Shown here in pieces: positions 1-64,000 of a stretch of DNA of 64,000 nt. The notes below the pieces were generated by a model. The model was given only the letters and a program-made list of their open reading frames with translations, ran no database searches and was not told the origin of the DNA. Location of the stretch: assembly GCA_016212665.1 (NCBI GenBank), contig JACREZ010000027.1:1-64000 (forward strand), read 5' to 3'. The stretch is from Ignavibacteriota bacterium (GTDB lineage Bacteria > Bacteroidota > Ignavibacteria > UBA10030 > SZUA-254). Within the stretch, counting starts at the first letter, position 1, and each line of letters begins with the position of its first letter. Position numbers and translations under genes: made by a program.

Positions 1-42
1 TCAATTCATACAAAAAAAATATTGTTGATGAGATAAAATGCC

Positions 43-71
43 TTGACTTTTCCCTAAAATTACGTTATCAT
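43..71 (+). promoter_or_regulatory. Predicted promoter of the first T9SS gene
   Basis: TTGACT at 43-48 and TATCAT at 66-71 are separated by 17 nt. This equals TTG-N20-TA, the geometry seen at the other promoters in this window. It lies 37 nt before the ATG at 108 and is assigned from sequence pattern only. Confidence 0.55.
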
Positions 72-107
72 CAATCGTTCGTTACCTCATTACTTTAAGG
101 TGTATCT

Positions 108-3100
108 ATGTTCTTCAAAAAATTTTTTCTCTTGAAAAATCTTTTGCTTCCAATAAGCATTTGTATTTTCCTATTCTCTTTCCATCTTGATGCTCAACCG
201 TTAAGCGGAACATCCGGCAGAGAAGCCATGCGTGCAACAATTACGTGGCAACAAGCAGTAACCGCATCCGCAGTTTCGACGATTGGAATTACAAAGAACG
301 CGAAAGTCCCGAAGAAACATAAACTTCCTCGTAATCTTCCAGTCCCGTTCGATGCCGGAAATGCAAGCGATGTTGCACAGCCGGAAGTTATCACGCCTGC
401 AGAAATCAATTCTCCCTCTCCACCCACAGCCGCGAACTTTGAAGCGCTCCCCGATAACAACACTTCTATTCCTCCTGATGTCCATGGCGCTGTCGGGGTG
501 AATCATTTGATGACGACATTAAACTCTCAGGTTCGTATTCAGGATAAATCAGGAGTAACAGTCAGCACTGCTTCGCTCGATGGTTTTTGGACGACGCTTG
601 GTACGCCTGACGCGTTCGACCCGAAAATTATGTATGACCCGTACAACAACCGGTGGATGTTCACGTGCGTAGCGAACGCGTGGGAAGCAAATTCTGCCAT
701 CCTGATTGGAGTAACAGCAACGAACGACCCGACAGGTACTTGGTATTTATTTTCTGTTGATGCTCATGGAAGTAATTTGTCGTGGGCTGATTATCCGAGC
801 ATCGGTTTCAATAAGGATTGGATTGCTGTGCAAGTGAACATGTTCACGATGGGTGGGGCGTTTGATAATTCCAATGTTTATATTTTTAAGAAATCAGATT
901 TGTATGCAAACGTTGCGGCAACACACACGCTTGTCGCGCTTGATGCGAGTTTTGGCGGCACTCAAGTTCCTGCGCATACGTTTGATAATTCGTTGACAAC
1001 ACTTTACCTCATTCAAGATTGGAACGGCAACTCAAGTGGAAGCGGATACTTACGCCTCTACACAATTACGGGAACTGTTGGTTCGGAAGTAGTAACTCCG
1101 GGCGCGTTTGTTGTAACAGCGAACCCGTGGCAGGAAGGCGCATCGAGCGGCACTGATTTCGCACCGCAACTTGGAACGGCAAATAAAATTGCTACCAACG
1201 ATTCACGCATTCAAAATGTCGTTTATAGAAATGGTTCTCTCTGGACGACACACACAATATTTTTGCCGGCAAGCGGAACGACAACCCGCAGTTCTGTTCA
1301 ATGGTGGGAAGTTTCAACTGCGGGTGCAATCGTTCAGCGTGGCAGAGTGGACGACGCAACGAATACAAACTTCTACGCGTTTCCAAGCATCGGCGTCAAC
1401 AGCAGTGAAGAAGTAGTTCTCGGATATTCAAAATTTTCTTCTTCGATATATGCAAGTGCGTCTTATTCTTATCGTTCTTCTACCGATGCCGCAAGCACAC
1501 TGCGTGATGAGGCATTGTTGAAAGCCGGTGAAAATACGTACTACAAGAAATTTACAGGTACGGAAAATCGCTGGGGCGATTATACAAACACCTGTGTTGA
1601 CCCAACCAATGATTTGGATTTATGGACGATTCAGGAATATGCTTCGGCAACTGCCAATCGTTGGGGAACTTGGTGGGGAAAGATTGCAACGCCTGTTGTT
1701 CCGTTCAGCGGAGCGAGCGCGCCGGATTACAGGAACGACAACGCGTCGAGCGGAGTCATCAATCTTGGTTTTACTTTTACATTGTACGGAACTTCTTACA
1801 CGCAGGCGTACATCAATAACAACGGTAATATTTCTTTCGGCTCGGCGGTTGCAACTGCTACGCCAACTACCTTTCCGGCAGTTTCTGCTTCACCGATGAT
1901 TGCTCCTTTTTGGGCTGATGTTGATACGCGCGGCGCATCGAGTGGATTGGTGTATTATGTTCTTGGTTCTTCAAGTTTGTCAGTCATTTGGAACGGTGTC
2001 GGGTACAACAATCAACACGCTGACAAGGTGAATACTTTTACATTGACAATCACCGACGGGACAGATGCGACAATTGGTGTGGGGAATAATGTCCGATTCA
2101 CCTATGGCGATATGCAGTGGACAACCGGGGATGCATCGGGAGGAAGCAGTGGCTACGGCGGAACTGCGGCGACGGCGGGAATCAATAAAGGAGATGGTTC
2201 TGCTTATATACTTCTCGGTCGGTTTGATAATTCATCGGAGGCGGACTTTCTTGATAATAAAACATTCACGTATGATGTTTCATCAACTTCAAGTATTGCT
2301 GATTGGACAAACCGGTACGATTATTCACTCAAGAAAGCGGAGGATGTTGGATTCGCAATTCCGACAGTTGCGAAGAAGTTAGCGCACAGTCTCGCAGTTG
2401 ACGCGGCGGGGAACAGTTACGTTGCCGGTTACAGCGACGGCGGAACAGGGAAGAAGTTCGACTACGTAACAATTAAGTATGATGCGTTTGGAAATAAGTT
2501 CTGGTCATCACGGTACAATTACAGTTCGGTCAATAAAGATGATAAAGCGTATGCGGTTACAGTAGATGCAAGCGGAAATGTTTATGTAACCGGTGAAAGC
2601 GATGGAGGTACATCAAAAATGGATGCACTCACTGTGAAGTACGACCCGCTCGGAAACGAACTTTGGACGGCAAGATATAACAACGGTACTGTAAATAAGA
2701 AAGAAGCAGGATACGCTATCGGACTTTCACCCGCCGGAGATGTTGTTTATATCGCCGGAGAGACGGATGGCGGAACTGCAACAAAAAATGATTATTTGAT
2801 TGTAGCGTATGCGACTTCTAACGGCACACAACTTTGGGCAACAACATACAACGGATCGAGTAACAAAGTGGATAAAGCATATGCGCTAGTTGTTGATAAT
2901 TCCGGCAACGTAATCGTGACTGGGGAAAGCGACGGCGGAATTACGAAAACTGATTATGCAACAGTGAAATATACAGGAGGCGCGGGCGGTGGTTCGGTGG
3001 TTGCTGGATGGCCCTCACGGTATAATCAATCAAGCAAAAAAGATTATGGCTTTGCCGTTACGGTTGATGGTTCAGGAAATGTGTATGTTACCGGTGCGAG

Positions 3101-3962
3101 TGAAAGTTCAACCAAGTTTGATTATGGAACAGTGAAGTACAATTCAGGCGGAGTTCAACAGTGGGCGAGTGTGTATAACAGTTTTGCGAATAAGAACGAT
3201 GCCGCCTACGCACTTACACTTGATGGAAGTGGAAATGTTTATGTAACTGGCGCGAGCGAAGGAAGTGTAACGAAATATGATTATGCAACAGTGAAATATA
3301 ATTCTTCCGGCGCTCAACAATGGGAAGCACGGTATAATGGTGGGAAGAATGATTATGCCCGTTCAATCGTCGCGTGTGATGCTGAAGCGGCTGTATTTGT
3401 CACCGGTGGAAGTGAGCAAGGAAGTACAAAGAAATTTGATTACATCACCCAAAGACTTGCAATGATGGACGGAACATCCGAGTGGGTAGGGGATTACAAC
3501 AGTGCTTCATCAAAAAATGATGTTGCATACAATATCGCTGCTGCCGCATCAACATGTGCGTTGATTGTTGCCGGCACAAGCGATGGAGGAACGACGAAGC
3601 TTGATATTGCAACTGTTCATGGTTCACCTGATGCGGCATTACCGGTTTCTAAAACAACACACAAAGATATTTCATCGGAAAGTGAATTAAACACAGAGGA
3701 TTTTATTTTGTCAAGCAACTATCCTAATCCATTCAACCCTGTGACAGTTATAAGTTATCAGTTACAAGGTAAAAGTGTTGTCAGTCTTAAAGTGTTTAAC
3801 GTGCTTGGACAAGAAATTGCTACGCTGATAAACAACGAGGAAATTGAAGGAGGTAGGCATGAAACAACCTTCAATGCAACCGGATTATCGAGCGGGGTGT
3901 ACTTTTATCACCTACATGCTGGAAATGAATTTGCAGTCAGGAAAATGTTGCTCGTTCGATAA
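108..3962 (+). CDS. Large secreted T9SS cargo protein with nidogen-like and SBBP beta-propeller repeats
   Basis: A secreted or surface protein of 1284 aa. Residues 1-30 form a signal peptide (FLFSFHLDAQ end). Residues about 115-525 resemble the propeller-like region that begins PPDVHGAVGVNHLM in FCB secreted proteins. Residues about 530-722 look like a nidogen (NIDO) domain (NNNGNISFG, APFWADVDTR). Residues about 725-1190 hold SBBP-type repeats of roughly 50-60 aa around DYATVKYNSSGAQQW and GNVYVTG. The last 80 residues are a T9SS sorting domain (YPNPFNPVTVISYQL, VFNVLGQE, GVYFYHL, KMLLVR). It probably passes the outer membrane by T9SS and is anchored or released; its ligand is unknown. It appears monocistronic, with a promoter just upstream. 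Confidence 0.85.
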   Translation: MFFKKFFLLKNLLLPISICIFLFSFHLDAQPLSGTSGREAMRATITWQQAVTASAVSTIGITKNAKVPKKHKLPRNLPVPFDAGNASDVAQPEVITPAEINSPSPPTAANFEALPDNNTSIPPDVHGAVGVNHLMTTLNSQVRIQDKSGVTVSTASLDGFWTTLGTPDAFDPKIMYDPYNNRWMFTCVANAWEANSAILIGVTATNDPTGTWYLFSVDAHGSNLSWADYPSIGFNKDWIAVQVNMFTMGGAFDNSNVYIFKKSDLYANVAATHTLVALDASFGGTQVPAHTFDNSLTTLYLIQDWNGNSSGSGYLRLYTITGTVGSEVVTPGAFVVTANPWQEGASSGTDFAPQLGTANKIATNDSRIQNVVYRNGSLWTTHTIFLPASGTTTRSSVQWWEVSTAGAIVQRGRVDDATNTNFYAFPSIGVNSSEEVVLGYSKFSSSIYASASYSYRSSTDAASTLRDEALLKAGENTYYKKFTGTENRWGDYTNTCVDPTNDLDLWTIQEYASATANRWGTWWGKIATPVVPFSGASAPDYRNDNASSGVINLGFTFTLYGTSYTQAYINNNGNISFGSAVATATPTTFPAVSASPMIAPFWADVDTRGASSGLVYYVLGSSSLSVIWNGVGYNNQHADKVNTFTLTITDGTDATIGVGNNVRFTYGDMQWTTGDASGGSSGYGGTAATAGINKGDGSAYILLGRFDNSSEADFLDNKTFTYDVSSTSSIADWTNRYDYSLKKAEDVGFAIPTVAKKLAHSLAVDAAGNSYVAGYSDGGTGKKFDYVTIKYDAFGNKFWSSRYNYSSVNKDDKAYAVTVDASGNVYVTGESDGGTSKMDALTVKYDPLGNELWTARYNNGTVNKKEAGYAIGLSPAGDVVYIAGETDGGTATKNDYLIVAYATSNGTQLWATTYNGSSNKVDKAYALVVDNSGNVIVTGESDGGITKTDYATVKYTGGAGGGSVVAGWPSRYNQSSKKDYGFAVTVDGSGNVYVTGASESSTKFDYGTVKYNSGGVQQWASVYNSFANKNDAAYALTLDGSGNVYVTGASEGSVTKYDYATVKYNSSGAQQWEARYNGGKNDYARSIVACDAEAAVFVTGGSEQGSTKKFDYITQRLAMMDGTSEWVGDYNSASSKNDVAYNIAAAASTCALIVAGTSDGGTTKLDIATVHGSPDAALPVSKTTHKDISSESELNTEDFILSSNYPNPFNPVTVISYQLQGKSVVSLKVFNVLGQEIATLINNEEIEGGRHETTFNATGLSSGVYFYHLHAGNEFAVRKMLLVR

Positions 3963-4353
3963 AGGTAAAAATCGCGGAGGGAGATTTCATTTAAGATGCA
4001 ATTTCCCTCCAAAACAACGACATACTTTTTACAATCGGAAAACCGATTCTCATTTCTGAAATTTACAAAGGGAGTTTTCATCAGGAATGAAACAAATTTG
4101 TATTAAAACTAATATATTGTTTCATTTTTGTTCATTTTCATCTATAAAATTTCTATCCAGGTGGCACGTTATTAGGTTTATTTCAACCCTTTAGAACTAC
4201 TTTTTTTTGAAAGAAAAATATGAAATGTTCCTTGTAATTTTATAAAAAAGCAGTTATACTTAATCGCGTTTTCAGGTTCGTTTAACGCAAGATTTTAGTC
4301 TTACTTATTTTAACTTACATTAATAACAATTTATACTCACGAGGAGAAAAACA
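3963..4353. other. Gene-free stretch between two T9SS genes
   Basis: This 391 bp AT-rich spacer has no convincing gene. A 7-bp stem GGAGGGA (3976-3982) / TCCCTCC (4004-4010) just after the stop at 3962 could be a weak terminator, although it lacks a T run. A second loose inverted pair, GAAACA/TGTTTC, lies near 4086-4134. I could not place a convincing promoter for the next gene. Confidence 0.4.
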
Positions 4354-7300
4354 ATGAAAATAGTTACTCTCATTTTAGTGACTCTTCTTGCATTTAACTT
4401 TGTGTACGCGGATGATGTTGAATTCCGTGTGAACATGAAGATAAAAGCATTGAAAGGCACCTTTAATCCCACAACCGCGACAGTTTCTGTTCGTGGTAGT
4501 TTTACTGATTGGGGAACTAATCCCGTAACCATGTTAGATGGGAACAATGATTCCATCTATACAGTTACAGTTGATATTCCAGCTTCTACAGCAATCCAAT
4601 TTAAATTCCATTACAATCCGGATGATCATTGGGAAGGCGTTTCTAATCGCCAGTACACTGTTCCAAGCGGCGGTGGTTTTTATGAAGCATATTTCGATAA
4701 CGATGAATGTCCGCCAACAGTTGCAAAAGATATTGAAGTTACATTTTCCTGCAACATGGAATTAGAAAGACTTTCAGGAAGATTTAATCCCGGCACAAAT
4801 GCAGTTCAGGTACGAGGAAACTTCAATGATTGGGGTGGCACACCAACTGTCATGACACCGAATCCATTAAATCCCGACATCTATGAAGCAACGATCACAA
4901 GAAGTTCGATGGTCTGTGATGAGCTTCAATTCAAATTCTGGTACCAGAGTGACAACTGGGAGAGTGTTGATAATAGAAAGATTGAAATCACTCAAGGTGT
5001 TTATGATGATGGATTTGTGAGCTTCGAAGGTTCGTTCAACAATGGAACATTAGAAACGGTCTTAAACCAACCTTGTATTGTAAAGTTCAAGGTTTATATG
5101 CCGGGTGCAATCTCTGCAATTTCTGGTAATCCATTTCCAGTTATCAATACAGTTCACATTGCTGGAAGCGCTGCACCATTACAGTGGCCCGGCACTGGTT
5201 GGCCCGATAGCCATGCAGTGAGAATGATTCAACTATATGATGACGCAACCAACGGTGATGAAACTGCTGCAGATGGTTGGTATTCAAAGGATTTGACAAT
5301 TCCTGCTTATACTGTTCTCAGCGCTCAGTTTAAATATGGTGCCAATTTTGCTGATGCAGTTAATAATGGAGGTGGTAATGATAATGAGAACGGTTTCGGT
5401 AGTAATCATATCTTGAATATGACTCGCTACATGACTCAAGTTACCGTTTCTGATACATTCGGAAAGATGGGGAATTCACCTAAGTCAAATGCAAAATATG
5501 CTTATACATTTAATGTTGATATGAGCATAAAGGCATTAAAAGGAACATTTAATCCCGTAGGTTCTACTGTTAGTGTGCGAGGTAATTTTACAAATTGGGG
5601 CACAAATCCAATTACCATGACTGATGGTAATAACGATTCAATATATACTGTAACAGTGGATATAGCAGGGAACGAAGTTCTTAATTTTAAGTTTCATTAT
5701 AATCCAGGTGATGTTTGGGAAGGAGACCCGCATCGTACCATCACAAACGTAGATGGTGGTTCGTTTACTGATTTCTTTGACAGAGATGCATGTCCGCCAA
5801 CAACCGCAGTCAATGTTGACCTCGTCTTCTCCTGCAATATGGAATTGGAACGATTGTCAGGAAGATTCGACCCGAACACTGATACGGTTTCTGTAAATGG
5901 TAACTTCAATGGCTGGGCTTCTATGACTACTATTATGACTCCTAATCCATTGAACCCGGATATTTATGAAGCGATATTCCCCAGAATGTCCATGCTTTGT
6001 GATGAAATCCAATTTAAATTCTGGTATCAGGATAATAATTGGGAAAGTATTGACAACAGAAAGTTCAACATTTCACAAAGTCAATACGACGCAGGACTTG
6101 CAGAATATTCTGGCTCGTTTAACAATGGAACGTTGGAAACAGTGTTGAATCAGGCATGCACGGTAAAGTTTACAGTGTATATGCCGGGCGCAGTTTCTGC
6201 AATTAGTGGAAATCCATTCCCTGTAATTAATACTGTTCACATCGCCGGAAGTGCGTTACCGTTACAGTGGCCCGGTGATGGTTGGCCCGATAGTCATGCA
6301 GTGAGAATGATTCAACTCTATGATGATGGAACAAACGGTGACGTAACTTCATCTGATGGTATCTTCTCAAAGGATATTACCTTTAGCGCATATACAACAT
6401 TACAACCGCAGTATAAATACGGCGCTAACTTCGCTGATGCAGTAAACAACGGAGGTGGCAACGATAACGAAAATGGATTTGGTAGCAACCACATACTGAA
6501 TTTCACTCGCTTCATGGTCAGTGCGACCGTTGTTGATACCTTTGGTCAAATGGGTAGTTCGGAAATGACGAATGCAGTAGAAGGTACAGTCCTCTCAATT
6601 GCAGATAAATGGAATATGGTTTCCGTTCCTCGCGAAGTTACAAATTATGCAAAGACAGCAGTATTCCCGACAGCAACAACCGATGCATTCGGATTCAGTA
6701 ATGCCGGTGGATATGCCGCAACTGCAACATTGGCAAATGGTCCAGGCTACTGGCTAAAATTCTCAGGCGCTCAATCTGTTCAGGTCAATGGTACAAGCAT
6801 TCTTTCCGATGATTTTACAGTAGAAGCAGGTTGGAATATGATTGGTTCTATCAGCACGAACGTGTTGACAAATACCATCACCAGCACACCCGGTGGAATT
6901 GTAACATCACAATTCTTTGCATATGACAATGGCTACAACGTAGCAAGTGTTATTGAACCAGGAAAAGCATATTGGGTGAAATCTTCATCAGCAGGAACTC
7001 TGACTGTTTGCAATCCCTGCACGTTTAATGCAAAGAACGCAATCAAGATTGTCCCGACGAATGAATTACCTCCGCCTCCGCCTCAGGCATCAGAAAATGT
7101 AGTTGATGCAAAGCCGACAGTATTTTCACTGAGCCAGAGTTACCCGAATCCCTTCAACCCGACAACGTTGATTAAGTATTCATTACCAAATGATGAATAT
7201 GTCACGTTGAAAGTGTTCAACCTCCTCGGTCAGGAAGTTGCAACATTGGTTGATGGAGTTCAAGAAGCAGGATACAAGTCGGTCGAGTTCGATGCATCGA

Positions 7301-7380
7301 ATTTGCCGAGTGGTATTTACTTCTATAAATTATCCGCCGGTTCCTTCAGCGATTTGAAGAAGACCGTATTGATGCGGTAA
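4354..7380 (+). CDS. T9SS cargo protein with duplicated E-set/starch-binding-like domains
   Basis: A secreted protein of 1008 aa with signal peptide 1-19 (FNFVYA cut) and a strong Shine-Dalgarno (GAGGAG) fixing the start. Two copies of a three-domain unit of about 360 aa follow (about 20-375 and 385-740). Each has two beta-sandwich domains of the CBM20/E-set type (VSVRGSFTDWG, VQVRGNFNDWG, FKFWYQ.DNWESVDNRK) and one domain with HIAGSA.PLQWPG.GWPDSHAV. Residues about 745-890 form another domain (WNMVSVPRE, GPGYWLKFSG, GWNMIGSI) common in FCB secreted proteins. The end is a T9SS sorting domain (SYPNPFNPTTLIKYSL). Carbohydrate binding is an inference; no catalytic domain is visible. A strong terminator follows. 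Confidence 0.82.
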   Translation: MKIVTLILVTLLAFNFVYADDVEFRVNMKIKALKGTFNPTTATVSVRGSFTDWGTNPVTMLDGNNDSIYTVTVDIPASTAIQFKFHYNPDDHWEGVSNRQYTVPSGGGFYEAYFDNDECPPTVAKDIEVTFSCNMELERLSGRFNPGTNAVQVRGNFNDWGGTPTVMTPNPLNPDIYEATITRSSMVCDELQFKFWYQSDNWESVDNRKIEITQGVYDDGFVSFEGSFNNGTLETVLNQPCIVKFKVYMPGAISAISGNPFPVINTVHIAGSAAPLQWPGTGWPDSHAVRMIQLYDDATNGDETAADGWYSKDLTIPAYTVLSAQFKYGANFADAVNNGGGNDNENGFGSNHILNMTRYMTQVTVSDTFGKMGNSPKSNAKYAYTFNVDMSIKALKGTFNPVGSTVSVRGNFTNWGTNPITMTDGNNDSIYTVTVDIAGNEVLNFKFHYNPGDVWEGDPHRTITNVDGGSFTDFFDRDACPPTTAVNVDLVFSCNMELERLSGRFDPNTDTVSVNGNFNGWASMTTIMTPNPLNPDIYEAIFPRMSMLCDEIQFKFWYQDNNWESIDNRKFNISQSQYDAGLAEYSGSFNNGTLETVLNQACTVKFTVYMPGAVSAISGNPFPVINTVHIAGSALPLQWPGDGWPDSHAVRMIQLYDDGTNGDVTSSDGIFSKDITFSAYTTLQPQYKYGANFADAVNNGGGNDNENGFGSNHILNFTRFMVSATVVDTFGQMGSSEMTNAVEGTVLSIADKWNMVSVPREVTNYAKTAVFPTATTDAFGFSNAGGYAATATLANGPGYWLKFSGAQSVQVNGTSILSDDFTVEAGWNMIGSISTNVLTNTITSTPGGIVTSQFFAYDNGYNVASVIEPGKAYWVKSSSAGTLTVCNPCTFNAKNAIKIVPTNELPPPPPQASENVVDAKPTVFSLSQSYPNPFNPTTLIKYSLPNDEYVTLKVFNLLGQEVATLVDGVQEAGYKSVEFDASNLPSGIYFYKLSAGSFSDLKKTVLMR

Positions 7381-7460
7381 TTTACACTTGTTCTTTTTGA
7401 AACTATTGTGATGATGTTGTGTAAATTTCATTAATCACAATAATTACAAGTGAATGTTCT

Positions 7461-7504
7461 AACCCATCCCGTCCCGCTCCGCAGGACGGGATGGGTTTTT
7501 GTTT
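7461..7504 (+). terminator. Strong intrinsic terminator
   Basis: AACCCATCCCGTCC at 7461-7474 pairs perfectly with GGACGGGATGGGTT at 7484-7497 and is followed by a T run. It ends the T9SS gene transcript and insulates lysS. Confidence 0.9.
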
Positions 7505-7534
7505 TGATAGTCCAACGAAATCTTTCTATATTTG
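7504..7534 (+). promoter_or_regulatory. Bacteroidota-type promoter of lysS
   Basis: TTG at 7504-7506, a 20-nt spacer, then TATATTTG at 7527-7534. This is a full match to the Bacteroidota -33/-7 consensus TTG...TAnnTTTG. It lies 25 nt before the lysS start. Confidence 0.7.
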
Positions 7535-7558
7535 ACTCCCTTTTAATAATTACTCAGA

Positions 7559-9094
7559 ATGTCCGAACAAACCCAAGAACAAAACACCATTCCATCTCAC
7601 GTTGATGAGATGAACGAGTTGATGAAACGACGCCGTGAGGAGTTGGAAGAACTCAGACGGCAAAACATCAATCCCTATCCGTACGAATTTCCCAGAACAC
7701 ATTTCTCACACGAAATACTTTCTCAGTTCGAAGATGATGCCCCTCAACAGAATGTATCTGTCGCCGGGAGAATTATGTCCATACGTCGTATGGGAAAAGC
7801 CTCGTTTTGTCACGTTCAGGATTCTCAAGGGAAAATTCAGGTTTATCTGAAAAGGGATGAAGTAGGTGATTCATACGAATCATTCAGGTTGTTGGATATT
7901 GGTGACATCATCGGAGTGGAAGGTTATGTTTTCCGGACGAAAATGGGAGAAATTTCCATTCATGCAAAGAAATTCGAGTTACTTTCAAAATCGCTGAGAC
8001 CACTACCGATTGTCAAAGAAAAAGTAGATGAGCAAGGGAACAAGCAAGTTTTTGACCCGTTTTCCGACAAAGAGTTGCGCTATCGTCAACGTTATGTTGA
8101 TTTGATTGTGAATCAAGGAGTGAAGGAAGTATTCATCAAAAGAACAAAAATCATGAACACGATTCGGAAGTTCTTTGATGAACGAGGGTACCTGGAAGTT
8201 GAAACGCCTATTCTTCAGCCGATGTACGGCGGTGCGTTTGCCCGACCGTTCATTACCCATCACAACGCACTCGATATTGATTTGTACATGCGCATCGCGG
8301 ATGAATTGTATCTCAAGCGACTCATCGTAGGCGGCTTCGATGCAGTGTATGAATTTTCCAAAGATTTTCGAAATGAAGGAATGGACCGTTCGCACAATCC
8401 TGAGTTTACGATGCTTGAACTCTATGTCGCATTTAAAGATTACAAATGGATGATGGATTTGGTCGAGCAAATGGTGAGTATGGTTGCGCTCGAAGTGAAC
8501 GGTTCGATGAAGTGTAAGGTCGGAGAGAACGAAATTGATTTTACCCCGCCATGGAAACGCATAACAATGTTTGATGCAATCAAAGAATACACAGGAAGAA
8601 ATCTTCGCGGAACGACTGAGGAAGATGTCAAGAAAGTGATGAAAGAATTGCATCTGGAAATTGAACCGGGAATGAGTTGGGGTTCAATGATTGATGAAAT
8701 CTTCTCTGAGTTTGTCGAACCGAAATTAATTCAACCGACATTTATCACTGATTACCCGATTGAAATGTCGCCGCTCGCGAAACGCCATCGCACCGAAGCA
8801 GGACTTGTCGAACGGTTTGAGGTGATTGTCAATGCTCATGAATTGTGCAATGCATTCAGTGAGTTGAACGACCCGCTTGACCAACGGTATCGCTTTGAAG
8901 AACAAATGAAATTGAAAGACAAGGGAGATGAAGAAGCACAGATGCTTGATGAAGATTTCCTCCGGGCATTGGAGTACGGAATGCCTCCGACTGCAGGACT
9001 TGGAATCGGCATTGACCGACTGACAATGGTATTAACGAATCAGGATTCAATTCGTGATGTGCTGTTCTTCCCTCAGATGAAGCCGGAACATTGA
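7559..9094 (+). CDS. lysS: Lysyl-tRNA synthetase, class II
   Basis: Charges tRNA-Lys with lysine in the cytoplasm. The protein has 511 aa, close to the usual 490-510. The N-terminal OB-fold anticodon-binding domain spans about 65-175 ([18 protein letters not shown]). The class II catalytic core follows, with motif 2 in [18 protein letters not shown] and motif 3 in [13 protein letters not shown] near the C-terminus. It has its own promoter. The next gene starts 1 nt after its stop codon, so the TonB receptor downstream is probably cotranscribed. I see no anomalies. Confidence 0.97.
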
Positions 9095-9095
9095 G

Positions 9096-11621
9096 ATGAT
9101 AAAACATATATCTGTATTTTTTTCAATCCTGTTTTTAGGAGGTTTTCTCCATGCGGGAACGAAAGGAATTTTGGATGGGAAAGTAATTGATAAAGACACG
9201 GATGACCCTCTTATTGGCGTCAGCGTGTTAATCATCGGAACGAGTATCGGCGCTGCAACCGATGTCGAAGGAAGATTCATGATTAGTAATGTTGATGCCG
9301 GAACATACGATGTTCGATTTACCAGCGTTGGATACCAATCAACAGTCATGCGCGGCGTTGTTATTCGCCCTGATTTAAGGACGACCTTGACCGTTACGCT
9401 GTCACAATCTACTCTTGAACTGAAAGAGATGGAAATTACCGCCGAGCGCCCGTTAATTGAAAAAGATGTTACGAGCACGAATTTTTCCTACGGTGGTTCT
9501 CAGGTGGAAAAACTTCCCGTACGTGATGTTCAGGAATTAATGTCACTCTTTCCGAGTGTAACTGCTGAGGGGAACGTTCGCGGCGGTAAAGCGTCTGAGG
9601 TAGTTTATCTTGTTGATGGACTGCCGTTGCAAAATGTCATTTCCGGCGGGATGACTTCATCCCTTCCGAAAAGTTCTATTACGGAATTCTCTGTTCAGAC
9701 AGGAGGTTACGAAGCGGAATATGGTAATGCCCTCTCAGGAATTGTGAACATCATTACAAAGCGCGGTAACGACAGACACTCTTCCATTCTTCGAATAGAA
9801 AAAGATAACTGGCTCGCAGGTGATTGGAATTCTCAACACAACAAAACAACAGAAGCCGAACTGACGTTATCCGGTCCGATTGTTCGCGAGCAATTGCATT
9901 ATTTTAGTGCGAACACATATCACACGGATGATACACGATGGTGGCAGGACTTCACAAAGTTTTTTGATTCGCCCATTACAAATGATTTCAGTGGGATGAC
10001 GAAATTGGATTATGGCATCACTTCGAAAATGAGATTGTCTGCCCAAACAATTTACTCATTCAGAAAATGGAAAGATTATGAATTTAGTTGGAGGTTTAAC
10101 CTTGATGGTTTACCGGGACGGAGTCGAACATCTGACCGAACTTCAATACTGTTCTCACACACGCTTTCTGACGATGTACATTATTCACTGAATTTGAGTT
10201 ACTCGTATTTATTTAACAGCATAGGCGATGGAGACAAAAATTCTCTTGACCTGACGCCGTATAATTATGATTTCTTTCTACAATATGTTGTGAGTGGAAA
10301 CAGAGCGTGGTGGGCTGAGACGAAACAAAATATTATGACTGCGAAGGGCGACTTGGTAATTCAACCGAATCCACTCAACTTGCTGAAGTTCGGGTTTGAA
10401 ATCAACCAGTATGATATTTTTTCCGACCTCGTAAAGTACGAACCTCAGCGAACATATTTCGGGAAAATTTTAGTTGATGAGCCGTTGTTGAATTTTAGTA
10501 CAAGTTATCAATATTATCCTCGTTCGGGTGCAATTTATTTGCAGGATAAGTTACAGGTTGAAGCAGACGGAGCGACAGTGAATCTTGGTTTCCGATGGGA
10601 TTTTCTTGACCCTTCGAGCGAACGGCCGGTTGTTGAAAATGTTCTTGTTGATTCGGCAAACGGTCAATATCAAACACAACTCACCAAGTTTGTGAAGGCA
10701 TCAATGAAGCAACAACTTTCACCGCGTATGGGGTTGTCGTTTCCTCTGACATGGAATGTTTTGGTGGTGATGAATTACGGACACTATTTTCAATTTCCCT
10801 TGTTTGATTATTTGTATTCGGGAATTAATCCATCGCAGCTGCGGAGTGGCGTTAACGTACTTGTGGGAAATCCTGATTTGAAACCCGAACGCACACATGC
10901 CTGGGAAATCGGATTCAAGTATGGGTTTGATGAGAAAGACATGGTCAGTCTTACGTATTTCAAAAAAGAATTTATTGACCAGATAGATTCAAAAACGTTC
11001 CTGGCATCGAAAGCACGTTCTGCCGGTGACTATGGTTTTGCTGAGTACGTGAACAATGCATTTGCGAATGCTGAAGGAATCGAAGTGGTTTTTATGCGCC
11101 ATCGAAGTGAAGATATTGCCGGTTCAATCGGGTACACGCTTATGCGAACGGAAGGCGTAAGCGATTATGTTGACCAAGGTATCAATTTGCATCAGTGGGG
11201 ATTTCCGGTCGCGAACACTCCGTACCCGTTAAGTTGGGACCAGACTCACTCATTAAAAATTGAATTGGATTTGAATTTACCGTTCGATATTTCCGGGAAC
11301 ATCATGTGGTCGTACAGTACGGGTAAGCCCTACACATATTTCCCGACCCGCGATGGTTTTACAGCGCTTGATACAACAAGAGTGTTCATTCCGAACAACG
11401 AACGTCTTCCATCCAGTAGTACACTGAACATGAAATTCTCGAAACGACTTCTCCTTACTCCGGGAACTGCTCTGATGTTTTATGGAAGCGTCAATAATTT
11501 ATTCAATTCGTTCAATGCTCGATGGGCTGATGCCAATGGCAAAATCGGAGGACAATTAGCCGATCCTTCAGCGTACTATGAATTACGAAGGGTTGCATTT
11601 GGCATTAAGTACGAAATGTAA
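9096..11621 (+). CDS. TonB-dependent receptor with carboxypeptidase-regulatory-like N-terminal domain
   Basis: An outer-membrane active transporter of 841 aa. It has signal peptide 1-21 (FLGGFLHAG), a CarboxypepD-regulatory/CNA-B-like domain at about 25-115 (GKVIDKDTDDPLIGVSVLI, typical of SusC-like receptors), a plug at about 120-230 (VVYLVDGLPLQN, YGNALSGIVNIITKRG) and a 22-strand-type barrel to the end. The substrate cannot be read from sequence. No SusD partner is adjacent; the neighbours are a glycosyltransferase and a lipoprotein. It starts 1 nt after lysS, an unusual partner for an envelope receptor. Confidence 0.9.
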   Translation: MIKHISVFFSILFLGGFLHAGTKGILDGKVIDKDTDDPLIGVSVLIIGTSIGAATDVEGRFMISNVDAGTYDVRFTSVGYQSTVMRGVVIRPDLRTTLTVTLSQSTLELKEMEITAERPLIEKDVTSTNFSYGGSQVEKLPVRDVQELMSLFPSVTAEGNVRGGKASEVVYLVDGLPLQNVISGGMTSSLPKSSITEFSVQTGGYEAEYGNALSGIVNIITKRGNDRHSSILRIEKDNWLAGDWNSQHNKTTEAELTLSGPIVREQLHYFSANTYHTDDTRWWQDFTKFFDSPITNDFSGMTKLDYGITSKMRLSAQTIYSFRKWKDYEFSWRFNLDGLPGRSRTSDRTSILFSHTLSDDVHYSLNLSYSYLFNSIGDGDKNSLDLTPYNYDFFLQYVVSGNRAWWAETKQNIMTAKGDLVIQPNPLNLLKFGFEINQYDIFSDLVKYEPQRTYFGKILVDEPLLNFSTSYQYYPRSGAIYLQDKLQVEADGATVNLGFRWDFLDPSSERPVVENVLVDSANGQYQTQLTKFVKASMKQQLSPRMGLSFPLTWNVLVVMNYGHYFQFPLFDYLYSGINPSQLRSGVNVLVGNPDLKPERTHAWEIGFKYGFDEKDMVSLTYFKKEFIDQIDSKTFLASKARSAGDYGFAEYVNNAFANAEGIEVVFMRHRSEDIAGSIGYTLMRTEGVSDYVDQGINLHQWGFPVANTPYPLSWDQTHSLKIELDLNLPFDISGNIMWSYSTGKPYTYFPTRDGFTALDTTRVFIPNNERLPSSSTLNMKFSKRLLLTPGTALMFYGSVNNLFNSFNARWADANGKIGGQLADPSAYYELRRVAFGIKYEM

Positions 11622-11634
11622 TCAGAGAATAGTG

Positions 11635-12366
11635 ATGAAGCCGAGAATCAGTATTATCATCCCAACATTAAGTGAAGAAAGAGTTTTGGAGAAGACACTT
11701 TCTCAATTCACTCCACAATTACGAGAGCGTTTTCAACTTGAAATTATTGTGAGTGATGGCGGTAGTACAGACAGGACTCTTGAAATCGCTCATCAAAACG
11801 CTGATAAGGTTATTGACTCGAACGAGGTAACACCTCAGACGATTGCTATGGGGCGAAATCTCGGTGCTACAATTTCAGAAGGGGATATTCTCATGTTCAT
11901 TGATGCTGATGTAATGATTGAAAACATCGAACATTTTTTTCAAACTCTCCATCAAACGCTCGAAAAACGAAATGCAATTGCTGTAACATGTAATGTTCGG
12001 GTGTATCATCAGGAAGAAACACTGGTCGATAAAGTATTTCATCAATTCTACAACAAATATTTTTATCTGCTGAATATTATTGGAATCGGAATGGGGAGAG
12101 GAGAGTGTCAAATCATAAAAAAAATTTATTTTGAACGCGTGGGCGGATTTAATGAACAAATGGTTGCCGGAGAAGATTTCGATATCTTTACTCGTTTGAA
12201 AAAATTCGGTAACGTTATTTTTGAACACGCTCTTACGGTTCGAGAGTCACCGAGAAGGTATCGGAAATTCGGTTACCTTTACATCAGTGGCTTGTGGTTT
12301 CTCAATGCGATGAGTGTGATGATATTTAGAAAATCTGCTGTCACACAATGGAAAGTAGTTCGATAG
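11635..12366 (+). CDS. Glycosyltransferase family 2
   Basis: A GT-A fold glycosyltransferase of 243 aa that moves a sugar from a nucleotide or lipid donor. The N-terminus ISIIIPTLSEERVLEKTL is the GT2 nucleotide-binding strand. FIDADV carries the metal-binding DxD-like motif, and GEDFDIFTRLKKFG has the ED acceptor motif. A C-terminal hydrophobic segment (YISGLWFLNAMSVMIF) may hold it to the membrane. I chose ATG 11635 because the in-frame ATG at 11578 lies within the TonB receptor gene and would add 19 residues ahead of the conserved first strand. It overlaps or abuts the lipoprotein gene. Confidence 0.85.
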   Translation: MKPRISIIIPTLSEERVLEKTLSQFTPQLRERFQLEIIVSDGGSTDRTLEIAHQNADKVIDSNEVTPQTIAMGRNLGATISEGDILMFIDADVMIENIEHFFQTLHQTLEKRNAIAVTCNVRVYHQEETLVDKVFHQFYNKYFYLLNIIGIGMGRGECQIIKKIYFERVGGFNEQMVAGEDFDIFTRLKKFGNVIFEHALTVRESPRRYRKFGYLYISGLWFLNAMSVMIFRKSAVTQWKVVR

Positions 12367-12377
12367 AAGAAATGACT

Positions 12378-13016
12378 ATGATGAATTTTCAACACTCAAC
12401 AACAACTCCTTTGCGTAGTGTTTTTCTTTTCTTTCTTTTCGTAGGAATGTTTTCACTCTCCTGTAAGGAAGAATTACCTGTGTATGTTCCACCGGAAAAA
12501 GTACTTTCAGTAAAGGTTGAACTTGTTGAACAACTTGCAGATAGAATTGCACCGCCGGGTGCACAGATGATTCGGATTAAACTTGTCGGTGAAAATATTT
12601 ATGATGAAGTATTTTTCGATACTGTAAATATTCGCGGGACGATGAAAATCTCATGGCTTCGTAATCCAGGGCGGGAGCGGACGATTGAGTTTGGCGAGCG
12701 AGATTTTTTGAATCAAGATCTTATTTCAAACAAAAAAATGATGCTACTCCCCGGTCAACAGATTGGGTTTCAATTCTACTGGAATCTGAAAGGGGATGAT
12801 AGCGTTTATTTTCCGAGAGAGATGAATTATGTCTATGCGTTTCGACGTGAATGTGCAAGACATCTCGGATATCAAGTTATCTGTTCAGACCCGGAAGAAA
12901 TGATCGTTCAAGGTGAATTGTCAGTCTTTAAAAATCTCGAGGTAATTTCTGTGTCACCATTTCTCTTTACAGTTATCGGAAAAGCAATGGTCTACCCAAA
13001 TGGTGGATTGCCCTGA
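12378..13016 (+). CDS. Putative lipoprotein of unknown function
   Basis: About 212 aa. The N-terminus has a hydrophobic stretch (SVFLFFLFVGMFSLSC) ending in a lipobox cysteine, so it should be a lipidated envelope protein. The rest looks like beta-rich soluble sequence and I recognise no family. In-frame ATGs occur at 12348, 12372, 12378 and 12381. I favour 12378 or 12381 because AGAAG lies just upstream and the lipoprotein signal then has a normal length. It follows the glycosyltransferase without a gap and is probably in the same transcript. A promoter-like sequence for the next gene follows its stop. Confidence 0.7.
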   Translation: MMNFQHSTTTPLRSVFLFFLFVGMFSLSCKEELPVYVPPEKVLSVKVELVEQLADRIAPPGAQMIRIKLVGENIYDEVFFDTVNIRGTMKISWLRNPGRERTIEFGERDFLNQDLISNKKMMLLPGQQIGFQFYWNLKGDDSVYFPREMNYVYAFRRECARHLGYQVICSDPEEMIVQGELSVFKNLEVISVSPFLFTVIGKAMVYPNGGLP

Positions 13017-13073
13017 TTTAAGGTTGAATAAACTCAAATTAGACAATTGTCATTTTGGCTGTGACTTCTTCAT

Positions 13074-13102
13074 TTGCCTTTCAAACGATTTTTAGATATA
13101 CT
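13074..13102 (+). promoter_or_regulatory. Predicted promoter of the S41 peptidase operon
   Basis: TTGCCT at 13074-13079 and TATACT at 13097-13102 are separated by 17 nt, which equals TTG-N20-TA. It lies 23 nt before the ATG at 13126. Confidence 0.5.
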
Positions 13103-13125
13103 CACATAGAATTTTTTAAAATATC

Positions 13126-14727
13126 ATGAAAAAACGGTTTTCTTTCTCAATTACAGCCATATTGTGCATTCTTGCTCTTCTTTTAGGAATGCAACTCGAT
13201 AGCCTGATTTCGGGCGATAATCTTTTCGAGCAGCTGAATAAATTTAAAGAAGTACTAAGCATTACTGAAAAATTTTATGTTGAAGATGTTGATACTCCGA
13301 AATTAGTTGAATCGGCTATCAACGGTGTACTGGGAGAACTTGACCCACATTCCATTTATATTCCACCTAAGCAATTAGAACGCGTTACAGAAGATTTTCA
13401 AGGCGCGTTTGAAGGTATCGGAGTAGAGTTTGATATCATCAATGATACGTTGCTTGTTGTTTCGCCTATTCCGGGCGGACCGAGTGAAGCGTTAGGAATA
13501 ATGGCGGGTGATAAAATTGTCAAAATCAATGACTCAAGTTCAGTAGGAATAACACGAGAGAATGTTCCTAAAAAGCTACGCGGTCCGAAAGGAACTCATG
13601 TCAAAGTTTCCATAGTCCGAGCTGACGAAAAAGGGTTGATAGAATTCGATATTACACGTGACAAAATTCCGCTTTATAGTGTTGATGTTTCTTTTATGGT
13701 TGATGAAACAATCGGGTATATCCGTGTCAATCGTTTTTCAGCAACAACGCACGATGAATTTGTCAAGGCAGTTGATAAGTTACGCAGTAAGGGGATGAAA
13801 AAATTGATGCTTGATTTGCGTGATAACGGCGGTGGGTATCTTGAACAAGCGTTCAAAATGGCAAATGAATTATTACCCGGTAACAAGAAAATCGTTTATA
13901 CAAAAGGACGGATTGAAAGATTCAATGAGGATTATTCAAGCGACGGAAGCGGAAAGATTACCGATGTTTCGCTCATCGTTCTTGTCAATCGCGGTTCTGC
14001 ATCTGCAAGCGAAATTGTTTCAGGCGCAATGCAAGATTGGGACAGAGGATTAATTGTCGGTGAGACGACCTTCGGAAAAGGATTAGTCCAGCGTCAATTT
14101 GATTTACCTGACAAATCAGCGTTCCGTTTAACGATTGCAAAATACTATACGCCTTCAGGAAGACTGATTCAACGACCATACGATAACAAAGATAGAACTG
14201 CTTATCGTCATGCCGACATTGAAGAAGTAGAAGGGGAAAATGTAGAACATTCGGTTGAAAATGATTCGTCACGACCTGAATTCAAAACGTCGGGTGGAAG
14301 GACAGTGTTGGGTGGTGGTGGAATTACTCCTGACTATATAATTAAATCCGGGAAATTGACTAACTACACAGCAGAACTTCGCCGTAAAGTAATATTCCTT
14401 GATTACGGAACGAAGTACATGGAGAGAAACGGTAAAAAAATCCGTGATGAATTTGAATCTGATTTTTCAAAGTTTATGAAAGATTTCAAGGTAACGGATG
14501 AAATGGTTTCTGAGTGTATTGAAATTGCTACGAAGAAAGATATCAAGAAAAATGAAGAAGAATTTGTAACCGACACCGGGTTTATCAAGGCGTATATCAA
14601 GGCGCAAATTGCCCGAAACATCTGGGGTAATGAAGGCTCCTATCCTGTAATCCTTGCTGAAGATAGACAATTTCAAAAGGCATTGACGTTGTTTCCTGAA
14701 GCAGAAAAAATTGCAGGATTGCATTAA
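13126..14727 (+). CDS. S41 family C-terminal processing peptidase (CtpA/Prc type)
   Basis: A periplasmic, membrane-tethered serine protease of 533 aa that cleaves proteins near their C-termini. It has an N-terminal membrane anchor at about 5-25, a PDZ domain at about 90-175 (GIGVEFDIINDTLLVVSPI, GDKIVKINDSS), and an S41 core with the catalytic Ser in NRGSASASEIVSGAM and the general-base Lys in FGKGLVQRQF. A helical C-terminal region of about 120 aa resembles the tail of other Bacteroidota homologues. It heads a close-packed group with the DUF3108, carbonic anhydrase-like and MBL genes. Confidence 0.92.
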   Translation: MKKRFSFSITAILCILALLLGMQLDSLISGDNLFEQLNKFKEVLSITEKFYVEDVDTPKLVESAINGVLGELDPHSIYIPPKQLERVTEDFQGAFEGIGVEFDIINDTLLVVSPIPGGPSEALGIMAGDKIVKINDSSSVGITRENVPKKLRGPKGTHVKVSIVRADEKGLIEFDITRDKIPLYSVDVSFMVDETIGYIRVNRFSATTHDEFVKAVDKLRSKGMKKLMLDLRDNGGGYLEQAFKMANELLPGNKKIVYTKGRIERFNEDYSSDGSGKITDVSLIVLVNRGSASASEIVSGAMQDWDRGLIVGETTFGKGLVQRQFDLPDKSAFRLTIAKYYTPSGRLIQRPYDNKDRTAYRHADIEEVEGENVEHSVENDSSRPEFKTSGGRTVLGGGGITPDYIIKSGKLTNYTAELRRKVIFLDYGTKYMERNGKKIRDEFESDFSKFMKDFKVTDEMVSECIEIATKKDIKKNEEEFVTDTGFIKAYIKAQIARNIWGNEGSYPVILAEDRQFQKALTLFPEAEKIAGLH

Positions 14728-14744
14728 GTGTTAGTTTGAGAACT

Positions 14745-15590
14745 ATGAAGAATATTACTCGTCAGAGTATAAATATATTTTTGATGATGCTGGTATTGCT
14801 GGCATCGAATCTCAATGCCGGAAATACAAAAAGTATTGAGTATAAGAGAACATGGGAATCGAGCGACTCATTACTGTTTCAGATCGGTGAGGAATTGACA
14901 TACAACGTCAGTTACGCATTTCTTGACATCGGTCAGGTACGGATAAAGATTGTTGATAAATTTCAAGAAAACGGAAAAACTCTTTATAGCGCTATTGCAT
15001 ATATTGATTCTTACAAAGGCGTGCCATTTGTAGATTTGCATACAATTTATGAGACAAAAATAAGTCCTCCGCTTTGTTCGGATTGGTTTCGTGCGCGTAC
15101 GAAAGATGAAAAAAAATGGTGGCACATTACGTACGAAATGGATTATGAAAAACATTCCATGGATATAACGCAAGGAGAGTTCGGGACAGAATCAATTCAC
15201 AAACAGCAAACAGTTCCGTTAGATACTTTTTTTCAAGACGGATTATCATTGTTTTTCTTTGCCCGCTCGCATGTGAGGTATCAGCATAAGGTGACAGTTC
15301 CGACCATAATTCAGGAACAGAAGGTTAGTACATTCTTAAATTTTATGAATGAACGGACAACAGAGGAAATTGATGCTGTAGATTACCCTGTTGATGTTGT
15401 TCGTTTTGATGGTCGAGCAGATTTTGTCGGAATTTTCGGAATGACCGGAGATTTTGAAGGATGGTTTAGTAATGATGAGGCACGTGTCCCGATTTTGGCG
15501 AAGATGAAAGTCTTGATTGGAAACGTTCGTATTGAGTTGATGAAATGGAAACGCGCTGGTTGGAATCCGCCGCGCGGCGAGGATGATTGA
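14745..15590 (+). CDS. DUF3108 domain periplasmic protein
   Basis: About 281 aa with signal peptide 1-24 (LMMLVLLASNLNAG). The body matches the DUF3108 pattern of FCB bacteria (FQIGEELTYNVSYAFLDIGQVRIKI, YLDVVR-like strands, GMTGDFEGWFSNDEARVPI). Its role is unknown; it is probably a soluble periplasmic beta-barrel-like protein. ATG 14745 is preferred over an in-frame TTG at 14736. It starts 17 nt after the peptidase gene and overlaps the next gene by 4 nt (ATGA), which implies translational coupling. Confidence 0.85.
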   Translation: MKNITRQSINIFLMMLVLLASNLNAGNTKSIEYKRTWESSDSLLFQIGEELTYNVSYAFLDIGQVRIKIVDKFQENGKTLYSAIAYIDSYKGVPFVDLHTIYETKISPPLCSDWFRARTKDEKKWWHITYEMDYEKHSMDITQGEFGTESIHKQQTVPLDTFFQDGLSLFFFARSHVRYQHKVTVPTIIQEQKVSTFLNFMNERTTEEIDAVDYPVDVVRFDGRADFVGIFGMTGDFEGWFSNDEARVPILAKMKVLIGNVRIELMKWKRAGWNPPRGEDD

Positions 15591-16102
15591 TGATTCACTC
15601 GTTCAAAGGGATAACACCAAAAATTCATCCGAGCGTGTTTCTTGTTGAGAGCGCGGAAATTATTGGTGATGTAGAAATTGGAAAAGAAAGCAGTGTCTGG
15701 TTCAATGCAGTCATTCGCGGAGATGTGAATTATATTCGCATCGGTGAAAACACAAATATTCAGGATGGATGTATTTTGCATGTACGGCATGAAACATACC
15801 CGCTCATTCTCGGCTCACATATTACGGTCGGTCATGGCGCGATTCTTCATGCTTGTACGATTCAGGATACATGTCTCATCGGTATGGGCGCTATCGTAAT
15901 GGATAACGCACTCGTTGAATCGTATTCACTCATTGCCGCAGGAACAGTTGTTATGGAAAACATGAAAGTCCCATCCGGTGTTCTTGTTGCCGGAGTTCCT
16001 GGAAAAATTGTTCGCCGCTTACGAGACGATGAACGGAAGATGATTGAAGATTCTGCGTCGAACTATAAAGAATATGTAAAACAATATCGTCAACAAACCT
16101 AA
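15587..16102 (+). CDS. Gamma-carbonic anhydrase family protein
   Basis: A left-handed beta-helix (hexapeptide repeat) protein of 171 aa from the gamma-class carbonic anhydrase/YrdA/PaaY group. Metal-binding histidines are visible in CILHVRH and VGHGAILHAC. GMGAIVMDNALV and GVPGKIVRRL are typical C-terminal elements. Activity as a carbonic anhydrase is possible but is not assured in this family. Its start overlaps the stop of the DUF3108 gene (ATGA). Confidence 0.9.
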   Translation: MMIHSFKGITPKIHPSVFLVESAEIIGDVEIGKESSVWFNAVIRGDVNYIRIGENTNIQDGCILHVRHETYPLILGSHITVGHGAILHACTIQDTCLIGMGAIVMDNALVESYSLIAAGTVVMENMKVPSGVLVAGVPGKIVRRLRDDERKMIEDSASNYKEYVKQYRQQT

Positions 16103-16112
16103 CGGTGATATT

Positions 16113-17009
16113 ATGCGCCTAAAATTTTGGGGAACTCGCGGTTCAATTCCTACGCCCGGAAAACATACGGTTCGTTACGGGGGAAATACTCCTTGTATCG
16201 AACTACGGCTCAATGATGATAAACTCATCATTCTTGATGGCGGAACAGGCATCAGAAATCTCGGTGACAAATTGATGGAAAAAGGTGAATCCATCAACGC
16301 GTACATTTTCGTTTCGCATCCACATTGGGATCACATTCAAGGATTTCCGTTTTTCAAACCGGCGTTTGTTTCCGGAAATTATTTCACCATCGTTGGGGGT
16401 GAAAACAACAAAGTCACACTCCAAAAAATGATTGCTGACCAGATGAACAGTGTTTACTTTCCAATTCAATTAAATGAATTGAAAGCAACATTCAGTTTTC
16501 GTAAGGTTGTGGAGGAAGAGTTTGAAGTGTTCGGCGCGAAGGTTCAAACCTGTTATGTGAATCATCCTACGTTTGCAATGGGATATCGTATAACGCAAAA
16601 CGGAAAATCTATCGTGTATATCAGTGATAATGAACCGTACGATAAGAGAGTTGCCCACGACTTGAAAAAAGTTGAGAAAGCCATCATCGAAAAATATTCG
16701 CGAAACCCAAGCAATCCAAACAAGGTCATTTTTGATTTTGTCAAAAATGCCGATGTTCTAATTCATGATGCAACATACACCCCGGAAGAATATGTTGACC
16801 GCGTTGGATGGGGTCATTCTCATTATCTCTTTACATTGAATGTAGCGGCAGAAGGAAATGTGAAGCGACTCATTCTCTTTCACCACGACCCGTCACACAG
16901 CGATGAACGAGTAGATGATATTTTGAAAAAATGTGAAAAAGAAATTGCAAACCGTCACTACAATTTTGATTGTCTTGCCGCCTCTGAAGGTCTGGAAATT
17001 GAAGTATAA
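16113..17009 (+). CDS. MBL-fold metallo-hydrolase
   Basis: A metallo-beta-lactamase-fold hydrolase of 298 aa. The signature HPHWDHIQG binds the zinc pair. Further ligand candidates are in HPTFAMG, ISDNEP, IHDATYTPEEY and GHSHYLF, followed by LFHHDPSHSD. The arrangement resembles the Lactamase_B_2/phosphodiesterase-like group often found beside two-component regulators, but its substrate is unknown. It lies 10 nt after the carbonic anhydrase-like gene and closes this operon. Confidence 0.88.
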   Translation: MRLKFWGTRGSIPTPGKHTVRYGGNTPCIELRLNDDKLIILDGGTGIRNLGDKLMEKGESINAYIFVSHPHWDHIQGFPFFKPAFVSGNYFTIVGGENNKVTLQKMIADQMNSVYFPIQLNELKATFSFRKVVEEEFEVFGAKVQTCYVNHPTFAMGYRITQNGKSIVYISDNEPYDKRVAHDLKKVEKAIIEKYSRNPSNPNKVIFDFVKNADVLIHDATYTPEEYVDRVGWGHSHYLFTLNVAAEGNVKRLILFHHDPSHSDERVDDILKKCEKEIANRHYNFDCLAASEGLEIEV

Positions 17010-17054
17010 TCGTACACGGACTAATTATTTTTACATCTTTTTTATATAAAAGAC

Positions 17055-17085
17055 TTGAAAACATCCTTGTAAGGTGTTATATTTG
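17055..17085 (+). promoter_or_regulatory. Bacteroidota-type promoter
   Basis: TTG at 17055-17057, a 20-nt spacer, then TATATTTG at 17078-17085. This is a full TAnnTTTG match with the same spacing as the lysS and M23 promoters. A transcript from here meets a terminator at 17175-17214 before reaching the gene at 17240. Confidence 0.7.
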
Positions 17086-17174
17086 CACAAAAGTATTAGG
17101 ATAAAAAGTGAGTGACTGAATTTTTAACAAATGTGCTGAAATCAAACAGAATTACAATAACAATTATTATTAAC

Positions 17175-17214
17175 CCCGATAGTCTGACCTGTCAAGGCTA
17201 CTGTCGGGTTTTTT
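17175..17214 (+). terminator. Terminator-like hairpin inside the leader of the 17240 gene
   Basis: CCCGATAG (17175-17182) pairs with CTGTCGGG (17201-17208), with one G-T wobble, and is followed by TTTTTT. The start codon at 17240 comes only 26 nt later. It therefore either ends a short RNA of about 120 nt or attenuates the downstream operon. Confidence 0.75.
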
Positions 17215-17239
17215 CGTCTTAGCAATTGGTTTAAAAACA

Positions 17240-17710
17240 ATGGCATTTGAATTTAAAAAATCTGATTTTAAAAAACTGGCAAAAGCATTAGGAGTCCCGG
17301 CGAAACAAATGGGAAACAATATTCGTTTTGTTGTGAAACCGAATGACCCTTCGCGGAAACTTGCTCTTGAAATATATCCAAATATTTCCATCGGAAGTTC
17401 TATCGGAAACTTAATTTCCGTATATACGCCGACGGCACATCTGCAACTTCATTTTTGTTCTGGGTTTGTCATTAGTGAATTGTTGAATGAAGTCACGTTC
17501 ATCGGTGAGCAAGATGGAAAAATGTCGGGATTGATTATTGAGAAGGAAGGCGGTTGCTCGCTTTATGCAAATGTTGACCGGACGATCCTTTCGGGTGACT
17601 TTACCAAGTTAGGACCACAGGTGATGCTATCGGGAATTGCTCTTTCGCTTACCGAGCCGTTGTTCGAGGAAAAAAAAACTTCAAAAAAGAAAATCAAAAG
17701 GAACAAATAG
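17240..17710 (+). CDS. Hypothetical protein
   Basis: A soluble protein of 156 aa that I do not recognise. There is no signal peptide or membrane segment. The N-terminus is Lys-rich and helix-like (FKKSDFKKLAKALGV), the centre is beta-rich (VYTPTAHLQLHFCSGFVISELL), and the C-terminus is a basic tail (KKTSKKKIKRNK). It sits 14 nt upstream of ybeY, so it may be expressed with an rRNA-maturation and DNA-topology operon. The basic tail could bind nucleic acid, which is only an inference. Confidence 0.7.
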   Translation: MAFEFKKSDFKKLAKALGVPAKQMGNNIRFVVKPNDPSRKLALEIYPNISIGSSIGNLISVYTPTAHLQLHFCSGFVISELLNEVTFIGEQDGKMSGLIIEKEGGCSLYANVDRTILSGDFTKLGPQVMLSGIALSLTEPLFEEKKTSKKKIKRNK

Positions 17711-17724
17711 TAACCGTCTTTTCA

Positions 17725-18141
17725 ATGCAGAAACAATTTGATATTAGTACTCAGGAAACCATTAAATTAGTTCAAACTGTTTTATCCGGTGAAGCAAATC
17801 GAAATGCAGAAGTTAATGTTGTTTTTATAGACGATAACGTGATGACGAAATTAAATACAGAATATTTACAGCATCACTATACAACCGATGTTTTAAGTTT
17901 TTGTTTGTCAGACAAACAAGAAACGAAACTTGAAGGGGAGGTTTATGTAAATGTTATACAGGCAAAAAGACAAGCGAAGGAGTACGGGGTCTCGCTCATC
18001 AATGAACTTGGGAGATTGGTAATTCACGGGACCTTGCACTTACTTGGATATGAAGATGACACTCCGAAGAAAAAACTTCGTATGAACAAAAGAGAAGAGT
18101 ATTATTTAGGGAATTCAGGATTGGAATATTTCCATGCATGA
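17725..18141 (+). CDS. ybeY: Endoribonuclease YbeY, 16S rRNA maturation
   Basis: A single-domain metal-dependent RNase of 138 aa that acts in 16S rRNA 3' maturation and ribosome quality control. The zinc motif is VIHGTLHLLGYEDD. The first two histidines are present. The third His of the proteobacterial HGxLHLLGYDH motif is replaced by an acidic stretch, as I recall is usual in Bacteroidota. TTDVLSFCLSD and the tail NKREEYYL fit the family. It overlaps the DUF494 gene by 8 nt. Confidence 0.93.
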   Translation: MQKQFDISTQETIKLVQTVLSGEANRNAEVNVVFIDDNVMTKLNTEYLQHHYTTDVLSFCLSDKQETKLEGEVYVNVIQAKRQAKEYGVSLINELGRLVIHGTLHLLGYEDDTPKKKLRMNKREEYYLGNSGLEYFHA

Positions 18142-18598
18142 AAAAATAGTTGAAATATTAATTTATGTACTAAATGAAGTTCGGAAATCGAATAAGCCGA
18201 TTGGCGAGATAGATTTCAAAGCGCTTGAGCGGAAAGGATACACGCAATCCGAAATCAGTACTGCGATTAGTTGGTTGTACGAACGCCTTAAACCGGAGCG
18301 CGACATCGCTGATAGAAAACCGGATTTTCGTCCGCCATCGTTTCGGGTTCTACATCCCGCAGAACGGTATATCTTAAGTCAGGATGCGCATGGTTATCTG
18401 ATTCAACTACGCGAATTAAATATCCTGTCTGACCATGAATTGGAATTGGTGATAGAGCGGGCAATGTTAAGCGGGTATGAGCAATTGACTTCGCCCGAAA
18501 TTCAATCAATTGTCAGTTCGATACTCTTCACAAGCGTGGAATCGTTCGACCAACGCCGCGGGCAAATCATGCTCAGCGGTAACGATACAATTCAATAG
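18134..18598 (+). CDS. Smg-like DUF494 family protein
   Basis: A cytoplasmic protein of 154 aa resembling Smg/DUF494 (IVEILIYVLNEVRKS, LERKGYTQSEISTAISWLYERL). The molecular role is unclear. In Proteobacteria smg also lies beside topA, and here it directly precedes topA with 17 nt between them, supporting the call. Its start lies inside the end of ybeY, which suggests coupled translation. Confidence 0.85.
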   Translation: MHEKIVEILIYVLNEVRKSNKPIGEIDFKALERKGYTQSEISTAISWLYERLKPERDIADRKPDFRPPSFRVLHPAERYILSQDAHGYLIQLRELNILSDHELELVIERAMLSGYEQLTSPEIQSIVSSILFTSVESFDQRRGQIMLSGNDTIQ

Positions 18599-18615
18599 CG
18601 GTAATTACAAGGGAA

Positions 18616-20937
18616 ATGGAAAAATCTTTAATCATTGTTGAGTCGCCTTCGAAAGCGAAGACGATTAATAAATATTTAGGCAAAGAATATATTGTCCATG
18701 CTTCTGTCGGACATATAAAAAATCTTCCGAAAAGTAAAATCGGAGTAGATATAGAAGCGGGATATGTCCCCACGTTTCAAACGATTGAAGGAAAAGAAGA
18801 AGTCATTCAAAAGTTGAAAGATGCCGCAGAGAAATCTGAATCTATTTATCTTGCAACCGACCCTGACCGCGAAGGAGAAGCCATCGCAGCCGACATTGCC
18901 GAAGAAATTAGCGGTAACGGTAAACCGATTTACCGTGTGTTGTTTCATGAGATAACACAAAAAGGGGTCACGGAAGCGATGAAGCACCCGGAAAAAGTCA
19001 ATGAGAATTTAGTTGCGTCGCAACGCGCACGACGTATCATGGATAGGATTGTTGGATACAAAGTCAGCCCGCTTGTCTGGAAAACATTTTTCTTCGGGTT
19101 ATCAGCAGGAAGAGTACAGTCGGTTGCCCTTCGTTTGATTTGTGAACGCGAGGAAGAAATTCGTGCCTTCCGTGCGCAGGAATATTGGTCTATCGTCGGT
19201 GAATTTGTTACAAGTCAGAAGAAGCCGTTCTACGCGAAACTCTTTAAGATTGATGGAAGAGATTTAATTGTTCCTGCAAAAGAAACGTTGCTCGAAATTG
19301 AACACAAAGGAACGAAAGACAGATATACATTCATTCCCTCGGAAGACGAAGCGCAGAATTATCTTGAAGATATAAAACAGCAATCGTACGAGATTGCAGA
19401 TTATCAGAAGCGCGAGTCGAAACGAAATCCACTGCCACCGTTTATCACGAGTACGATGCAACAAGAGGCATCGCGGAAACTTCGCATGTCCGCATCGAAG
19501 ACGATGAAAGCCGCACAAAAGTTGTATGAAGGTATTGCAATCGGTGAAGAAGGTTTAGTTGGTTTGATTACCTATATGCGTACCGATTCGACACGTATCA
19601 GCGCTGATGCTGTGAGTGAAGTGCGGGAATATATTTTCAATAACTATGGCAAGGACTATTTACCGTCGCACGCGAATGTCTATAAAAAGAAAGCATCGCA
19701 GGATGCGCACGAAGCAATCCGACCGACCTCGATGAAATACACACCGAATTTTGTCAGGAAATATTTGGACAAAGATGTGTTCCGACTGTACGAATTAATT
19801 TGGAATCGGTTTGTTGCGTGTCAGATGGAAGCCGCAGTGATTGAGACAACGACAGTAATTGTTGAAGGGGGAAAATATCAATTCAAAGCAACAGCATCAA
19901 AGTATTTGTTCCGTGGTTTCCTGCAAGTGTACGATGATAGCCGGGACGAAACTGATGTTGTGGAGGATGAAGACGCAGAAATGATAGACGAGATTCTGCC
20001 GGAAAATCTGACGAAAGGGCAGGATGCGAAATTATTGAGCGCTGTGCCACATCGCCATGAGACGAAGCCGCCGCCACGTTATACGGAAGCAAGTTTAGTG
20101 AAAATGCTTGAATCGCTTCGTATCGGGAGACCAAGTACATACGCATCCATCGTCGGAACAATTCTCGACAGAAAATATGTCGAACAGCAGGAACGAAGGT
20201 TGTTTGCTCTTGAACTCGGCATGGGCGTCAACAAAATGTTGACTGCAACATTTCCCGATATTTTCAATGTGAAATTCACGGCGAAGATGGAGGATGAACT
20301 CGACACAATCGCAAACGGTAAGCAAGAGTACAAAGAAGTGATGGACGATTTTTATTTACCGTTCAGCAAATCGTTAGATAAGGCAACGCTGAAAGTTGCT
20401 GAGATGAAAAAAGCCACACAAGAAAAAACGGAAGAAGTTTGTGAGAAGTGCGGCAAGCACATGGTTATCAAGTGGGGAAGAAACGGACGGTTTATGGCGT
20501 GTTCCGGGTATCCAACCTGTAAGAATGCTAAACCGTTACCGGGAGAGCAAGCGGCACAGCAACATCTTGTCGGATTGAAATGCGAACTTTGCGGCGGCGA
20601 CCTGTTGGTGAAGTCAAGTAAGTTCGGGACATTTTTAGGATGCTCGAACTATCCGACGTGTAAAAATATCAGACCAATTGGTTTAGGGATTCCATGTCCG
20701 AAGTGTACGACCGGTGACGTTATTGAACGGAAGACAAAGCGTAAACGAGCATTCTACGGTTGTTCTCGTTACCCTGAATGCGATTTTGCTTCATGGCACA
20801 AGCCGGTGAGCACGAAATGCGATACGTGCGGTTCTTCATATATGTTAAGCAAGTATTCTGCAAAACGCGGTGAATATCTTGTTTGTCCCGAATGTAAAGC
20901 GGAAGTTGAAAAGGAACCACTTGCCAAAGCAGGATAA
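18616..20937 (+). CDS. topA: DNA topoisomerase I
   Basis: Relaxes negative supercoils by cutting one DNA strand. The protein has 773 aa. The Toprim domain is N-terminal (LIIVESPSKAKTINKYLG). The catalytic Tyr is in GLITYMRTDSTRIS at about residue 318. The type IA core continues to about residue 600. Four C-terminal zinc-ribbon units follow (CEKCGKHM..CSGYPTC, CELCGGD..CSNYPTC, CPKCTTGD..CSRYPEC, CDTCGSS..CPEC). A recombinase gene follows directly and may overlap its end. Confidence 0.97.
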   Translation: MEKSLIIVESPSKAKTINKYLGKEYIVHASVGHIKNLPKSKIGVDIEAGYVPTFQTIEGKEEVIQKLKDAAEKSESIYLATDPDREGEAIAADIAEEISGNGKPIYRVLFHEITQKGVTEAMKHPEKVNENLVASQRARRIMDRIVGYKVSPLVWKTFFFGLSAGRVQSVALRLICEREEEIRAFRAQEYWSIVGEFVTSQKKPFYAKLFKIDGRDLIVPAKETLLEIEHKGTKDRYTFIPSEDEAQNYLEDIKQQSYEIADYQKRESKRNPLPPFITSTMQQEASRKLRMSASKTMKAAQKLYEGIAIGEEGLVGLITYMRTDSTRISADAVSEVREYIFNNYGKDYLPSHANVYKKKASQDAHEAIRPTSMKYTPNFVRKYLDKDVFRLYELIWNRFVACQMEAAVIETTTVIVEGGKYQFKATASKYLFRGFLQVYDDSRDETDVVEDEDAEMIDEILPENLTKGQDAKLLSAVPHRHETKPPPRYTEASLVKMLESLRIGRPSTYASIVGTILDRKYVEQQERRLFALELGMGVNKMLTATFPDIFNVKFTAKMEDELDTIANGKQEYKEVMDDFYLPFSKSLDKATLKVAEMKKATQEKTEEVCEKCGKHMVIKWGRNGRFMACSGYPTCKNAKPLPGEQAAQQHLVGLKCELCGGDLLVKSSKFGTFLGCSNYPTCKNIRPIGLGIPCPKCTTGDVIERKTKRKRAFYGCSRYPECDFASWHKPVSTKCDTCGSSYMLSKYSAKRGEYLVCPECKAEVEKEPLAKAG

Positions 20938-20956
20938 AAAATATCTGCAGAATCTG

Positions 20957-21838
20957 ATGTTCGATTTCTTCGATTATCTTTTGAAAGAAAAGCAATATTC
21001 ATCGCACACTGTTGTTGCCTATGAAGATGATTTGAATCAGTTCAGGGATTACATCATGATGGAATCCATCGAACTGGAATTAGTGAGTCATTACACGGTG
21101 AGAGATTTCCTTTGGGATTTACAGGACAAAGGGTTGAGTAAGCGAAGCGTCGCCCGGAAACTTGCCGCCGTTCGCTCGTTCTTCAAATATTTGAAAAAGA
21201 AAAAGATTGTTGAAATAAATCCTGCATCGAATGTCGTTTCTGTAAAGTTAGAGAATCATCTTCCTGTGTTCGTTGAAGAATCATCAATCAACAACATGAT
21301 GGAAATGGTGGATACTTCAACCACGGAGGGATTGCGAGATAAAGCAATTCTGGAATTGCTCTACGGAACGGGAATTCGTTTGAATGAACTTGTCGGGTTG
21401 AACATCTATCATCTTGATGTATTCGACGGAACCATGAAAGTTCTCGGTAAAGGAAACAAGCAACGAGTCGTTCCCGTCGGAAGAAAAGCGATGGAAGCGT
21501 TGAAACTCTATCAGGCACACCGGCAGGAATTGTATTCCGAAAAAACTGATGACGATGACAGAGTAGCATTTTTTTTGACGAAGCATGGCAAACGAATTTA
21601 TCCAGAAGCAGTGTACCGTCTCGTTCGCAGTTACATTGGCAAGGTTTCCGAGATTGAAAAGAAAAGTCCGCATGTGTTACGTCATACGTTTGCGACGCAC
21701 ATGCTAAACCACGGCGCAGATTTGAGAGCCGTGAAGGAATTATTAGGTCACGAAAATCTTTCAACGACTCAATTGTACACGCATGTTACAGTCGAGCGTT
21801 TGAAAAAGGTGTATGAGTTAGCTCATCCCAAAGCATAA
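20957..21838 (+). CDS. Tyrosine recombinase XerC/XerD
   Basis: A site-specific recombinase of 293 aa that resolves chromosome dimers at dif. The SAM-like core-binding domain covers about 1-90 (LKEKQYSSHTVVAYEDDLNQF). The catalytic residues are visible: Arg in GTGIRLNELVGL, Lys in GKGNKQRVVP, HxxR in HVLRHTFATH, His in LLGHENLSTTQ and nucleophile Tyr in LYTHVTVERLK. ATG 20957 gives the usual XerC/D length. An in-frame ATG at 20870 inside topA would add 29 Lys-rich residues. Being beside topA and hpf, it looks like the housekeeping enzyme and not an integrase. Confidence 0.92.
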   Translation: MFDFFDYLLKEKQYSSHTVVAYEDDLNQFRDYIMMESIELELVSHYTVRDFLWDLQDKGLSKRSVARKLAAVRSFFKYLKKKKIVEINPASNVVSVKLENHLPVFVEESSINNMMEMVDTSTTEGLRDKAILELLYGTGIRLNELVGLNIYHLDVFDGTMKVLGKGNKQRVVPVGRKAMEALKLYQAHRQELYSEKTDDDDRVAFFLTKHGKRIYPEAVYRLVRSYIGKVSEIEKKSPHVLRHTFATHMLNHGADLRAVKELLGHENLSTTQLYTHVTVERLKKVYELAHPKA

Positions 21839-21864
21839 AAAAATAATTATAACAGGAGTTCTTT

Positions 21865-22224
21865 ATGGACATACATTTTACAGCAAGAAGATTTAAACCA
21901 CATCAAGACATCCGCGATCATGCATTGACCGCACTGAAAAAATTAGACAAACATTACGACGGAATCGTTCGGAGCGATATCATTCTTAGTTATGAAGGCA
22001 AAGACCCAAGCGTTAAAGTCGCGGAAGTGAAAGTACATGTACTGAATGCCGTACTGACTGCAAAGGAAAAATCGAAAGAATTTCATAAATCCATTGATAT
22101 GTCAATTGATAAAATCGAACGTCAGTTGGGTAAGCATAAAGCGAAAAAGATTATGAAAAATAAAAAGACGCTTCGGAAAGTCAAGGAGAAAACGCCCGTG
22201 GATGTTTCCGGAGATGATGAATGA
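21865..22224 (+). CDS. hpf: Ribosome hibernation-promoting factor (short HPF/RaiA type)
   Basis: Binds the 30S A/P-site region and inactivates ribosomes in slow growth. It is 119 aa, so the short form without the dimerising C-terminal domain. The beta-alpha-beta-beta-beta-alpha fold is visible in MDIHFTARRFKPHQDIRDHA and VKVHVLNAVLTAKEKSKEF; the C-terminus is basic. A Shine-Dalgarno AGGAGT precedes it. It overlaps hprK by 4 nt, echoing the rpoN-hpf-ptsN-hprK gene order of other bacteria. Confidence 0.93.
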   Translation: MDIHFTARRFKPHQDIRDHALTALKKLDKHYDGIVRSDIILSYEGKDPSVKVAEVKVHVLNAVLTAKEKSKEFHKSIDMSIDKIERQLGKHKAKKIMKNKKTLRKVKEKTPVDVSGDDE

Positions 22225-23234
22225 AACTGAACAACATCAAGGAAACGCGGAAAAAGAGTATCACCGTTGGATTTTTCCTTGAGGCGAACAAAGAAAGACT
22301 GAAATTAGCTCCGTTAACCGGTGATGTCGGATTACATCGCGAAATTACAGACAATAATATTCACCGTCCTGGGTTAGCATTAGCCGGGTATGTGCAACTT
22401 TTTACTTTCGATCGCGTACAGATATTCGGGAATACAGAGATGAAATATCTCCAACAATTGACGAAAGAAGAACGCCTGAATTCGATTCGGACCTTGTTGC
22501 AGTTTGAGTTACCATGCATCATTATCACCAATAATAATCCTGTGGAAGAAGAGTTTGTAGCCCTTGCAAAAGAAAAGCAAGTTGCCATTTTTCAAACTCC
22601 CCTCGAAACGACAAAGTTAGTGTACATCCTCAGCGATTTTCTGGATGACCAATTTTCCCGGCAGTGTGTGTTACATGGTTCTTTCGTTGATGTGTATGGT
22701 ATTGGTTTGATGGTAGTCGGACGTTCGGGAATCGGGAAAAGCGAAATTGCTCTCGACCTTATCGAACGCGGTCATCGCCTGGTTGCTGATGACGTAGTAA
22801 CTGTGACGCGCAAAGGAGAAGGTATTCTCATGGGCGCAGGAACAGACCTCGTCAAGCATTTCATGGAGATTCGCGGGCTTGGATTGATAGATGTGCGAAG
22901 CATGTTTGGAATCAGGGCTATTCGCTTCCAAAAGCGGGTTGAAATTGTCGTTGAATTGATGGAATGGCGTCCCGACGAAGAATACACAAGAACGGGCCTT
23001 GATGATGAGACGATAATGCTCTTAGATGTCCCGATTCAATGGATAAAACTGCCAATTTTCCCCGGAAAGAACGTTACTGTCATTTGTGAAGTCATCGCGT
23101 TGAACTATTTACTCAAACATTACGGTTATGATGCAGCAAAAGAGTTCTCAAAGCGTTTAGATAAAGTACTTGCTCAGAAAAGTAAACACATTGAAGATAG
23201 GGTTATTGACTATTTTGAGCATGATTTTGAATAA
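22221..23234 (+). CDS. hprK: HPr kinase/phosphorylase
   Basis: Phosphorylates HPr on serine and reverses the reaction with phosphate. The protein has 337 aa. The N-terminal domain covers about 1-130 (GDVGLHREITDNNIHRPGLAL). The catalytic domain has Walker A in GRSGIGKSEIALDLIERGH (about 165-180), ADDVV, and the family signature MEIRGLGLIDVRSMFG. No sugar-specific PTS genes are seen nearby, as in other FCB and proteobacterial genomes where HprK regulates without sugar transport. It is translationally coupled to hpf. Confidence 0.95.
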   Translation: MKLNNIKETRKKSITVGFFLEANKERLKLAPLTGDVGLHREITDNNIHRPGLALAGYVQLFTFDRVQIFGNTEMKYLQQLTKEERLNSIRTLLQFELPCIIITNNNPVEEEFVALAKEKQVAIFQTPLETTKLVYILSDFLDDQFSRQCVLHGSFVDVYGIGLMVVGRSGIGKSEIALDLIERGHRLVADDVVTVTRKGEGILMGAGTDLVKHFMEIRGLGLIDVRSMFGIRAIRFQKRVEIVVELMEWRPDEEYTRTGLDDETIMLLDVPIQWIKLPIFPGKNVTVICEVIALNYLLKHYGYDAAKEFSKRLDKVLAQKSKHIEDRVIDYFEHDFE

Positions 23235-23257
23235 AATCACAAAAATTATTAAAACCC

Positions 23258-23288
23258 TTGACTTGCAAGAAATATTTTATTACCTTTG
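23258..23288 (+). promoter_or_regulatory. Bacteroidota-type promoter of the M23 peptidase gene
   Basis: TTG at 23258-23260, a 20-nt spacer, then TACCTTTG at 23281-23288. This is a full TAnnTTTG match, 46 nt before the ATG at 23335. Confidence 0.7.
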
Positions 23289-23334
23289 ACCAACTTTTTT
23301 AGAAAGTCTAACTAAGTTACACAATACTCAATCT

Positions 23335-24288
23335 ATGAAACGAAAATTCAAATATTATTTTTATTCTCCTGAGCAGTTGGGGTTAAAAGAAATCCGTTGG
23401 TTCCGTTCGAAAGTCATCGGTGGTATATCGGTAGCAGTGGTTTTGTTTTTAATCTTTCTCTTAGGTGCGGATTATTATGTGTTTGATTTTCTGGGATTCA
23501 GCCATGAGCGGGCTGCCCAATTATCAATTGAGAATAAAATGTTACAAGAAAAACTTCTGACGATGAAACTCCAAGTAGAAGAATTGCAGAAATCGTTAGA
23601 GAAAATTGACTCGCAAGGGAATGAACTTCGTTTGAAAGTCAACTTATCGCCATTGAACGACGATATGAAACTTGGAGGTACTGGCGGTTCATTACAATAT
23701 TCCAATGACGGCGTAACTACATCTGCGTTCGATGATGTGTTGAATTCTACATTCACGATGTTGGAAAAAATATCCGGCGAAGTAAAAGTGCAGCAAGAAA
23801 GTTATGCAGAAATTCTCAGGAAGCAACAATCCAATCAGGAATTCTTTAGGCATTTGCCTGCATTGTTGCCGATGGTTGGTAATTATGAACGTGGAGATTT
23901 CGGGATGAGGAAACATCCCGTTCTCGGTGTTACGAAGTTTCACGAGGGGGTTGATATTATTAATGATATCGGAACACCGGTTTACGCCCCTGCAGATGGT
24001 GTTGTAGAATTTGCCGGTCATAGCGGCGGTGGGTACGGATTGATTCTTCTTATCAAACATGGTTATGGTTATGAGACTCTTTATGGGCACCTCTCCAAAA
24101 CTATTGTAAAAGAAGGTCAGCGCATCAAACGCGGAGATTTGATTGCGAAAAGCGGTAACAGTGGACTTGTCAGCGGTCCGCATTTGCATTATGAAGTGCA
24201 TTACAACGGCGTGAGACAAAATCCCCTGGATTATTTCTTTAACGATTTAACACCTCAGCAATATAACAAGCAAATCGCTTCAAAATAA
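23335..24288 (+). CDS. M23 family metallopeptidase (LytM domain)
   Basis: A peptidoglycan-hydrolase-like protein of 317 aa in the inner membrane and periplasm. One transmembrane helix lies at about 25-50, then a coiled coil at about 60-95 (IENKMLQEKLLTMKLQVEEL). A C-terminal LytM domain has zinc ligands H and D in FHEGVDI and HxH in PHLHYEVHYNG, so it appears catalytically intact. The architecture matches the MepM/NlpD-like proteins of Bacteroidota that act in wall remodelling at division. A 9-bp hairpin lies at 24300-24322 after the stop. Confidence 0.93.
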   Translation: MKRKFKYYFYSPEQLGLKEIRWFRSKVIGGISVAVVLFLIFLLGADYYVFDFLGFSHERAAQLSIENKMLQEKLLTMKLQVEELQKSLEKIDSQGNELRLKVNLSPLNDDMKLGGTGGSLQYSNDGVTTSAFDDVLNSTFTMLEKISGEVKVQQESYAEILRKQQSNQEFFRHLPALLPMVGNYERGDFGMRKHPVLGVTKFHEGVDIINDIGTPVYAPADGVVEFAGHSGGGYGLILLIKHGYGYETLYGHLSKTIVKEGQRIKRGDLIAKSGNSGLVSGPHLHYEVHYNGVRQNPLDYFFNDLTPQQYNKQIASK

Positions 24289-24368
24289 TTCTGAGGTAAT
24301 TGAAAAAGTGAACCTTTTTCAAGTATGAACAGTTTTGTAATTGAATTTTAAAAGTTGAAAGGAAAACA

Positions 24369-24596
24369 ATGATTTGGACAATGGAACTTGCATCCTATTT
24401 GGATGACGCACCATGGCCCGCAACGAAAGAAGAACTGATTGATTATTCTATACGCACCGGTGCGCCGGTTGAAGTGATTGAAAATCTTCAGGAATTGGAA
24501 GATTCCGAAGAACCGTATGAAAAGATGGAAGATATATGGCCCGATTATCCTACGGACACAGATTACTTTTTCGGAGACGAAAGCGACGAATACTAA
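24369..24596 (+). CDS. DUF2795 domain protein
   Basis: A small, very acidic protein of 75 aa that matches DUF2795 (ASYLDDAPWPATKEELIDYS, GAPVEVIENLQEL). Its function is unknown. A Shine-Dalgarno (AAAGGA) precedes the ATG. A strong terminator follows within 60-95 nt, so it may be a separate, highly expressed transcript. Confidence 0.85.
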   Translation: MIWTMELASYLDDAPWPATKEELIDYSIRTGAPVEVIENLQELEDSEEPYEKMEDIWPDYPTDTDYFFGDESDEY

Positions 24597-24655
24597 CGTG
24601 TCTCTTGTGTACTTTGTTCAGTGTAACGGATAATTAAATCAGAAGAGTTCTATCA

Positions 24656-24689
24656 AACCCATCCCTTGTATTCTGAGGATGGGTTTTTT
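24656..24689 (+). terminator. Intrinsic terminator after the DUF2795 gene
   Basis: AACCCATCC (24656-24664) pairs perfectly with GGATGGGTT (24677-24685), with a 12-nt loop and a T run to 24689. Confidence 0.88.
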
Positions 24690-24704
24690 GTTTATGCCAA
24701 CCTT

Positions 24705-26840
24705 GTGTTAATACGTCAGACAAATATTTCCTACCGGAATGTATGCAGATTGTTTTTTCAATCCGCGTTCTTCCTGTTTACCGTAGTGACTTGTGCAAGC
24801 AGTAAATTATTTGCTCAAGAGTCAACTCCAATTTCTAATTTTGAAATTGTTTCGATTTCTTTTGAAGGGAACAATGCGTTCGATGATGACCAATTAGAGG
24901 AAGTTATACTTACGAAAGAAACGCCAGGCGCTGTTTCCAAGTTTTTCTTTTCGGTGTTGGGTGAAAAATTCGGGTCAAAGCCGGAACACCTTGATGTAAC
25001 CATTCTTGATGAGGATAAAGAGCGCTTACTTCTCTTCTACAAAAATCATAGTTACTTCAGAACAACGGTGGCGATAGAAACTATGTTCGATTCACTTGAT
25101 GAATCGTGTTCTCTAATCTATAACATTATTGAAGGGAACAATTCGCTGATTGACAGTCTTGAATATTTAGGACTTGATAGCATTGCCACAGACTTGAGGG
25201 AACAGATTGCATTTGAGCCAATTGTCATGAAAGGAATGGCATACGAACCGCCGAAAGCACAATCTGAAATTGCAAGAATCCTGAACATCCTGTCTGAAAA
25301 CGGGTACCCGCAAGCACGATTTGATAAGGAACGCTCGGGCGCATTTCATCGCGCTTCGACAAATAATTTTCAATTGACGATTACAATATTGCCAGGAAAA
25401 CGTTATGCTTTTGGTGATGTTACTGTCCATGTCGAACCTGCACGAGAAGATATTACTCCCGAACTTATTATCCGGCAACTTGATTTTGAGCAGGGAGAGT
25501 TGTATAGCAAGCGGAAAACAATATCAAGCGAACGAAGTTTGAATCGCCTTGATTTGTTTGAGTCTGTGCGTATTGACCACCCACGGTTTTCCGATTCATT
25601 GACGAGTACAATGATACCGACAGATATTTTTGTCCGTCCGCGAGACCGGCATGAAATTTCTCCTGAACTCAGTGTTTCCGACGAAAACAATACCTTTAAT
25701 CTTGGACTTGGACTTGGTTATACTAACAGAAATTTTCTTGGTGATGCGCGATTGTTTACCGTTCGAGCAAGAGTTCGCGCTCAATCATTGCTTGAATGGA
25801 ATCTCGGCGATGTAGTGCTGAAAGGAAACGGACTCAGCGATGAATCTGTCATCGGAGCAGTCGAATTACAATTCCAATTACAGCAACCATATTTCTTTTC
25901 AAGACGACTCAGCGGTTCATGGACTTCATCCATCATTTCTGAAAAACAAATAGAATACAAGCAGGCAATCCTGCGAAATAAAATAGGATTGAGCAATCAG
26001 TTTGCAACATATACATACGGACTGGCAGAGTGGACGCTTGAACGAGTTAGTCCTGAGTTCAATGATACTTCAAAAATCCCTCTGATATTTACTTTACAGG
26101 AAAATCAAAAACAGTTCAATTCAATTTTAACTCTCACACTTCAACGCGATAAAACGAACGACATTTTTTCTCCGACAGAAGGATTCTTCAACAGCATCAC
26201 GGTCGAAGAATCAGGAATCCTTCCGAGAGTGTTGCCTTCGATTAAAGGAGACTTGCCATTTACTCAATATTACAAACTGATTTTATTTGGCAGGTGGTAC
26301 GATGATTTAACAACGAGTAAGTTTAACATTCTCGCGATGAAGGGACGTGCAGGATATCAGGATAAATACGGTGACAGTTATACGAGCGGAGTGAACATCC
26401 CGTTGAACAGAAGATTTTTTGCCGGAGGGAGTGGAAGCGTGCGTGGTTGGCGGGCGAGAGACCTCGGCACTATGCCCGATTCACTCCTTCCGTTGGGCGG
26501 AAATTTTATTTTTGAAGGAAATCTTGAACTGCGCATCAATCATTTTCGCGGATTTGGTAAAGCGCTTTGGTTCGACCTTGACAATGTTTGGGGCGTGTAT
26601 TATTTAGACGTAGGGAATGTGTGGAGTGACCTGAAAGATTTTACTCTCAAGGATTTAGCCGTTGCCGCAGGCATAGGGTTCAGGTATGAAACGCTGTTCG
26701 GTCCGTTTAGGATTGATTACGGTTTCCGCGTCTATGACCCGAAAGAACCGGCAGGACATCAAACAATTTTTCAAAAAAGATTTTGGGGTGATGTTTTCTC
26801 CAACGGCGTTCTTCACTTCGGAATCGGTCACGCGTTCTAA
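24705..26840 (+). CDS. Omp85 family outer-membrane protein (BamA/TamA-like)
   Basis: An outer-membrane insertase-like protein of about 711 aa. A signal peptide ends near SSKLFAQ. POTRA-like repeats (ISFEGNNAFDDDQLEEVI, YAFGDVTVHVEP) precede a 16-strand barrel of the bacterial surface antigen type with the conserved GGSGSVRGWRARDLG loop motif. It may be TamA-like or a second BamA; I cannot tell which. There is no ATG near the start. I chose GTG 24705. The longest frame begins at a TTG inside the terminator stem at 24666, which is unlikely. Confidence 0.85.
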   Translation: MLIRQTNISYRNVCRLFFQSAFFLFTVVTCASSKLFAQESTPISNFEIVSISFEGNNAFDDDQLEEVILTKETPGAVSKFFFSVLGEKFGSKPEHLDVTILDEDKERLLLFYKNHSYFRTTVAIETMFDSLDESCSLIYNIIEGNNSLIDSLEYLGLDSIATDLREQIAFEPIVMKGMAYEPPKAQSEIARILNILSENGYPQARFDKERSGAFHRASTNNFQLTITILPGKRYAFGDVTVHVEPAREDITPELIIRQLDFEQGELYSKRKTISSERSLNRLDLFESVRIDHPRFSDSLTSTMIPTDIFVRPRDRHEISPELSVSDENNTFNLGLGLGYTNRNFLGDARLFTVRARVRAQSLLEWNLGDVVLKGNGLSDESVIGAVELQFQLQQPYFFSRRLSGSWTSSIISEKQIEYKQAILRNKIGLSNQFATYTYGLAEWTLERVSPEFNDTSKIPLIFTLQENQKQFNSILTLTLQRDKTNDIFSPTEGFFNSITVEESGILPRVLPSIKGDLPFTQYYKLILFGRWYDDLTTSKFNILAMKGRAGYQDKYGDSYTSGVNIPLNRRFFAGGSGSVRGWRARDLGTMPDSLLPLGGNFIFEGNLELRINHFRGFGKALWFDLDNVWGVYYLDVGNVWSDLKDFTLKDLAVAAGIGFRYETLFGPFRIDYGFRVYDPKEPAGHQTIFQKRFWGDVFSNGVLHFGIGHAF

Positions 26841-26901
26841 TTACGAATCACAAATCACGAGTCACTAATTAACCAATCACAAATCACGAATTAACGAATC
26901 C
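26841..26901. repeat. Word-type repeat between Omp85 gene and holB
   Basis: The whole 61-nt spacer is made of the phrase AATCACAAATCACGA, present twice (about 26846-26860 and 26875-26889), with filler such as ATTAACGAATC. It starts right after the stop codon and runs up to the holB ATG. It belongs with the other phrase-like repeats of this window. Confidence 0.7.
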
Positions 26902-28038
26902 ATGTCTTGGAAATCAATCATAGGGCAAGAGCGGGTAAAGAATCAACTGACGACGATTCTTGAACAGAACCGCCTCGCGCACGCGTATCTTTTCACAGGT
27001 CCCGATGGAGTCGGTAAAGATGCAACTGCGATTGAACTTGCAAAAATAGTCAATTGTGAAAAGCAAAAAGCAAAGGCGTGTGACAAGTGTTCGAGTTGTC
27101 TTCAGGTGATTTCTCTCCAGCATCCAAACCTCCATTTGATATTTTCTTTGCCTGTCGGAAAAGGTGAAACATCGGAAGATTCGCCGATTGAAAAACTTTC
27201 GAACGATGACATTCAGGCGATTCAGGAACAGATTGAATTAAAAAGTAAAAATCTGTATTACGACATAGTTGTTGCAAAAGCGAACAACATCAAAGTGAAC
27301 AGCATCCGCGAAATGCGAAGACAATCGTCCATGTCAACGCTGACGAATGGGAAGAAAGTATTCATCATTCTTGATGCAGAAAATCTGAGGGAAGAATCTG
27401 CAAACGCGATGTTGAAGACGCTTGAAGAACCACAGTCGAACACGCTTATCATTCTCACCTCATCCCACAGCGACCAACTGAAAGCGACCATTGTTTCGCG
27501 CTGTCAGTTGGTAAAGTTTGATTATTTATCGGAAGACGAAATAAAATCGGCATTAGTCGAAAACAAAGAGATGAAAGAAGTAGAGGCAGAGAGTGTTGCC
27601 CGTATGGCGAACGGAAGTTATGCCCGCGCACTTGAGTTGCTTGAAAGTGATTTCCTTGAGATGCGAAAATTGGCTGTTGATATTCTTCGCACGATGTTGT
27701 ATCGTTCGAAGGAAGATTTGTTCAAACTGATTGAGCAGATTACTTCGCAGTACGAGCGTTCGGATGTCGAGCGATTATTCGGGTTGATGCAATCGTGGTT
27801 GCGCGATTCGATGTCGCTACAATCCGGGAACGAGCGTATCGTTAACGTGGATGATGAAGCGGCAATCAAAAAATTTTCAGCCGTACACTCGAACGTTCAA
27901 TACGGAAAAGTCTTCGAATCGCTTGAAAAATCGGTTTCCCTTCTGAACAAAAATGTGTATATTCCGCTCGTTATGTTGAATCTGACGGCTGATTTACAAC
28001 AGCACATTCTCAAACCAAATCTCAAACCCCGAAACTAA
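26902..28038 (+). CDS. holB: DNA polymerase III delta-prime subunit
   Basis: A clamp-loader subunit of 378 aa. Walker A is in HAYLFTGPDGVGKDATAIEL. The zinc-module cysteines are in CDKCSSC with a preceding CEK. NAMLKTLEEPQSNTLIILTSS carries sensor 1, and the SRC motif is in TIVSRCQLVKF. The first residues (SWKSIIGQERVKNQL) are typical. The last ten residues (LKPNLKPRN) are encoded by the AAACC-word repeat, which also contains the stop codon. Confidence 0.9.
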   Translation: MSWKSIIGQERVKNQLTTILEQNRLAHAYLFTGPDGVGKDATAIELAKIVNCEKQKAKACDKCSSCLQVISLQHPNLHLIFSLPVGKGETSEDSPIEKLSNDDIQAIQEQIELKSKNLYYDIVVAKANNIKVNSIREMRRQSSMSTLTNGKKVFIILDAENLREESANAMLKTLEEPQSNTLIILTSSHSDQLKATIVSRCQLVKFDYLSEDEIKSALVENKEMKEVEAESVARMANGSYARALELLESDFLEMRKLAVDILRTMLYRSKEDLFKLIEQITSQYERSDVERLFGLMQSWLRDSMSLQSGNERIVNVDDEAAIKKFSAVHSNVQYGKVFESLEKSVSLLNKNVYIPLVMLNLTADLQQHILKPNLKPRN

Positions 28039-28040
28039 CA
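28008..28040. repeat. AAACC-word repeat at the holB 3' end
   Basis: The words CTCAAACC, CTCAAACCCC and GAAAC follow in series over the last holB codons and its stop. The same words occur inside metG (29789-29822), cysS (56391-56421) and a phosphatidyltransferase gene (60188-60224). Confidence 0.65.
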
Positions 28041-28049
28041 GAGTCATCA

Positions 28050-30143
28050 GTGGAAAAACAGTTCAAACGAATTCTTATCACAGCGGCATTGCCGTACGCA
28101 AACGGAAAAATTCATCTTGGTCATCTTGCGGGAGCGTATTTGCCTGCCGATATTTATGCGCGCTTCCAACGCTCGAAGAAACGCGATGTGTTGTTCATTT
28201 GCGGTTCGGATGAACACGGTGTTCCGATAACTATCACCGCCGAAAATGAAAAGACAACTCCGCAAGCAGTGGTTGACCGTTACCACGCGTTAAACAAGGA
28301 AGCGTTTGATAAATTCGGGATGACGTTTGATAATTATTCCCGCACGTCGTTGCCGTTGCATCATGAAACGGCGAAAGAGTTTTTTGTAAAGATGCACGAG
28401 GCGGGAATCCTCAAAGAGAAAAAAGAGAAGCAACTGTTTGATGAAAAAGCACAAATGTTTCTTCCTGACCGTTACGTCGAAGGAACGTGCCCGAAATGCG
28501 GAAGCACGGATGCGCGCGGCGACCAATGTGAAAAATGCGGAACGTTTCTCAGCCCGCTTGATTTAATCAACCCGAAAAGTAAAATTACCGGTGAAACACC
28601 GACCGTGCGAGAAACGACGCATTGGTATTTTCCGCTTGGAGCGTATCAGCAGAAACTCGAACAATTTGTTCGCGACTCAAACGAACGGGATGGGTGGAAA
28701 GATAACGTGCTACAATATTGTCAGAGTTGGTTCAAAGAGGGATTGCAGGATAGAGCGGTAACACGCGATTTGAATTGGGGTGTTCAGGTTCCAATCAAAG
28801 GATTTGAAAATAAAGTTCTCTACGTTTGGTTTGATGCAGTGCTTGGCTACATTTCGGGAACGAAGGAATGGTCGAATAATATTGGTAAGCCGGACAAATG
28901 GAAAGAGTATTGGCTTGACGATGCAACAAAGTACATTGCATTCATTGGCAAAGATAACGTGGTATTTCATTGTATTGTTTTTCCGGCGATGCTGATGGCG
29001 TGGAACGAGAACAGCAAAGACAAATATATATTTCCTGAGAATGTTCCGGCTAATGAGTTCTTAAATTTTCAGGGACAGAAGTTTTCTAAAAGCCGCGGTT
29101 GGGGAATTGATGTTGATGAGTTTCTCGCAGAGTTTCCCGCCGACTCGCTCCGCTACACGCTGACGATGAACTTACCGGAATCCCGTGATGCTGATTTTTA
29201 TTGGAAAGATTTTCAAGCGCGGCACAACAACGAACTTGCGGATATTCTCGGTAACTTTGTCAATCGCACGCTGACGTTTGTTCAAACAAAATTCGGAGGG
29301 AAGGTTCCTTCCATTCCCAATGCAAAATCACTTTGGACGAACGAAGGTGAATCGTCTGATGAAGCGTTGATGAACCAACTAACTTCATGCAAGGATAAAG
29401 CGGCAGCGTTCTTTGAAAAGTATAAATTCCGTGATGGCGTGTTAGAAGTAATGAATCTTGCCCGATACTGCAACAAGTATTTCAATGATAACACGCCGTG
29501 GAAAACAATCAAAGAAAATCCAGAGCGTTGCGCATTGACAATCAATCTTTGTTTGCAGATGGTTCGCAACTTGGCAATTCTTGTCGAGCCGGTGATTCCA
29601 TATTCAGCAAATAAGATTTGGAAAATTCTCAATCTCGAAGGTTCTCCATCGCAAGCGGGATGGGATGCATTTTCATTAAATGGATTAGTAGACAACCATC
29701 TTTTAGGTCATCCGGAAATTCTTTTTGCAAAGATTGAAGATGAAGTGATTGAAAAGCAAATTGCCAAACTTCCATCTCCAACTCAGGAAGTCAAACCTCA
29801 AACCACGAACCTCAAACCGACAATCACAATTGATGACTTCAAAAAGATTGACCTCCGTATTGCAAAGGTTCTCGAAGCCGAAAGAGTCCCGAAGTCGGAA
29901 AAACTTTTGAAACTCCAAATTTTGGTTGGTGATGAAAAGCGGCAACTCGTGGCAGGTATTGCACAACACTACAAACCGGAAGAATTGGTTGGAAAGAAGA
30001 TTGTTGTTGTTGTAAATCTTCAACCTGCAAAAATTATGGGACAGGAATCCCGTGGTATGTTACTCGCCGCTTCCGATACCGACGGACATCTCACGATACT
30101 TTCTGTGGAGAAAGATATTGGTGAGGGGAGTGTGGTGAAGTAA
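28050..30143 (+). CDS. metG: Methionyl-tRNA synthetase
   Basis: Class I synthetase of 697 aa with a GTG start. The HIGH-type motif is HLGHLAG in LPYANGKIHLGHLAGAYL. The zinc knuckle is CPKCGSTDARGDQCEKCG. The KMSKS equivalent is KFSKSRG. The anticodon domain runs to about 570. A C-terminal tRNA-binding (Trbp111/EMAP-like) domain starts near 595 (IDLRIAKVLEAERVPKSEKL). The linker between these two domains (about 580-592, KPQTTNLKP) is encoded by an AAACC-word repeat. It starts 11 nt after holB. Confidence 0.96.
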   Translation: MEKQFKRILITAALPYANGKIHLGHLAGAYLPADIYARFQRSKKRDVLFICGSDEHGVPITITAENEKTTPQAVVDRYHALNKEAFDKFGMTFDNYSRTSLPLHHETAKEFFVKMHEAGILKEKKEKQLFDEKAQMFLPDRYVEGTCPKCGSTDARGDQCEKCGTFLSPLDLINPKSKITGETPTVRETTHWYFPLGAYQQKLEQFVRDSNERDGWKDNVLQYCQSWFKEGLQDRAVTRDLNWGVQVPIKGFENKVLYVWFDAVLGYISGTKEWSNNIGKPDKWKEYWLDDATKYIAFIGKDNVVFHCIVFPAMLMAWNENSKDKYIFPENVPANEFLNFQGQKFSKSRGWGIDVDEFLAEFPADSLRYTLTMNLPESRDADFYWKDFQARHNNELADILGNFVNRTLTFVQTKFGGKVPSIPNAKSLWTNEGESSDEALMNQLTSCKDKAAAFFEKYKFRDGVLEVMNLARYCNKYFNDNTPWKTIKENPERCALTINLCLQMVRNLAILVEPVIPYSANKIWKILNLEGSPSQAGWDAFSLNGLVDNHLLGHPEILFAKIEDEVIEKQIAKLPSPTQEVKPQTTNLKPTITIDDFKKIDLRIAKVLEAERVPKSEKLLKLQILVGDEKRQLVAGIAQHYKPEELVGKKIVVVVNLQPAKIMGQESRGMLLAASDTDGHLTILSVEKDIGEGSVVK
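29781..29830. repeat. AAACC-word repeat in frame within metG
   Basis: The run ACTCAGGAAG, TCAAACC, TCAAACCACGAACC, TCAAACCG and CAATCACAAT encodes the linker QEVKPQTTNLKPTIT between the anticodon-binding and tRNA-binding domains. The frame is kept open. Confidence 0.7.
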
Positions 30144-30196
30144 TGCTATGCTAATAAGTATGTTTGTTTAGATTTTGATTAGTAATATATTTAACT

Positions 30197-30457
30197 ATGG
30201 ATATACTTTGGGACGAGGAGAAAAATCGAAAACTTAAAGAAACTCGCGGAATTGCTTTTGAAGAAATATCTCAGATAATACTCGATGGTAATTATCTCGC
30301 TATTCTCGAAAACCCTTCCCGACCAGAGCAAATGATTTTTGTGTTACCTTACAAAGGATACACACATGTTGTTCCATTCATTGTTGATAATGATGAGAAT
30401 ATCGTTTTAAAAACTGTATTTCCAAGTAGGAAATTCCATAAAATGTATGCAAAGTAA
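30197..30457 (+). CDS. BrnT-like toxin of a type II toxin-antitoxin pair
   Basis: A compact protein of 86 aa. ILWDEEKNRKLKETRGIAFEEI resembles the start of BrnT/DUF497 toxins (WDExKNxxNxxKHGxxFEEA), and the tail IVLKTVFPSRKFHKMY resembles their RxISARxxxxxEr end in position. BrnT is a ribosome-independent RNase. A CopG/BrnA-like gene overlaps or directly follows its stop codon, supporting a TA pair. TATGTTTG at about 30158-30165 may be a -7 element, without a clear TTG partner. The family call is moderate. Confidence 0.6.
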   Translation: MDILWDEEKNRKLKETRGIAFEEISQIILDGNYLAILENPSRPEQMIFVLPYKGYTHVVPFIVDNDENIVLKTVFPSRKFHKMYAK

Positions 30458-30761
30458 AACCATGAAAACTAAACTTGATTCTTTAGAAAGACAAATTGAA
30501 AACTCTGCGGATGAATTTCGCCCATTATCGGAAAAGAAGCAGCGAAGAGTAGAAACTATTATTCGGCACGCTCGGAAAAGCAGAAGTGTAAGTATTCGGA
30601 TTGCCGAAAGCATACTTGAAGAACTCAAACGACGTTCGGCACGAGAAGGACTTCCTTATCAAACATTAATTGCAAGCATTTTGCATAAATATGTAACAGA
30701 CCAATTAGTTGATGAGACGATAATACGAAAATCATTGAAATACATTTCTACACCTCAATAA
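30447..30761 (+). CDS. CopG/BrnA-like antitoxin
   Basis: A 104 aa protein. RSVSIRIAESILEELKRRSAREGLPYQTLIASILHKYV is the ribbon-helix-helix pattern of CopG/BrnA-type antitoxins, in which the RHH domain binds the operon operator. The N-terminal half is charged and helical. ATG 30447 overlaps the toxin stop; ATG 30462 is an alternative giving 99 aa. Confidence 0.75.
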   Translation: MQSKTMKTKLDSLERQIENSADEFRPLSEKKQRRVETIIRHARKSRSVSIRIAESILEELKRRSAREGLPYQTLIASILHKYVTDQLVDETIIRKSLKYISTPQ

Positions 30762-30777
30762 TATTTTGTCTGGTAAA

Positions 30778-30905
30778 AGATGGAGGCTGTCCGAATAGTC
30801 CTTCATCATTCGACATTCATTGTTCGACATTTGATATTTGAGTAAATAACTAATATCGAATGACGAATTCTGAACTCCGAACTACTTTTTGGACAACCAC
30901 CATCT
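30778..30905. repeat. Imperfect long inverted repeat between convergent genes
   Basis: AGATGGAGGCTGTCC (30778-30792) is matched by GGACAACCACCATCT (30891-30905), 13 of 15 paired. Similarity continues inward through ATTCG/CGAAT words (ATTCGACATTCATTG, AATGACGAATTC). It can form a long imperfect hairpin between the antitoxin (+) and DinB (-) genes. It could be a MITE-like element or a two-way terminator. Confidence 0.65.
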
Positions 30906-30920
30906 AACTTCGGTTCCAAA

Positions 30921-31382
30921 TCATCGTGAACCCCATTCCCAAAGTCCGTATTGAATCTTTTGGTCAACCGCGTGACCGGATTGTTTCAGGGTAAGCATAA
31001 TCTGTCCCCGGTGATGGCTTTCGTGGGAAACTAAATACCCGAAGAAAGCGGCTGGATGCGGCTTGAACCCTTTGATTTTTCCTTCCTTAAAACCATTCTC
31101 TAATAACAACGCAATTGCTTTTGCGCTTTTGGTTAATTCCGTTGTGAGAAGTTTTTTAGAAAGTTTGGTCTCTTTTTCAATTTTTGTTTGTCCTATAAGC
31201 AAGTCGGGATTTGCCGCTTTCAGCCACATCAATCGCACGTTGTGAATGTGCGCGAATTGCTCTCCGACATTTCTTCCTTTTGAGGCAGAGATGTCAGCCA
31301 AATGTTCTTCTTTGATTGCATCTAAGAGATACAGATTGATTCTGTTGTGGATGCCCCACGTTTCGAGAATTTGTTGTGTCAT
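30921..31382 (-). CDS. DinB family protein
   Basis: A four-helix-bundle protein of 153 aa from the DinB/YfiT-like superfamily. Metal-ligand histidines are visible in FAHIHNVRLMWL and in VSHESHHRGQIMLTLKQSGH. Members act as metal-dependent thiol transferases or stress proteins; the substrate here is unknown. It is convergent with the toxin-antitoxin pair and lies 36 nt from the REP-like copy at 31419. Confidence 0.88.
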   Translation of the reverse strand: MTQQILETWGIHNRINLYLLDAIKEEHLADISASKGRNVGEQFAHIHNVRLMWLKAANPDLLIGQTKIEKETKLSKKLLTTELTKSAKAIALLLENGFKEGKIKGFKPHPAAFFGYLVSHESHHRGQIMLTLKQSGHAVDQKIQYGLWEWGSR

Positions 31383-31418
31383 TGTTTTTACTCCTACGGT
31401 TTATCTGGTACGCGCAAT

Positions 31419-31445
31419 CTGGGAGGCAGTTGTACTGCCGACCCC
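31419..31445 (+). repeat. Partial copy of the RAYT-associated palindrome
   Basis: 26 nt, CTGGGAGGCAGTTGTACTGC followed by CGACCC, are identical to the first part of the full element at 32044. It contains the hairpin GGCAG-TTGTA-CTGCC. It lies 10 nt beyond the 3' end of the transposase gene. Confidence 0.85.
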
Positions 31446-31454
31446 GCTTTATGA

Positions 31455-32000
31455 TTAATGTAAACATTCAACATGAAAAACAGTATTATCGTTATGAACA
31501 TAATTTCGTGCGCTGGAATAAACCCAATGTTCAGGTTGATCAACATATCCTTTTCTCACCGGATTGTCATGGAGGTATTTCAACTTTTCCTGAAACATAA
31601 ATCCGTCTTCAACAAGAATAGGGTGGTTGCCGTCAATCCAAACTTTATGCTCATTGCCACGTTCTTCTAAAAGAGCCGCTTGCTGAAATATCATGAGCGT
31701 TGAGGTGCGATGATCTTCCTGAAGCGTTTCAATAATCTTTCCCGCTGTGAAGCGTTTGAAATCTCTCATCGTATCGGAGAGCCGATGAGTGAGGGAGCCG
31801 GCAGCAATCAGATGAATATGATTCGGCATTATGACATAACCGGCAACACGCAGTTCCTTCTTCTCCTGGCAGTGTTTCAGACTTTGAATCAATATTTCAA
31901 AATATTTGTGAGAGAGAAAGATTGCCGTCCAGTCAACTATTGTTGCAGTGAGAAAGTAGAATTCAGTTTCTTTTTCTTCAATTATTTTCCAATGAGACAT
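31455..32000 (-). CDS. REP-associated tyrosine transposase (RAYT), Y1/IS200-like
   Basis: A single-copy HUH/Y1 transposase of 181 aa. The metal-binding HUH motif is visible as MPNHIHLIAAG. The N-terminus WKIIEEKETEFYFLTATIVDW and the C-terminal LKYLHDNPVRKGYVDQPEHWVYSSARNY are diagnostic of the RAYT branch. RAYTs move or multiply short palindromic REP sequences in place of complete insertion sequences. The gene is flanked on both sides by copies of a palindrome (31419 and 32044), as expected for a REPtron. It appears intact. Confidence 0.92.
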   Translation of the reverse strand: MSHWKIIEEKETEFYFLTATIVDWTAIFLSHKYFEILIQSLKHCQEKKELRVAGYVIMPNHIHLIAAGSLTHRLSDTMRDFKRFTAGKIIETLQEDHRTSTLMIFQQAALLEERGNEHKVWIDGNHPILVEDGFMFQEKLKYLHDNPVRKGYVDQPEHWVYSSARNYVHNDNTVFHVECLH

Positions 32001-32043
32001 GGTTTTTATGTGTTAGTTCGGAATGTAATTCTAATTTCTATTT

Positions 32044-32100
32044 CTGGGAGGCAGTTGTACTGCCGACCCGACTGTGGTCGGGAGTGCAACTCCCTCCCAG
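32044..32100 (+). repeat. Full REP-like multi-hairpin palindrome
   Basis: A 57-nt element closed by CTGGGA (32044-32049) / TCCCAG (32095-32100). Inside are hairpins GGCAG/CTGCC (32050-32064) and CCCGAC/GTCGGG (32067-32082), and a third GGGAGT/ACTCCC (32080-32094) that overlaps the second by three bases. It lies 44 nt upstream of the RAYT start codon (minus strand). Confidence 0.88.
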
Positions 32101-32122
32101 ATGAGGGAACGCAAAACAATAA

Positions 32123-32611
32123 TCAATTAGTTGGAGAATTTGATGAATCGATTTGGATGAGTTGTTTCCCATTCCAGATGTAATACCGCGTCATCAACCA
32201 AACCGGATTCTCATTACCAAATTCTTCAAAAGTTTCTTTGTCTATTGGGTCTGTAATTAGCAAATTGCTATAAGTTTTAAATGAAGTACCATAACTTGTC
32301 GCAGGGGTGTCCATATATACATCACCTGTTTGAAGGTTAATGATAGCAAATTGCTGACAAGATGATCCGCATCCCCAATCGACGACAACATAATGCCCAG
32401 CAAAATTTGGACCTCCTGTTGCCGCTTCTTTCAAACGCGTCCGAAATTTTCGAGCATCTGGATGACTCTTTAAATTTACTTTTACTCCTTGTCCCTTGAA
32501 AATATCATCAACGAGATAATCATTAAATTCTGGATAGCGACGTGTTTGGAATCCGGTTATAAAAAGAAATACAAAACACAACAAGAAAATTACAATTTTG
32601 TAAATAACCAT
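32123..32611 (-). CDS. Secreted or membrane-anchored hypothetical protein
   Basis: A 162 aa protein with an N-terminal hydrophobic segment (IVIFLLCFVFLFITGF), so it is exported or anchored. The most conserved-looking part is GGPNFAGHYVVVDWGCGSSC, which I associate with a family of uncharacterised exported proteins; the two cysteines could form a disulfide. Its function is unknown. It is divergent from the lipoprotein gene at 32811 and sits beside the RAYT element. Confidence 0.7.
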   Translation of the reverse strand: MVIYKIVIFLLCFVFLFITGFQTRRYPEFNDYLVDDIFKGQGVKVNLKSHPDARKFRTRLKEAATGGPNFAGHYVVVDWGCGSSCQQFAIINLQTGDVYMDTPATSYGTSFKTYSNLLITDPIDKETFEEFGNENPVWLMTRYYIWNGKQLIQIDSSNSPTN

Positions 32612-32760
32612 ATTACTTAGGTACTCCTGATTACTTTTTTAATACCAATGAAGTGGTTGGGGATTTTGGCGCACTTATTTTTCTTTATTACAGAGATTCT
32701 CATTTTGATTCTGCCATAGTTTACTAATCATTTCAATATTTTCAAAGAAAAAGAACTCTT

Positions 32761-32791
32761 TTGCATTTCACTCCTAGCTTACTTATTTTGG
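32761..32791 (+). promoter_or_regulatory. Predicted promoter of the lipoprotein-TonB receptor pair
   Basis: TTG at 32761-32763, a 20-nt spacer, then TATTTTGG at 32784-32791, a near match to TAnnTTTG. It lies 19 nt before the ATG at 32811. Confidence 0.5.
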
Positions 32792-32810
32792 CATCGCTGT
32801 TTTACATGCG

Positions 32811-33323
32811 ATGAAATTTTACTCTCACATATTGACAACTGTCGTTTTCGTCTTTGTCTGTTGTTTGTTAGTCATACAAGCCGGCTGTGACCATGGACTT
32901 TCTCCCGAACCGGTTCCTCTGTACGGAATTTCGGGGACGATTTATTTTTCTCACTGGATTCCGGAGGATAGTGTGTTGCAACTTCGTGTCGTGTTGTTCA
33001 AATCGGAACCAACGAATATCTTGCTCGATGTTCTTCAAGGGAAGGCAATCTTTACCGATTCACTGAAGCCATACGGAGCGGCTTCAATTCCGTATTCGTT
33101 AACCGTTTTACCGTTGCCTGCGGGAAGATATTCGTATCTTGCCGTTGCGCTTCAGTATGGAGCGAATATCTTTTCTGATTGGAGTGTTGTGGGTGTGTAT
33201 ACGACTCCGGCAGATAGCGGACACGCCTCTTCGTTCTTTGTTCCTGCTAATGAAATGCTTCAAAGCATTAACATCAATGTGGATTTTCAAAATCTTCCGC
33301 CACAGCCGCTCATCGTACCATGA
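32811..33323 (+). CDS. Lipoprotein paired with a TonB-dependent receptor
   Basis: A 170 aa protein with a signal ending in a lipobox (LLVIQAGC), so it is a lipoprotein. The body is beta-rich (YGISGTIYFSHWIPEDSV, LPLPAGRYSYLAVALQYG) and resembles a carboxypeptidase-regulatory or prealbumin-like sandwich, but I do not recognise the family. Its stop overlaps the start of the TonB receptor by 4 nt (ATGA), so the two are coupled. It may be a surface partner for that receptor, by analogy with SusD or other lid lipoproteins. Confidence 0.75.
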   Translation: MKFYSHILTTVVFVFVCCLLVIQAGCDHGLSPEPVPLYGISGTIYFSHWIPEDSVLQLRVVLFKSEPTNILLDVLQGKAIFTDSLKPYGAASIPYSLTVLPLPAGRYSYLAVALQYGANIFSDWSVVGVYTTPADSGHASSFFVPANEMLQSININVDFQNLPPQPLIVP

Positions 33324-35527
33324 AGCATATAGTTTTTAGTTTTGGTTTTTGGTTTTTGGTTTCTTTGTTCATGGTTGATTCATGGGCACAAGGGAGTAGT
33401 GGAGTGGTGGAGGGTTGGATTGTTAATGGGGAGACCAAGGAGAAGATTGTCGGTGCGAATGTGAGTATTGCCGGAACGTTATTGGGAACGACGACGAACA
33501 GTGAGGGGAAATTTGTGTTGACGAATCTTGAAGCGAAATCGTATTCGCTTGTTGTTTCGATGATTGGATTTCAACGGAAGATTGTCGCTGATGTTGTTGT
33601 GGATATTGGAGCACCAGCAACATTGACAATTGAATTGGAGCCGATGCCTGTTCAAACACAACCTGTTATTGTTACTGCGAGCAAGCGAGAGCAAAGTATT
33701 TCAGAAATTCCTGTTGCATTGAGTGTGATTGATGAGAAACTTCTCTCGCAACGAAACTCCGTTGCTGTGGATGATGCGTTACGGTATGTTCCGGGAGTGA
33801 GTTTTGTTCAATCGCAGGTGAACATTCGCGGCTCGACAGGGTACAGCAAAGGAGTCGGAACGCGTGTGCTTATCCTTGTTGACGGCTTGCCGATGTTGAG
33901 CGGTGATACGGGGGAAATTATCTGGGAAAGTTTTCCTGTAAACAACATCGAGCGGATTGAAATTGTGAAAGGAGCCGGTTCGGCGTTGTTCGGTTCGAGC
34001 GCGCTTGGCGGCGTTATCAACATCATTACAAAATCTCCACATGAAATTTCTGAAACACGATTGCAGTTGTACGGAGGAATGTATGATTCGCCGTATCATC
34101 CTGAATGGAAATGGAGTGATGAAACACAATTTGTGAACGGAATTCGATTAAGTCATCAAAGAAAAATCGGAGATGTGAGCGTACTTGCAGTAGCAAACAG
34201 AACGGAAGACGACGGCTATCAGATGAACAATTATTGGACGAGATGGAACGGTTGGTTGAAGATTGGATATGAGGCATCGCCGTTTGAATCGTTCTCTTTT
34301 TCGGGCGGTCTGCTTGACCAACGACGAGGAAATTTTCTCTACTGGAAAAATCTGGATAGCGCGTTGATTCCTCCTGCCAATCAACTTGACGACAGGGTTG
34401 AATCGTTTCGATGGAATTTTGGAGGAACGTATAAACGAATTCTTTCTCCTGAAACTTTTATAACGTTCAAATCAAGTTTGTATCAGACAAAATGGGAAGA
34501 TAACATTCCGAACGCTCTTGACTCGAATGGGAATCGTTCAACTTCGAGCGCACTGAATTTTGAAGGACAAATCGTACATCAATTTTCATTGTCGAACATT
34601 TTTACAGGAGGTGTTTACACAAACTTTAGTTCAGTCGAGGCAGATACTATTTTCGGAAAGCATCGTAGTACCTGTTTTGCCGGTTTCGTTCAGGATGAAG
34701 TTAAAATCAGTCAGAAACTTAGTTTGACCATTGGCGGACGATTAGATTTTCATCGGCTTGAAGGAACCGAGAGCGAGCAACATTTCAATCCGAAGTTTGG
34801 TTTGACGTTCAACCCGAATGAAGGAACGAGCGCACGATTTGCAGTCGGACGTGGTTTCCGTGCGCCATCGGTTGCGGAAGTGTTTTCAACAACGGAAGCG
34901 GCGGGTGTTTCAATCATTCCTAATCCGATGCTTCGCTCGGAACATAGTTGGTCGTATGAAGTTGGAGGGAGACAGATTCTTGGCAACAATATGATGGCTG
35001 AGGTTTCGTTGTTCAGAAACGAGTTTTGGGATTTGATTGAGCCGACGTTCAATACTTCCGGACAAGTGCAGTTTCAAAACATTACACGAGCAAGAATTCA
35101 AGGGGCGGAACTCAATCTCAAGTCGAGTTGGTTCAATGGTTTACTGACGGGAGATTTTGGTTACACCTACATCTATCCTGAAGATATTTCAAAAAATGAT
35201 TTGATGAAATATCGTCCGAGACATTTGCTGTACGTGAACGGAAATGTTTCTCTTCATCCCGTTCAACTCGGCATTGATTTTCGTTTCATCAGCAAGCCGG
35301 ACAGGATTGATGAGGAGTTTGCTGTTCTTGGAATTATCAGGCAGGGAGAGAAGCGTGTGCCCGCGTATGTTACGGATCTGCATCTCAATACGGATTGGAG
35401 TTTTGCCGGGCTTCCGCTTTCGTCATCGTTCCATGTGAATAATATTTTCAATTACAATTATGTTGAGTTGATTGGGAACATCGCACCGATTCGGAATTTT
35501 GTGTTGACGGTGGAGGGGAAGTGGTAA
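33320..35527 (+). CDS. TonB-dependent receptor with carboxypeptidase-regulatory-like domain
   Basis: An outer-membrane receptor of 735 aa. The signal peptide (FSFGFWFLVSLFMVDSWAQG) is encoded by a GTTTTTGG-word repeat. Residues about 28-115 form a CarboxypepD-regulatory domain (VEGWIVNGETKEKIVGANV). The plug spans about 120-230 (VNIRGSTGYSKGVGTRVLIL, GSALFGSSALGGVINIITKSP). The barrel runs to the end with a C-terminal VEGKW. The plug resembles the BtuB/CirA/FecA class for metal chelates or vitamins; the substrate is not determinable. Confidence 0.9.
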   Translation: MKHIVFSFGFWFLVSLFMVDSWAQGSSGVVEGWIVNGETKEKIVGANVSIAGTLLGTTTNSEGKFVLTNLEAKSYSLVVSMIGFQRKIVADVVVDIGAPATLTIELEPMPVQTQPVIVTASKREQSISEIPVALSVIDEKLLSQRNSVAVDDALRYVPGVSFVQSQVNIRGSTGYSKGVGTRVLILVDGLPMLSGDTGEIIWESFPVNNIERIEIVKGAGSALFGSSALGGVINIITKSPHEISETRLQLYGGMYDSPYHPEWKWSDETQFVNGIRLSHQRKIGDVSVLAVANRTEDDGYQMNNYWTRWNGWLKIGYEASPFESFSFSGGLLDQRRGNFLYWKNLDSALIPPANQLDDRVESFRWNFGGTYKRILSPETFITFKSSLYQTKWEDNIPNALDSNGNRSTSSALNFEGQIVHQFSLSNIFTGGVYTNFSSVEADTIFGKHRSTCFAGFVQDEVKISQKLSLTIGGRLDFHRLEGTESEQHFNPKFGLTFNPNEGTSARFAVGRGFRAPSVAEVFSTTEAAGVSIIPNPMLRSEHSWSYEVGGRQILGNNMMAEVSLFRNEFWDLIEPTFNTSGQVQFQNITRARIQGAELNLKSSWFNGLLTGDFGYTYIYPEDISKNDLMKYRPRHLLYVNGNVSLHPVQLGIDFRFISKPDRIDEEFAVLGIIRQGEKRVPAYVTDLHLNTDWSFAGLPLSSSFHVNNIFNYNYVELIGNIAPIRNFVLTVEGKW
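33331..33362. repeat. GTTTTTGG-word repeat forming a signal peptide
   Basis: GTTTTTAGTTTTGG is followed by TTTTTGG units over codons 4-14 of the TonB receptor gene. It is the reverse complement of the CCAAAAAC/CCAAACC type of word. The frame yields the hydrophobic core FSFGFWFLV. Confidence 0.65.
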
Positions 35528-35536
35528 ACTGTCGTC

Positions 35537-35558
35537 GCATCACCGTGAACGGTGACGC
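35537..35558 (+). terminator. Hairpin after the TonB receptor gene
   Basis: TCACCGT (35540-35546) and ACGGTGA (35549-35555) form a tight stem, extended by GC/GC with one mismatch. There is no clear T run, so terminator function is uncertain. Confidence 0.4.
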
Positions 35559-35610
35559 TAAAGTTTTCAAGTTGGATAAATCCGACTGTCGTTTTCCACC
35601 TGCCTCAGGC

Positions 35611-35694
35611 TGTCATTCCCGCGAACGCGGGAATCCAATTAAGGGTGTTGTATTGAGGACGAATGATTGGATACCTGCTTACGCAGGTATGACA
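35611..35694. repeat. dRS3/REP-like element with two inverted hairpins
   Basis: The left arm (35611-35637) contains ATTCCCGCG-AA-CGCGGGAAT. The right arm (35668-35694) contains ATACCTGCTTACGCAGGTAT. The arms are inverted, imperfect copies of each other (TGTCATTCCC.. versus ..GGTATGACA). This is a repeat type widespread in bacteria; its translation gives the well-known false peptide WIPAYAGMT. Confidence 0.85.
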
Positions 35695-35713
35695 CAATTC
35701 GCTTTGGTGTTTA

Positions 35714-36859
35714 GTGTCTAAACCAACAACGCTACACTTCTGCACTTCTCAATCGTGGGGAGGATTGGAGATTTATGCCTGCTCGATGATGGTTGAAATT
35801 CAGAAGCGGGGATGGAAAGTTTGGGCGGTTTGTTATCCTGATTCTAAGGTGGAAGAATTCCTGAGGGCAAACAATATTTTCGTGATGGATGTGCCAAGTT
35901 ATTTCAAATTGAGTCTCCGCTCGATATTCTCCATCAGGTCGTTGATAAAGCAAGAAGAAATTTCTGTCGTTCATGTTCATTTTCATCGGGATATTTGGCA
36001 GGCATCACTCGCGTTGCTTGGCAATTCAAAACGAACGTTGCTGATGAGCATTTACATGGGAGTGAACAAGAAGCGGGATATATTTCATCGCTTCATTTAC
36101 AATCGTGTGAATGCGTTTTTCTCTTCGTCGAAGGAATTGAACAGAGTTTTGCCGGAGCGTTATCCTGTTCCTGCGGAAAAATTTCATTATCTTCCGTACG
36201 GAAGAAATGTCGGTCATTACAAACGAGACGAAGCAAAGAGAGCGAAAATCCGGATGCAATATGGAATTGATGAGCAGGATATTGTTGTCGGTGCGATGAT
36301 GCGTATTGACCCGGGAAAATGTGTATTCGATTTTGTGGAAAGTTTTCTCCATCTTCCCGCTGAGTTTCGTGAGCGCGTGAGGTTTCTTATTGTCGGTGAG
36401 CCGACACGAAAGCGGAAATCAACACTCAACGAATCTCCGTTTGAAGCGCATTGTGAAGAATATTATTTTCAGATAAAAGAGTTCATCGCGAAAAATCAAT
36501 TGGAAAAGAGTATCTTCCTGTGTGGATTTCAGAGTGATGTGATTGGATATTTGAGTGCGATGGATGTGTTCGTGTTTCCGAGTCGTGATGAGTTGTTCTC
36601 GCTGGTGGTGCTTGATGCAATGGCGATGAAGTTGCCTGTCGTTGCGGCAAATGCAGGCGGGAATGTGTATCAGGTGGAAGATGGAGTTTCCGGATTCCTG
36701 TTTTCTGTTGGGAAGAGTCAGGAATTGGCATCAAAGATTCAAGCATATTTGATTAATCCTGAATTAATGAATCGTCATGGGAATTCGGGACGTGATTTTG
36801 TTGTTGCACACCATGATATGAAAAGAGCAGTTGAGCAATTACTTCAATTTTATACATAA
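35714..36859 (+). CDS. Glycosyltransferase family 4
   Basis: A GT-B fold glycosyltransferase of 381 aa with a GTG start. The N-terminus HFCTSQSWGGLEIYACSMM carries the glycine-rich acceptor loop of GT4 enzymes. The C-terminal donor domain has GAMMRIDPGKCVFDFVESF and FPSRDELFSLVVLDAMAMK. The usual EX7E pair appears here as EX7D. It probably builds a surface glycan or glycolipid. It stands near the WecE-like aminotransferase, separated from it by a word repeat. Confidence 0.88.
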   Translation: MSKPTTLHFCTSQSWGGLEIYACSMMVEIQKRGWKVWAVCYPDSKVEEFLRANNIFVMDVPSYFKLSLRSIFSIRSLIKQEEISVVHVHFHRDIWQASLALLGNSKRTLLMSIYMGVNKKRDIFHRFIYNRVNAFFSSSKELNRVLPERYPVPAEKFHYLPYGRNVGHYKRDEAKRAKIRMQYGIDEQDIVVGAMMRIDPGKCVFDFVESFLHLPAEFRERVRFLIVGEPTRKRKSTLNESPFEAHCEEYYFQIKEFIAKNQLEKSIFLCGFQSDVIGYLSAMDVFVFPSRDELFSLVVLDAMAMKLPVVAANAGGNVYQVEDGVSGFLFSVGKSQELASKIQAYLINPELMNRHGNSGRDFVVAHHDMKRAVEQLLQFYT

Positions 36860-36951
36860 ACCTTTGTGTACTTCGTGCAATCTTTGTGTTCTTTGTGGTA
36901 AAAAAACACAAAGAGCGCTAAGAAACCACAAAGAACCACAAAGAACTTAGA
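36860..36951. repeat. CTTTGTG-word inverted repeat
   Basis: CCTTTGTGTACTTCGTGCAA and TTTGTGTTCTTTGTGGT on the left face AAAACACAAAG, AACCACAAAGAACC and ACAAAG on the right, making an imperfect inverted repeat of about 90 nt. It fills the entire space between the GT4 and WecE-like genes. A related sequence lies at 59495-59537. Confidence 0.8.
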
Positions 36952-36959
36952 TGAAATAA

Positions 36960-38117
36960 ATGGAACAAAACAAGAAAAATAATATCCCATTTAACAAACC
37001 TTTCATTGACCAGACAGTCGCTGATTATCTGCACAAAGTTTTTGATTCAGGCAAACTATCCGGCGATGGAGTGTTCTGCAAAGAAGTTGAAACAGAATTG
37101 GAACGACTTTTCGGAATGAAACACGCCTTGCTGACAACTTCATGCACGCACGCGATGGAAATTGCGACGATGATACTTGACCTCAAACCGGGTGATGAAG
37201 TTATCGTTCCAAGTTTTACTTTTGTTTCGACGGCGAATGCTGTGTTGCGTGCGGGTGGCACTCCGGTATTCTGTGAAATTAATGATAAGACGTTCACTCT
37301 TGAACCATCGGATCTAGAGAAACGGATTACTTCTAAAACGAAAGCAATATTTCCTGTTCATTATGCCGGTGTTTCGGCAGAGATGGATGAGATATTATCG
37401 TTAGCTAAAGCGCATAATTTATATGTGATTGAAGATGCGGCGCAAGGCGTGAACGCAAAGTACAAAGGGAAATATCTCGGAACAATCGGTCACATGGGGG
37501 CATACAGTTTTCATGATACAAAAAACTATGTGAGCGGTGAAGGGGGTGCGTTTATCACCAATGATGAAGCAATTGCAAGACGTGCAGAGATAATCAGGGA
37601 GAAAGGGACGAACCGTGCGAACTTTCTCCGAGGCGAAGTGGACAAATATACATGGGTTGATTGTGGAAGCAGTTATGTGCTTTCTGATATTCTCGCGGCG
37701 GTGCTTCGTTGTCAGTTGGATAAACTTGAACAGATTCAACAACGAAGGAAACAGATTCACAATCTTTATGTGAACGGATTGAAAGAGTTGGAACAGCGTG
37801 AGTTGCTTCGCCTTCCAATCATTCCGGAGTACTATGAATCAAATTATCACATCTTTTGCATTTTGCTGAGGAATGAAGATGAGCGCAACCGATTGATGAA
37901 GAATCTCAAAGAGGCAGGAGTCGGCGCTACGTTTCATTATATCCCATTACATTCTTCACCGTACGCAGTGAACTCACTTGGAACGAAGGATATACGATTG
38001 CCTGTTACCGATAGAGTTGCAAGTACGTTACTTCGACTTCCGATTTATCCGCATCTTTCGGATGAGGATGTTTTTTATGTGATTGAAAATGTTAAGAAAT
38101 CTATTCACCACGGATGA
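36960..38117 (+). CDS. wecE: WecE-like dTDP-4-amino-4,6-dideoxygalactose transaminase
   Basis: A PLP-dependent DegT/DnrJ-type aminotransferase of 385 aa. It converts dTDP-4-keto-6-deoxyglucose to dTDP-Fuc4N for surface polysaccharides. It shows long stretches close to E. coli WecE/RffA as I recall it: SGKLSGDG near the start, VPSFTFVSTANA, VVxEDAAQGV-type VIEDAAQGVNAKYKG, the PLP lysine in SFHDTKNYVSGEGG, IREKGTNRANFLRG and TFHYIPLHSSP. The last residues (SIHHG) and the stop codon come from the CACGGAT-word repeat that follows. No other dTDP-sugar genes are nearby. Confidence 0.88.
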   Translation: MEQNKKNNIPFNKPFIDQTVADYLHKVFDSGKLSGDGVFCKEVETELERLFGMKHALLTTSCTHAMEIATMILDLKPGDEVIVPSFTFVSTANAVLRAGGTPVFCEINDKTFTLEPSDLEKRITSKTKAIFPVHYAGVSAEMDEILSLAKAHNLYVIEDAAQGVNAKYKGKYLGTIGHMGAYSFHDTKNYVSGEGGAFITNDEAIARRAEIIREKGTNRANFLRGEVDKYTWVDCGSSYVLSDILAAVLRCQLDKLEQIQQRRKQIHNLYVNGLKELEQRELLRLPIIPEYYESNYHIFCILLRNEDERNRLMKNLKEAGVGATFHYIPLHSSPYAVNSLGTKDIRLPVTDRVASTLLRLPIYPHLSDEDVFYVIENVKKSIHHG

Positions 38118-38190
38118 CACGGAAATCGCACAGATACTCGCTGATAAATCAATTTGTGCAAATCAGTGTTTTTTCCGTGACATCAGTGGT
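38107..38190. repeat. CACGGAT-word inverted repeat overlapping the wecE stop
   Basis: ACCACGGATGACACGGAAA (38107-38125) pairs with TTTCCGTGACATCAGTGGT (38172-38190), 17 of 19 bases. The inner parts (CGCACAGATACTCGCTGAT, GCAAATCAGTG) pair loosely. The left arm contains the last wecE codons and its TGA stop. Confidence 0.85.
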
Positions 38191-38210
38191 TAATTCATAG
38201 AATAAAGAAT

Positions 38211-39629
38211 ATGTTTGTAGATTCACACGCACATTTATTTTTCAAAGATTTTGAAAACGATTTGGATGATGTTATCAAGCGCGCGCAAGATGCAGCCGTT
38301 GAGTACATCATCAATCCCGGAACGGATGTTCCGACAAGTAAAAAATCCATCGAACTTGCAGAGAAGTACGAGATGATTTATGCGGGAGCCGGATTTCATC
38401 CGCACGACGCGTCGAAAGCAAATGACGAATCACTTGAGGAAATTGAACGACTTTCTCACCATCCGAAAGTTGTTGCCATTGGCGAGATTGGTTTGGATTA
38501 TCATTATGATTTTTCACCGAGAGAGAAACAGCGTGATGTCTTTTCAAAACAAATTGATATTGCTATCCAACGAAATCTCCCTATCATCATTCACAGTCGT
38601 GAAGCGGAAGAGGATACGCTTGGAATTGTAGAAGAGAAAGTAAAAGCACATCCTGATTGGAGAAAACATTTAGTTCAGCCGCACAACCGTTATCCTTCAC
38701 CGAAAGGAGTGTTTCATTGTTTTCCCGGTGATTCAAAGATGGCATGGAAAGTTATTGATTGGGGATTTTATATTTCTCTTCCGGGATTTGTAACGTTTCC
38801 CAATAAGCCGACTCGACCGAACTCGATGGTGGAAGTTGCGCAACATGTTTCTGCTGAACATATCCTGCTTGAAACGGACAGTCCGTATCTTTCCCCCGCG
38901 CCGTTTCGAGGGAAGCGGAACGAACCAGCGAACATTCCATTCATCGCACAGAAGATTGCAGATTTGCAAGGACTTTCAGTTGAAGACATTGGACGGGCGA
39001 GTAACTTCGGTGTATATAATTTGTTTGGTGTTGGAAAATACCCTGAGCCGACGATTGCCTACAAGTTGAAAAATTCGTTGTATCTCAACATCACGATTCG
39101 ATGCAATGCCGATTGTGTTTTTTGTGACAGAAAAGGAGAGGCGGTTATCAAAGGACATAATTTGAAAATCGAAAAGGAACCGACAGGTCAGGAAGTTATT
39201 CAGGCAATCGGTGACCCGACGAAGTACAATGAGATTGTTTTTTGTGGATTCGGTGAGCCAACAATTCGTCTTGATGTTGTGAAGGAAGTTTCTTCGTGGG
39301 TGAAGAAGAACGGAGCGAAGGTTAGACTCAACACAGACGGACATGGGAACATTATCAATCATCGGAACATTGTCCCGGAACTTGTCGGGTTAGTAGATTC
39401 AGTTTCCATCAGTTTGAATTCAATTGACCAAAAGCAATACGGAGAACTGATGCGAATTGACGGAGCGAAATATTTTCCTGCAATGGTTGACTTTGCAAAG
39501 GAGTGTGTCAGGCACAAACTTGATACGACATTGACAATAGTTGAACTCGATGAAGTTGATGAACAGAAAGCGCGGGAGTTTGTCGAGAAAGAAATTGGGG
39601 CGAAGTTTAGGAACAGACCATTCTTTTAG
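38211..39629 (+). CDS. TatD-family hydrolase fused to a radical SAM domain
   Basis: A 472 aa two-domain protein. Residues 1-265 are a TatD metallo-nuclease: HAH in FVDSHAHLFF, GEIGLDYHYDFSPR, IIHSRE, HCFPGD and ETDSPYLSP. Residues about 285-472 are a radical SAM domain with the 4Fe-4S motif CNADCVFC (CX3CX2C), GFGEPTIR and VSISLNSID. The separate radical SAM family known as TatD nuclease-associated is usually encoded beside tatD. Here both are one polypeptide, which supports a shared pathway. The product of the radical SAM reaction is unknown. Confidence 0.9.
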   Translation: MFVDSHAHLFFKDFENDLDDVIKRAQDAAVEYIINPGTDVPTSKKSIELAEKYEMIYAGAGFHPHDASKANDESLEEIERLSHHPKVVAIGEIGLDYHYDFSPREKQRDVFSKQIDIAIQRNLPIIIHSREAEEDTLGIVEEKVKAHPDWRKHLVQPHNRYPSPKGVFHCFPGDSKMAWKVIDWGFYISLPGFVTFPNKPTRPNSMVEVAQHVSAEHILLETDSPYLSPAPFRGKRNEPANIPFIAQKIADLQGLSVEDIGRASNFGVYNLFGVGKYPEPTIAYKLKNSLYLNITIRCNADCVFCDRKGEAVIKGHNLKIEKEPTGQEVIQAIGDPTKYNEIVFCGFGEPTIRLDVVKEVSSWVKKNGAKVRLNTDGHGNIINHRNIVPELVGLVDSVSISLNSIDQKQYGELMRIDGAKYFPAMVDFAKECVRHKLDTTLTIVELDEVDEQKAREFVEKEIGAKFRNRPFF

Positions 39630-39640
39630 AAAGGAGTTTT

Positions 39641-41746
39641 ATGGTTAGTAACATGATTTGTGGTTTGTGGTTTGTGGTTTGTTTGTTTATGACAGCCTTT
39701 CCACAGGAAAACCATACTGAGGTAACAAAAGAACGGAGTGAAAAAATTGAACAAATTCTCCGCCTTCAAGATACACGAACGCCGCACGATGCGCGGCTGA
39801 AGGAGTTCCTTACCGATAGAGATGAACTGGTTCGTGAACGTGCAACGCTTGCGTACGGTAGTATTCAGGATACTTCCGTGTTGCCGCTTCTGGTTACAAA
39901 TATGTTGGACGAAAATGAAGATGTCGGATTTGCGGCTGTGTTTGCCATCGGTCAAACTGCTTCAATACTTTCGAGAAAGGGGAGAGAAAAGTTTGAACAC
40001 GACCTCATCTGGATTCGACTTGACCAAATTCAATCGAAGAACAAAAAAGCGCATGACAGAATGATTGAAGAAATTGGAAAGTTTGGTACGGACGCGGCGC
40101 TGAAAGATTTGATGCTGAGATTTGGTTCACAGAACACTCATCAAGCGAATCTTCCGTTCGTGATGTCTGTTGCGCGATTTGCTATTCGAAACGTTGTGAG
40201 GGAAGAGGCGACACGATATGTAGTCGGGTTAGCAAAAGGAAATGAACCGGTGTCATGGCAGGTGGTGTATGCGTTGCAACGAATCGGGAATAATCAGGAA
40301 ACAAAAAATGAAATTGATAATCTTGTTGGATTGTACCGTCATCCTGACCCGCTTGCGAGAATGCATCTTGCAGTGTTGCTGGGAAAAATCAAAGATGAAA
40401 AATCTTCTGTCGGACCGTTGTTGAACTTAGCGGAGTTTGATTCCGATTGGCGCGTTCGTGTCAACGCGCTGAAGGCATTGGCAAACTTCTCAACTAAACA
40501 AAATGAAAATATTGTGGATGCGTTTCATCGTGCGTTCTTTGATAAAAATGAGTATGTAGGATTGATTGCGCTGGAATATTTCGGGAATACAGATGCACGC
40601 GAACAGGAAGGTGATAAAACTGTAACAGAGACATTCGCAGACCTGAAGAAAATATCACTCAATAGGGAAAACAGTTTTCTTTGGCAATATCAAGCGACCG
40701 CGGCAAATGCGTTAGCACGCTTAACAGGGACAGCCGCATCGGAATATATTCAAATCGGTGAACGACAAGAGAAATTATTGCAATCATATTTATTGAAGTC
40801 GCTCGGTGAAACGGGTGACAAAAATGCAATACCGATTGTTGAGCAATATGTTTCTTCCGAACAACCTATGGTTGCACGATTTGCTTTGGAGGCGTTGGAC
40901 GCATTGACACACAAACATCAAAGTGATTCCGATCGCGTTGAACAAACATATCGAGCAGTTATTCGTGCGTTGCAAAGCGATGACGTTGCATTGGTAACTA
41001 CTGCGTCTGAGATTTTGGCTGATTCAATTTTCAGAAAGCCCGAATCGGTCGTATTGTTGATGGATAAACTTACACAGTTACGAATTCCTGACGATGTAGA
41101 AGCGATGCAGGCAATTTGCGGAACACTTGGCAAATATCAGGATACTCGCGCTGTTGGTGTTTTGGAAGATGTTCTCAAATCAACTGACCGTTCAGTTGCA
41201 TTTGCGGCGGCAGATGCATTGTATCAAATCACCGGAAAAGATTATCGAAACGACTTACCGGAATGGATTCAACCGTTGTGGACTGATTTTGATTTCAAAT
41301 ATTTGGATGCCTTGCCTGAGACAATCAATGTGAACATGGAGACAACTCGCGGCGATGTGCAGATGGAATTATACAAAGGCGTTGCCCCATTTACAGTGAT
41401 GAGCATTCTGAAACTCGCAACACAAAAAGGATATTTCAGGGGTTTGACATTTCATCGTGTCGTTCCGAATTTTGTTATTCAAGGAGGCGACCCGCGCGGC
41501 GATGGATGGGGCGGACCCGGTTTCTCAATCCGTTCTGAATTCTCTCCACTTTCATTTGAAACCGGAATGTTGGGAATGGCAAGCGCCGGAAAAGATACAG
41601 AAGGTTCACAGTTTTTCGTGATGCAATCACCTGCACCACATTTAGATGGGAAATACACAATCTTCGGCAAGGTCGTTTCGGGGATGGATGTTGTCAATCG
41701 GATTCGGATTGATGACAGGATTTTGGATGTGAAGATTATTGATTGA
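39641..41746 (+). CDS. Exported HEAT-repeat protein with C-terminal cyclophilin (PPIase) domain
   Basis: A 701 aa protein. Signal peptide 1-24 (CGLWFVVCLFMTAF) is encoded by a GTTTGTG-word repeat. Residues about 35-540 are HEAT/PBS-lyase-type helical repeats (DELVRERATLAYGSI, DPLARMHLAVLLGKI, DWRVRVNALKALANF). Residues about 565-701 are a cyclophilin: LTFHRVVPNFVIQGGDPRGDG, GMLGMASAGKDTEGSQFFV and HLDGKYTIFGKV are conserved around the active site. It should fold proteins in the periplasm, with the HEAT part as client or partner scaffold. AAGGAG at 39631-39636 fixes the start. Confidence 0.9.
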   Translation: MVSNMICGLWFVVCLFMTAFPQENHTEVTKERSEKIEQILRLQDTRTPHDARLKEFLTDRDELVRERATLAYGSIQDTSVLPLLVTNMLDENEDVGFAAVFAIGQTASILSRKGREKFEHDLIWIRLDQIQSKNKKAHDRMIEEIGKFGTDAALKDLMLRFGSQNTHQANLPFVMSVARFAIRNVVREEATRYVVGLAKGNEPVSWQVVYALQRIGNNQETKNEIDNLVGLYRHPDPLARMHLAVLLGKIKDEKSSVGPLLNLAEFDSDWRVRVNALKALANFSTKQNENIVDAFHRAFFDKNEYVGLIALEYFGNTDAREQEGDKTVTETFADLKKISLNRENSFLWQYQATAANALARLTGTAASEYIQIGERQEKLLQSYLLKSLGETGDKNAIPIVEQYVSSEQPMVARFALEALDALTHKHQSDSDRVEQTYRAVIRALQSDDVALVTTASEILADSIFRKPESVVLLMDKLTQLRIPDDVEAMQAICGTLGKYQDTRAVGVLEDVLKSTDRSVAFAAADALYQITGKDYRNDLPEWIQPLWTDFDFKYLDALPETINVNMETTRGDVQMELYKGVAPFTVMSILKLATQKGYFRGLTFHRVVPNFVIQGGDPRGDGWGGPGFSIRSEFSPLSFETGMLGMASAGKDTEGSQFFVMQSPAPHLDGKYTIFGKVVSGMDVVNRIRIDDRILDVKIID
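39655..39690. repeat. GTTTGTG-word repeat forming a signal peptide
   Basis: TTTGTGG is repeated tandemly (GATTTGTGGTTTGTGGTTTG and on to GTTTGTTTATG) over codons 5-16. It reads as the hydrophobic core ICGLWFVVCLFM. It is the reverse complement of the CCACAAACC words seen elsewhere. Confidence 0.7.
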
Positions 41747-41815
41747 CGATTTACGATTGAATCATTGAGTCGTTGAATCATTTAATCATCAATGATTCAA
41801 TCGCACATGACAAAA
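41747..41815. repeat. GAATCATT-word repeat
   Basis: GATTTACGATTGAATCATTG, GTCGTTGAATCATTTAATC and ATCAATGATTCAATCG follow in series directly after the HEAT-cyclophilin stop. The words also pair with each other (GATTGAATCATTGA / TCAATGATTCAATC), so the region can fold as a hairpin. Confidence 0.7.
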
Positions 41816-41879
41816 TTGTCAATGTCAAAAAGGTTGTTTGTTAAAGGAAGATTTCTTACAATCATCCTGCAATAACAAT

Positions 41880-42197
41880 ATGAAACTAACCCGACATACG
41901 CTGTTCTTTCTTTTGATGGCGTTCAACTACTTCGCCTATCAGGTTGAGTTGTTTGAGGAAGAACATAAAGAGAAGTATAGGGAATTGTCATCGGTCGTAT
42001 CGTTTGCGTCATTTGGTGTTACATGGGAGTCATTCGGAAAAACGAGCGCGCAAAAAGCATTCGTTTATCTTGTTGATGTTCAAATAACACTACTCGGATT
42101 ACTTCCGAAGGAGGACATCAGCAATCTCCACACACATCCCCCCTTTGAACTTATCAGAGATAAATCGCCTCCCTCTTATTACTTACATAAAATTTAA
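41880..42197 (+). CDS. Small hypothetical protein
   Basis: 105 aa from ATG 41880; an earlier ATG at 41838 adds 14 residues. The N-terminus is hydrophobic (HTLFFLLMAFNYFAYQV), so it may be a membrane or exported peptide. The rest has no recognised domain and ends in HTHPPFELIRDKSPPSYYLH. It is framed by a word repeat upstream and a hairpin downstream. Coding status is uncertain. Confidence 0.4.
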   Translation: MKLTRHTLFFLLMAFNYFAYQVELFEEEHKEKYRELSSVVSFASFGVTWESFGKTSAQKAFVYLVDVQITLLGLLPKEDISNLHTHPPFELIRDKSPPSYYLHKI

Positions 42198-42204
42198 TTC
42201 ATGA

Positions 42205-42240
42205 CAACGCCCTGATTCTTAGTTTCATCAGAAGGCGTTG
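42205..42240 (+). terminator. Terminator-like hairpin before a TonB receptor gene
   Basis: CAACGCC (42205-42211) plus CTGAT pairs with ATCAG and GGCGTTG (42234-42240), with an AA bulge and a T-rich stretch after it. It lies 32 nt before the receptor ATG. Confidence 0.6.
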
Positions 42241-42272
42241 CTATTTCTATTTATTTTTTTATGGAGTAACTT

Positions 42273-44402
42273 ATGAACAAGTTTTACTTACTTGTCGTAG
42301 TGTGCTTACTCTATTTTGTCGATTTGTTACAAGCGCAAAGTCTGTACATCCTTGATGATACGACTAAGACATTTCAGATTGACGAAGTAGTAGTAACAGG
42401 CACTCGTACGACGAAAAAGATTATTGACATTCCGTATTCCGTCGAACGGATTGACAACACACAATACAAATTTGATAAGAAAGTTTCCGTCAACGATGTG
42501 TTGGAGGGAATTCCGGGACTCTTTCTTCAAAATCGCTATGGAAACCATGATGTACGCGTTTCGATTCGCGGGTTCGGTAGCCGCTCGAATTCCGGTATCC
42601 GCGGCGTGAGAATATTGCTCGATGGAATTCCCGAATCTGAGCCGGATGGACAAACGCGTGTAGAGGCAATTGATTTTGAGTCTGTTGGTTCGATTGAAGT
42701 GGTGAAGGGAAATTCTTCATCGCTCTACACAAACGCGCCGGGCGGTGTTATTAATTTCATCAATGATATACATTTCCCAAGAACGTTCTTCAGTAGTTTC
42801 AATAATTTCGGCTCGTTCGATTTTCGCAGTAACGGATTCAAAACAGGAATAAAGGCGGAGAATTACAGTCTTCTGACGACCTACAATTATCATACATATC
42901 AAGGATACCGACCACACAGCGAAGATTATTGGAACATTCTCAATTCCGTCATCGAAATCAAGCCGAATGATTTATCAACGTTTTCCGTCTTCAGTTATTT
43001 TGTTGATGGATTGATTCGTCTTCCCGGTTCACTTACGAAAGAAAAATTTGAGCAAGACCCGTTTCAGGCGAACAAGAGAGAGGTAGATAGAGATGCAAAA
43101 CGAATTACAAAGAAGGGGCGTGTCGGTTTACAATTCGATACGTTTTTCGGTGAAGAAAATCAGAACGAAGTGGAATTGACCGCATACGGCACGATGAAAT
43201 ATTTTGAGCGGACTGCTCGAACCTATCGCATCATGAATAGAAACGGTGTTGGAGCAAGCGCACGGTTTGTTCATCACACGAAAGTTGCTGAGATGCCATA
43301 CGAGTTTTCGGTGGGAACGGATTTGTTTTATCAGTCAGGTCCGATTGAAGAGTATAATAACATCAACGGAAAAAAGAGTGACGCTCTTCTTGCATTAACG
43401 GATGAAGTCATTGCTAATTCAGGAATATACTTTCAAAACACACTCGGATTGGTCGAGAATAAAGTTGATTTGATGGTGACAGGAAGATATGATAATGTAG
43501 TCTTCGATGCACGAAATCAATTATTCGAAGTGCAAAGCGATTTGAGAAAATTTGGAGCGTTTACACCCAAAGCCGCGTTGAATTATAAGTTAACGCCGAC
43601 AGTTGCTTTGTATTCATCGTACGGATTGAGTTTTGATACGCCTGCGGGAAACGAACTGGAAAATTATCCCACAAGCACTAAGCCAAATTCGTTATTGAAT
43701 CCTGACCTTGAGCCGCAAAAATCGAAAAGTTTTGAACTTGGTATAAAAGGAAATCTTATTGATTTTGATGCTGAGATGTTCAGAACTATTTATTTCGATG
43801 CGACATTCTTCAACACGAAGATTAATGACGAGATTGTTCCGTTCGAAGTGTTCGGCGATGTATTCTATCGGAACGCAGCGAGAACGAACCGGACGGGATT
43901 GGAATTAGGTGCGAATGCGGAAATCGTTCATGGATTTCAGGCAAAGGCATCATACACATTTTCCGATTTTAGTTACGATTCATTCAATGCGGGAATTGTT
44001 GCATCTGATAACGATGGGAACATTGCTATTGTTGAACATACGTTTGATGGTAACTATGTTCCAAGCGTACCGAAACACAATTTTTCTCTGACATTAGCTT
44101 ACGATAGGAAATTCTATGAATCGCTTACGGGATTTGCAAAAGCATCATACACGCAAGTCAGCGGAATGTATGTTGACGATGGCAACAGCGAAATGTCCGA
44201 CGGATATTCGCTCTTTAATTCAAATATCGGCATGGAATGGATAGTGGATAGATTTCAGTTTGTTGCTTCGTTCGGCGTAAATAATATTTTTGATAAAACA
44301 TACGTCGCATTCGTGAACATCAATTCGACACAAAAAGAATTTTATGAAGTCGGTGAGCCGAGGAATTTCTTTGCAGGTGTTAATCTTGGTTATACATTCT
44401 GA
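42273..44402 (+). CDS. TonB-dependent receptor (FecA/siderophore-like)
   Basis: An outer-membrane receptor of 709 aa. It has signal peptide 1-22 (LLYFVDLLQAQ), a TonB-box-like/plug start at about 35 (FQIDEVVVTGTRTTKKI), a plug to about 165 (VSIRGFGSRSNSGIRGVRIL, NAPGGVINFINDI) and a barrel ending in GVNLGYTF. Unlike the two other receptors in the window, it lacks the carboxypeptidase-regulatory domain. A GGAG Shine-Dalgarno precedes the ATG. The T9SS gene starts at the very next base after its stop codon, so the two are one transcript. Confidence 0.9.
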   Translation: MNKFYLLVVVCLLYFVDLLQAQSLYILDDTTKTFQIDEVVVTGTRTTKKIIDIPYSVERIDNTQYKFDKKVSVNDVLEGIPGLFLQNRYGNHDVRVSIRGFGSRSNSGIRGVRILLDGIPESEPDGQTRVEAIDFESVGSIEVVKGNSSSLYTNAPGGVINFINDIHFPRTFFSSFNNFGSFDFRSNGFKTGIKAENYSLLTTYNYHTYQGYRPHSEDYWNILNSVIEIKPNDLSTFSVFSYFVDGLIRLPGSLTKEKFEQDPFQANKREVDRDAKRITKKGRVGLQFDTFFGEENQNEVELTAYGTMKYFERTARTYRIMNRNGVGASARFVHHTKVAEMPYEFSVGTDLFYQSGPIEEYNNINGKKSDALLALTDEVIANSGIYFQNTLGLVENKVDLMVTGRYDNVVFDARNQLFEVQSDLRKFGAFTPKAALNYKLTPTVALYSSYGLSFDTPAGNELENYPTSTKPNSLLNPDLEPQKSKSFELGIKGNLIDFDAEMFRTIYFDATFFNTKINDEIVPFEVFGDVFYRNAARTNRTGLELGANAEIVHGFQAKASYTFSDFSYDSFNAGIVASDNDGNIAIVEHTFDGNYVPSVPKHNFSLTLAYDRKFYESLTGFAKASYTQVSGMYVDDGNSEMSDGYSLFNSNIGMEWIVDRFQFVASFGVNNIFDKTYVAFVNINSTQKEFYEVGEPRNFFAGVNLGYTF

Positions 44403-46055
44403 ATGAAACATACGTTCTCTAAATATTTCGAAATCAGTACGTTATACGTTCTACTTTGTACGTTCTTCTTTGGTGAGTTGGAGGGAGGCTCGCCAAAGAA
44501 GAAATCCGTCTTTGTAGGAGTGGGGCAGAGTTTTAGAATTTATCCAAGTGCAATCGTTCAAACAGAACCTGTCATTGCGCGTCATCCGTTGAATCAAAAT
44601 ATTTTGTTTGTCAGTGCGAATACATTTAATCTCAATTCGGGCTTTCAGAGCGAAGGTGTTTACTCAACAACTGACGGCGGCGCTAATTGGCTTGGCAATG
44701 ATACATGCAGAGGATTTCTTATCACAGACCATCGCGGAAATCCGGGAATTGCGATTGACAAAAATGGAGGTTTTATAATTACAAGACTTGGCGTTTCGCC
44801 GGGGCTTTACTCACATTACTCGACGAACAACGGTCTGAATTGGTCGACATTCAAAACTATTACCACTGAGGATTTGTACAAGGCTACCCTGACTTCAGAT
44901 GGTGGTTTAACAAGTAATTATTTCGGCAGAACATACGCTGTGTGGACTTTGTTGAGTGCGCAGCCTTTTCCAACAGTCTTTTCTTATACAGATGATGGCG
45001 GACTAAATTGGAGTTCACCTATACAAATCAACAATCCAGCGAACGGAAAAATCGGGAACGGAGGGGAAGCAGACATCATGGCGAACGGAACAATTGGTGT
45101 TTGTTGGGTAAGAGCAAATAATAGTTCTCCGTTCACCGCCGACTTTGTTGGATTCGCTTTATCAAATGATGGTGGAACAAGTTGGACAGTAAATGAGAAT
45201 GCGTTTGATGTCAACGGAATAAACGGCTATATCACCACGAAAGCAAACCTTCGAGTGAAGGATTTACCACATATTGCAATTGATAAAAGTGGTCTATCAA
45301 ATAACAATTCGATTTACATCGTCACTGCGCAAAAGGGATTATCTCCGGCGGGAAATGACCCCGATATAATTTTAAATCGTTCTACCGATAGCGGTAAAAC
45401 ATGGTCATCAGGAATCCGGGTCAATCAGGATGTGCTCAACAATGGAAAGTATCAATACTTCCCGGCAATTCATGTTGATGATGGTGGCGGTGTGAACGTA
45501 TTGTATTACGATGACAGAAACACAACGAGTGATTCGGTCGGAGTATTTCTTTCCCGCTCGATTGATGGCGGAACGACATGGAAAGATTTTGAAGTGAGCG
45601 AACACAATTTCAAACCGGCACAAATTCCCGGAATGACGGTTGGTTACCAAGGAGATAACATTGCTCTCACATCTGTCGGTAATACATTGCACGCATTTTG
45701 GATGGACAACTCTACAGGCATCTATCAAATATGGTCATCTCAAATTGAACTTTCTGCACTCGGAGTTGATAATGGTTCCGTCGAGATTCCTTCGGAATTT
45801 GAACTGTCTCAAAATTTTCCGAACCCGTTTAATCCTTCTACGAATTTCGGATTTCGGATTACCAATTTCGGATTTATTACATTGAAAGTGTACAATGTGT
45901 TAGGGGAAGAAGTTGCAACATTAGTAAACGAAAAGAAAGCTGCAGGAAAATATTCAGTACAGTGGAATGCTGAGGGATTGCCGAGCGGTGTTTATTTCTA
46001 TAAACTTTCATCGAAGGATGGTGTAAAAGCGAGGAAGATGTTGTATCTCCGATAA
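44403..46055 (+). CDS. T9SS cargo protein with BNR/Asp-box repeats
   Basis: A secreted protein of 550 aa. At least five Asp-box motifs SxDxGxxW occur (STTDGGANW, YTDDGGLNW, LSNDGGTSW, RSTDSGKTW, RSIDGGTTW), the mark of a sialidase-type beta-propeller. The end is a T9SS sorting domain (NFPNPFNPSTNFGFRI, VYNVLGEEVATLV, GVYFYKLSS). One strand of this domain (NFGFRITNFGF) is encoded by a word repeat. No Arg triad of a true sialidase is evident to me, so ligand binding is likelier than catalysis. It is cotranscribed with the upstream receptor. Confidence 0.85.
   Translation: MKHTFSKYFEISTLYVLLCTFFFGELEGGSPKKKSVFVGVGQSFRIYPSAIVQTEPVIARHPLNQNILFVSANTFNLNSGFQSEGVYSTTDGGANWLGNDTCRGFLITDHRGNPGIAIDKNGGFIITRLGVSPGLYSHYSTNNGLNWSTFKTITTEDLYKATLTSDGGLTSNYFGRTYAVWTLLSAQPFPTVFSYTDDGGLNWSSPIQINNPANGKIGNGGEADIMANGTIGVCWVRANNSSPFTADFVGFALSNDGGTSWTVNENAFDVNGINGYITTKANLRVKDLPHIAIDKSGLSNNNSIYIVTAQKGLSPAGNDPDIILNRSTDSGKTWSSGIRVNQDVLNNGKYQYFPAIHVDDGGGVNVLYYDDRNTTSDSVGVFLSRSIDGGTTWKDFEVSEHNFKPAQIPGMTVGYQGDNIALTSVGNTLHAFWMDNSTGIYQIWSSQIELSALGVDNGSVEIPSEFELSQNFPNPFNPSTNFGFRITNFGFITLKVYNVLGEEVATLVNEKKAAGKYSVQWNAEGLPSGVYFYKLSSKDGVKARKMLYLR
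45842..45876. repeat. AATTTCGGATT-word repeat in frame within a T9SS sorting domain
   Basis: AATTTCGGATTTCGGATTACC followed by AATTTCGGATTTATT gives two copies of AATTTCGGATT 23 nt apart. They encode NFGFRITNFGFI, replacing the usual strand sequence of the sorting domain. Confidence 0.65.
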
Positions 46056-46062
46056 AACTGTA

Positions 46063-46104
46063 ATCCGAAACCCAAAACTGAAACCACGAACCCGTAACCA
46101 CTTT
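46063..46104. repeat. AAACC-word repeat after the BNR gene
   Basis: CCGAAACCCAAAACTGAAACC, CACGAACCC and GTAACCAC lie directly after the stop codon. The same word family occurs in metG, cysS, holB and a phosphatidyltransferase gene. Confidence 0.6.
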
Positions 46105-46108
46105 TCGT

Positions 46109-46139
46109 TTGCATGACGTGTGAAATTTGCTTAAATTAA
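46109..46139 (+). promoter_or_regulatory. Possible ffh promoter
   Basis: TTG at 46109-46111, a 20-nt spacer, then TAAATTAA at 46132-46139, a partial TAnnTTTG match with the spacing used elsewhere here. The -7 region lies inside the palindrome GCTTAAATTAAGC. Confidence 0.35.
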
Positions 46140-46153
46140 GCCCGCTTTTTGAA

Positions 46154-46183
46154 CCTATCGTTTGAAGCGCGGTAGGCTTTTTT
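46154..46183 (+). terminator. Terminator-like hairpin in the ffh leader
   Basis: CCTATC (46154-46159) pairs with GGTAGG (46171-46176), followed by C and TTTTTT. It lies 37 nt before the ffh start. An alternative stem, CGCTT (46143-46147) with AAGCG (46165-46169), would cross it. Confidence 0.65.
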
Positions 46184-46219
46184 ATTGTCATACATGCTTA
46201 TTTCAGCGTTTCAATCCCC

Positions 46220-47545
46220 GTGTTTGAAGATTTATCACAAAAATTAGAGAGTGTTTTTAAGAAACTTCGTGGTCAGGGCAAGATTACGGAGTCGAATATC
46301 ACCGAGTCGCTACGCGAAGTTCGTCGTGCTTTATTAGATGCCGACGTCAACTACAAGGTCGTCAAGCAGTTTATTGACGACGTTCAACAACGTGCGATAG
46401 GTCAGGAAGTCTTACAAAGCATTACGCCGGGGCAACTCATCGTCAAAATTATTTTTGATGAAATGGTGAAGTTGCTCGGAACATCTGCAACGCAAATATC
46501 GTTTGCACCGATGCCGCCGACTGTTATTATGGTGGCGGGGTTGCAGGGTTCAGGTAAGACAACATTCAGTGCGAAACTTGCAAACTTTTTAAAGTCAAAG
46601 GGTCGTTACCCGATGTTGGTCGCTGCGGATGTGTATCGTCCGGCGGCAATTGACCAACTCGAAATGCTCGGCAAGCAGATTCAGGTTCCGGTTGTTGCAG
46701 AGCGCGGAAAAGGCGCTATCGAAATTGCAATTGGTTCGATTGAGCAAGCACGAAAAGGTGCAAGAGATGTAGTCATCATTGACACTGCCGGTCGTCTTCA
46801 CATTGATGAAGAGATGATGCGGGAAGTCGAAACAATCAAACAAAAACTCAACCCGCATGAGATACTTTTTGTGGTTGATTCGATGACCGGGCAAGACGCA
46901 GTCAACACAGCGAAAGCATTTCATGACCGTCTGAATTTCGACGGCGTTGTTTTAACAAAACTCGATGGTGATTCACGCGGCGGTGCGGCTCTTTCGATTC
47001 GCTCCATTGTTACGAAGCCGATTAAGTTTGTCGGCATCGGCGAAAAACTTGATGCGCTTGAACAGTTCCATCCCGACCGGATGGCTTCGCGCATTCTCGG
47101 CATGGGCGATATTGTTACGCTTGTTGAAAAAGTTCAACAGCAGGTAACAGAAGAAAAAGCCCAAAAGTTAGAAGAGAAACTTCGTAAGTCTCAGTTCACG
47201 CTTGAAGATTTTATGGACCAACTTCATGAAATCAAAAAGATGGGTCCGCTTCAACAGGTGCTTGGGATGATTCCCGGAATGAACAAACTTCCTGCAAACA
47301 CGCAAGTGGATGAAGGCGCTCTTGTTCGGGTTGAAGCAATCATACAATCAATGACAAAAGAAGAGCGGATGAAACCGAACATCATCAACGGTTCGAGAAG
47401 AAAACGGATTGCCACCGGAAGCGGAACATCAATTCAGGAAGTCAATAAATTGCTCAAACAATTTTTTGAAATGCAGGATATGATGAAACGGCTTTCGAGG
47501 GGGAAGATTCCCCGCATGTTTAGAAACATGCAAAATGCACGATAA
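46220..47545 (+). CDS. ffh: Signal recognition particle protein Ffh
   Basis: The SRP54 GTPase, 441 aa, which binds signal sequences and 4.5S RNA and delivers ribosomes to FtsY. It starts at a GTG. The N domain spans 1-90, and the G domain has GLQGSGKTTFSAKLA, DTAGRLHID, TKLDGDSRGGAAL and GIGEKLDALEQFHPDR. The M domain spans about 300-441 with the RNA-binding motif near GSRRKRIATGSGTS. It heads the conserved ffh-rpsP-rimM-trmD-rplS run and may be preceded by an attenuator. Confidence 0.97.
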   Translation: MFEDLSQKLESVFKKLRGQGKITESNITESLREVRRALLDADVNYKVVKQFIDDVQQRAIGQEVLQSITPGQLIVKIIFDEMVKLLGTSATQISFAPMPPTVIMVAGLQGSGKTTFSAKLANFLKSKGRYPMLVAADVYRPAAIDQLEMLGKQIQVPVVAERGKGAIEIAIGSIEQARKGARDVVIIDTAGRLHIDEEMMREVETIKQKLNPHEILFVVDSMTGQDAVNTAKAFHDRLNFDGVVLTKLDGDSRGGAALSIRSIVTKPIKFVGIGEKLDALEQFHPDRMASRILGMGDIVTLVEKVQQQVTEEKAQKLEEKLRKSQFTLEDFMDQLHEIKKMGPLQQVLGMIPGMNKLPANTQVDEGALVRVEAIIQSMTKEERMKPNIINGSRRKRIATGSGTSIQEVNKLLKQFFEMQDMMKRLSRGKIPRMFRNMQNAR

Positions 47546-47590
47546 TAGATTTTAGATTACAAATAAAAACACTAAAGGAGAAAATCAACA

Positions 47591-48016
47591 TTGGTTAAAT
47601 TACGCTTACGGCGTATCGGCAAAAAGAAACAGCCAGTCTATAAAATTGTAGCGGCACATTCTGAGTCACCGCGCGACGGAAAATTTCTTGAAGCGATTGG
47701 TACATACCATCCGCAACAAAATCCGGCAGGGATTGAATTTAAAGAGACCCGCCTGTTCTATTGGTTGAAACGCGGCGCAAAAGCGACTGACACTGTTCTC
47801 GGGCTAATGAAACAAAAAGGCATGTGGCTTAAGTGGCAGTTGATGAAGAACGGCAAAGACGAAGCAGCGATTGCGGCGGAATTAGAAAAATGGCAAGTTC
47901 TTCATGCATCAAAATTAGTTCGGAAAGCTGATAAAAAAGCGAGCCTGAAGAAAAAGAAGAAAGCAGCTGCTGAGGTTGCTTCTGCCGCTCCACCGACTGA
48001 AGCGCCAGCCGCTTAA
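47591..48016 (+). CDS. rpsP: 30S ribosomal protein S16
   Basis: Binds 16S rRNA during 30S assembly. The start is a TTG with a good Shine-Dalgarno (AAAGGAG). The core VKLRLRRIGKKKQPVYKIVAA to GLMKQKGMWLKW is standard (about 85 aa). The 141-aa length comes from a C-terminal extension of about 50 residues rich in Lys and Ala (KKASLKKKKKAAAEVASAAP), as in many Bacteroidota. Confidence 0.96.
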   Translation: MVKLRLRRIGKKKQPVYKIVAAHSESPRDGKFLEAIGTYHPQQNPAGIEFKETRLFYWLKRGAKATDTVLGLMKQKGMWLKWQLMKNGKDEAAIAAELEKWQVLHASKLVRKADKKASLKKKKKAAAEVASAAPPTEAPAA

Positions 48017-48079
48017 TTTTATTGAACCCAATATTTTCTTGTCTGTAATTTGAAATTATTGGGTGAAGGATTTTATCGC

Positions 48080-48598
48080 ATGCAATCAACTGACTTATTC
48101 GCGATTGCTCAGATTGTCGGTTTCTTCGGAGTAAAAGGATACTTAAAAATATATCCTTTAACTCACTCCCCGAAACGTTTGAATAAACTCAAAACTATCA
48201 GGGTCGGGTTGAAAGCAGAGTCAATCCATACTCAGGAAGTCGAAGATGTTGAGTTTCAACACAAAACGATTTTACTGAAGTTAAAGGGATTTGACGATAG
48301 AACTGTTGTGGAACAGTTCATTCATCATTACATCTTTGTAGAGAAGGATGAACTTGTAAAGCCGCCAAAAGGTTCGTGGTTTATTCATGACATTCTCGGG
48401 TGTGAAGTGTTCACAGAAGATGGAACGAACGTAGGAACTATTCAGGACGTTCTGAAAATTTCAAGCAACGATATTTGGGAAATCAGGAATGGTGAACGAA
48501 GTTTGCTATTTCCAGCGGTAAAAGAGTTTATCAAAAAAGTTGATGTGAAAAACCGAAAGATTCTGATTTTGCCGCCTGATGGTTTATTTGATTTGTAA
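48080..48598 (+). CDS. rimM: Ribosome maturation factor RimM
   Basis: Helps assemble the 30S head and contacts S19. The length is about 172 aa. The N-terminal domain has AIAQIVGFFGVKGYLKIYPLT; the PRC-barrel domain begins near GSWFIHDILGCEVFTEDG. ATG 48080 is chosen over an upstream TTG at 48050 because the first conserved strand starts directly after it. It sits between rpsP and trmD as usual. Confidence 0.93.
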   Translation: MQSTDLFAIAQIVGFFGVKGYLKIYPLTHSPKRLNKLKTIRVGLKAESIHTQEVEDVEFQHKTILLKLKGFDDRTVVEQFIHHYIFVEKDELVKPPKGSWFIHDILGCEVFTEDGTNVGTIQDVLKISSNDIWEIRNGERSLLFPAVKEFIKKVDVKNRKILILPPDGLFDL

Positions 48599-48601
48599 CC
48601 G

Positions 48602-49276
48602 ATGAGAATCGATGTCGTAACCGGATTCCCGAAAATGTTCAGAGGACCTCTGAACGAAAGCATCATCAGACAGGCAAAAAAGAAGAAACTGTTGCAAATC
48701 CGGGTTCATTACCTGCGACGGTTTACGCATGATAAACACAAAACGATAGATGATACACCGTTCGGCGGCGGCGCAGGAATGGTGTTAAAGCCTGAGCCGA
48801 TTTTCGAATGTATCGAATCGCTTCAATCAAAACGCAACTATGATGAAGTGATTTATCTGACAGCAGATGGTGAAACTCTCACACAAAAGATTGCAAATGA
48901 GTTATCACTTAAAAGTAATCTTATCATGCTGTGTGGACATTACAAAGGTGTTGATGACAGAGTCCGCCAAAAACTCATCACACGTGAAATATCAATTGGC
49001 GATTATGTGTTGACGGGCGGAGAAACAGCCGCTCTTGTGTTAATAGATACAATTGCCCGCTTAGTTCCCGGTGTCATCGGTGATGCCGAATCGTTGTTGA
49101 GCGATTCATTTCAGGAAGGATTGCTCGATTGTCCGCAATATACCCGACCGGCAGAGTTCCGCGGAATGAAAGTTCCTGATGAGTTGCTTTCGGGAAATCA
49201 TAAAATCATCGAGCGATGGCGACATCAACAAAAACTTGAGAGAACGAAAGCACGAAGAAAAGATTTATTATCATAA
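48602..49276 (+). CDS. trmD: tRNA (guanine-N1)-methyltransferase
   Basis: Methylates G37 of tRNAs with SAM. The protein has 224 aa, a normal length for the FCB group. The SPOUT knot motifs are MRIDVVTGFPKMF, DDTPFGGGAGMVLKPEP, LCGHYKGVDDRVR and ISIGDYVLTGGETAALVLID. It starts 3 nt after rimM. Confidence 0.97.
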   Translation: MRIDVVTGFPKMFRGPLNESIIRQAKKKKLLQIRVHYLRRFTHDKHKTIDDTPFGGGAGMVLKPEPIFECIESLQSKRNYDEVIYLTADGETLTQKIANELSLKSNLIMLCGHYKGVDDRVRQKLITREISIGDYVLTGGETAALVLIDTIARLVPGVIGDAESLLSDSFQEGLLDCPQYTRPAEFRGMKVPDELLSGNHKIIERWRHQQKLERTKARRKDLLS

Positions 49277-49317
49277 TTTTGTAAATTGATTTTGTACAAA
49301 CAAGGAGAATCAAAAAA

Positions 49318-49659
49318 ATGGAAAAGTTAAAACTCGTAGAAGCAATGCAAATGAAGACTGACCTCCCGTCGTTCAAGCCGGGGGATACAATCAATGTGCA
49401 TGTGCGTGTTATTGAAGGAGACAAGGAACGTATTCAGCAATATCAGGGAATCGTGATGGCGCGACGCGGTGCAGGAATGGGTGCAACATTCACCGTGAGA
49501 AAAGTTTCCGACGGAGTCGGCGTGGAAAGAATTTTCCCGCTCCACTCGCCGCGTATTGCAAAAATTGACCTTGTCAAACCCGGCAGAGTTCGTCGTGCGA
49601 AACTCTATTACATCCGTGAACTTGCTTCAAAGAGTGTTCGCCAAAAAACTTCGGCGTAA
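49318..49659 (+). CDS. rplS: 50S ribosomal protein L19
   Basis: A ribosomal protein of 113 aa at the 30S-50S interface. [40 protein letters not shown] and [17 protein letters not shown] are family signatures. A Shine-Dalgarno (AAGGAG) precedes the ATG. It closes the ribosomal run; the next gene starts 2 nt after its stop. Confidence 0.97.
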
Positions 49660-49661
49660 CA

Positions 49662-50396
49662 TTGAAGCGGCTTGGAATTATCAGACACAACTATGTGCAA
49701 CCGTTATTCGACGGTTTGCGCATGTCTGCCCCTGAATCCTCCGCCCGCTTTGAGTTGGTTCAAGATGCACCGGCTCAACTTGTTCTCAAACTTCTGCAAG
49801 ATGAAATAGACGGGGCATTTTTATCTCCTCTTGATTATGCAAGATATTCGACAGGACTGCGCATTGTCCCGGATGTTTGCGCCGCTTCTTTCGGTGAAAG
49901 CGGTATCATTGAATTACACTTCCGTGATGATTTGACTGATGTCTCGTCAGTTGCAGTCAATCCTGAATCAAGTTCGGAAATTATTCTTGCTCGAATGATA
50001 CTCGAAGAAAAATTTTCCCTCACACCGAAATTTGTTCTTTTGCAAGATGCATTACACAGTGGTTTGGAAAAGGCGGAAAGTCTATTAGTCGTCGGCAACG
50101 ATTGTGAAGAATGGAGTGACCACGCCAATAAACTTGACCTCGTTGACGAATGGTTTGATATAACCGAACATCACTATGTCCACGGATTTTGGGTGACAAA
50201 GGAGGGCGCTCTATCAGAATCAGAACTTTTGCATCTGAAAAAAATCAAAGAGAAAACAGCCGAAAATAATTTTTCTGTATTCTACAATTTCCATGATGAA
50301 GCCATCGAAGGTTTGAACGAGTTTTACAGAATGGCGTATTATTATGGGGCTTTGAAAGATATTCCTGATTTGAAGTTTACATCGTTACGTAATTAG
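49662..50396 (+). CDS. MqnA-like menaquinone biosynthesis protein
   Basis: A 244 aa protein of the MqnA/MqnD (futalosine pathway) family, starting at TTG. It has the periplasmic-binding-like fold pattern: LGIIRHNYVQPLFDGL at the start, LKLLQDEIDGAFLSPLDYAR for the first domain, VAVNPESSSEIILARMIL for the hinge region. It resembles chorismate dehydratase MqnA more than MqnD, though the N-terminal motif is divergent. The 2-nt gap to rplS suggests cotranscription. Confidence 0.7.
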   Translation: MKRLGIIRHNYVQPLFDGLRMSAPESSARFELVQDAPAQLVLKLLQDEIDGAFLSPLDYARYSTGLRIVPDVCAASFGESGIIELHFRDDLTDVSSVAVNPESSSEIILARMILEEKFSLTPKFVLLQDALHSGLEKAESLLVVGNDCEEWSDHANKLDLVDEWFDITEHHYVHGFWVTKEGALSESELLHLKKIKEKTAENNFSVFYNFHDEAIEGLNEFYRMAYYYGALKDIPDLKFTSLRN

Positions 50397-50445
50397 ATGT
50401 ATCCCTTTACCAACTTCATCAATTGATATTTTACTTCTTGAGACC

Positions 50446-50661
50446 ATGAAAAAAGAATTCAACGTAATTATTGAAAAAGATGCCGACGGATATTTTGTTG
50501 CCACTGTCCCCGAACTCCGGGGATGCCATACACAAGCAAAATCGCTTGATGTTTTGATGAAGCGAATACGCGAAGCAATTGACCTCTGCCTGGAAGTTCA
50601 AGAAGGAACAATCAAATTCAATGAATTCGTTGGTGTACAACGAATCTCAATTCCCGCATGA
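50446..50661 (+). CDS. hicB: HicB-like antitoxin
   Basis: A 71 aa partial RNase H-fold protein of the HicB type (FNVIIEKDADGYFVATVPELRGCHTQAKSL, MKRIREAIDLCLE). There is no separate DNA-binding domain. It overlaps the hicA gene by 4 nt (ATGA), the usual antitoxin-first or toxin-first tight pairing. It should neutralise HicA and repress the operon. Confidence 0.9.
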   Translation: MKKEFNVIIEKDADGYFVATVPELRGCHTQAKSLDVLMKRIREAIDLCLEVQEGTIKFNEFVGVQRISIPA

Positions 50662-50882
50662 GAAAAAGTCCACGACTTCGAGGTCGTGAAATTATTAAAG
50701 CATTACAAAAGGCTGATTTTACAATTCAGCGAATACGGGGAAGTCATTATTTTTTACAGCATGACGATGGCAGATGTACTGTCGTTCCGGTTCACTCCGC
50801 CGAAATAATTGGTCCGGGGTTATTTTCAAAAATTCTTCGTGATTGTGAATTATCAATTTCTGAATTTCAAGATTTGTTGTAA
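50658..50882 (+). CDS. hicA: HicA toxin
   Basis: A 74 aa double-stranded-RNA-binding-fold mRNA interferase. LRGREIIKALQKADFTIQRI is the family start, GSHYFLQHDDGR carries the catalytic histidine, and VPVHSAEIIGPGLFSKIL is the C-terminal motif. It appears intact. The genes are placed between the ribosomal operon and recN. Confidence 0.92.
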   Translation: MRKSPRLRGREIIKALQKADFTIQRIRGSHYFLQHDDGRCTVVPVHSAEIIGPGLFSKILRDCELSISEFQDLL

Positions 50883-50896
50883 CTTATTTTTCTGCC

Positions 50897-52609
50897 TTGC
50901 TCAAATCACTCAACATCAAAAACTACGCGCTTATTGATGAACTCAACATTGAGTTCGAAAATGGGCTGACTATCTTGACGGGGGAAACGGGCGCAGGAAA
51001 ATCAATCATCATTGATGCGCTCAGTATGATTCTCGGTGAACGTGCGGATAGCGGGGTTGTACGCAAAGGAAGTGAGAAGGCGATTGTTGAAGCGGTATTT
51101 CTAATTCAGCATCAGTTTAAATTGAAACAACTTCTTGCTGAGCAAGAGATGGATAGTTCGGACGAATTAATTATCAGGCGGGAAATTTCAACTAAAAGTC
51201 AAAGCAGATGTTTTATCAATGATTCCCCTGCGACCATAAGTTTGCTGAAACAAGTCGGGGACTTGCTCGTTGATTTACATGGACAACACGAACATCAATC
51301 GCTTCTCAGAAAAGAAACGCATATCGAGATGCTTGATGATTTCTGTGGGCTGAACGAATCGGTAAAAAGTTTTGCAAAACTCTACGTAAACGCTTCTTCA
51401 ATTTTGAAAGAGATTGAAACGTTACAGTCCAAAAAAGAACACGTGGATGAAAAGCGTTCGCTCTTAGAATTTCAGTTGAATGAAATTCTTGCAGTTAATC
51501 CGTCGCTCAATGAAGAAGAATCGCTCGAAAAAGAATTGAAGATTTTAGAAAACTCCGAGCGGCTTTCTCTTGAAGCAGACCAACTATACCAACTTCTCTA
51601 TGATGGTGAGCAATCTATCGTTGACAAATTTGGCGTAGTACGGAAACATGTTGAAGCGTTGCAAAAGATTGATGAATCATTTTCAGAATCAGTTAAAGAA
51701 CTTGAGTCGGCGACTTCTATCATCAATGAATTAACTTCATTTGTGCGAAACTATCGTTCGAACATTGAGTTCAAACCTGAACGATTGGAAGAAATCAGAA
51801 CTCGGCTTGGAAAGATTTCTCTCCTCAAAAAAAAGTATGGCGGAACAATGGAATCTGTACTTCGGCAAAAAGAATCAATCGAGAAAGAATTATCCATTGC
51901 CGACAATTTTGAAACAGCGTTAGCCGAAAAGAAGAAAGAATTGGAGCAAGCAAGAGTTATTTGCTCGAAAGCGGCTCAAGAACTTTCCAAGAAACGACAG
52001 GATGGAGCGAAGAAACTCAACAAGAAAATTGTCCAAACGCTGATACAACTTGGAATTCAAAACGGGCAGTTTGAAACAAACATCGTTCAACAAAAAAGCA
52101 ATCAACAGGATACAGCAATTGTGAAAATCGGTAAGGATTGTTTTGATTGTTCGTCTCAGGGAATTGATGAGATTGAGTTTTTCATCTCGACGAACGTTGG
52201 TGAATCGCCAAAGCCGTTAGTGAAAGTTGCATCAGGCGGAGAAGTTTCCCGCATCATGCTTTCATTGAAGATGAATGTTGTGACGAAAGAAAGTGTCCCG
52301 CTATTGATATTTGATGAAATTGATGTTGGAATATCGGGTAGAATTTCTCAATCAGTCGGTCAGGCAATGAAAGAACTCGCGGCGCATCATCAGGTAATTG
52401 CAATTACGCACTTGCCGCAGATTGCCGGTTTTGCCGATGCACATTTCGTCGTCGAAAAAATTGAAGATGGAAAGCGTGCCATCACGAAATTGAAAATGTT
52501 AAACGAGAAAGATCGGGTCATGGAAGTTGCCCGACTGATGAGCGGTGAAGAAGTTACTGAAGCCGGTTTGCAAAGCGCCCGCGAGTTGATTGAATTTTCA
52601 AACAGTTAA
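50897..52609 (+). CDS. recN: DNA repair protein RecN
   Basis: An SMC-like ATPase of 570 aa that acts in double-strand-break repair. The start is a TTG. Walker A is in TGETGAGKSIIIDALSMILG. Coiled coils span about 155-370 around a middle domain. The ABC signature is in KVASGGEVSRIMLSLK, and Walker B is in LLIFDEIDVGISGRISQSVG. IAITHLPQIAGFADAHF is the H-loop. It follows hicA by 14 nt. Confidence 0.96.
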   Translation: MLKSLNIKNYALIDELNIEFENGLTILTGETGAGKSIIIDALSMILGERADSGVVRKGSEKAIVEAVFLIQHQFKLKQLLAEQEMDSSDELIIRREISTKSQSRCFINDSPATISLLKQVGDLLVDLHGQHEHQSLLRKETHIEMLDDFCGLNESVKSFAKLYVNASSILKEIETLQSKKEHVDEKRSLLEFQLNEILAVNPSLNEEESLEKELKILENSERLSLEADQLYQLLYDGEQSIVDKFGVVRKHVEALQKIDESFSESVKELESATSIINELTSFVRNYRSNIEFKPERLEEIRTRLGKISLLKKKYGGTMESVLRQKESIEKELSIADNFETALAEKKKELEQARVICSKAAQELSKKRQDGAKKLNKKIVQTLIQLGIQNGQFETNIVQQKSNQQDTAIVKIGKDCFDCSSQGIDEIEFFISTNVGESPKPLVKVASGGEVSRIMLSLKMNVVTKESVPLLIFDEIDVGISGRISQSVGQAMKELAAHHQVIAITHLPQIAGFADAHFVVEKIEDGKRAITKLKMLNEKDRVMEVARLMSGEEVTEAGLQSARELIEFSNS

Positions 52610-52626
52610 TTTTAGAAAGAAATAGT

Positions 52627-54768
52627 ATGAAGTCGAAATTATTTTTCTTAGTTATCATCCTGATTGCAACGCAGACTCTTTTTGCTCAGGGAGGAAAACC
52701 GCCCGTCGCAAAAAGAGTCCCGAAGGTAGATGTGCTTCATGGCGATGAACGAATTGATAATTATTTTTGGCTCCGCGATGAAGAGCGAACAAACACGGAA
52801 GTTATAGATTACTTAAAATCGGAAAATTCATACACGCATGCTGTTATGAAACCGACGGAGGCGTTGCAGGAAACATTGTACAATGAAATGATTCGCCGCA
52901 TCAAAGAAACTGACCAGGACCCGCCGTATCGTGACGGAAATTATTTTTACTACACACGAACGGAAAAAGGAAAACAATATCCAATTTTTTGCAGGAAGAA
53001 AGGAAGTCTAGATGCGAAGGAAGAAATTTACCTCGACCAGAACGAACTTTCGAAGGGCTATCGTTTTTATAGAATCGCTGCGATGGATATTAGTCCCGAT
53101 GAGGAATGGCTTGCATTCTCAGTAGATACCAATGGTTCGGAAAATTATATTCTACAAATTATGAACATGGATGATGGGGACATCATGCGAGAACAGATTC
53201 CGAACACACAATCAGTTGTGTGGGCGATGGATAATCAGACATTGTTTTACACCGTTGAGGATACAGCGAAGCGACCATACCGCGTCTATCGTCACACGTT
53301 CGGGGAAGATGTGAAATATGACAAAGTTGTGTTTGAAGAACCTGATGCACTCTACACGGTTGGTGTGGGACGAACACGAAGCGACCAATATATTTTTATC
53401 GGTTCATCGGCAAGTAACTCCGATGAATGGCGATACATTTCGGCGGGAAATCCGGATGAACAATTTAAGTTGATTGCTCCTCGCCGTCCTGAGTTTGAGT
53501 ATTCGGTTGACCATCACGGCGACCATTTTTACATCAGAACAAATAAGGATGCTAAAACTTTCCGCCTGATGAAAGCGCCTGTTTCTGACCCAAGTGAACA
53601 AAATTGGACTGAAGTTCTTCCGTACCGGAAAGATGTTACCTTAGAAGGAACGGATTTCTTTGCCAACCACATGGTTGTATATGAGAGGGAACAAGGTCTG
53701 CAGAAAATGCGCGTCACCGATTTGCGAACAAACGCGACTCACTACATTGAGTATCCTGAACCTGTGTACACAGCATTCGGCAATGTGAACAGAGTATTTA
53801 ACACAAATGTTTTTCGTTACAGTTATCAATCGCTCGTCACGCCTGCTTCGATTTATGATTACAACCTTGACACAAAAGAGCGGGTTCTTGTGAAGCAACA
53901 GGAAGTTCTTGGCGGGTATGATGCTTCGCAGTATCAGTCGGAAAGAATTTTTGCAAAAGCAGAGGATGGCACAATGATTCCGATTTCGCTTGTGTATAAA
54001 ATGGGGGTGAAGTTCGATGGAACAGCGCCGCTTCATTTAACAGGGTACGGCTCGTATGGTTCATCAACGCAACCGACGTTCAGTACGGCTCGATTGAGTT
54101 ATCTTGACCGTGGAGTTGTTGTTGCCCTTGCACATATTCGCGGCGGCGGAGACATGGGACGTGAATGGTACGACAACGGAAAATTATTGAAAAAGAAAAA
54201 TACGTTTACCGATTTTATCGCCTGTGCCGAACACCTCATCAACAATAAGTACACAAGCAAAGAAAAGTTAACAATCTCCGGCGGAAGCGCGGGCGGTTTG
54301 TTGATGGGCGCAGTGACAAACATGCGACCCGATTTATTCAAAGCAGTGATAGCGAGCGTTCCGTTTGTGGATGTCATCAACACCATGCTTGATGAAGGAT
54401 TGATGTACACCGCGCAGGAATTTCTCGAATGGGGTAATCCGAAAGAAAAAGAATCGTACGAGTATATGAAAACATATTGCCCGTACACAAATGTATCGGC
54501 ACAGAATTATCCGAATATTTTAGCAAAGGTTGGATTCAACGACCCGCGAGTAAATTATTGGGAAGGGGCAAAGTGGGTCGCCAAGTTGCGTGAACTAAAA
54601 ACGGATAACAACACGGTTTTATTGAAAGTGAATATGGGGGCAGGTCACGGCGGTTCCTCCGGACGATACGAACGTCTCCGGGAAATTGCTTTTGACTATG
54701 CGTACATTCTCAGTCAATATGGATTGACATCGTTGGAGAAAGCAAAGGAAGAAGATTGGAAGAAATAA
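52627..54768 (+). CDS. Prolyl oligopeptidase family serine peptidase (S9A)
   Basis: A 713 aa exported peptidase that cuts short peptides after proline or related residues. Signal peptide 1-21 ends in TQTLFAQ. The N-terminal propeller spans about 90-430 (DNYFWLRDEERTN precedes it). The catalytic domain has Ser in SGGSAGGLLMG (about 555), Asp in VGFNDPRVNYWEGAKW and His in MGAGHGGSSGR. TGYGSYGSSTQPTF and HIRGGGDMGREWY are typical of oligopeptidase B/prolyl endopeptidase. Confidence 0.93.
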   Translation: MKSKLFFLVIILIATQTLFAQGGKPPVAKRVPKVDVLHGDERIDNYFWLRDEERTNTEVIDYLKSENSYTHAVMKPTEALQETLYNEMIRRIKETDQDPPYRDGNYFYYTRTEKGKQYPIFCRKKGSLDAKEEIYLDQNELSKGYRFYRIAAMDISPDEEWLAFSVDTNGSENYILQIMNMDDGDIMREQIPNTQSVVWAMDNQTLFYTVEDTAKRPYRVYRHTFGEDVKYDKVVFEEPDALYTVGVGRTRSDQYIFIGSSASNSDEWRYISAGNPDEQFKLIAPRRPEFEYSVDHHGDHFYIRTNKDAKTFRLMKAPVSDPSEQNWTEVLPYRKDVTLEGTDFFANHMVVYEREQGLQKMRVTDLRTNATHYIEYPEPVYTAFGNVNRVFNTNVFRYSYQSLVTPASIYDYNLDTKERVLVKQQEVLGGYDASQYQSERIFAKAEDGTMIPISLVYKMGVKFDGTAPLHLTGYGSYGSSTQPTFSTARLSYLDRGVVVALAHIRGGGDMGREWYDNGKLLKKKNTFTDFIACAEHLINNKYTSKEKLTISGGSAGGLLMGAVTNMRPDLFKAVIASVPFVDVINTMLDEGLMYTAQEFLEWGNPKEKESYEYMKTYCPYTNVSAQNYPNILAKVGFNDPRVNYWEGAKWVAKLRELKTDNNTVLLKVNMGAGHGGSSGRYERLREIAFDYAYILSQYGLTSLEKAKEEDWKK

Positions 54769-54792
54769 GATAACATTAAAATAAGGATTGAT

Positions 54793-55005
54793 ATGTCAGA
54801 TAATGTTAAATATGTTGTTGATGCAAAAGGGAAACCAAAGGAAGTTATTATTCCGATAGATCTATGGAATAAATTAGCTACTTCGATAAATGCGGAAGAC
54901 AAGAAAATGATGAGCAAGAAAAAACTTGGTAATTACTTCGGTGTGTTGAAATTATCTGTGGACCCTTTGAAATATCAAAAAGAGATTCGGAATGAATGGC
55001 AATAA
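54793..55005 (+). CDS. Small antitoxin of a VapBC-type pair
   Basis: A 70 aa protein with a beta strand followed by a helix (VKYVVDAKGKPKEVIIPIDLWNKL), like the N-terminal part of Phd/prevent-host-death and similar antitoxins. The C-terminal half is basic and flexible. Its stop overlaps the PIN-domain gene by 14 nt, which supports the antitoxin role. The exact antitoxin family is not clear. Confidence 0.75.
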   Translation: MSDNVKYVVDAKGKPKEVIIPIDLWNKLATSINAEDKKMMSKKKLGNYFGVLKLSVDPLKYQKEIRNEWQ

Positions 55006-55357
55006 ATATTTGCTCGATACGAATATCGTTTTGTATCTGCTTGGAGGGAAAATATCCAATAGGGAAATTCGCGAGGGAGAATATTTCGTTTCATTTGTGA
55101 CTGAGTTAGAATTGCTTTCGTATCCCAATATGACTGATACAGAGGAAAACTCTATCAGGAAATTTCTCGAAAATATCCGGATTGTAAATCTTTCACCTCA
55201 GATAAAAGAACAATCAATATTCTTTAGAAAGAAGTACAAATTAAAATTACCGGATGCAATAATTTCAGCAACTGCATTTTTCTCAAATGCTGAATTGGTG
55301 ACAAACGATAAATCCTTAACAAAGATTTTAGAAATCAAATCACGGGTCATTTCATAA
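54992..55357 (+). CDS. vapC: VapC-like PIN-domain toxin
   Basis: A PIN-domain RNase of 121 aa. The acidic metal-binding residues are visible in YLLDTNIVLYLLGG (first Asp), SFVTELELLSYP (Glu), KLPDAIISATAFF (Asp) and ELVTNDKSLTKI (Asp). VapC toxins cleave tRNA or rRNA. It overlaps the antitoxin gene and lies 5 nt before cysS, so it is embedded in a housekeeping context. Confidence 0.9.
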   Translation: MNGNKYLLDTNIVLYLLGGKISNREIREGEYFVSFVTELELLSYPNMTDTEENSIRKFLENIRIVNLSPQIKEQSIFFRKKYKLKLPDAIISATAFFSNAELVTNDKSLTKILEIKSRVIS

Positions 55358-55362
55358 ACAAC

Positions 55363-56811
55363 ATGCCGCTTCAATTCTACAACACCCTTACCCGTCGCAA
55401 AGAAGAATTCAAACCGCTCACCGAAGGTTTTGTTCGCATGTACGTGTGCGGACCGACCGTGTATGGTCATTCGCATCTTGGACATGGGAAAAGTTATGTT
55501 TCGTTCGATACAATCATCAGATACTTACGCTACGTTGGATATAAAGTAACTTATGTTCAGAACATCACCGATGTCGGACATTTACTTGGTGAAACGAATG
55601 AAGGCGAAGACCGTCTCATCAAACAGGGAAAACTTGAGCAGAAGCATCCGATGCAAATCGCAGAGGAATATACTCGAAGTTATTTCGAAGACATGGATGC
55701 ACTTGGCGTTCAACGACCGGATATTTCTCCGAGAGCGACGGGACATATCACTGAGCAAATTGAAATCGTACAACAATTGATCGAAAAAGGATTTGCTTAT
55801 GAAGTGAATGGCTCTGTCTATTTTGATGTCTCGAAAGATAAAGAGTATGGAAAACTTTCAGGACGTAATACCGATGAAATGGAAAGCGGAACCCGTGTTG
55901 ACGTTAAATCGGAAAAGAAACATCCGAATGATTTTGCTTTATGGAAACGTGCTGAGCCGGAACACATTATGCAGTGGACAAGTCCGTGGGGATTAGGTTT
56001 CCCCGGGTGGCATGTCGAGTGTTCAGCAATGTCCATGAAATATTTGGGTGAGACGTTTGATATTCACGGGGGCGGAATGGACAACCAATTTCCACATCAC
56101 GAGTGCGAGATTGCTCAGAGCGAATGTCTGACAGGAAAACCGTTTGTAAAGTATTGGATTCACAACAATCTAATCACGGTGAACGGACAGAAGATGAGCA
56201 AGTCGCTTGGCAATTTTACGTTGCTGAAAGATTTGTTCAAGAAATACAATCCGCTCGTCATTCGTTTTTTCATTTTGCAGAGTCACTACAGAAGCACGCT
56301 CGATTTTAGTGAAGAAGCGATTGCCGGAGCAGAGAAGGGATATCAAAAATTAATTAATACAGTCAAACTCGTTAGGGATGGTTTGAATAATCTCAAACCA
56401 CAAACCTCAAACCCCGAACCGAGCAAGTATTTTAAGTTCTATTCTGATTTTTCAAATGCTATGAACGACGACTTCAACACTGCACAGGCAATCGCAGTGT
56501 TGTTTGAGTTGAGCCGTGAAGTGAATGTCGGTCTGTCGAAGAATGAATTATCAAAAGAAACTTTGCAGTCAGTTGATGATTTATTCAATGAACTTGGCGG
56601 TCAGGTTTTGGGAATTATTCCAAATGATGTAGAAACACAGTCAGGCGAAGGGAATCAAACAAAAGAATTAATGCAACTATTGATTGATGTGAGAGCAGAA
56701 GTGCGCAATCAAAAACTTTGGTCGCTTTCAGATAAAATACGTGATGGACTTCAGAACATTGGAATTAGTCTTGAAGATAAGAAAGATGGGACGACGTGGA
56801 AAAGGAATTAA
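55363..56811 (+). CDS. cysS: Cysteinyl-tRNA synthetase
   Basis: Class I synthetase of 482 aa. YVCGPTVYGHSHLGHGKSYV carries the first zinc Cys and the HIGH-type motif. WGLGFPGWHVECSAMSMKYL and HHECEIAQSE carry other zinc ligands. KMSKSLGNF is the KMSKS loop. The DALR anticodon-side domain starts near 365. The linker before it (NLKPQTSNPEPSKY, about 344-357) is encoded by an AAACC-word repeat. The stop codon directly precedes a palindromic terminator-like repeat. Confidence 0.96.
   Translation: MPLQFYNTLTRRKEEFKPLTEGFVRMYVCGPTVYGHSHLGHGKSYVSFDTIIRYLRYVGYKVTYVQNITDVGHLLGETNEGEDRLIKQGKLEQKHPMQIAEEYTRSYFEDMDALGVQRPDISPRATGHITEQIEIVQQLIEKGFAYEVNGSVYFDVSKDKEYGKLSGRNTDEMESGTRVDVKSEKKHPNDFALWKRAEPEHIMQWTSPWGLGFPGWHVECSAMSMKYLGETFDIHGGGMDNQFPHHECEIAQSECLTGKPFVKYWIHNNLITVNGQKMSKSLGNFTLLKDLFKKYNPLVIRFFILQSHYRSTLDFSEEAIAGAEKGYQKLINTVKLVRDGLNNLKPQTSNPEPSKYFKFYSDFSNAMNDDFNTAQAIAVLFELSREVNVGLSKNELSKETLQSVDDLFNELGGQVLGIIPNDVETQSGEGNQTKELMQLLIDVRAEVRNQKLWSLSDKIRDGLQNIGISLEDKKDGTTWKRN
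56391..56421. repeat. AAACC-word repeat in frame within cysS
   Basis: The words CTCAAACCACAAACC, TCAAACCCCGAACC follow each other and encode LKPQTSNPEP in a domain linker. They match the metG linker repeat at 29789-29822 in words and in reading frame. Confidence 0.7.
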
Positions 56812-56859
56812 CCTTGCGAAGGTTAATCTCAAATACGAACGAAAAACCTTCGCAAGGTT
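56810..56859. terminator. Double-palindrome bidirectional terminator-like repeat
   Basis: AACCTTGCGAAGGTT (56810-56824) and AACCTTCGCAAGGTT (56845-56859) are perfect reverse complements, 20 nt apart. Each is also almost self-palindromic (AACCTT-3 nt-AAGGTT). The element lies between convergent cysS and DoxX genes; the cysS stop codon overlaps its left arm. Confidence 0.75.
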
Positions 56860-56864
56860 ATGAG

Positions 56865-57335
56865 TTACCAAAAGAAGCTCTTCGGACTTGACTTTGCAAG
56901 ATAATAATCAAGCCCGGTGATGCGACCGGAACGAGCAAGAAACAACATCAGGAAACAAATTATTACAAGCGCTGCCCATGGACTTTGAAAGAAACTCAAA
57001 GAATATAAATTTCCATTCGCGGCGTGAAGGTTTACAACTAAGAATATTCCGACAAGAGAAGAAAATCGTGCAAGTAAACCGAGAAGAAGTGACGCACCGA
57101 TTGCCGCTTCACCGAGCGCAATAAGTTTTGACCAAATATCAGGATAAGGAAGAGCAACAACATCTAAGTAATTCAAATGAAATCCCGAGGCAGTTTCCTT
57201 GTACTTTGTTAACGAGGAGACTAAATCTTCGGAATTGGACAACCACCCGCTATTGATTTTATCAATGCCGATGCTGAGGAACAATGCACCGAGTGCAAGT
57301 CGAAGGAAAAGTATTTGAATGTCAAAGGATTTCAT
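56865..57335 (-). CDS. DoxX family membrane protein
   Basis: A four-helix membrane protein of about 156 aa. ILFLRLALGALFLSIGIDKI is the first helix with the DoxX pattern. LIALGEAAIGASLLLGLLARFSS-type helices follow (about 75-95) and VIICFLMLFLARSGRITGLD ends the protein. The role is unclear; relatives act in redox or sulfur stress. ATG at 57335 is preferred; a longer frame from 57404 would overlap rho on the other strand. Confidence 0.85.
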   Translation of the reverse strand: MKSFDIQILFLRLALGALFLSIGIDKINSGWLSNSEDLVSSLTKYKETASGFHLNYLDVVALPYPDIWSKLIALGEAAIGASLLLGLLARFSSLVGIFLVVNLHAANGNLYSLSFFQSPWAALVIICFLMLFLARSGRITGLDYYLAKSSPKSFFW

Positions 57336-57359
57336 AACAAATTTCAGAATAAGGTGAGG

Positions 57360-57387
57360 CAAAGATACAAAAATTTTATCAATACAA
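57360..57387 (-). promoter_or_regulatory. Possible promoter of the DoxX gene
   Basis: On the minus strand TATCTTTG (57367-57360) matches TAnnTTTG. A TTG lies 17 nt upstream (57387-57385), shorter than the 20 nt seen at other promoters here. It overlaps the space just before the rho start. Confidence 0.35.
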
Positions 57388-57388
57388 A

Positions 57389-58552
57389 ATGAGAACAGAA
57401 ACATTTACCCAACATAAAAAACCAAACTTAACATTTGCACAAGCCGTGGCTTCGGGTGTGCTTGAAATAGACCAGCGACACGGAGGATTCCTTCGTCAGA
57501 TTTCTATAGAAATGCAACCGAAAGAGACAGACCCGCACATCAATTTCCGGATGATTGACCAAATGGATTTACGTCCCGGTTCAATGCTCGAATGTCTTGT
57601 GCGCCGGCAAGGAAGAGGAGGACCGGAAGTCGCACGTGTTTTGAAAATCAACGGCAAAGACCCGATGGAGTGGATGCATGTTGATGAATTGCCCCGCCGA
57701 ACTGCAATTGACCCGAACCAGAGATTAACACTTTCAACTACGCCTACTGAAGTCTCGATGCGAATCATGGATTTGTTTTGTCCGGTAGGAAAAGGACAAC
57801 GAGCGCTGATTGTCGCTCCGCCGAAGACAGGGAAAACAATTTTAATGCAACAGATGGCAAATGCAATCAGTATTAATCATCCAGAAGTTCATCTGATTGT
57901 CCTCCTCGTTGATGAACGGCCTGAGGAAGTGACCGACATGCGACGAAGCATCAAGGGAGAAGTATTTGCAAGTTCGAACGATAGCGAGAGAGAAAGTCAT
58001 GCTCGGCTTTCGAGGTTTGTCCTTGAATATGCAAAGCGAAAAGTCGAGGTGGGCAAAGACGTTGTCATTCTGCTCGATTCGTTGACACGGTTAGGAAGAG
58101 CATTTAATCTCGTTCAGCAAAGTAGCGGAAGAACATTATCGGGAGGAATAGATGCGCGTGCGCTTGAAATTCCAAAACGAATATTCGGTGCGGCACGTGC
58201 GCTTGAAGGAGGCGGTTCACTTACAATCGTTGCAACTGCACTCATCGAAACAAATTCGAGAATGGATGAATTGATATTTCAGGAGTTTAAGGGGACGGGA
58301 AACATGGAAGTTGTACTTGACCGTGATTTGGCAAACGAACGTATCTTCCCGGCGATTAACATTCCTGAATCGGGAACACGGCGTGAAGAACTTCTCTTTG
58401 GAAGAGACACCGGGAAACATCAGGCATTACGTCGGGCATTACATCGTATGAAACCGAAAGAAGCGATGTTGAACATGCTTAAGGCGATGGAATCATATCC
58501 GACCAACAGAAAATTACTCGCCAAACTTACCAACACCCGCGAAGACGAATGA
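57389..58552 (+). CDS. rho: Transcription termination factor Rho
   Basis: A hexameric RNA helicase of 387 aa, a short form without a large N-terminal insertion. The RNA-binding OB (CSD) region covers about 15-95 (SGVLEIDQRHGGFLRQ), Walker A is in APPKTGKTILMQQMANAI (about 147-155), the Q-loop/R-loop region is in SGGIDARALEIPKRIFGAAR, and Walker B is in VVILLDSLTRLGRA. Its stop overlaps the next gene by 4 nt, which couples a DNA glycosylase to it. Confidence 0.96.
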   Translation: MRTETFTQHKKPNLTFAQAVASGVLEIDQRHGGFLRQISIEMQPKETDPHINFRMIDQMDLRPGSMLECLVRRQGRGGPEVARVLKINGKDPMEWMHVDELPRRTAIDPNQRLTLSTTPTEVSMRIMDLFCPVGKGQRALIVAPPKTGKTILMQQMANAISINHPEVHLIVLLVDERPEEVTDMRRSIKGEVFASSNDSERESHARLSRFVLEYAKRKVEVGKDVVILLDSLTRLGRAFNLVQQSSGRTLSGGIDARALEIPKRIFGAARALEGGGSLTIVATALIETNSRMDELIFQEFKGTGNMEVVLDRDLANERIFPAINIPESGTRREELLFGRDTGKHQALRRALHRMKPKEAMLNMLKAMESYPTNRKLLAKLTNTREDE

Positions 58553-59472
58553 CGTTTTCGTTTTCCGTTCCGTCTGATTTCAATCTCAAGAGTACGATTC
58601 AAAGCCATGGATGGAGTGATTTGCCGCCGTTTGAAGTTCAGAACGATGGCAATCAGTTTTCCCGATGCTTCGAGATGCTCTCCGGAAAGATACTTCCTGC
58701 AACAATAAAGATTGCAAAGAAAGAAAAACGGCTTACCATCATAACGGAAAAAGATTGTGCTTCCAATGAGAAAAGAGAATTGACAAATCAAATACAAGCG
58801 TGCCTGCGGCTTGATGAAGACTATTCTGATTTTTATTCTGAAGTAACGAAGTACAAGCCGTTTCAATGGGTACTTACATTTGGTGCGGGAAGGTTGATGC
58901 GCGCTCCAACTGTGTGGGAAGACGTTGTAAAAATGCTCTTCACAACAAATTGCAGTTGGGCGTTGACGAAGATAATGGTACAGAATTTATGTGAGAAACT
59001 CGGCACAGAGGTTTTCAGTCTTCAGCCTACGGCTCGTAGAGTTTCCAGTTATTCTTTTCCAAAACCGGAGGCGATTGCTGATTGTTCAGAAAAATATTTA
59101 AGGAAGGAAATTCGTGTCGGTTACCGCGCTCCGTATTTACTCGAACTGGCGAACCGAGTTACTAAAAATGAAATTGATTTGGAGAGTTGGAGAACGACAC
59201 ACCTCCCGACAAAGGACTTGTTTGATGAAGTTCGTTCTGTCAAAGGAATCGGACCGTACGCGGCGGGAAATATTCTCAAACTGCTTGGTCATTACGATTA
59301 CCTCGCGATTGACAGTTGGTGCAACAAGCAATTCTTCGAGAAGCATCGGAACGGACGGAGAGTTTCTGACAAAACGATTGAGAAATTCTATAAGCCATTT
59401 GGAAAGTGGCGGGGCTTATTTTTCTGGCTTGATGTAACGGAACACTGGTACAAAACAGAGCGAATATTTTAA
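58549..59472 (+). CDS. HhH-GPD DNA glycosylase (AlkA/OGG1-like)
   Basis: A base-excision repair glycosylase of 307 aa. The helix-hairpin-helix is VRSVKGIGPYAAGNILKLLG. The catalytic Asp is in YDYLAIDSWC. The N-terminal about 120 aa form the AlkA/OGG1-like beta domain. No 4Fe-4S cysteine loop is seen, so it is not a Nth/MutY type. The damaged base it removes (3-methyladenine, 8-oxoguanine or other) cannot be told. It is coupled to rho by an ATGA overlap. Confidence 0.85.
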   Translation: MTFSFSVPSDFNLKSTIQSHGWSDLPPFEVQNDGNQFSRCFEMLSGKILPATIKIAKKEKRLTIITEKDCASNEKRELTNQIQACLRLDEDYSDFYSEVTKYKPFQWVLTFGAGRLMRAPTVWEDVVKMLFTTNCSWALTKIMVQNLCEKLGTEVFSLQPTARRVSSYSFPKPEAIADCSEKYLRKEIRVGYRAPYLLELANRVTKNEIDLESWRTTHLPTKDLFDEVRSVKGIGPYAAGNILKLLGHYDYLAIDSWCNKQFFEKHRNGRRVSDKTIEKFYKPFGKWRGLFFWLDVTEHWYKTERIF

Positions 59473-59494
59473 GACAATCATAAACTACTCAATC

Positions 59495-59537
59495 ATCTTT
59501 GTGCCACTTTGTGTTCCCTTCGTGTACTTCGTGGTAA
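59495..59537. repeat. CTTTGTG-word repeat
   Basis: CTTTGTGCCACTTTGTGTTC then CCTTCGTGTACTTCGTGG share words with the repeat at 36860-36900 (TTTGTGTACTTCGTGCAA). It lies in the 119-bp space before the phosphatidyltransferase genes. Confidence 0.7.
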
Positions 59538-59591
59538 TAATAATTTGAAACTACATTACATCTCTTCCAAAAAGTAACTCTAAAATCACAC

Positions 59592-60377
59592 ATGTTAGAA
59601 ACGTATCGTCGTTCTTTGAAAATGCCGGAGGCGGAAGAGTTGTTCGATTTGATGTTCTATCGCACACTTGCGTACTTGCTTGTTGTTCCGCTTTCTAAAA
59701 CTCCAATCACTCCGAATCAGGTAACGGTACTATCTCTCGTTGCAGGACTTATCGCTGCATATTATTTTTCGACTGGAGTACCGACGGCGTTAATGCTGGG
59801 AGCGATTTGGTACGCGCTCGCCAACATCTTAGATTGCGCAGACGGACAACTTGCACGTATCAACAAAAGCGGAACACCGCTTGGCCGAGTTGTTGATGGA
59901 GTTGCTGATTACATTTCAAGCGTGGCAATTTTTCTTGGAATCGGCTTCGGTTTGGAAGCGCAAGGGAATCCTCAATGGTTGCTTGTTATCGCCGCTGGAA
60001 TCAGTAGTGCCATTCATGCAATCAAGTTTGATGAAGTTCAAAGCGCTTATATTGCATATGCGAAAGGGGAGACTGGGGTAACAGGGAAAGAAATTGAAAA
60101 GTATTCTGCTCAATTAGAAGTTCCAAGTATTTCACCTGTGAAACGACTTACCCTGACGTTATATTTGATGTACCTGAAACTCCAACGAAACACTCAAACC
60201 TCAAAACCCGAAACTCAAACTTCAGTCAGGTTTTGGAGTTGGCTCGGACCGACGACAAACAGAACATTGCTCATTGTTGCCGCGCTGTTCGGAAATATTT
60301 ATGTGTTCCTTTACGGAGTCACCTTAGTAGGGAATGTGTACTTCTTTTTACTTTCAACATTCATGCGAAGACGATGA
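59592..60377 (+). CDS. CDP-alcohol phosphatidyltransferase 1
   Basis: A polytopic membrane enzyme of 261 aa. The active-site motif is complete in DCADGQLARINKSGTPLG followed by RVVDGVADY (D-x2-DG-x2-AR-x8-G-x3-D-x3-D). It transfers a phosphatidyl or similar group from a CDP-alcohol to a hydroxyl acceptor in lipid synthesis; the acceptor is unknown. The loop QRNTQTSKPETQTSVRF (about 198-214), between membrane segments, is encoded by an AAACC-word repeat. A paralogue follows 48 nt downstream. Confidence 0.9.
   Translation: MLETYRRSLKMPEAEELFDLMFYRTLAYLLVVPLSKTPITPNQVTVLSLVAGLIAAYYFSTGVPTALMLGAIWYALANILDCADGQLARINKSGTPLGRVVDGVADYISSVAIFLGIGFGLEAQGNPQWLLVIAAGISSAIHAIKFDEVQSAYIAYAKGETGVTGKEIEKYSAQLEVPSISPVKRLTLTLYLMYLKLQRNTQTSKPETQTSVRFWSWLGPTTNRTLLIVAALFGNIYVFLYGVTLVGNVYFFLLSTFMRRR
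60188..60224. repeat. AAACC-word repeat in frame within a phosphatidyltransferase gene
   Basis: GAAACACTCAAACC, TCAAAACCCGAAAC and TCAAAC follow in series and encode NTQTSKPETQT in a loop between predicted membrane helices. The paralogous protein downstream has an unrelated sequence at that place. Confidence 0.65.
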
Positions 60378-60425
60378 ACGCGTGGGCGCAGGGTGTAGAG
60401 TGCTGGGGCGAATAATAATTCTCCC

Positions 60426-61328
60426 ATGCACTCAACAAATGAACAGAAAATGAACCGTCCAAGTCCAATACAGTTTTTCAGAGAGACACTCAAGTCAGAC
60501 AAATACTACGCTGATGAACTCATCAACATTTATCTGCTGAGACCGCTTGCCGCGATGTTTGTCTGGTTGATTTATCCTACCGCAATCACTCCAAATCAAG
60601 TTACTCTGCTTGCGATTGTTGTTGGGTTTGCCTCAGCATATACTTACACATTCAATACACCGACTGCCATTGCGAATGCCGGCTTGCTCGTTGTGGCGAA
60701 AGATATTATTGATGATGCTGACGGACAACTTGCACGTGCAAAACAAATGTATTCACGGCGTGGTCGCTTCCTCGATTCCATCGGTGATTTTGTTGTTGAT
60801 GTGGCAATCTTTTCTGCAATTACATTTGTTGTGTATCGGAGCGAGCCATCGTTAGGCACGATTCTCTTGGGTTTGCTTTCGCTTGCGGGAATTACGCTGA
60901 GAGTTTCTTACCACGTCTTTTATCAGGTTTCGTTTCTCCATCTCGAAGAGCGATACAAACTGAATCGTATCACTGAGGAAATTACCGAGGAAGACAGAAG
61001 GGGAGACCAAATTGCGTTTCGGTTACAACAACTCTTTGTTTTGATTTACGGGTGGCAGGACCGACTCATGTACAAGTTGGATGCGTGGTGTAGAGGAAAT
61101 ATTTCCTCTAATGAGGAACTCCAACGATGGTACTGCGATAAATTCGGGTTGCGACTCTCAGGATTGTTGGGATTCGGGACGGAGTTGACGTTGTTGGGTG
61201 TTTGCTCGCTTTTCAATCAGTTGTATTTGTACTTTCTTTTGAATGTATTTTTGATGAACGGGATTTTGTTGTTCAGTGTGATGTACCGGAGGGTTGTTAT
61301 CAGGAAGCAAGTATCTCTGATGCACTGA
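60426..61328 (+). CDS. CDP-alcohol phosphatidyltransferase 2
   Basis: A 300 aa membrane enzyme with the complete motif DDADGQLARAKQMYSRRG followed by RFLDSIGDFVVD. About six hydrophobic segments are present. It shares ITPNQVT and the layout of the upstream gene, so the two are tandem paralogues that may act on different acceptors. A cytoplasmic charged loop (LEERYKLNRITEEITEEDRR) is specific to this copy. Confidence 0.9.
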   Translation: MHSTNEQKMNRPSPIQFFRETLKSDKYYADELINIYLLRPLAAMFVWLIYPTAITPNQVTLLAIVVGFASAYTYTFNTPTAIANAGLLVVAKDIIDDADGQLARAKQMYSRRGRFLDSIGDFVVDVAIFSAITFVVYRSEPSLGTILLGLLSLAGITLRVSYHVFYQVSFLHLEERYKLNRITEEITEEDRRGDQIAFRLQQLFVLIYGWQDRLMYKLDAWCRGNISSNEELQRWYCDKFGLRLSGLLGFGTELTLLGVCSLFNQLYLYFLLNVFLMNGILLFSVMYRRVVIRKQVSLMH

Positions 61329-61343
61329 GAGGAAGCCAGCCAC

Positions 61344-61862
61344 CTATCTGTTTAGAAAATATGTTCTGAATTCAGCAATTTCTTTATTTTCGATTTCAAC
61401 ATATTTATTGAATATTTTATCGCCTACTTGTTTCTGAAGCGCCGAGATGCCTACATCAATCAATCGTAATCCTTGTTGAGTGAGTAAAATATTATCGAAT
61501 GGCAGTCCGCTTATGTTTGAAGGTCTTTGTAAATCACGGTGAACAAATCCTGCACGATGCAATTCCTGTAAATCATTTTCAAAGACCTCGAGCCACAGTT
61601 CCCGTATCTCTACTTCATACGACCTGAAATCCAGAGGGTAGAGGCGTTCCATGACCAACATTTCTGCTTGTAGTGATTCATTAAAATCCAACCGGATAAA
61701 TTTTACAACCAGATTATTGATGCTGTTAGCAAATTGCATTTTCTCTGCTTCGCTCCCAATCTCAGAACGGGTGTCGCCAAGGAATAATTTCCCTACCTCT
61801 GTTTCACTTAATACGATGACAGTGTTATTAGCACCGGAAGATAATTTACGTGGGTATTTCAT
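61344..61862 (-). CDS. Miniature protein kinase-like protein
   Basis: A 172 aa protein with a kinase-like C-lobe. AGFVHRDLQRPSN carries the HRD catalytic loop, FDNILLTQQG an NxxL-like strand, and GLRLIDVGISAL a DxG metal-binding motif (DVG for DFG). VKFIRLDF and MLVMERLYPL stand for the N-lobe, which is much shorter than the usual 80-90 aa, and I see no clear glycine-rich loop. It could phosphorylate a small molecule or be a pseudokinase. It is convergent with the phosphatidyltransferase genes. Confidence 0.65.
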   Translation of the reverse strand: MKYPRKLSSGANNTVIVLSETEVGKLFLGDTRSEIGSEAEKMQFANSINNLVVKFIRLDFNESLQAEMLVMERLYPLDFRSYEVEIRELWLEVFENDLQELHRAGFVHRDLQRPSNISGLPFDNILLTQQGLRLIDVGISALQKQVGDKIFNKYVEIENKEIAEFRTYFLNR

Positions 61863-62071
61863 AGAACTGTACTATTGCTGTTTAAAATATATTCGTTTGT
61901 TTCAATCTATTATATCTGCATCAACATACTGTGTGTGTTGGTGAATGTTTCAAGTTGTTGAGCGGTTAACGTTTTTTGGGGTGCGATGGCTAGGATTATT
62001 TGCACTCGTGTTTATACAAGATACGACACCGATACTATTGTAAACCCAATGTTAACGGCAACTACGGATTG

Positions 62072-62128
62072 CAGGACGCGGAGCGTCTGTTTTGGCATTG
62101 CTACGCAGGAGCGTAGCAACGAGAAGAA
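62072..62128 (+). repeat. REP-like element, two hairpins, copy 1
   Basis: Hairpin GACGC-GGA?-GCGTC (62075-62087) and hairpin TTGCTACGC/GCGTAGCAA (62098-62119), followed by CGAGAAGAA. A related copy lies at 63904-63956. The spacing TGTTTTGGCA between hairpins is also kept. Confidence 0.8.
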
Positions 62129-62157
62129 CCACTGTCCGCCCGCTATCGCTAAGCCCT

Positions 62158-62172
62158 TGTTAGCGGCTGCCA
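62158..62172 (+). repeat. Inverted repeat arm flanking the S41 gene (left)
   Basis: TTGTTAGCGGCTGCC here matches the reverse complement of GGTTGCCGCTAACAA at 63580-63594 at 13 of 15 positions, with 11 in a row identical. The pair brackets the S41 lipoprotein gene. Confidence 0.5.
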
Positions 62173-62189
62173 TACTTCTCGTCTGAATA

Positions 62190-63533
62190 CTATTGATTGT
62201 CATTTTGGTTTATCAGTGTCTTGGCAAATTCCATTTCTGTGTCAATCCCTTTTGCTTTGTCGGTTATGCTAATTGCTACGATTTTATCAGGGATAATTCC
62301 TTTGTTCCAATCTGTTCCGCACGGACAATAGTTTACCTGATTGGCTACAAGAAATCTCAATCCGCTATTTGATAACTTAAATTCAATTGGTTCGTCAAAA
62401 AAAAATTGAGTGCCGCCTGTTTCTTGTCCAATGAGAGTTCCCAAATTATAACACTGAAATGTGGCAGCCATTACACTAGCTGAAGAAAAAGTATTTCGGT
62501 TCACAAGCATATAAACATTGCCTTTAAAAATATTTGAGTTGGTGTGTGATTGTTCAAGATTGTCCGAAAATGTTTGCGTATAAACTGTATCGGATTTTGG
62601 AGTTGAATAAGGAGAATACTTAACACTCCGTTTTGCATATTGAGTAAATTTATTTGTAGTGAGATACGCAAGCAATGTGTCACCATGAAATGTTGAGCCA
62701 CCCGGATTATCTCTTAAATCAATAACAAGCGATTTTATTTTTTTGTCATTGATTGATTTGAAAACTGTGTCGCAGAAAACAGCAAACTGCTCTTTGTCCT
62801 CACAGGCATTTATATCTATTACAACAGTTGAATTGTCAAGATACTTTGAAGTAAAATAAGGTTGATTATTTTGCGGAAAGCTGTCTAATGCTATTCCCAA
62901 AAGTTCAACTTGCTTTGGCAAATTGTCTGGAGTTCTAAGTTCAAGAGTAAATGTTTTGTCGAAACCGTAAACAGGATACAGTATGCGATGAAAGAAGAAA
63001 GCCATATAATCACTTTCGCTTTCTTGCAGTTCCCTGTTAATCATCAAATGCAAAGTGTTTACTATTTCTGTTGCCGATACTCCATTGACAGAAATTATTT
63101 CGGAATACAAAGGGAAAGGAGTGGATGATAGATTTTCGGAAGCATAAATTTTATTGTCCTTAATAAACACTTTTAATGGAATGAATAAACCACCCTGTTT
63201 TGAAAATTCTTTGCTATAAGAAAACGGAAATCCAAGCATTGAATGTGCGTCCTGTAACAGGTTGAAAAGCGGAAGCAGTCGGAAATAAAACTCCACAGCG
63301 TTCAATGGATTGTCTATACTGTTATAAATGTTTTGGTAAACCAAGTCAAATTCTGCTTTAGTGTGTAAGTGATACAAATTGTAGTGAGCAGTGTCTAACT
63401 TTCCGTAAAGAGATTTTAAGTCAGATTTCAAGTCAGATGGCGAAATTGTTTGAAAGGCATAGTTGTGTTGTTGCCGGCAGCCGAAACAGACAGTCAAAAA
63501 AGAAATTATGATTAAAATGTTAATTCGTTTCAT
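62190..63533 (-). CDS. S41 family peptidase lipoprotein
   Basis: A 447 aa protein. The signal ends in a lipobox (FLTVCFGC), so it is lipid-anchored. The N-terminal about 130 aa are helical; a PDZ-like region has EIISVNGVSATEIVNTLH. The S41 core has VIDLRDNPGGSTFHGD and the candidate nucleophile in NRNTFSSASVMAATF. The GKG lysine of CtpA-type enzymes is absent (GQETGGTQFF), as in other non-CtpA S41 groups. It differs from the S41 protein at 13126 and lies in an accessory-looking, more AT-rich stretch. Confidence 0.85.
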   Translation of the reverse strand: MKRINILIIISFLTVCFGCRQQHNYAFQTISPSDLKSDLKSLYGKLDTAHYNLYHLHTKAEFDLVYQNIYNSIDNPLNAVEFYFRLLPLFNLLQDAHSMLGFPFSYSKEFSKQGGLFIPLKVFIKDNKIYASENLSSTPFPLYSEIISVNGVSATEIVNTLHLMINRELQESESDYMAFFFHRILYPVYGFDKTFTLELRTPDNLPKQVELLGIALDSFPQNNQPYFTSKYLDNSTVVIDINACEDKEQFAVFCDTVFKSINDKKIKSLVIDLRDNPGGSTFHGDTLLAYLTTNKFTQYAKRSVKYSPYSTPKSDTVYTQTFSDNLEQSHTNSNIFKGNVYMLVNRNTFSSASVMAATFQCYNLGTLIGQETGGTQFFFDEPIEFKLSNSGLRFLVANQVNYCPCGTDWNKGIIPDKIVAISITDKAKGIDTEMEFAKTLINQNDNQ

Positions 63534-64000
63534 ACTGTCAAAGTTTGATAGGTCGGTTCATCGTTGCACTGTCTCCGAATGGTTGCCGCTAACAATTAAA
63601 TATACGCTATCTGTGCATCCCAAAGTAGGCAAATCCAAAACACATAGCGCAGGAATGCGCAGGTTTACGATGAAGTGAATAGCGGTTATTATCATACATT
63701 ATTTACTGGGTGATTTAGTTCTGTCTTCTGAATAGAGTTTGTCGTAAAGTAATATTGGTTCCGTTTTATTTCCCGTAAATATACATCATTCGTTTTGTCA
63801 ATCAAATTTGCTCTTGGTAATTATGAAGCGCTTTCATGATACTCTTTGCCGTACTGCCATGGTGTAGACATGACAGCAGAGTAAGTAACGCAACTATTTG
63901 ATGTGCGACGCGGAACGTCTATTTTGGTATTCCTACGCTGGCGTAGCAACGTGAAGAAATCTTCAAAAGGCAACGCCAATACTTGTTGTAAATAAATCAT
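63534..64000. other. Gene-free stretch at the window end
   Basis: 467 bp without a convincing gene. It contains the GCCGCTAACAA arm (63584-63594), a possible hairpin GCTATCTGTG / CACATAGC (63606-63650), and the second REP-like copy (63904-63956). The S41 promoter should lie at its left edge on the minus strand; none is clear. Confidence 0.5.
63904..63956 (+). repeat. REP-like element, two hairpins, copy 2
   Basis: GACG/CGTC hairpin (63907-63919) and CTACGC-TG-GCGTAG hairpin (63933-63946), then CAACGTGAAGAA. It matches copy 1 at 62072-62128 with scattered substitutions and a 2-nt shorter second loop, in the same orientation. Confidence 0.78.

Follow-up and report, generated by a model that had tools for sequence, protein, structure and literature searches.

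Where a RAYT gene lies between copies of a palindrome, the question is whether gene and repeat form one system and, if so, which structure in the repeat the enzyme would act on. Such a locus is present in the window analysed here, a stretch of 64,000 nucleotides of an Ignavibacteriota genome (contig JACREZ010000027.1, positions 1 to 64,000). The partnership of a RAYT gene with a cognate REP repeat is a known kind of system, and we consider it very probable that the locus is a REPtron, in which a transposase gene of the IS200/IS605 kind (HUH, Y1) has been domesticated and is accompanied by its cognate REP units, the RAYT presumably acting on the unit hairpin and cleaving at it. In window coordinates, the features are:

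31419..31443, + strand, lone REP unit past the RAYT stop codon, foot away from the gene (covariance model R1, 41.6 bits, E 2.0e-6)
31455..32000, - strand, RAYT / TnpA-REP gene, 181 aa, predicted HUH single-strand DNA endonuclease (NF047646, 102.7 bits; AF2 and Foldseek)
31575..31577, - strand, putative catalytic Tyr142 (YLHDNP), invariant in 25 homologues
31812..31820, - strand, HUH motif codons H61-I62-H63, both histidines invariant in 25 homologues
32044..32068, + strand, doublet REP unit 1, stem GGCAGT/ACTGCC (R1, 41.6 bits, E 2.0e-6)
32050..32064, + strand, unit 1 hairpin, 6 bp, loop TGT (stem covariation, 47 distinct units)
32069..32075, no strand, doublet spacer CGACTGT, 7 nt, variable in sequence among doublets
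32076..32100, - strand, doublet REP unit 2, inverted, stem GGGAGT/ACTCCC (R1, 42.9 bits, E 9.4e-7)
32080..32094, - strand, unit 2 hairpin, 6 bp, loop TGC (stem covariation, 47 distinct units)

The palindrome and its copy

A first-pass annotation had described a RAYT gene bracketed by a 57-nt palindrome, closed by CTGGGA/TCCCAG, and by a truncated copy of it in the same orientation. The palindrome is indeed present at 32044-32100, upstream of RAYT, with 26-nt arms that are 88% complementary, and the gene between the copies exceeds the family cut-off of 80 bits. The same-orientation copy stands as well, 27 nt of the palindrome being repeated identically at 31418-31444; it is not truncated, however, since positions 31419-31443, which lie 11 nt past the RAYT stop codon and match the opening 25 nt of the palindrome exactly, make up one complete unit. 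Palindrome and copy are beyond chance, because the first 21 nt of the palindrome found 3 matches at up to 3 mismatches in the window against 0.00 expected, and its fold reaches -21.7 kcal/mol compared with -8.0 for shuffled sequences (z -6.5). Rfam returned no match between window positions 28000 and 36000.

Two other elements of the window lie nearby. A 118-nt repeat with inverted ends of the GGTTGTCC.../...GGACAACC type (30783-30900) is MITE-like, unrelated to the REP unit, and has eight further copies in the source genome at 84-95% identity. A toxin-antitoxin gene pair, BrnT-like and BrnA/CopG-like, occupies positions 30197-30761; its BrnT member scores below the Pfam cut-off.

The enzyme

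The protein matches NF047646 and also Y1_Tnp, and all 25 aligned homologues match the RAYT family at E<=0.001. Across these homologues H61, H63, Y142, N146 and P147 are invariant, so that both the HUH motif and the Y-x-x-x-NP motif are in place. The AF2 model (pLDDT 93.3) has as its first-ranked Foldseek match E. coli TnpA-REP with a REP hairpin (4er8; E 1.4e-8, TM 0.67/0.73 for the predicted model), ahead of the IS200/IS605 enzymes. Sequence similarity to the E. coli protein is marginal, with 15% identity in the structural alignment. The assignment as RAYT within a REPtron, already made in the first-pass annotation, is thus borne out by the family score, the HUH and tyrosine motifs and the best structural match, together with the copies elsewhere and the subclade linkage described below.

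The source genome carries four more RAYT/Y1 genes on other contigs, each with a different palindrome nearby: GTAGTAGC units near the gene, one of them within it (L035), GTGCGACTCACTT repeats flanking the gene on both sides (L036), AGATGGAGTCCACTT near the gene (L037) and CCCCGAAGGGGTGACA repeats near the gene (L038).

The REP unit

At the RAYT locus the unit is 25 nt long and reads CTGGGA, a 6-bp hairpin with loop TNN, and GACC. Among 104 units from the source genome and its relatives, the consensus is 25-26 nt, CT-GG-GA-[GGNAGT-TNN(N)-ACTNCC]-GA-CC, occurring singly or as an inverted doublet; conservation spans CT to ACC, and the flanks are near random. The first loop base is T in 104/104 units. 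Canonical GTAG REPs have a 5' GT[AG]G foot; the foot here is CTGG, its first base being C in 90 and its second T in 102 of the 104.

Compensatory changes support the 6-bp hairpin of each unit. In 47 distinct units 99.6% of stem cells are paired, and two-sided changes occur at 5/6 pairs, 39 of them in all as compared with 5.7 in shuffles. Stem covariation is 0.482 (0.143 when shuffled), and sliding the partner abolishes the signal, leaving this register the best by far. As the units had been gathered with a stem requirement, the test was repeated with a free spacer: a tag-to-tail search found 4 further Watson-Crick pairs in 59/75 distinct sequences from repeat-bearing genomes, against 0/29 elsewhere. 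The foot GG and tail CC may pair additionally, A-T replacing G-C in 6 units (5 from one genome) and T-A in 1.

Doublet or cloverleaf

The 57-nt palindrome is two inverted 25-nt REP units with a 7-nt spacer, a REPIN-like doublet, and in the predicted fold of single-stranded DNA the two arms form one long hairpin. It reads CTGGGAG GCAGT TGT ACTGC CGACC / CGACTGT / GGTCG GGAGT GCA ACTCC CTCCCAG. Between its arms a C-G pair is exchanged for G-C, which leaves the hairpin of each arm intact and spoils the long palindrome. A preference for unlike arms, that is, for different stem types within a doublet, is not significant (P 0.05-0.11, depending on the null model).

The same stretch had been proposed in the first-pass annotation to be a branched, cloverleaf-like REP and, as such, the substrate of the enzyme. 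Its hairpins are there, including two that overlap each other: besides those at 32050-32064 and 32080-32094, a third, CCCGAC/GTCGGG at about 32067-32082, overlaps the second. It is also possible to draw the 57 nt as a four-way cloverleaf in which every junction base is paired. The branched form is nonetheless disfavoured, because at -13.8 kcal/mol it is 9 kcal/mol weaker than the single long hairpin (-22.8 kcal/mol) and because single units exist, one of them beside RAYT. It is the predicted fold in 0/20 doublets tested, and the third hairpin requires the spacer of the RAYT-locus doublet, a sequence that varies between copies. What covariation backs is the 6-bp hairpin of each unit, which is also found alone, and we regard a cloverleaf substrate as extremely improbable.

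Copies in the genome and its relatives

Exact matching missed decayed copies, and units were therefore counted with the covariance model R1 at E <= 0.01. By this count the source genome holds 12 units, several of them decayed, spread over 8 loci if the RAYT locus is taken as one; among 60 genomes searched with R1, units occur in 14 other genomes, with 1-37 in each and the maximum of 37 in G012. Classical REP families have about a hundred copies or more, a number that neither the source genome nor its relatives approach. The units are mostly intergenic, only 12/94 sites lying inside a frame open over 400 nt, compared with 63% of window positions. Where units lie in close pairs, the feet mostly point outward and the tails inward, and the spacers measure 6-41 nt. 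A genome-wide count and a search for intergenic pairs had been suggested as checks on the palindrome, and both turned out as anticipated: further copies exist, mostly intergenic and often as inverted doublets.

The geometry of the pairs raises the question of what moves. The mobile element could be RAYT with its outward-facing flanking units, the doublets being internally deleted, MITE-like derivatives. Inverted, feet-outward units bracket RAYT genes in several genomes (G012 C28 and C35; G055 C81; G011 C156), arranged just as in doublets. In addition, a RAYT remnant, FFLSATIVEWTPIFLSQKYF, adjoins a doublet on contig C33 of the source genome, and G012 has a truncated second RAYT copy. However, the RAYT copies within a genome are not recent transpositions, because they have diverged (78% in G012, 58% in G011). 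Most doublets, moreover, have a short spacer and no RAYT remnant, and neither a target duplication nor an empty site was seen. We found no insertion polymorphism at the one orthologous site compared, where G014 has an apparent decayed unit, and no clean empty site, in place of a G009 doublet; around the RAYT locus itself, neighbouring gene order is not conserved in relatives. On balance, we think this explanation somewhat unlikely.

A little less likely still is that the units survive as relics from a REP population of long ago and are no longer mobilised, RAYT being retained for another role on single-strand DNA. Copies in the source genome are few and partly degraded, and in G009 units persist without any RAYT homologue. 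Yet the units adjoining RAYT are near consensus, in the source genome as at other loci of its subclade, and the 37 units of G012 include alternating arrays. At two contig ends of G012 (L127, L134), alternating REP units recur every 117 nt beside RAYT, a BIME-like array that runs up to the contig breaks. G009, a genome 99% complete, has 10 well-kept units (L158-L162, L228-L231).

Linkage of the repeat to a RAYT subclade

The repeat class is specific to one RAYT subclade. R1 matches lie at 7/7 loci of the subclade and at 0/27 other RAYT loci; among 245 genomes of the class, units occur in 6/6 with a subclade RAYT and in 7/239 others. These counts overstate independence, since part of the training set of R1 came from units next to these RAYTs and the genomes are relatives of one another: 5 of the 6 genomes with a subclade RAYT served model building. 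The distant genome G134 was used in neither model, and its sole unit lies 13 nt after its RAYT. In the tree, the seven subclade RAYTs fall within one supported group of 12 rows, which does not demonstrate a single clade. The expected link between copies and RAYT-bearing genomes is accordingly present, with G009 as a counter-example. Across several families the repeat goes with a single RAYT subclade, which suggests joint evolution of enzyme and hairpin.

RAYTs further removed have different hairpins on their flanks. In neighbouring subclades (L201, L202, L039) the flanking hairpins differ and have a similar upper stem-loop, for example TCCGACAGTTGTACTGTCGGA and CTGGAGTAGAACTCCAG.

The linkage also bears on whether the palindromes serve the host, for instance in terminating transcription or stabilising mRNA, and flank RAYT by coincidence. 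They are intergenic and fold well, as host elements of that kind would; their absence beside the 27 other RAYTs, in a class that follows the subclade, argues the other way, and neither copy at the locus has a terminator-like site of a hairpin followed by a T run. A terminator role was rejected on this last ground, and coincidental flanking as a whole strikes us as very unlikely.

Proposed mechanism

The REPtron reading thus rests on a RAYT gene flanked by recurring, mostly extragenic REP hairpins of a class specific to it. Against it stand the copy number, low for a REP, the decayed copies, the lack of any insertion polymorphism at the one orthologous site compared, the foot other than GT[AG]G and the units of G009 without a RAYT homologue. 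The enzymes of E. coli, S. maltophilia and Marinomonas (PMC8266576) suggest how this RAYT would work: by analogy with them it would bind a unit hairpin in single-stranded DNA and cut at a CT close by, for which the CT conserved where the unit starts on its 5' side is the candidate. Most likely the enzyme would take hold of the short hairpin of one unit, recognise the foot and the first loop base, an invariant T, and cleave near the CT that forms the 5' edge of the foot, by way of a 5'-phosphotyrosine on Tyr142. Joining of the cut end elsewhere could then spread units into intergenic sites at a low rate.

More tentatively, the unit might represent a separate class of REP with a distinct code in foot and tail, in which CTGG replaces GT[AG]G, the GA...GA step around the stem possibly forms tandem G-A pairs and GG/CC may be paired, the whole being read by a RAYT subclade with changed guide recognition. 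If this were so, cut sites would be predictable from the foot, and the system would be unlike those studied. To our knowledge, cut-site choice by RAYTs has been studied in only a few GTAG systems, and a clean further case is offered by this compact RAYT, whose 25-nt unit is well bounded, covaries and has a foot of another kind.

Comparison with known systems

Because its foot is CTGG and not GT[AG]G, we regard the locus as a REPtron variant that resembles TnpAY1 subclass 2.6 (Bertels group 5), for which the published motif description gives NH[LIV]H, WQ and YIH[QN]NP in proteins of about 179 aa with atypical repeats (Quentin et al. 2018, PMC6006769). Measured against that description, NHIH fits NH[LIV]H, YLHDNP fits Y-x-H-x-NP, the length of 181 aa is close, and in both the flanking secondary structures lack GT[AG]G and recur in the genome; by contrast, WI stands here for WQ and the tyrosine motif deviates at two positions. 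With the GTAG-1 REPs of Pseudomonas and relatives (for example P. fluorescens SBW25 GTGGGAGGGGGCTTGCCCCCGAT, PMC2817692; PMC3733652) the unit shares a tetranucleotide, an unpaired GA, a short perfect stem, a small loop, a GA-containing tail and the occurrence in doublets, whereas it differs in its CTGG, its tail GACC, its few copies and its RAYT group. REPINs (Bertels and Rainey 2011, PMC3116915) likewise pair REP units in inverted orientation across a short spacer, can form a long hairpin, and are RAYT-linked and extragenic; here the copy number is low and the arms are often of differing stem type, a trend that is not significant. Finally, E. coli TnpA-REP with its REP hairpin (4er8; Corneloup et al. 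2021, PMC8266576) is alike in fold, in the HUH and tyrosine motifs, in a footed hairpin and in a CT near the foot, although the two proteins share 15% identity and the unit described here has neither the long bulged stem nor the GTAG foot.
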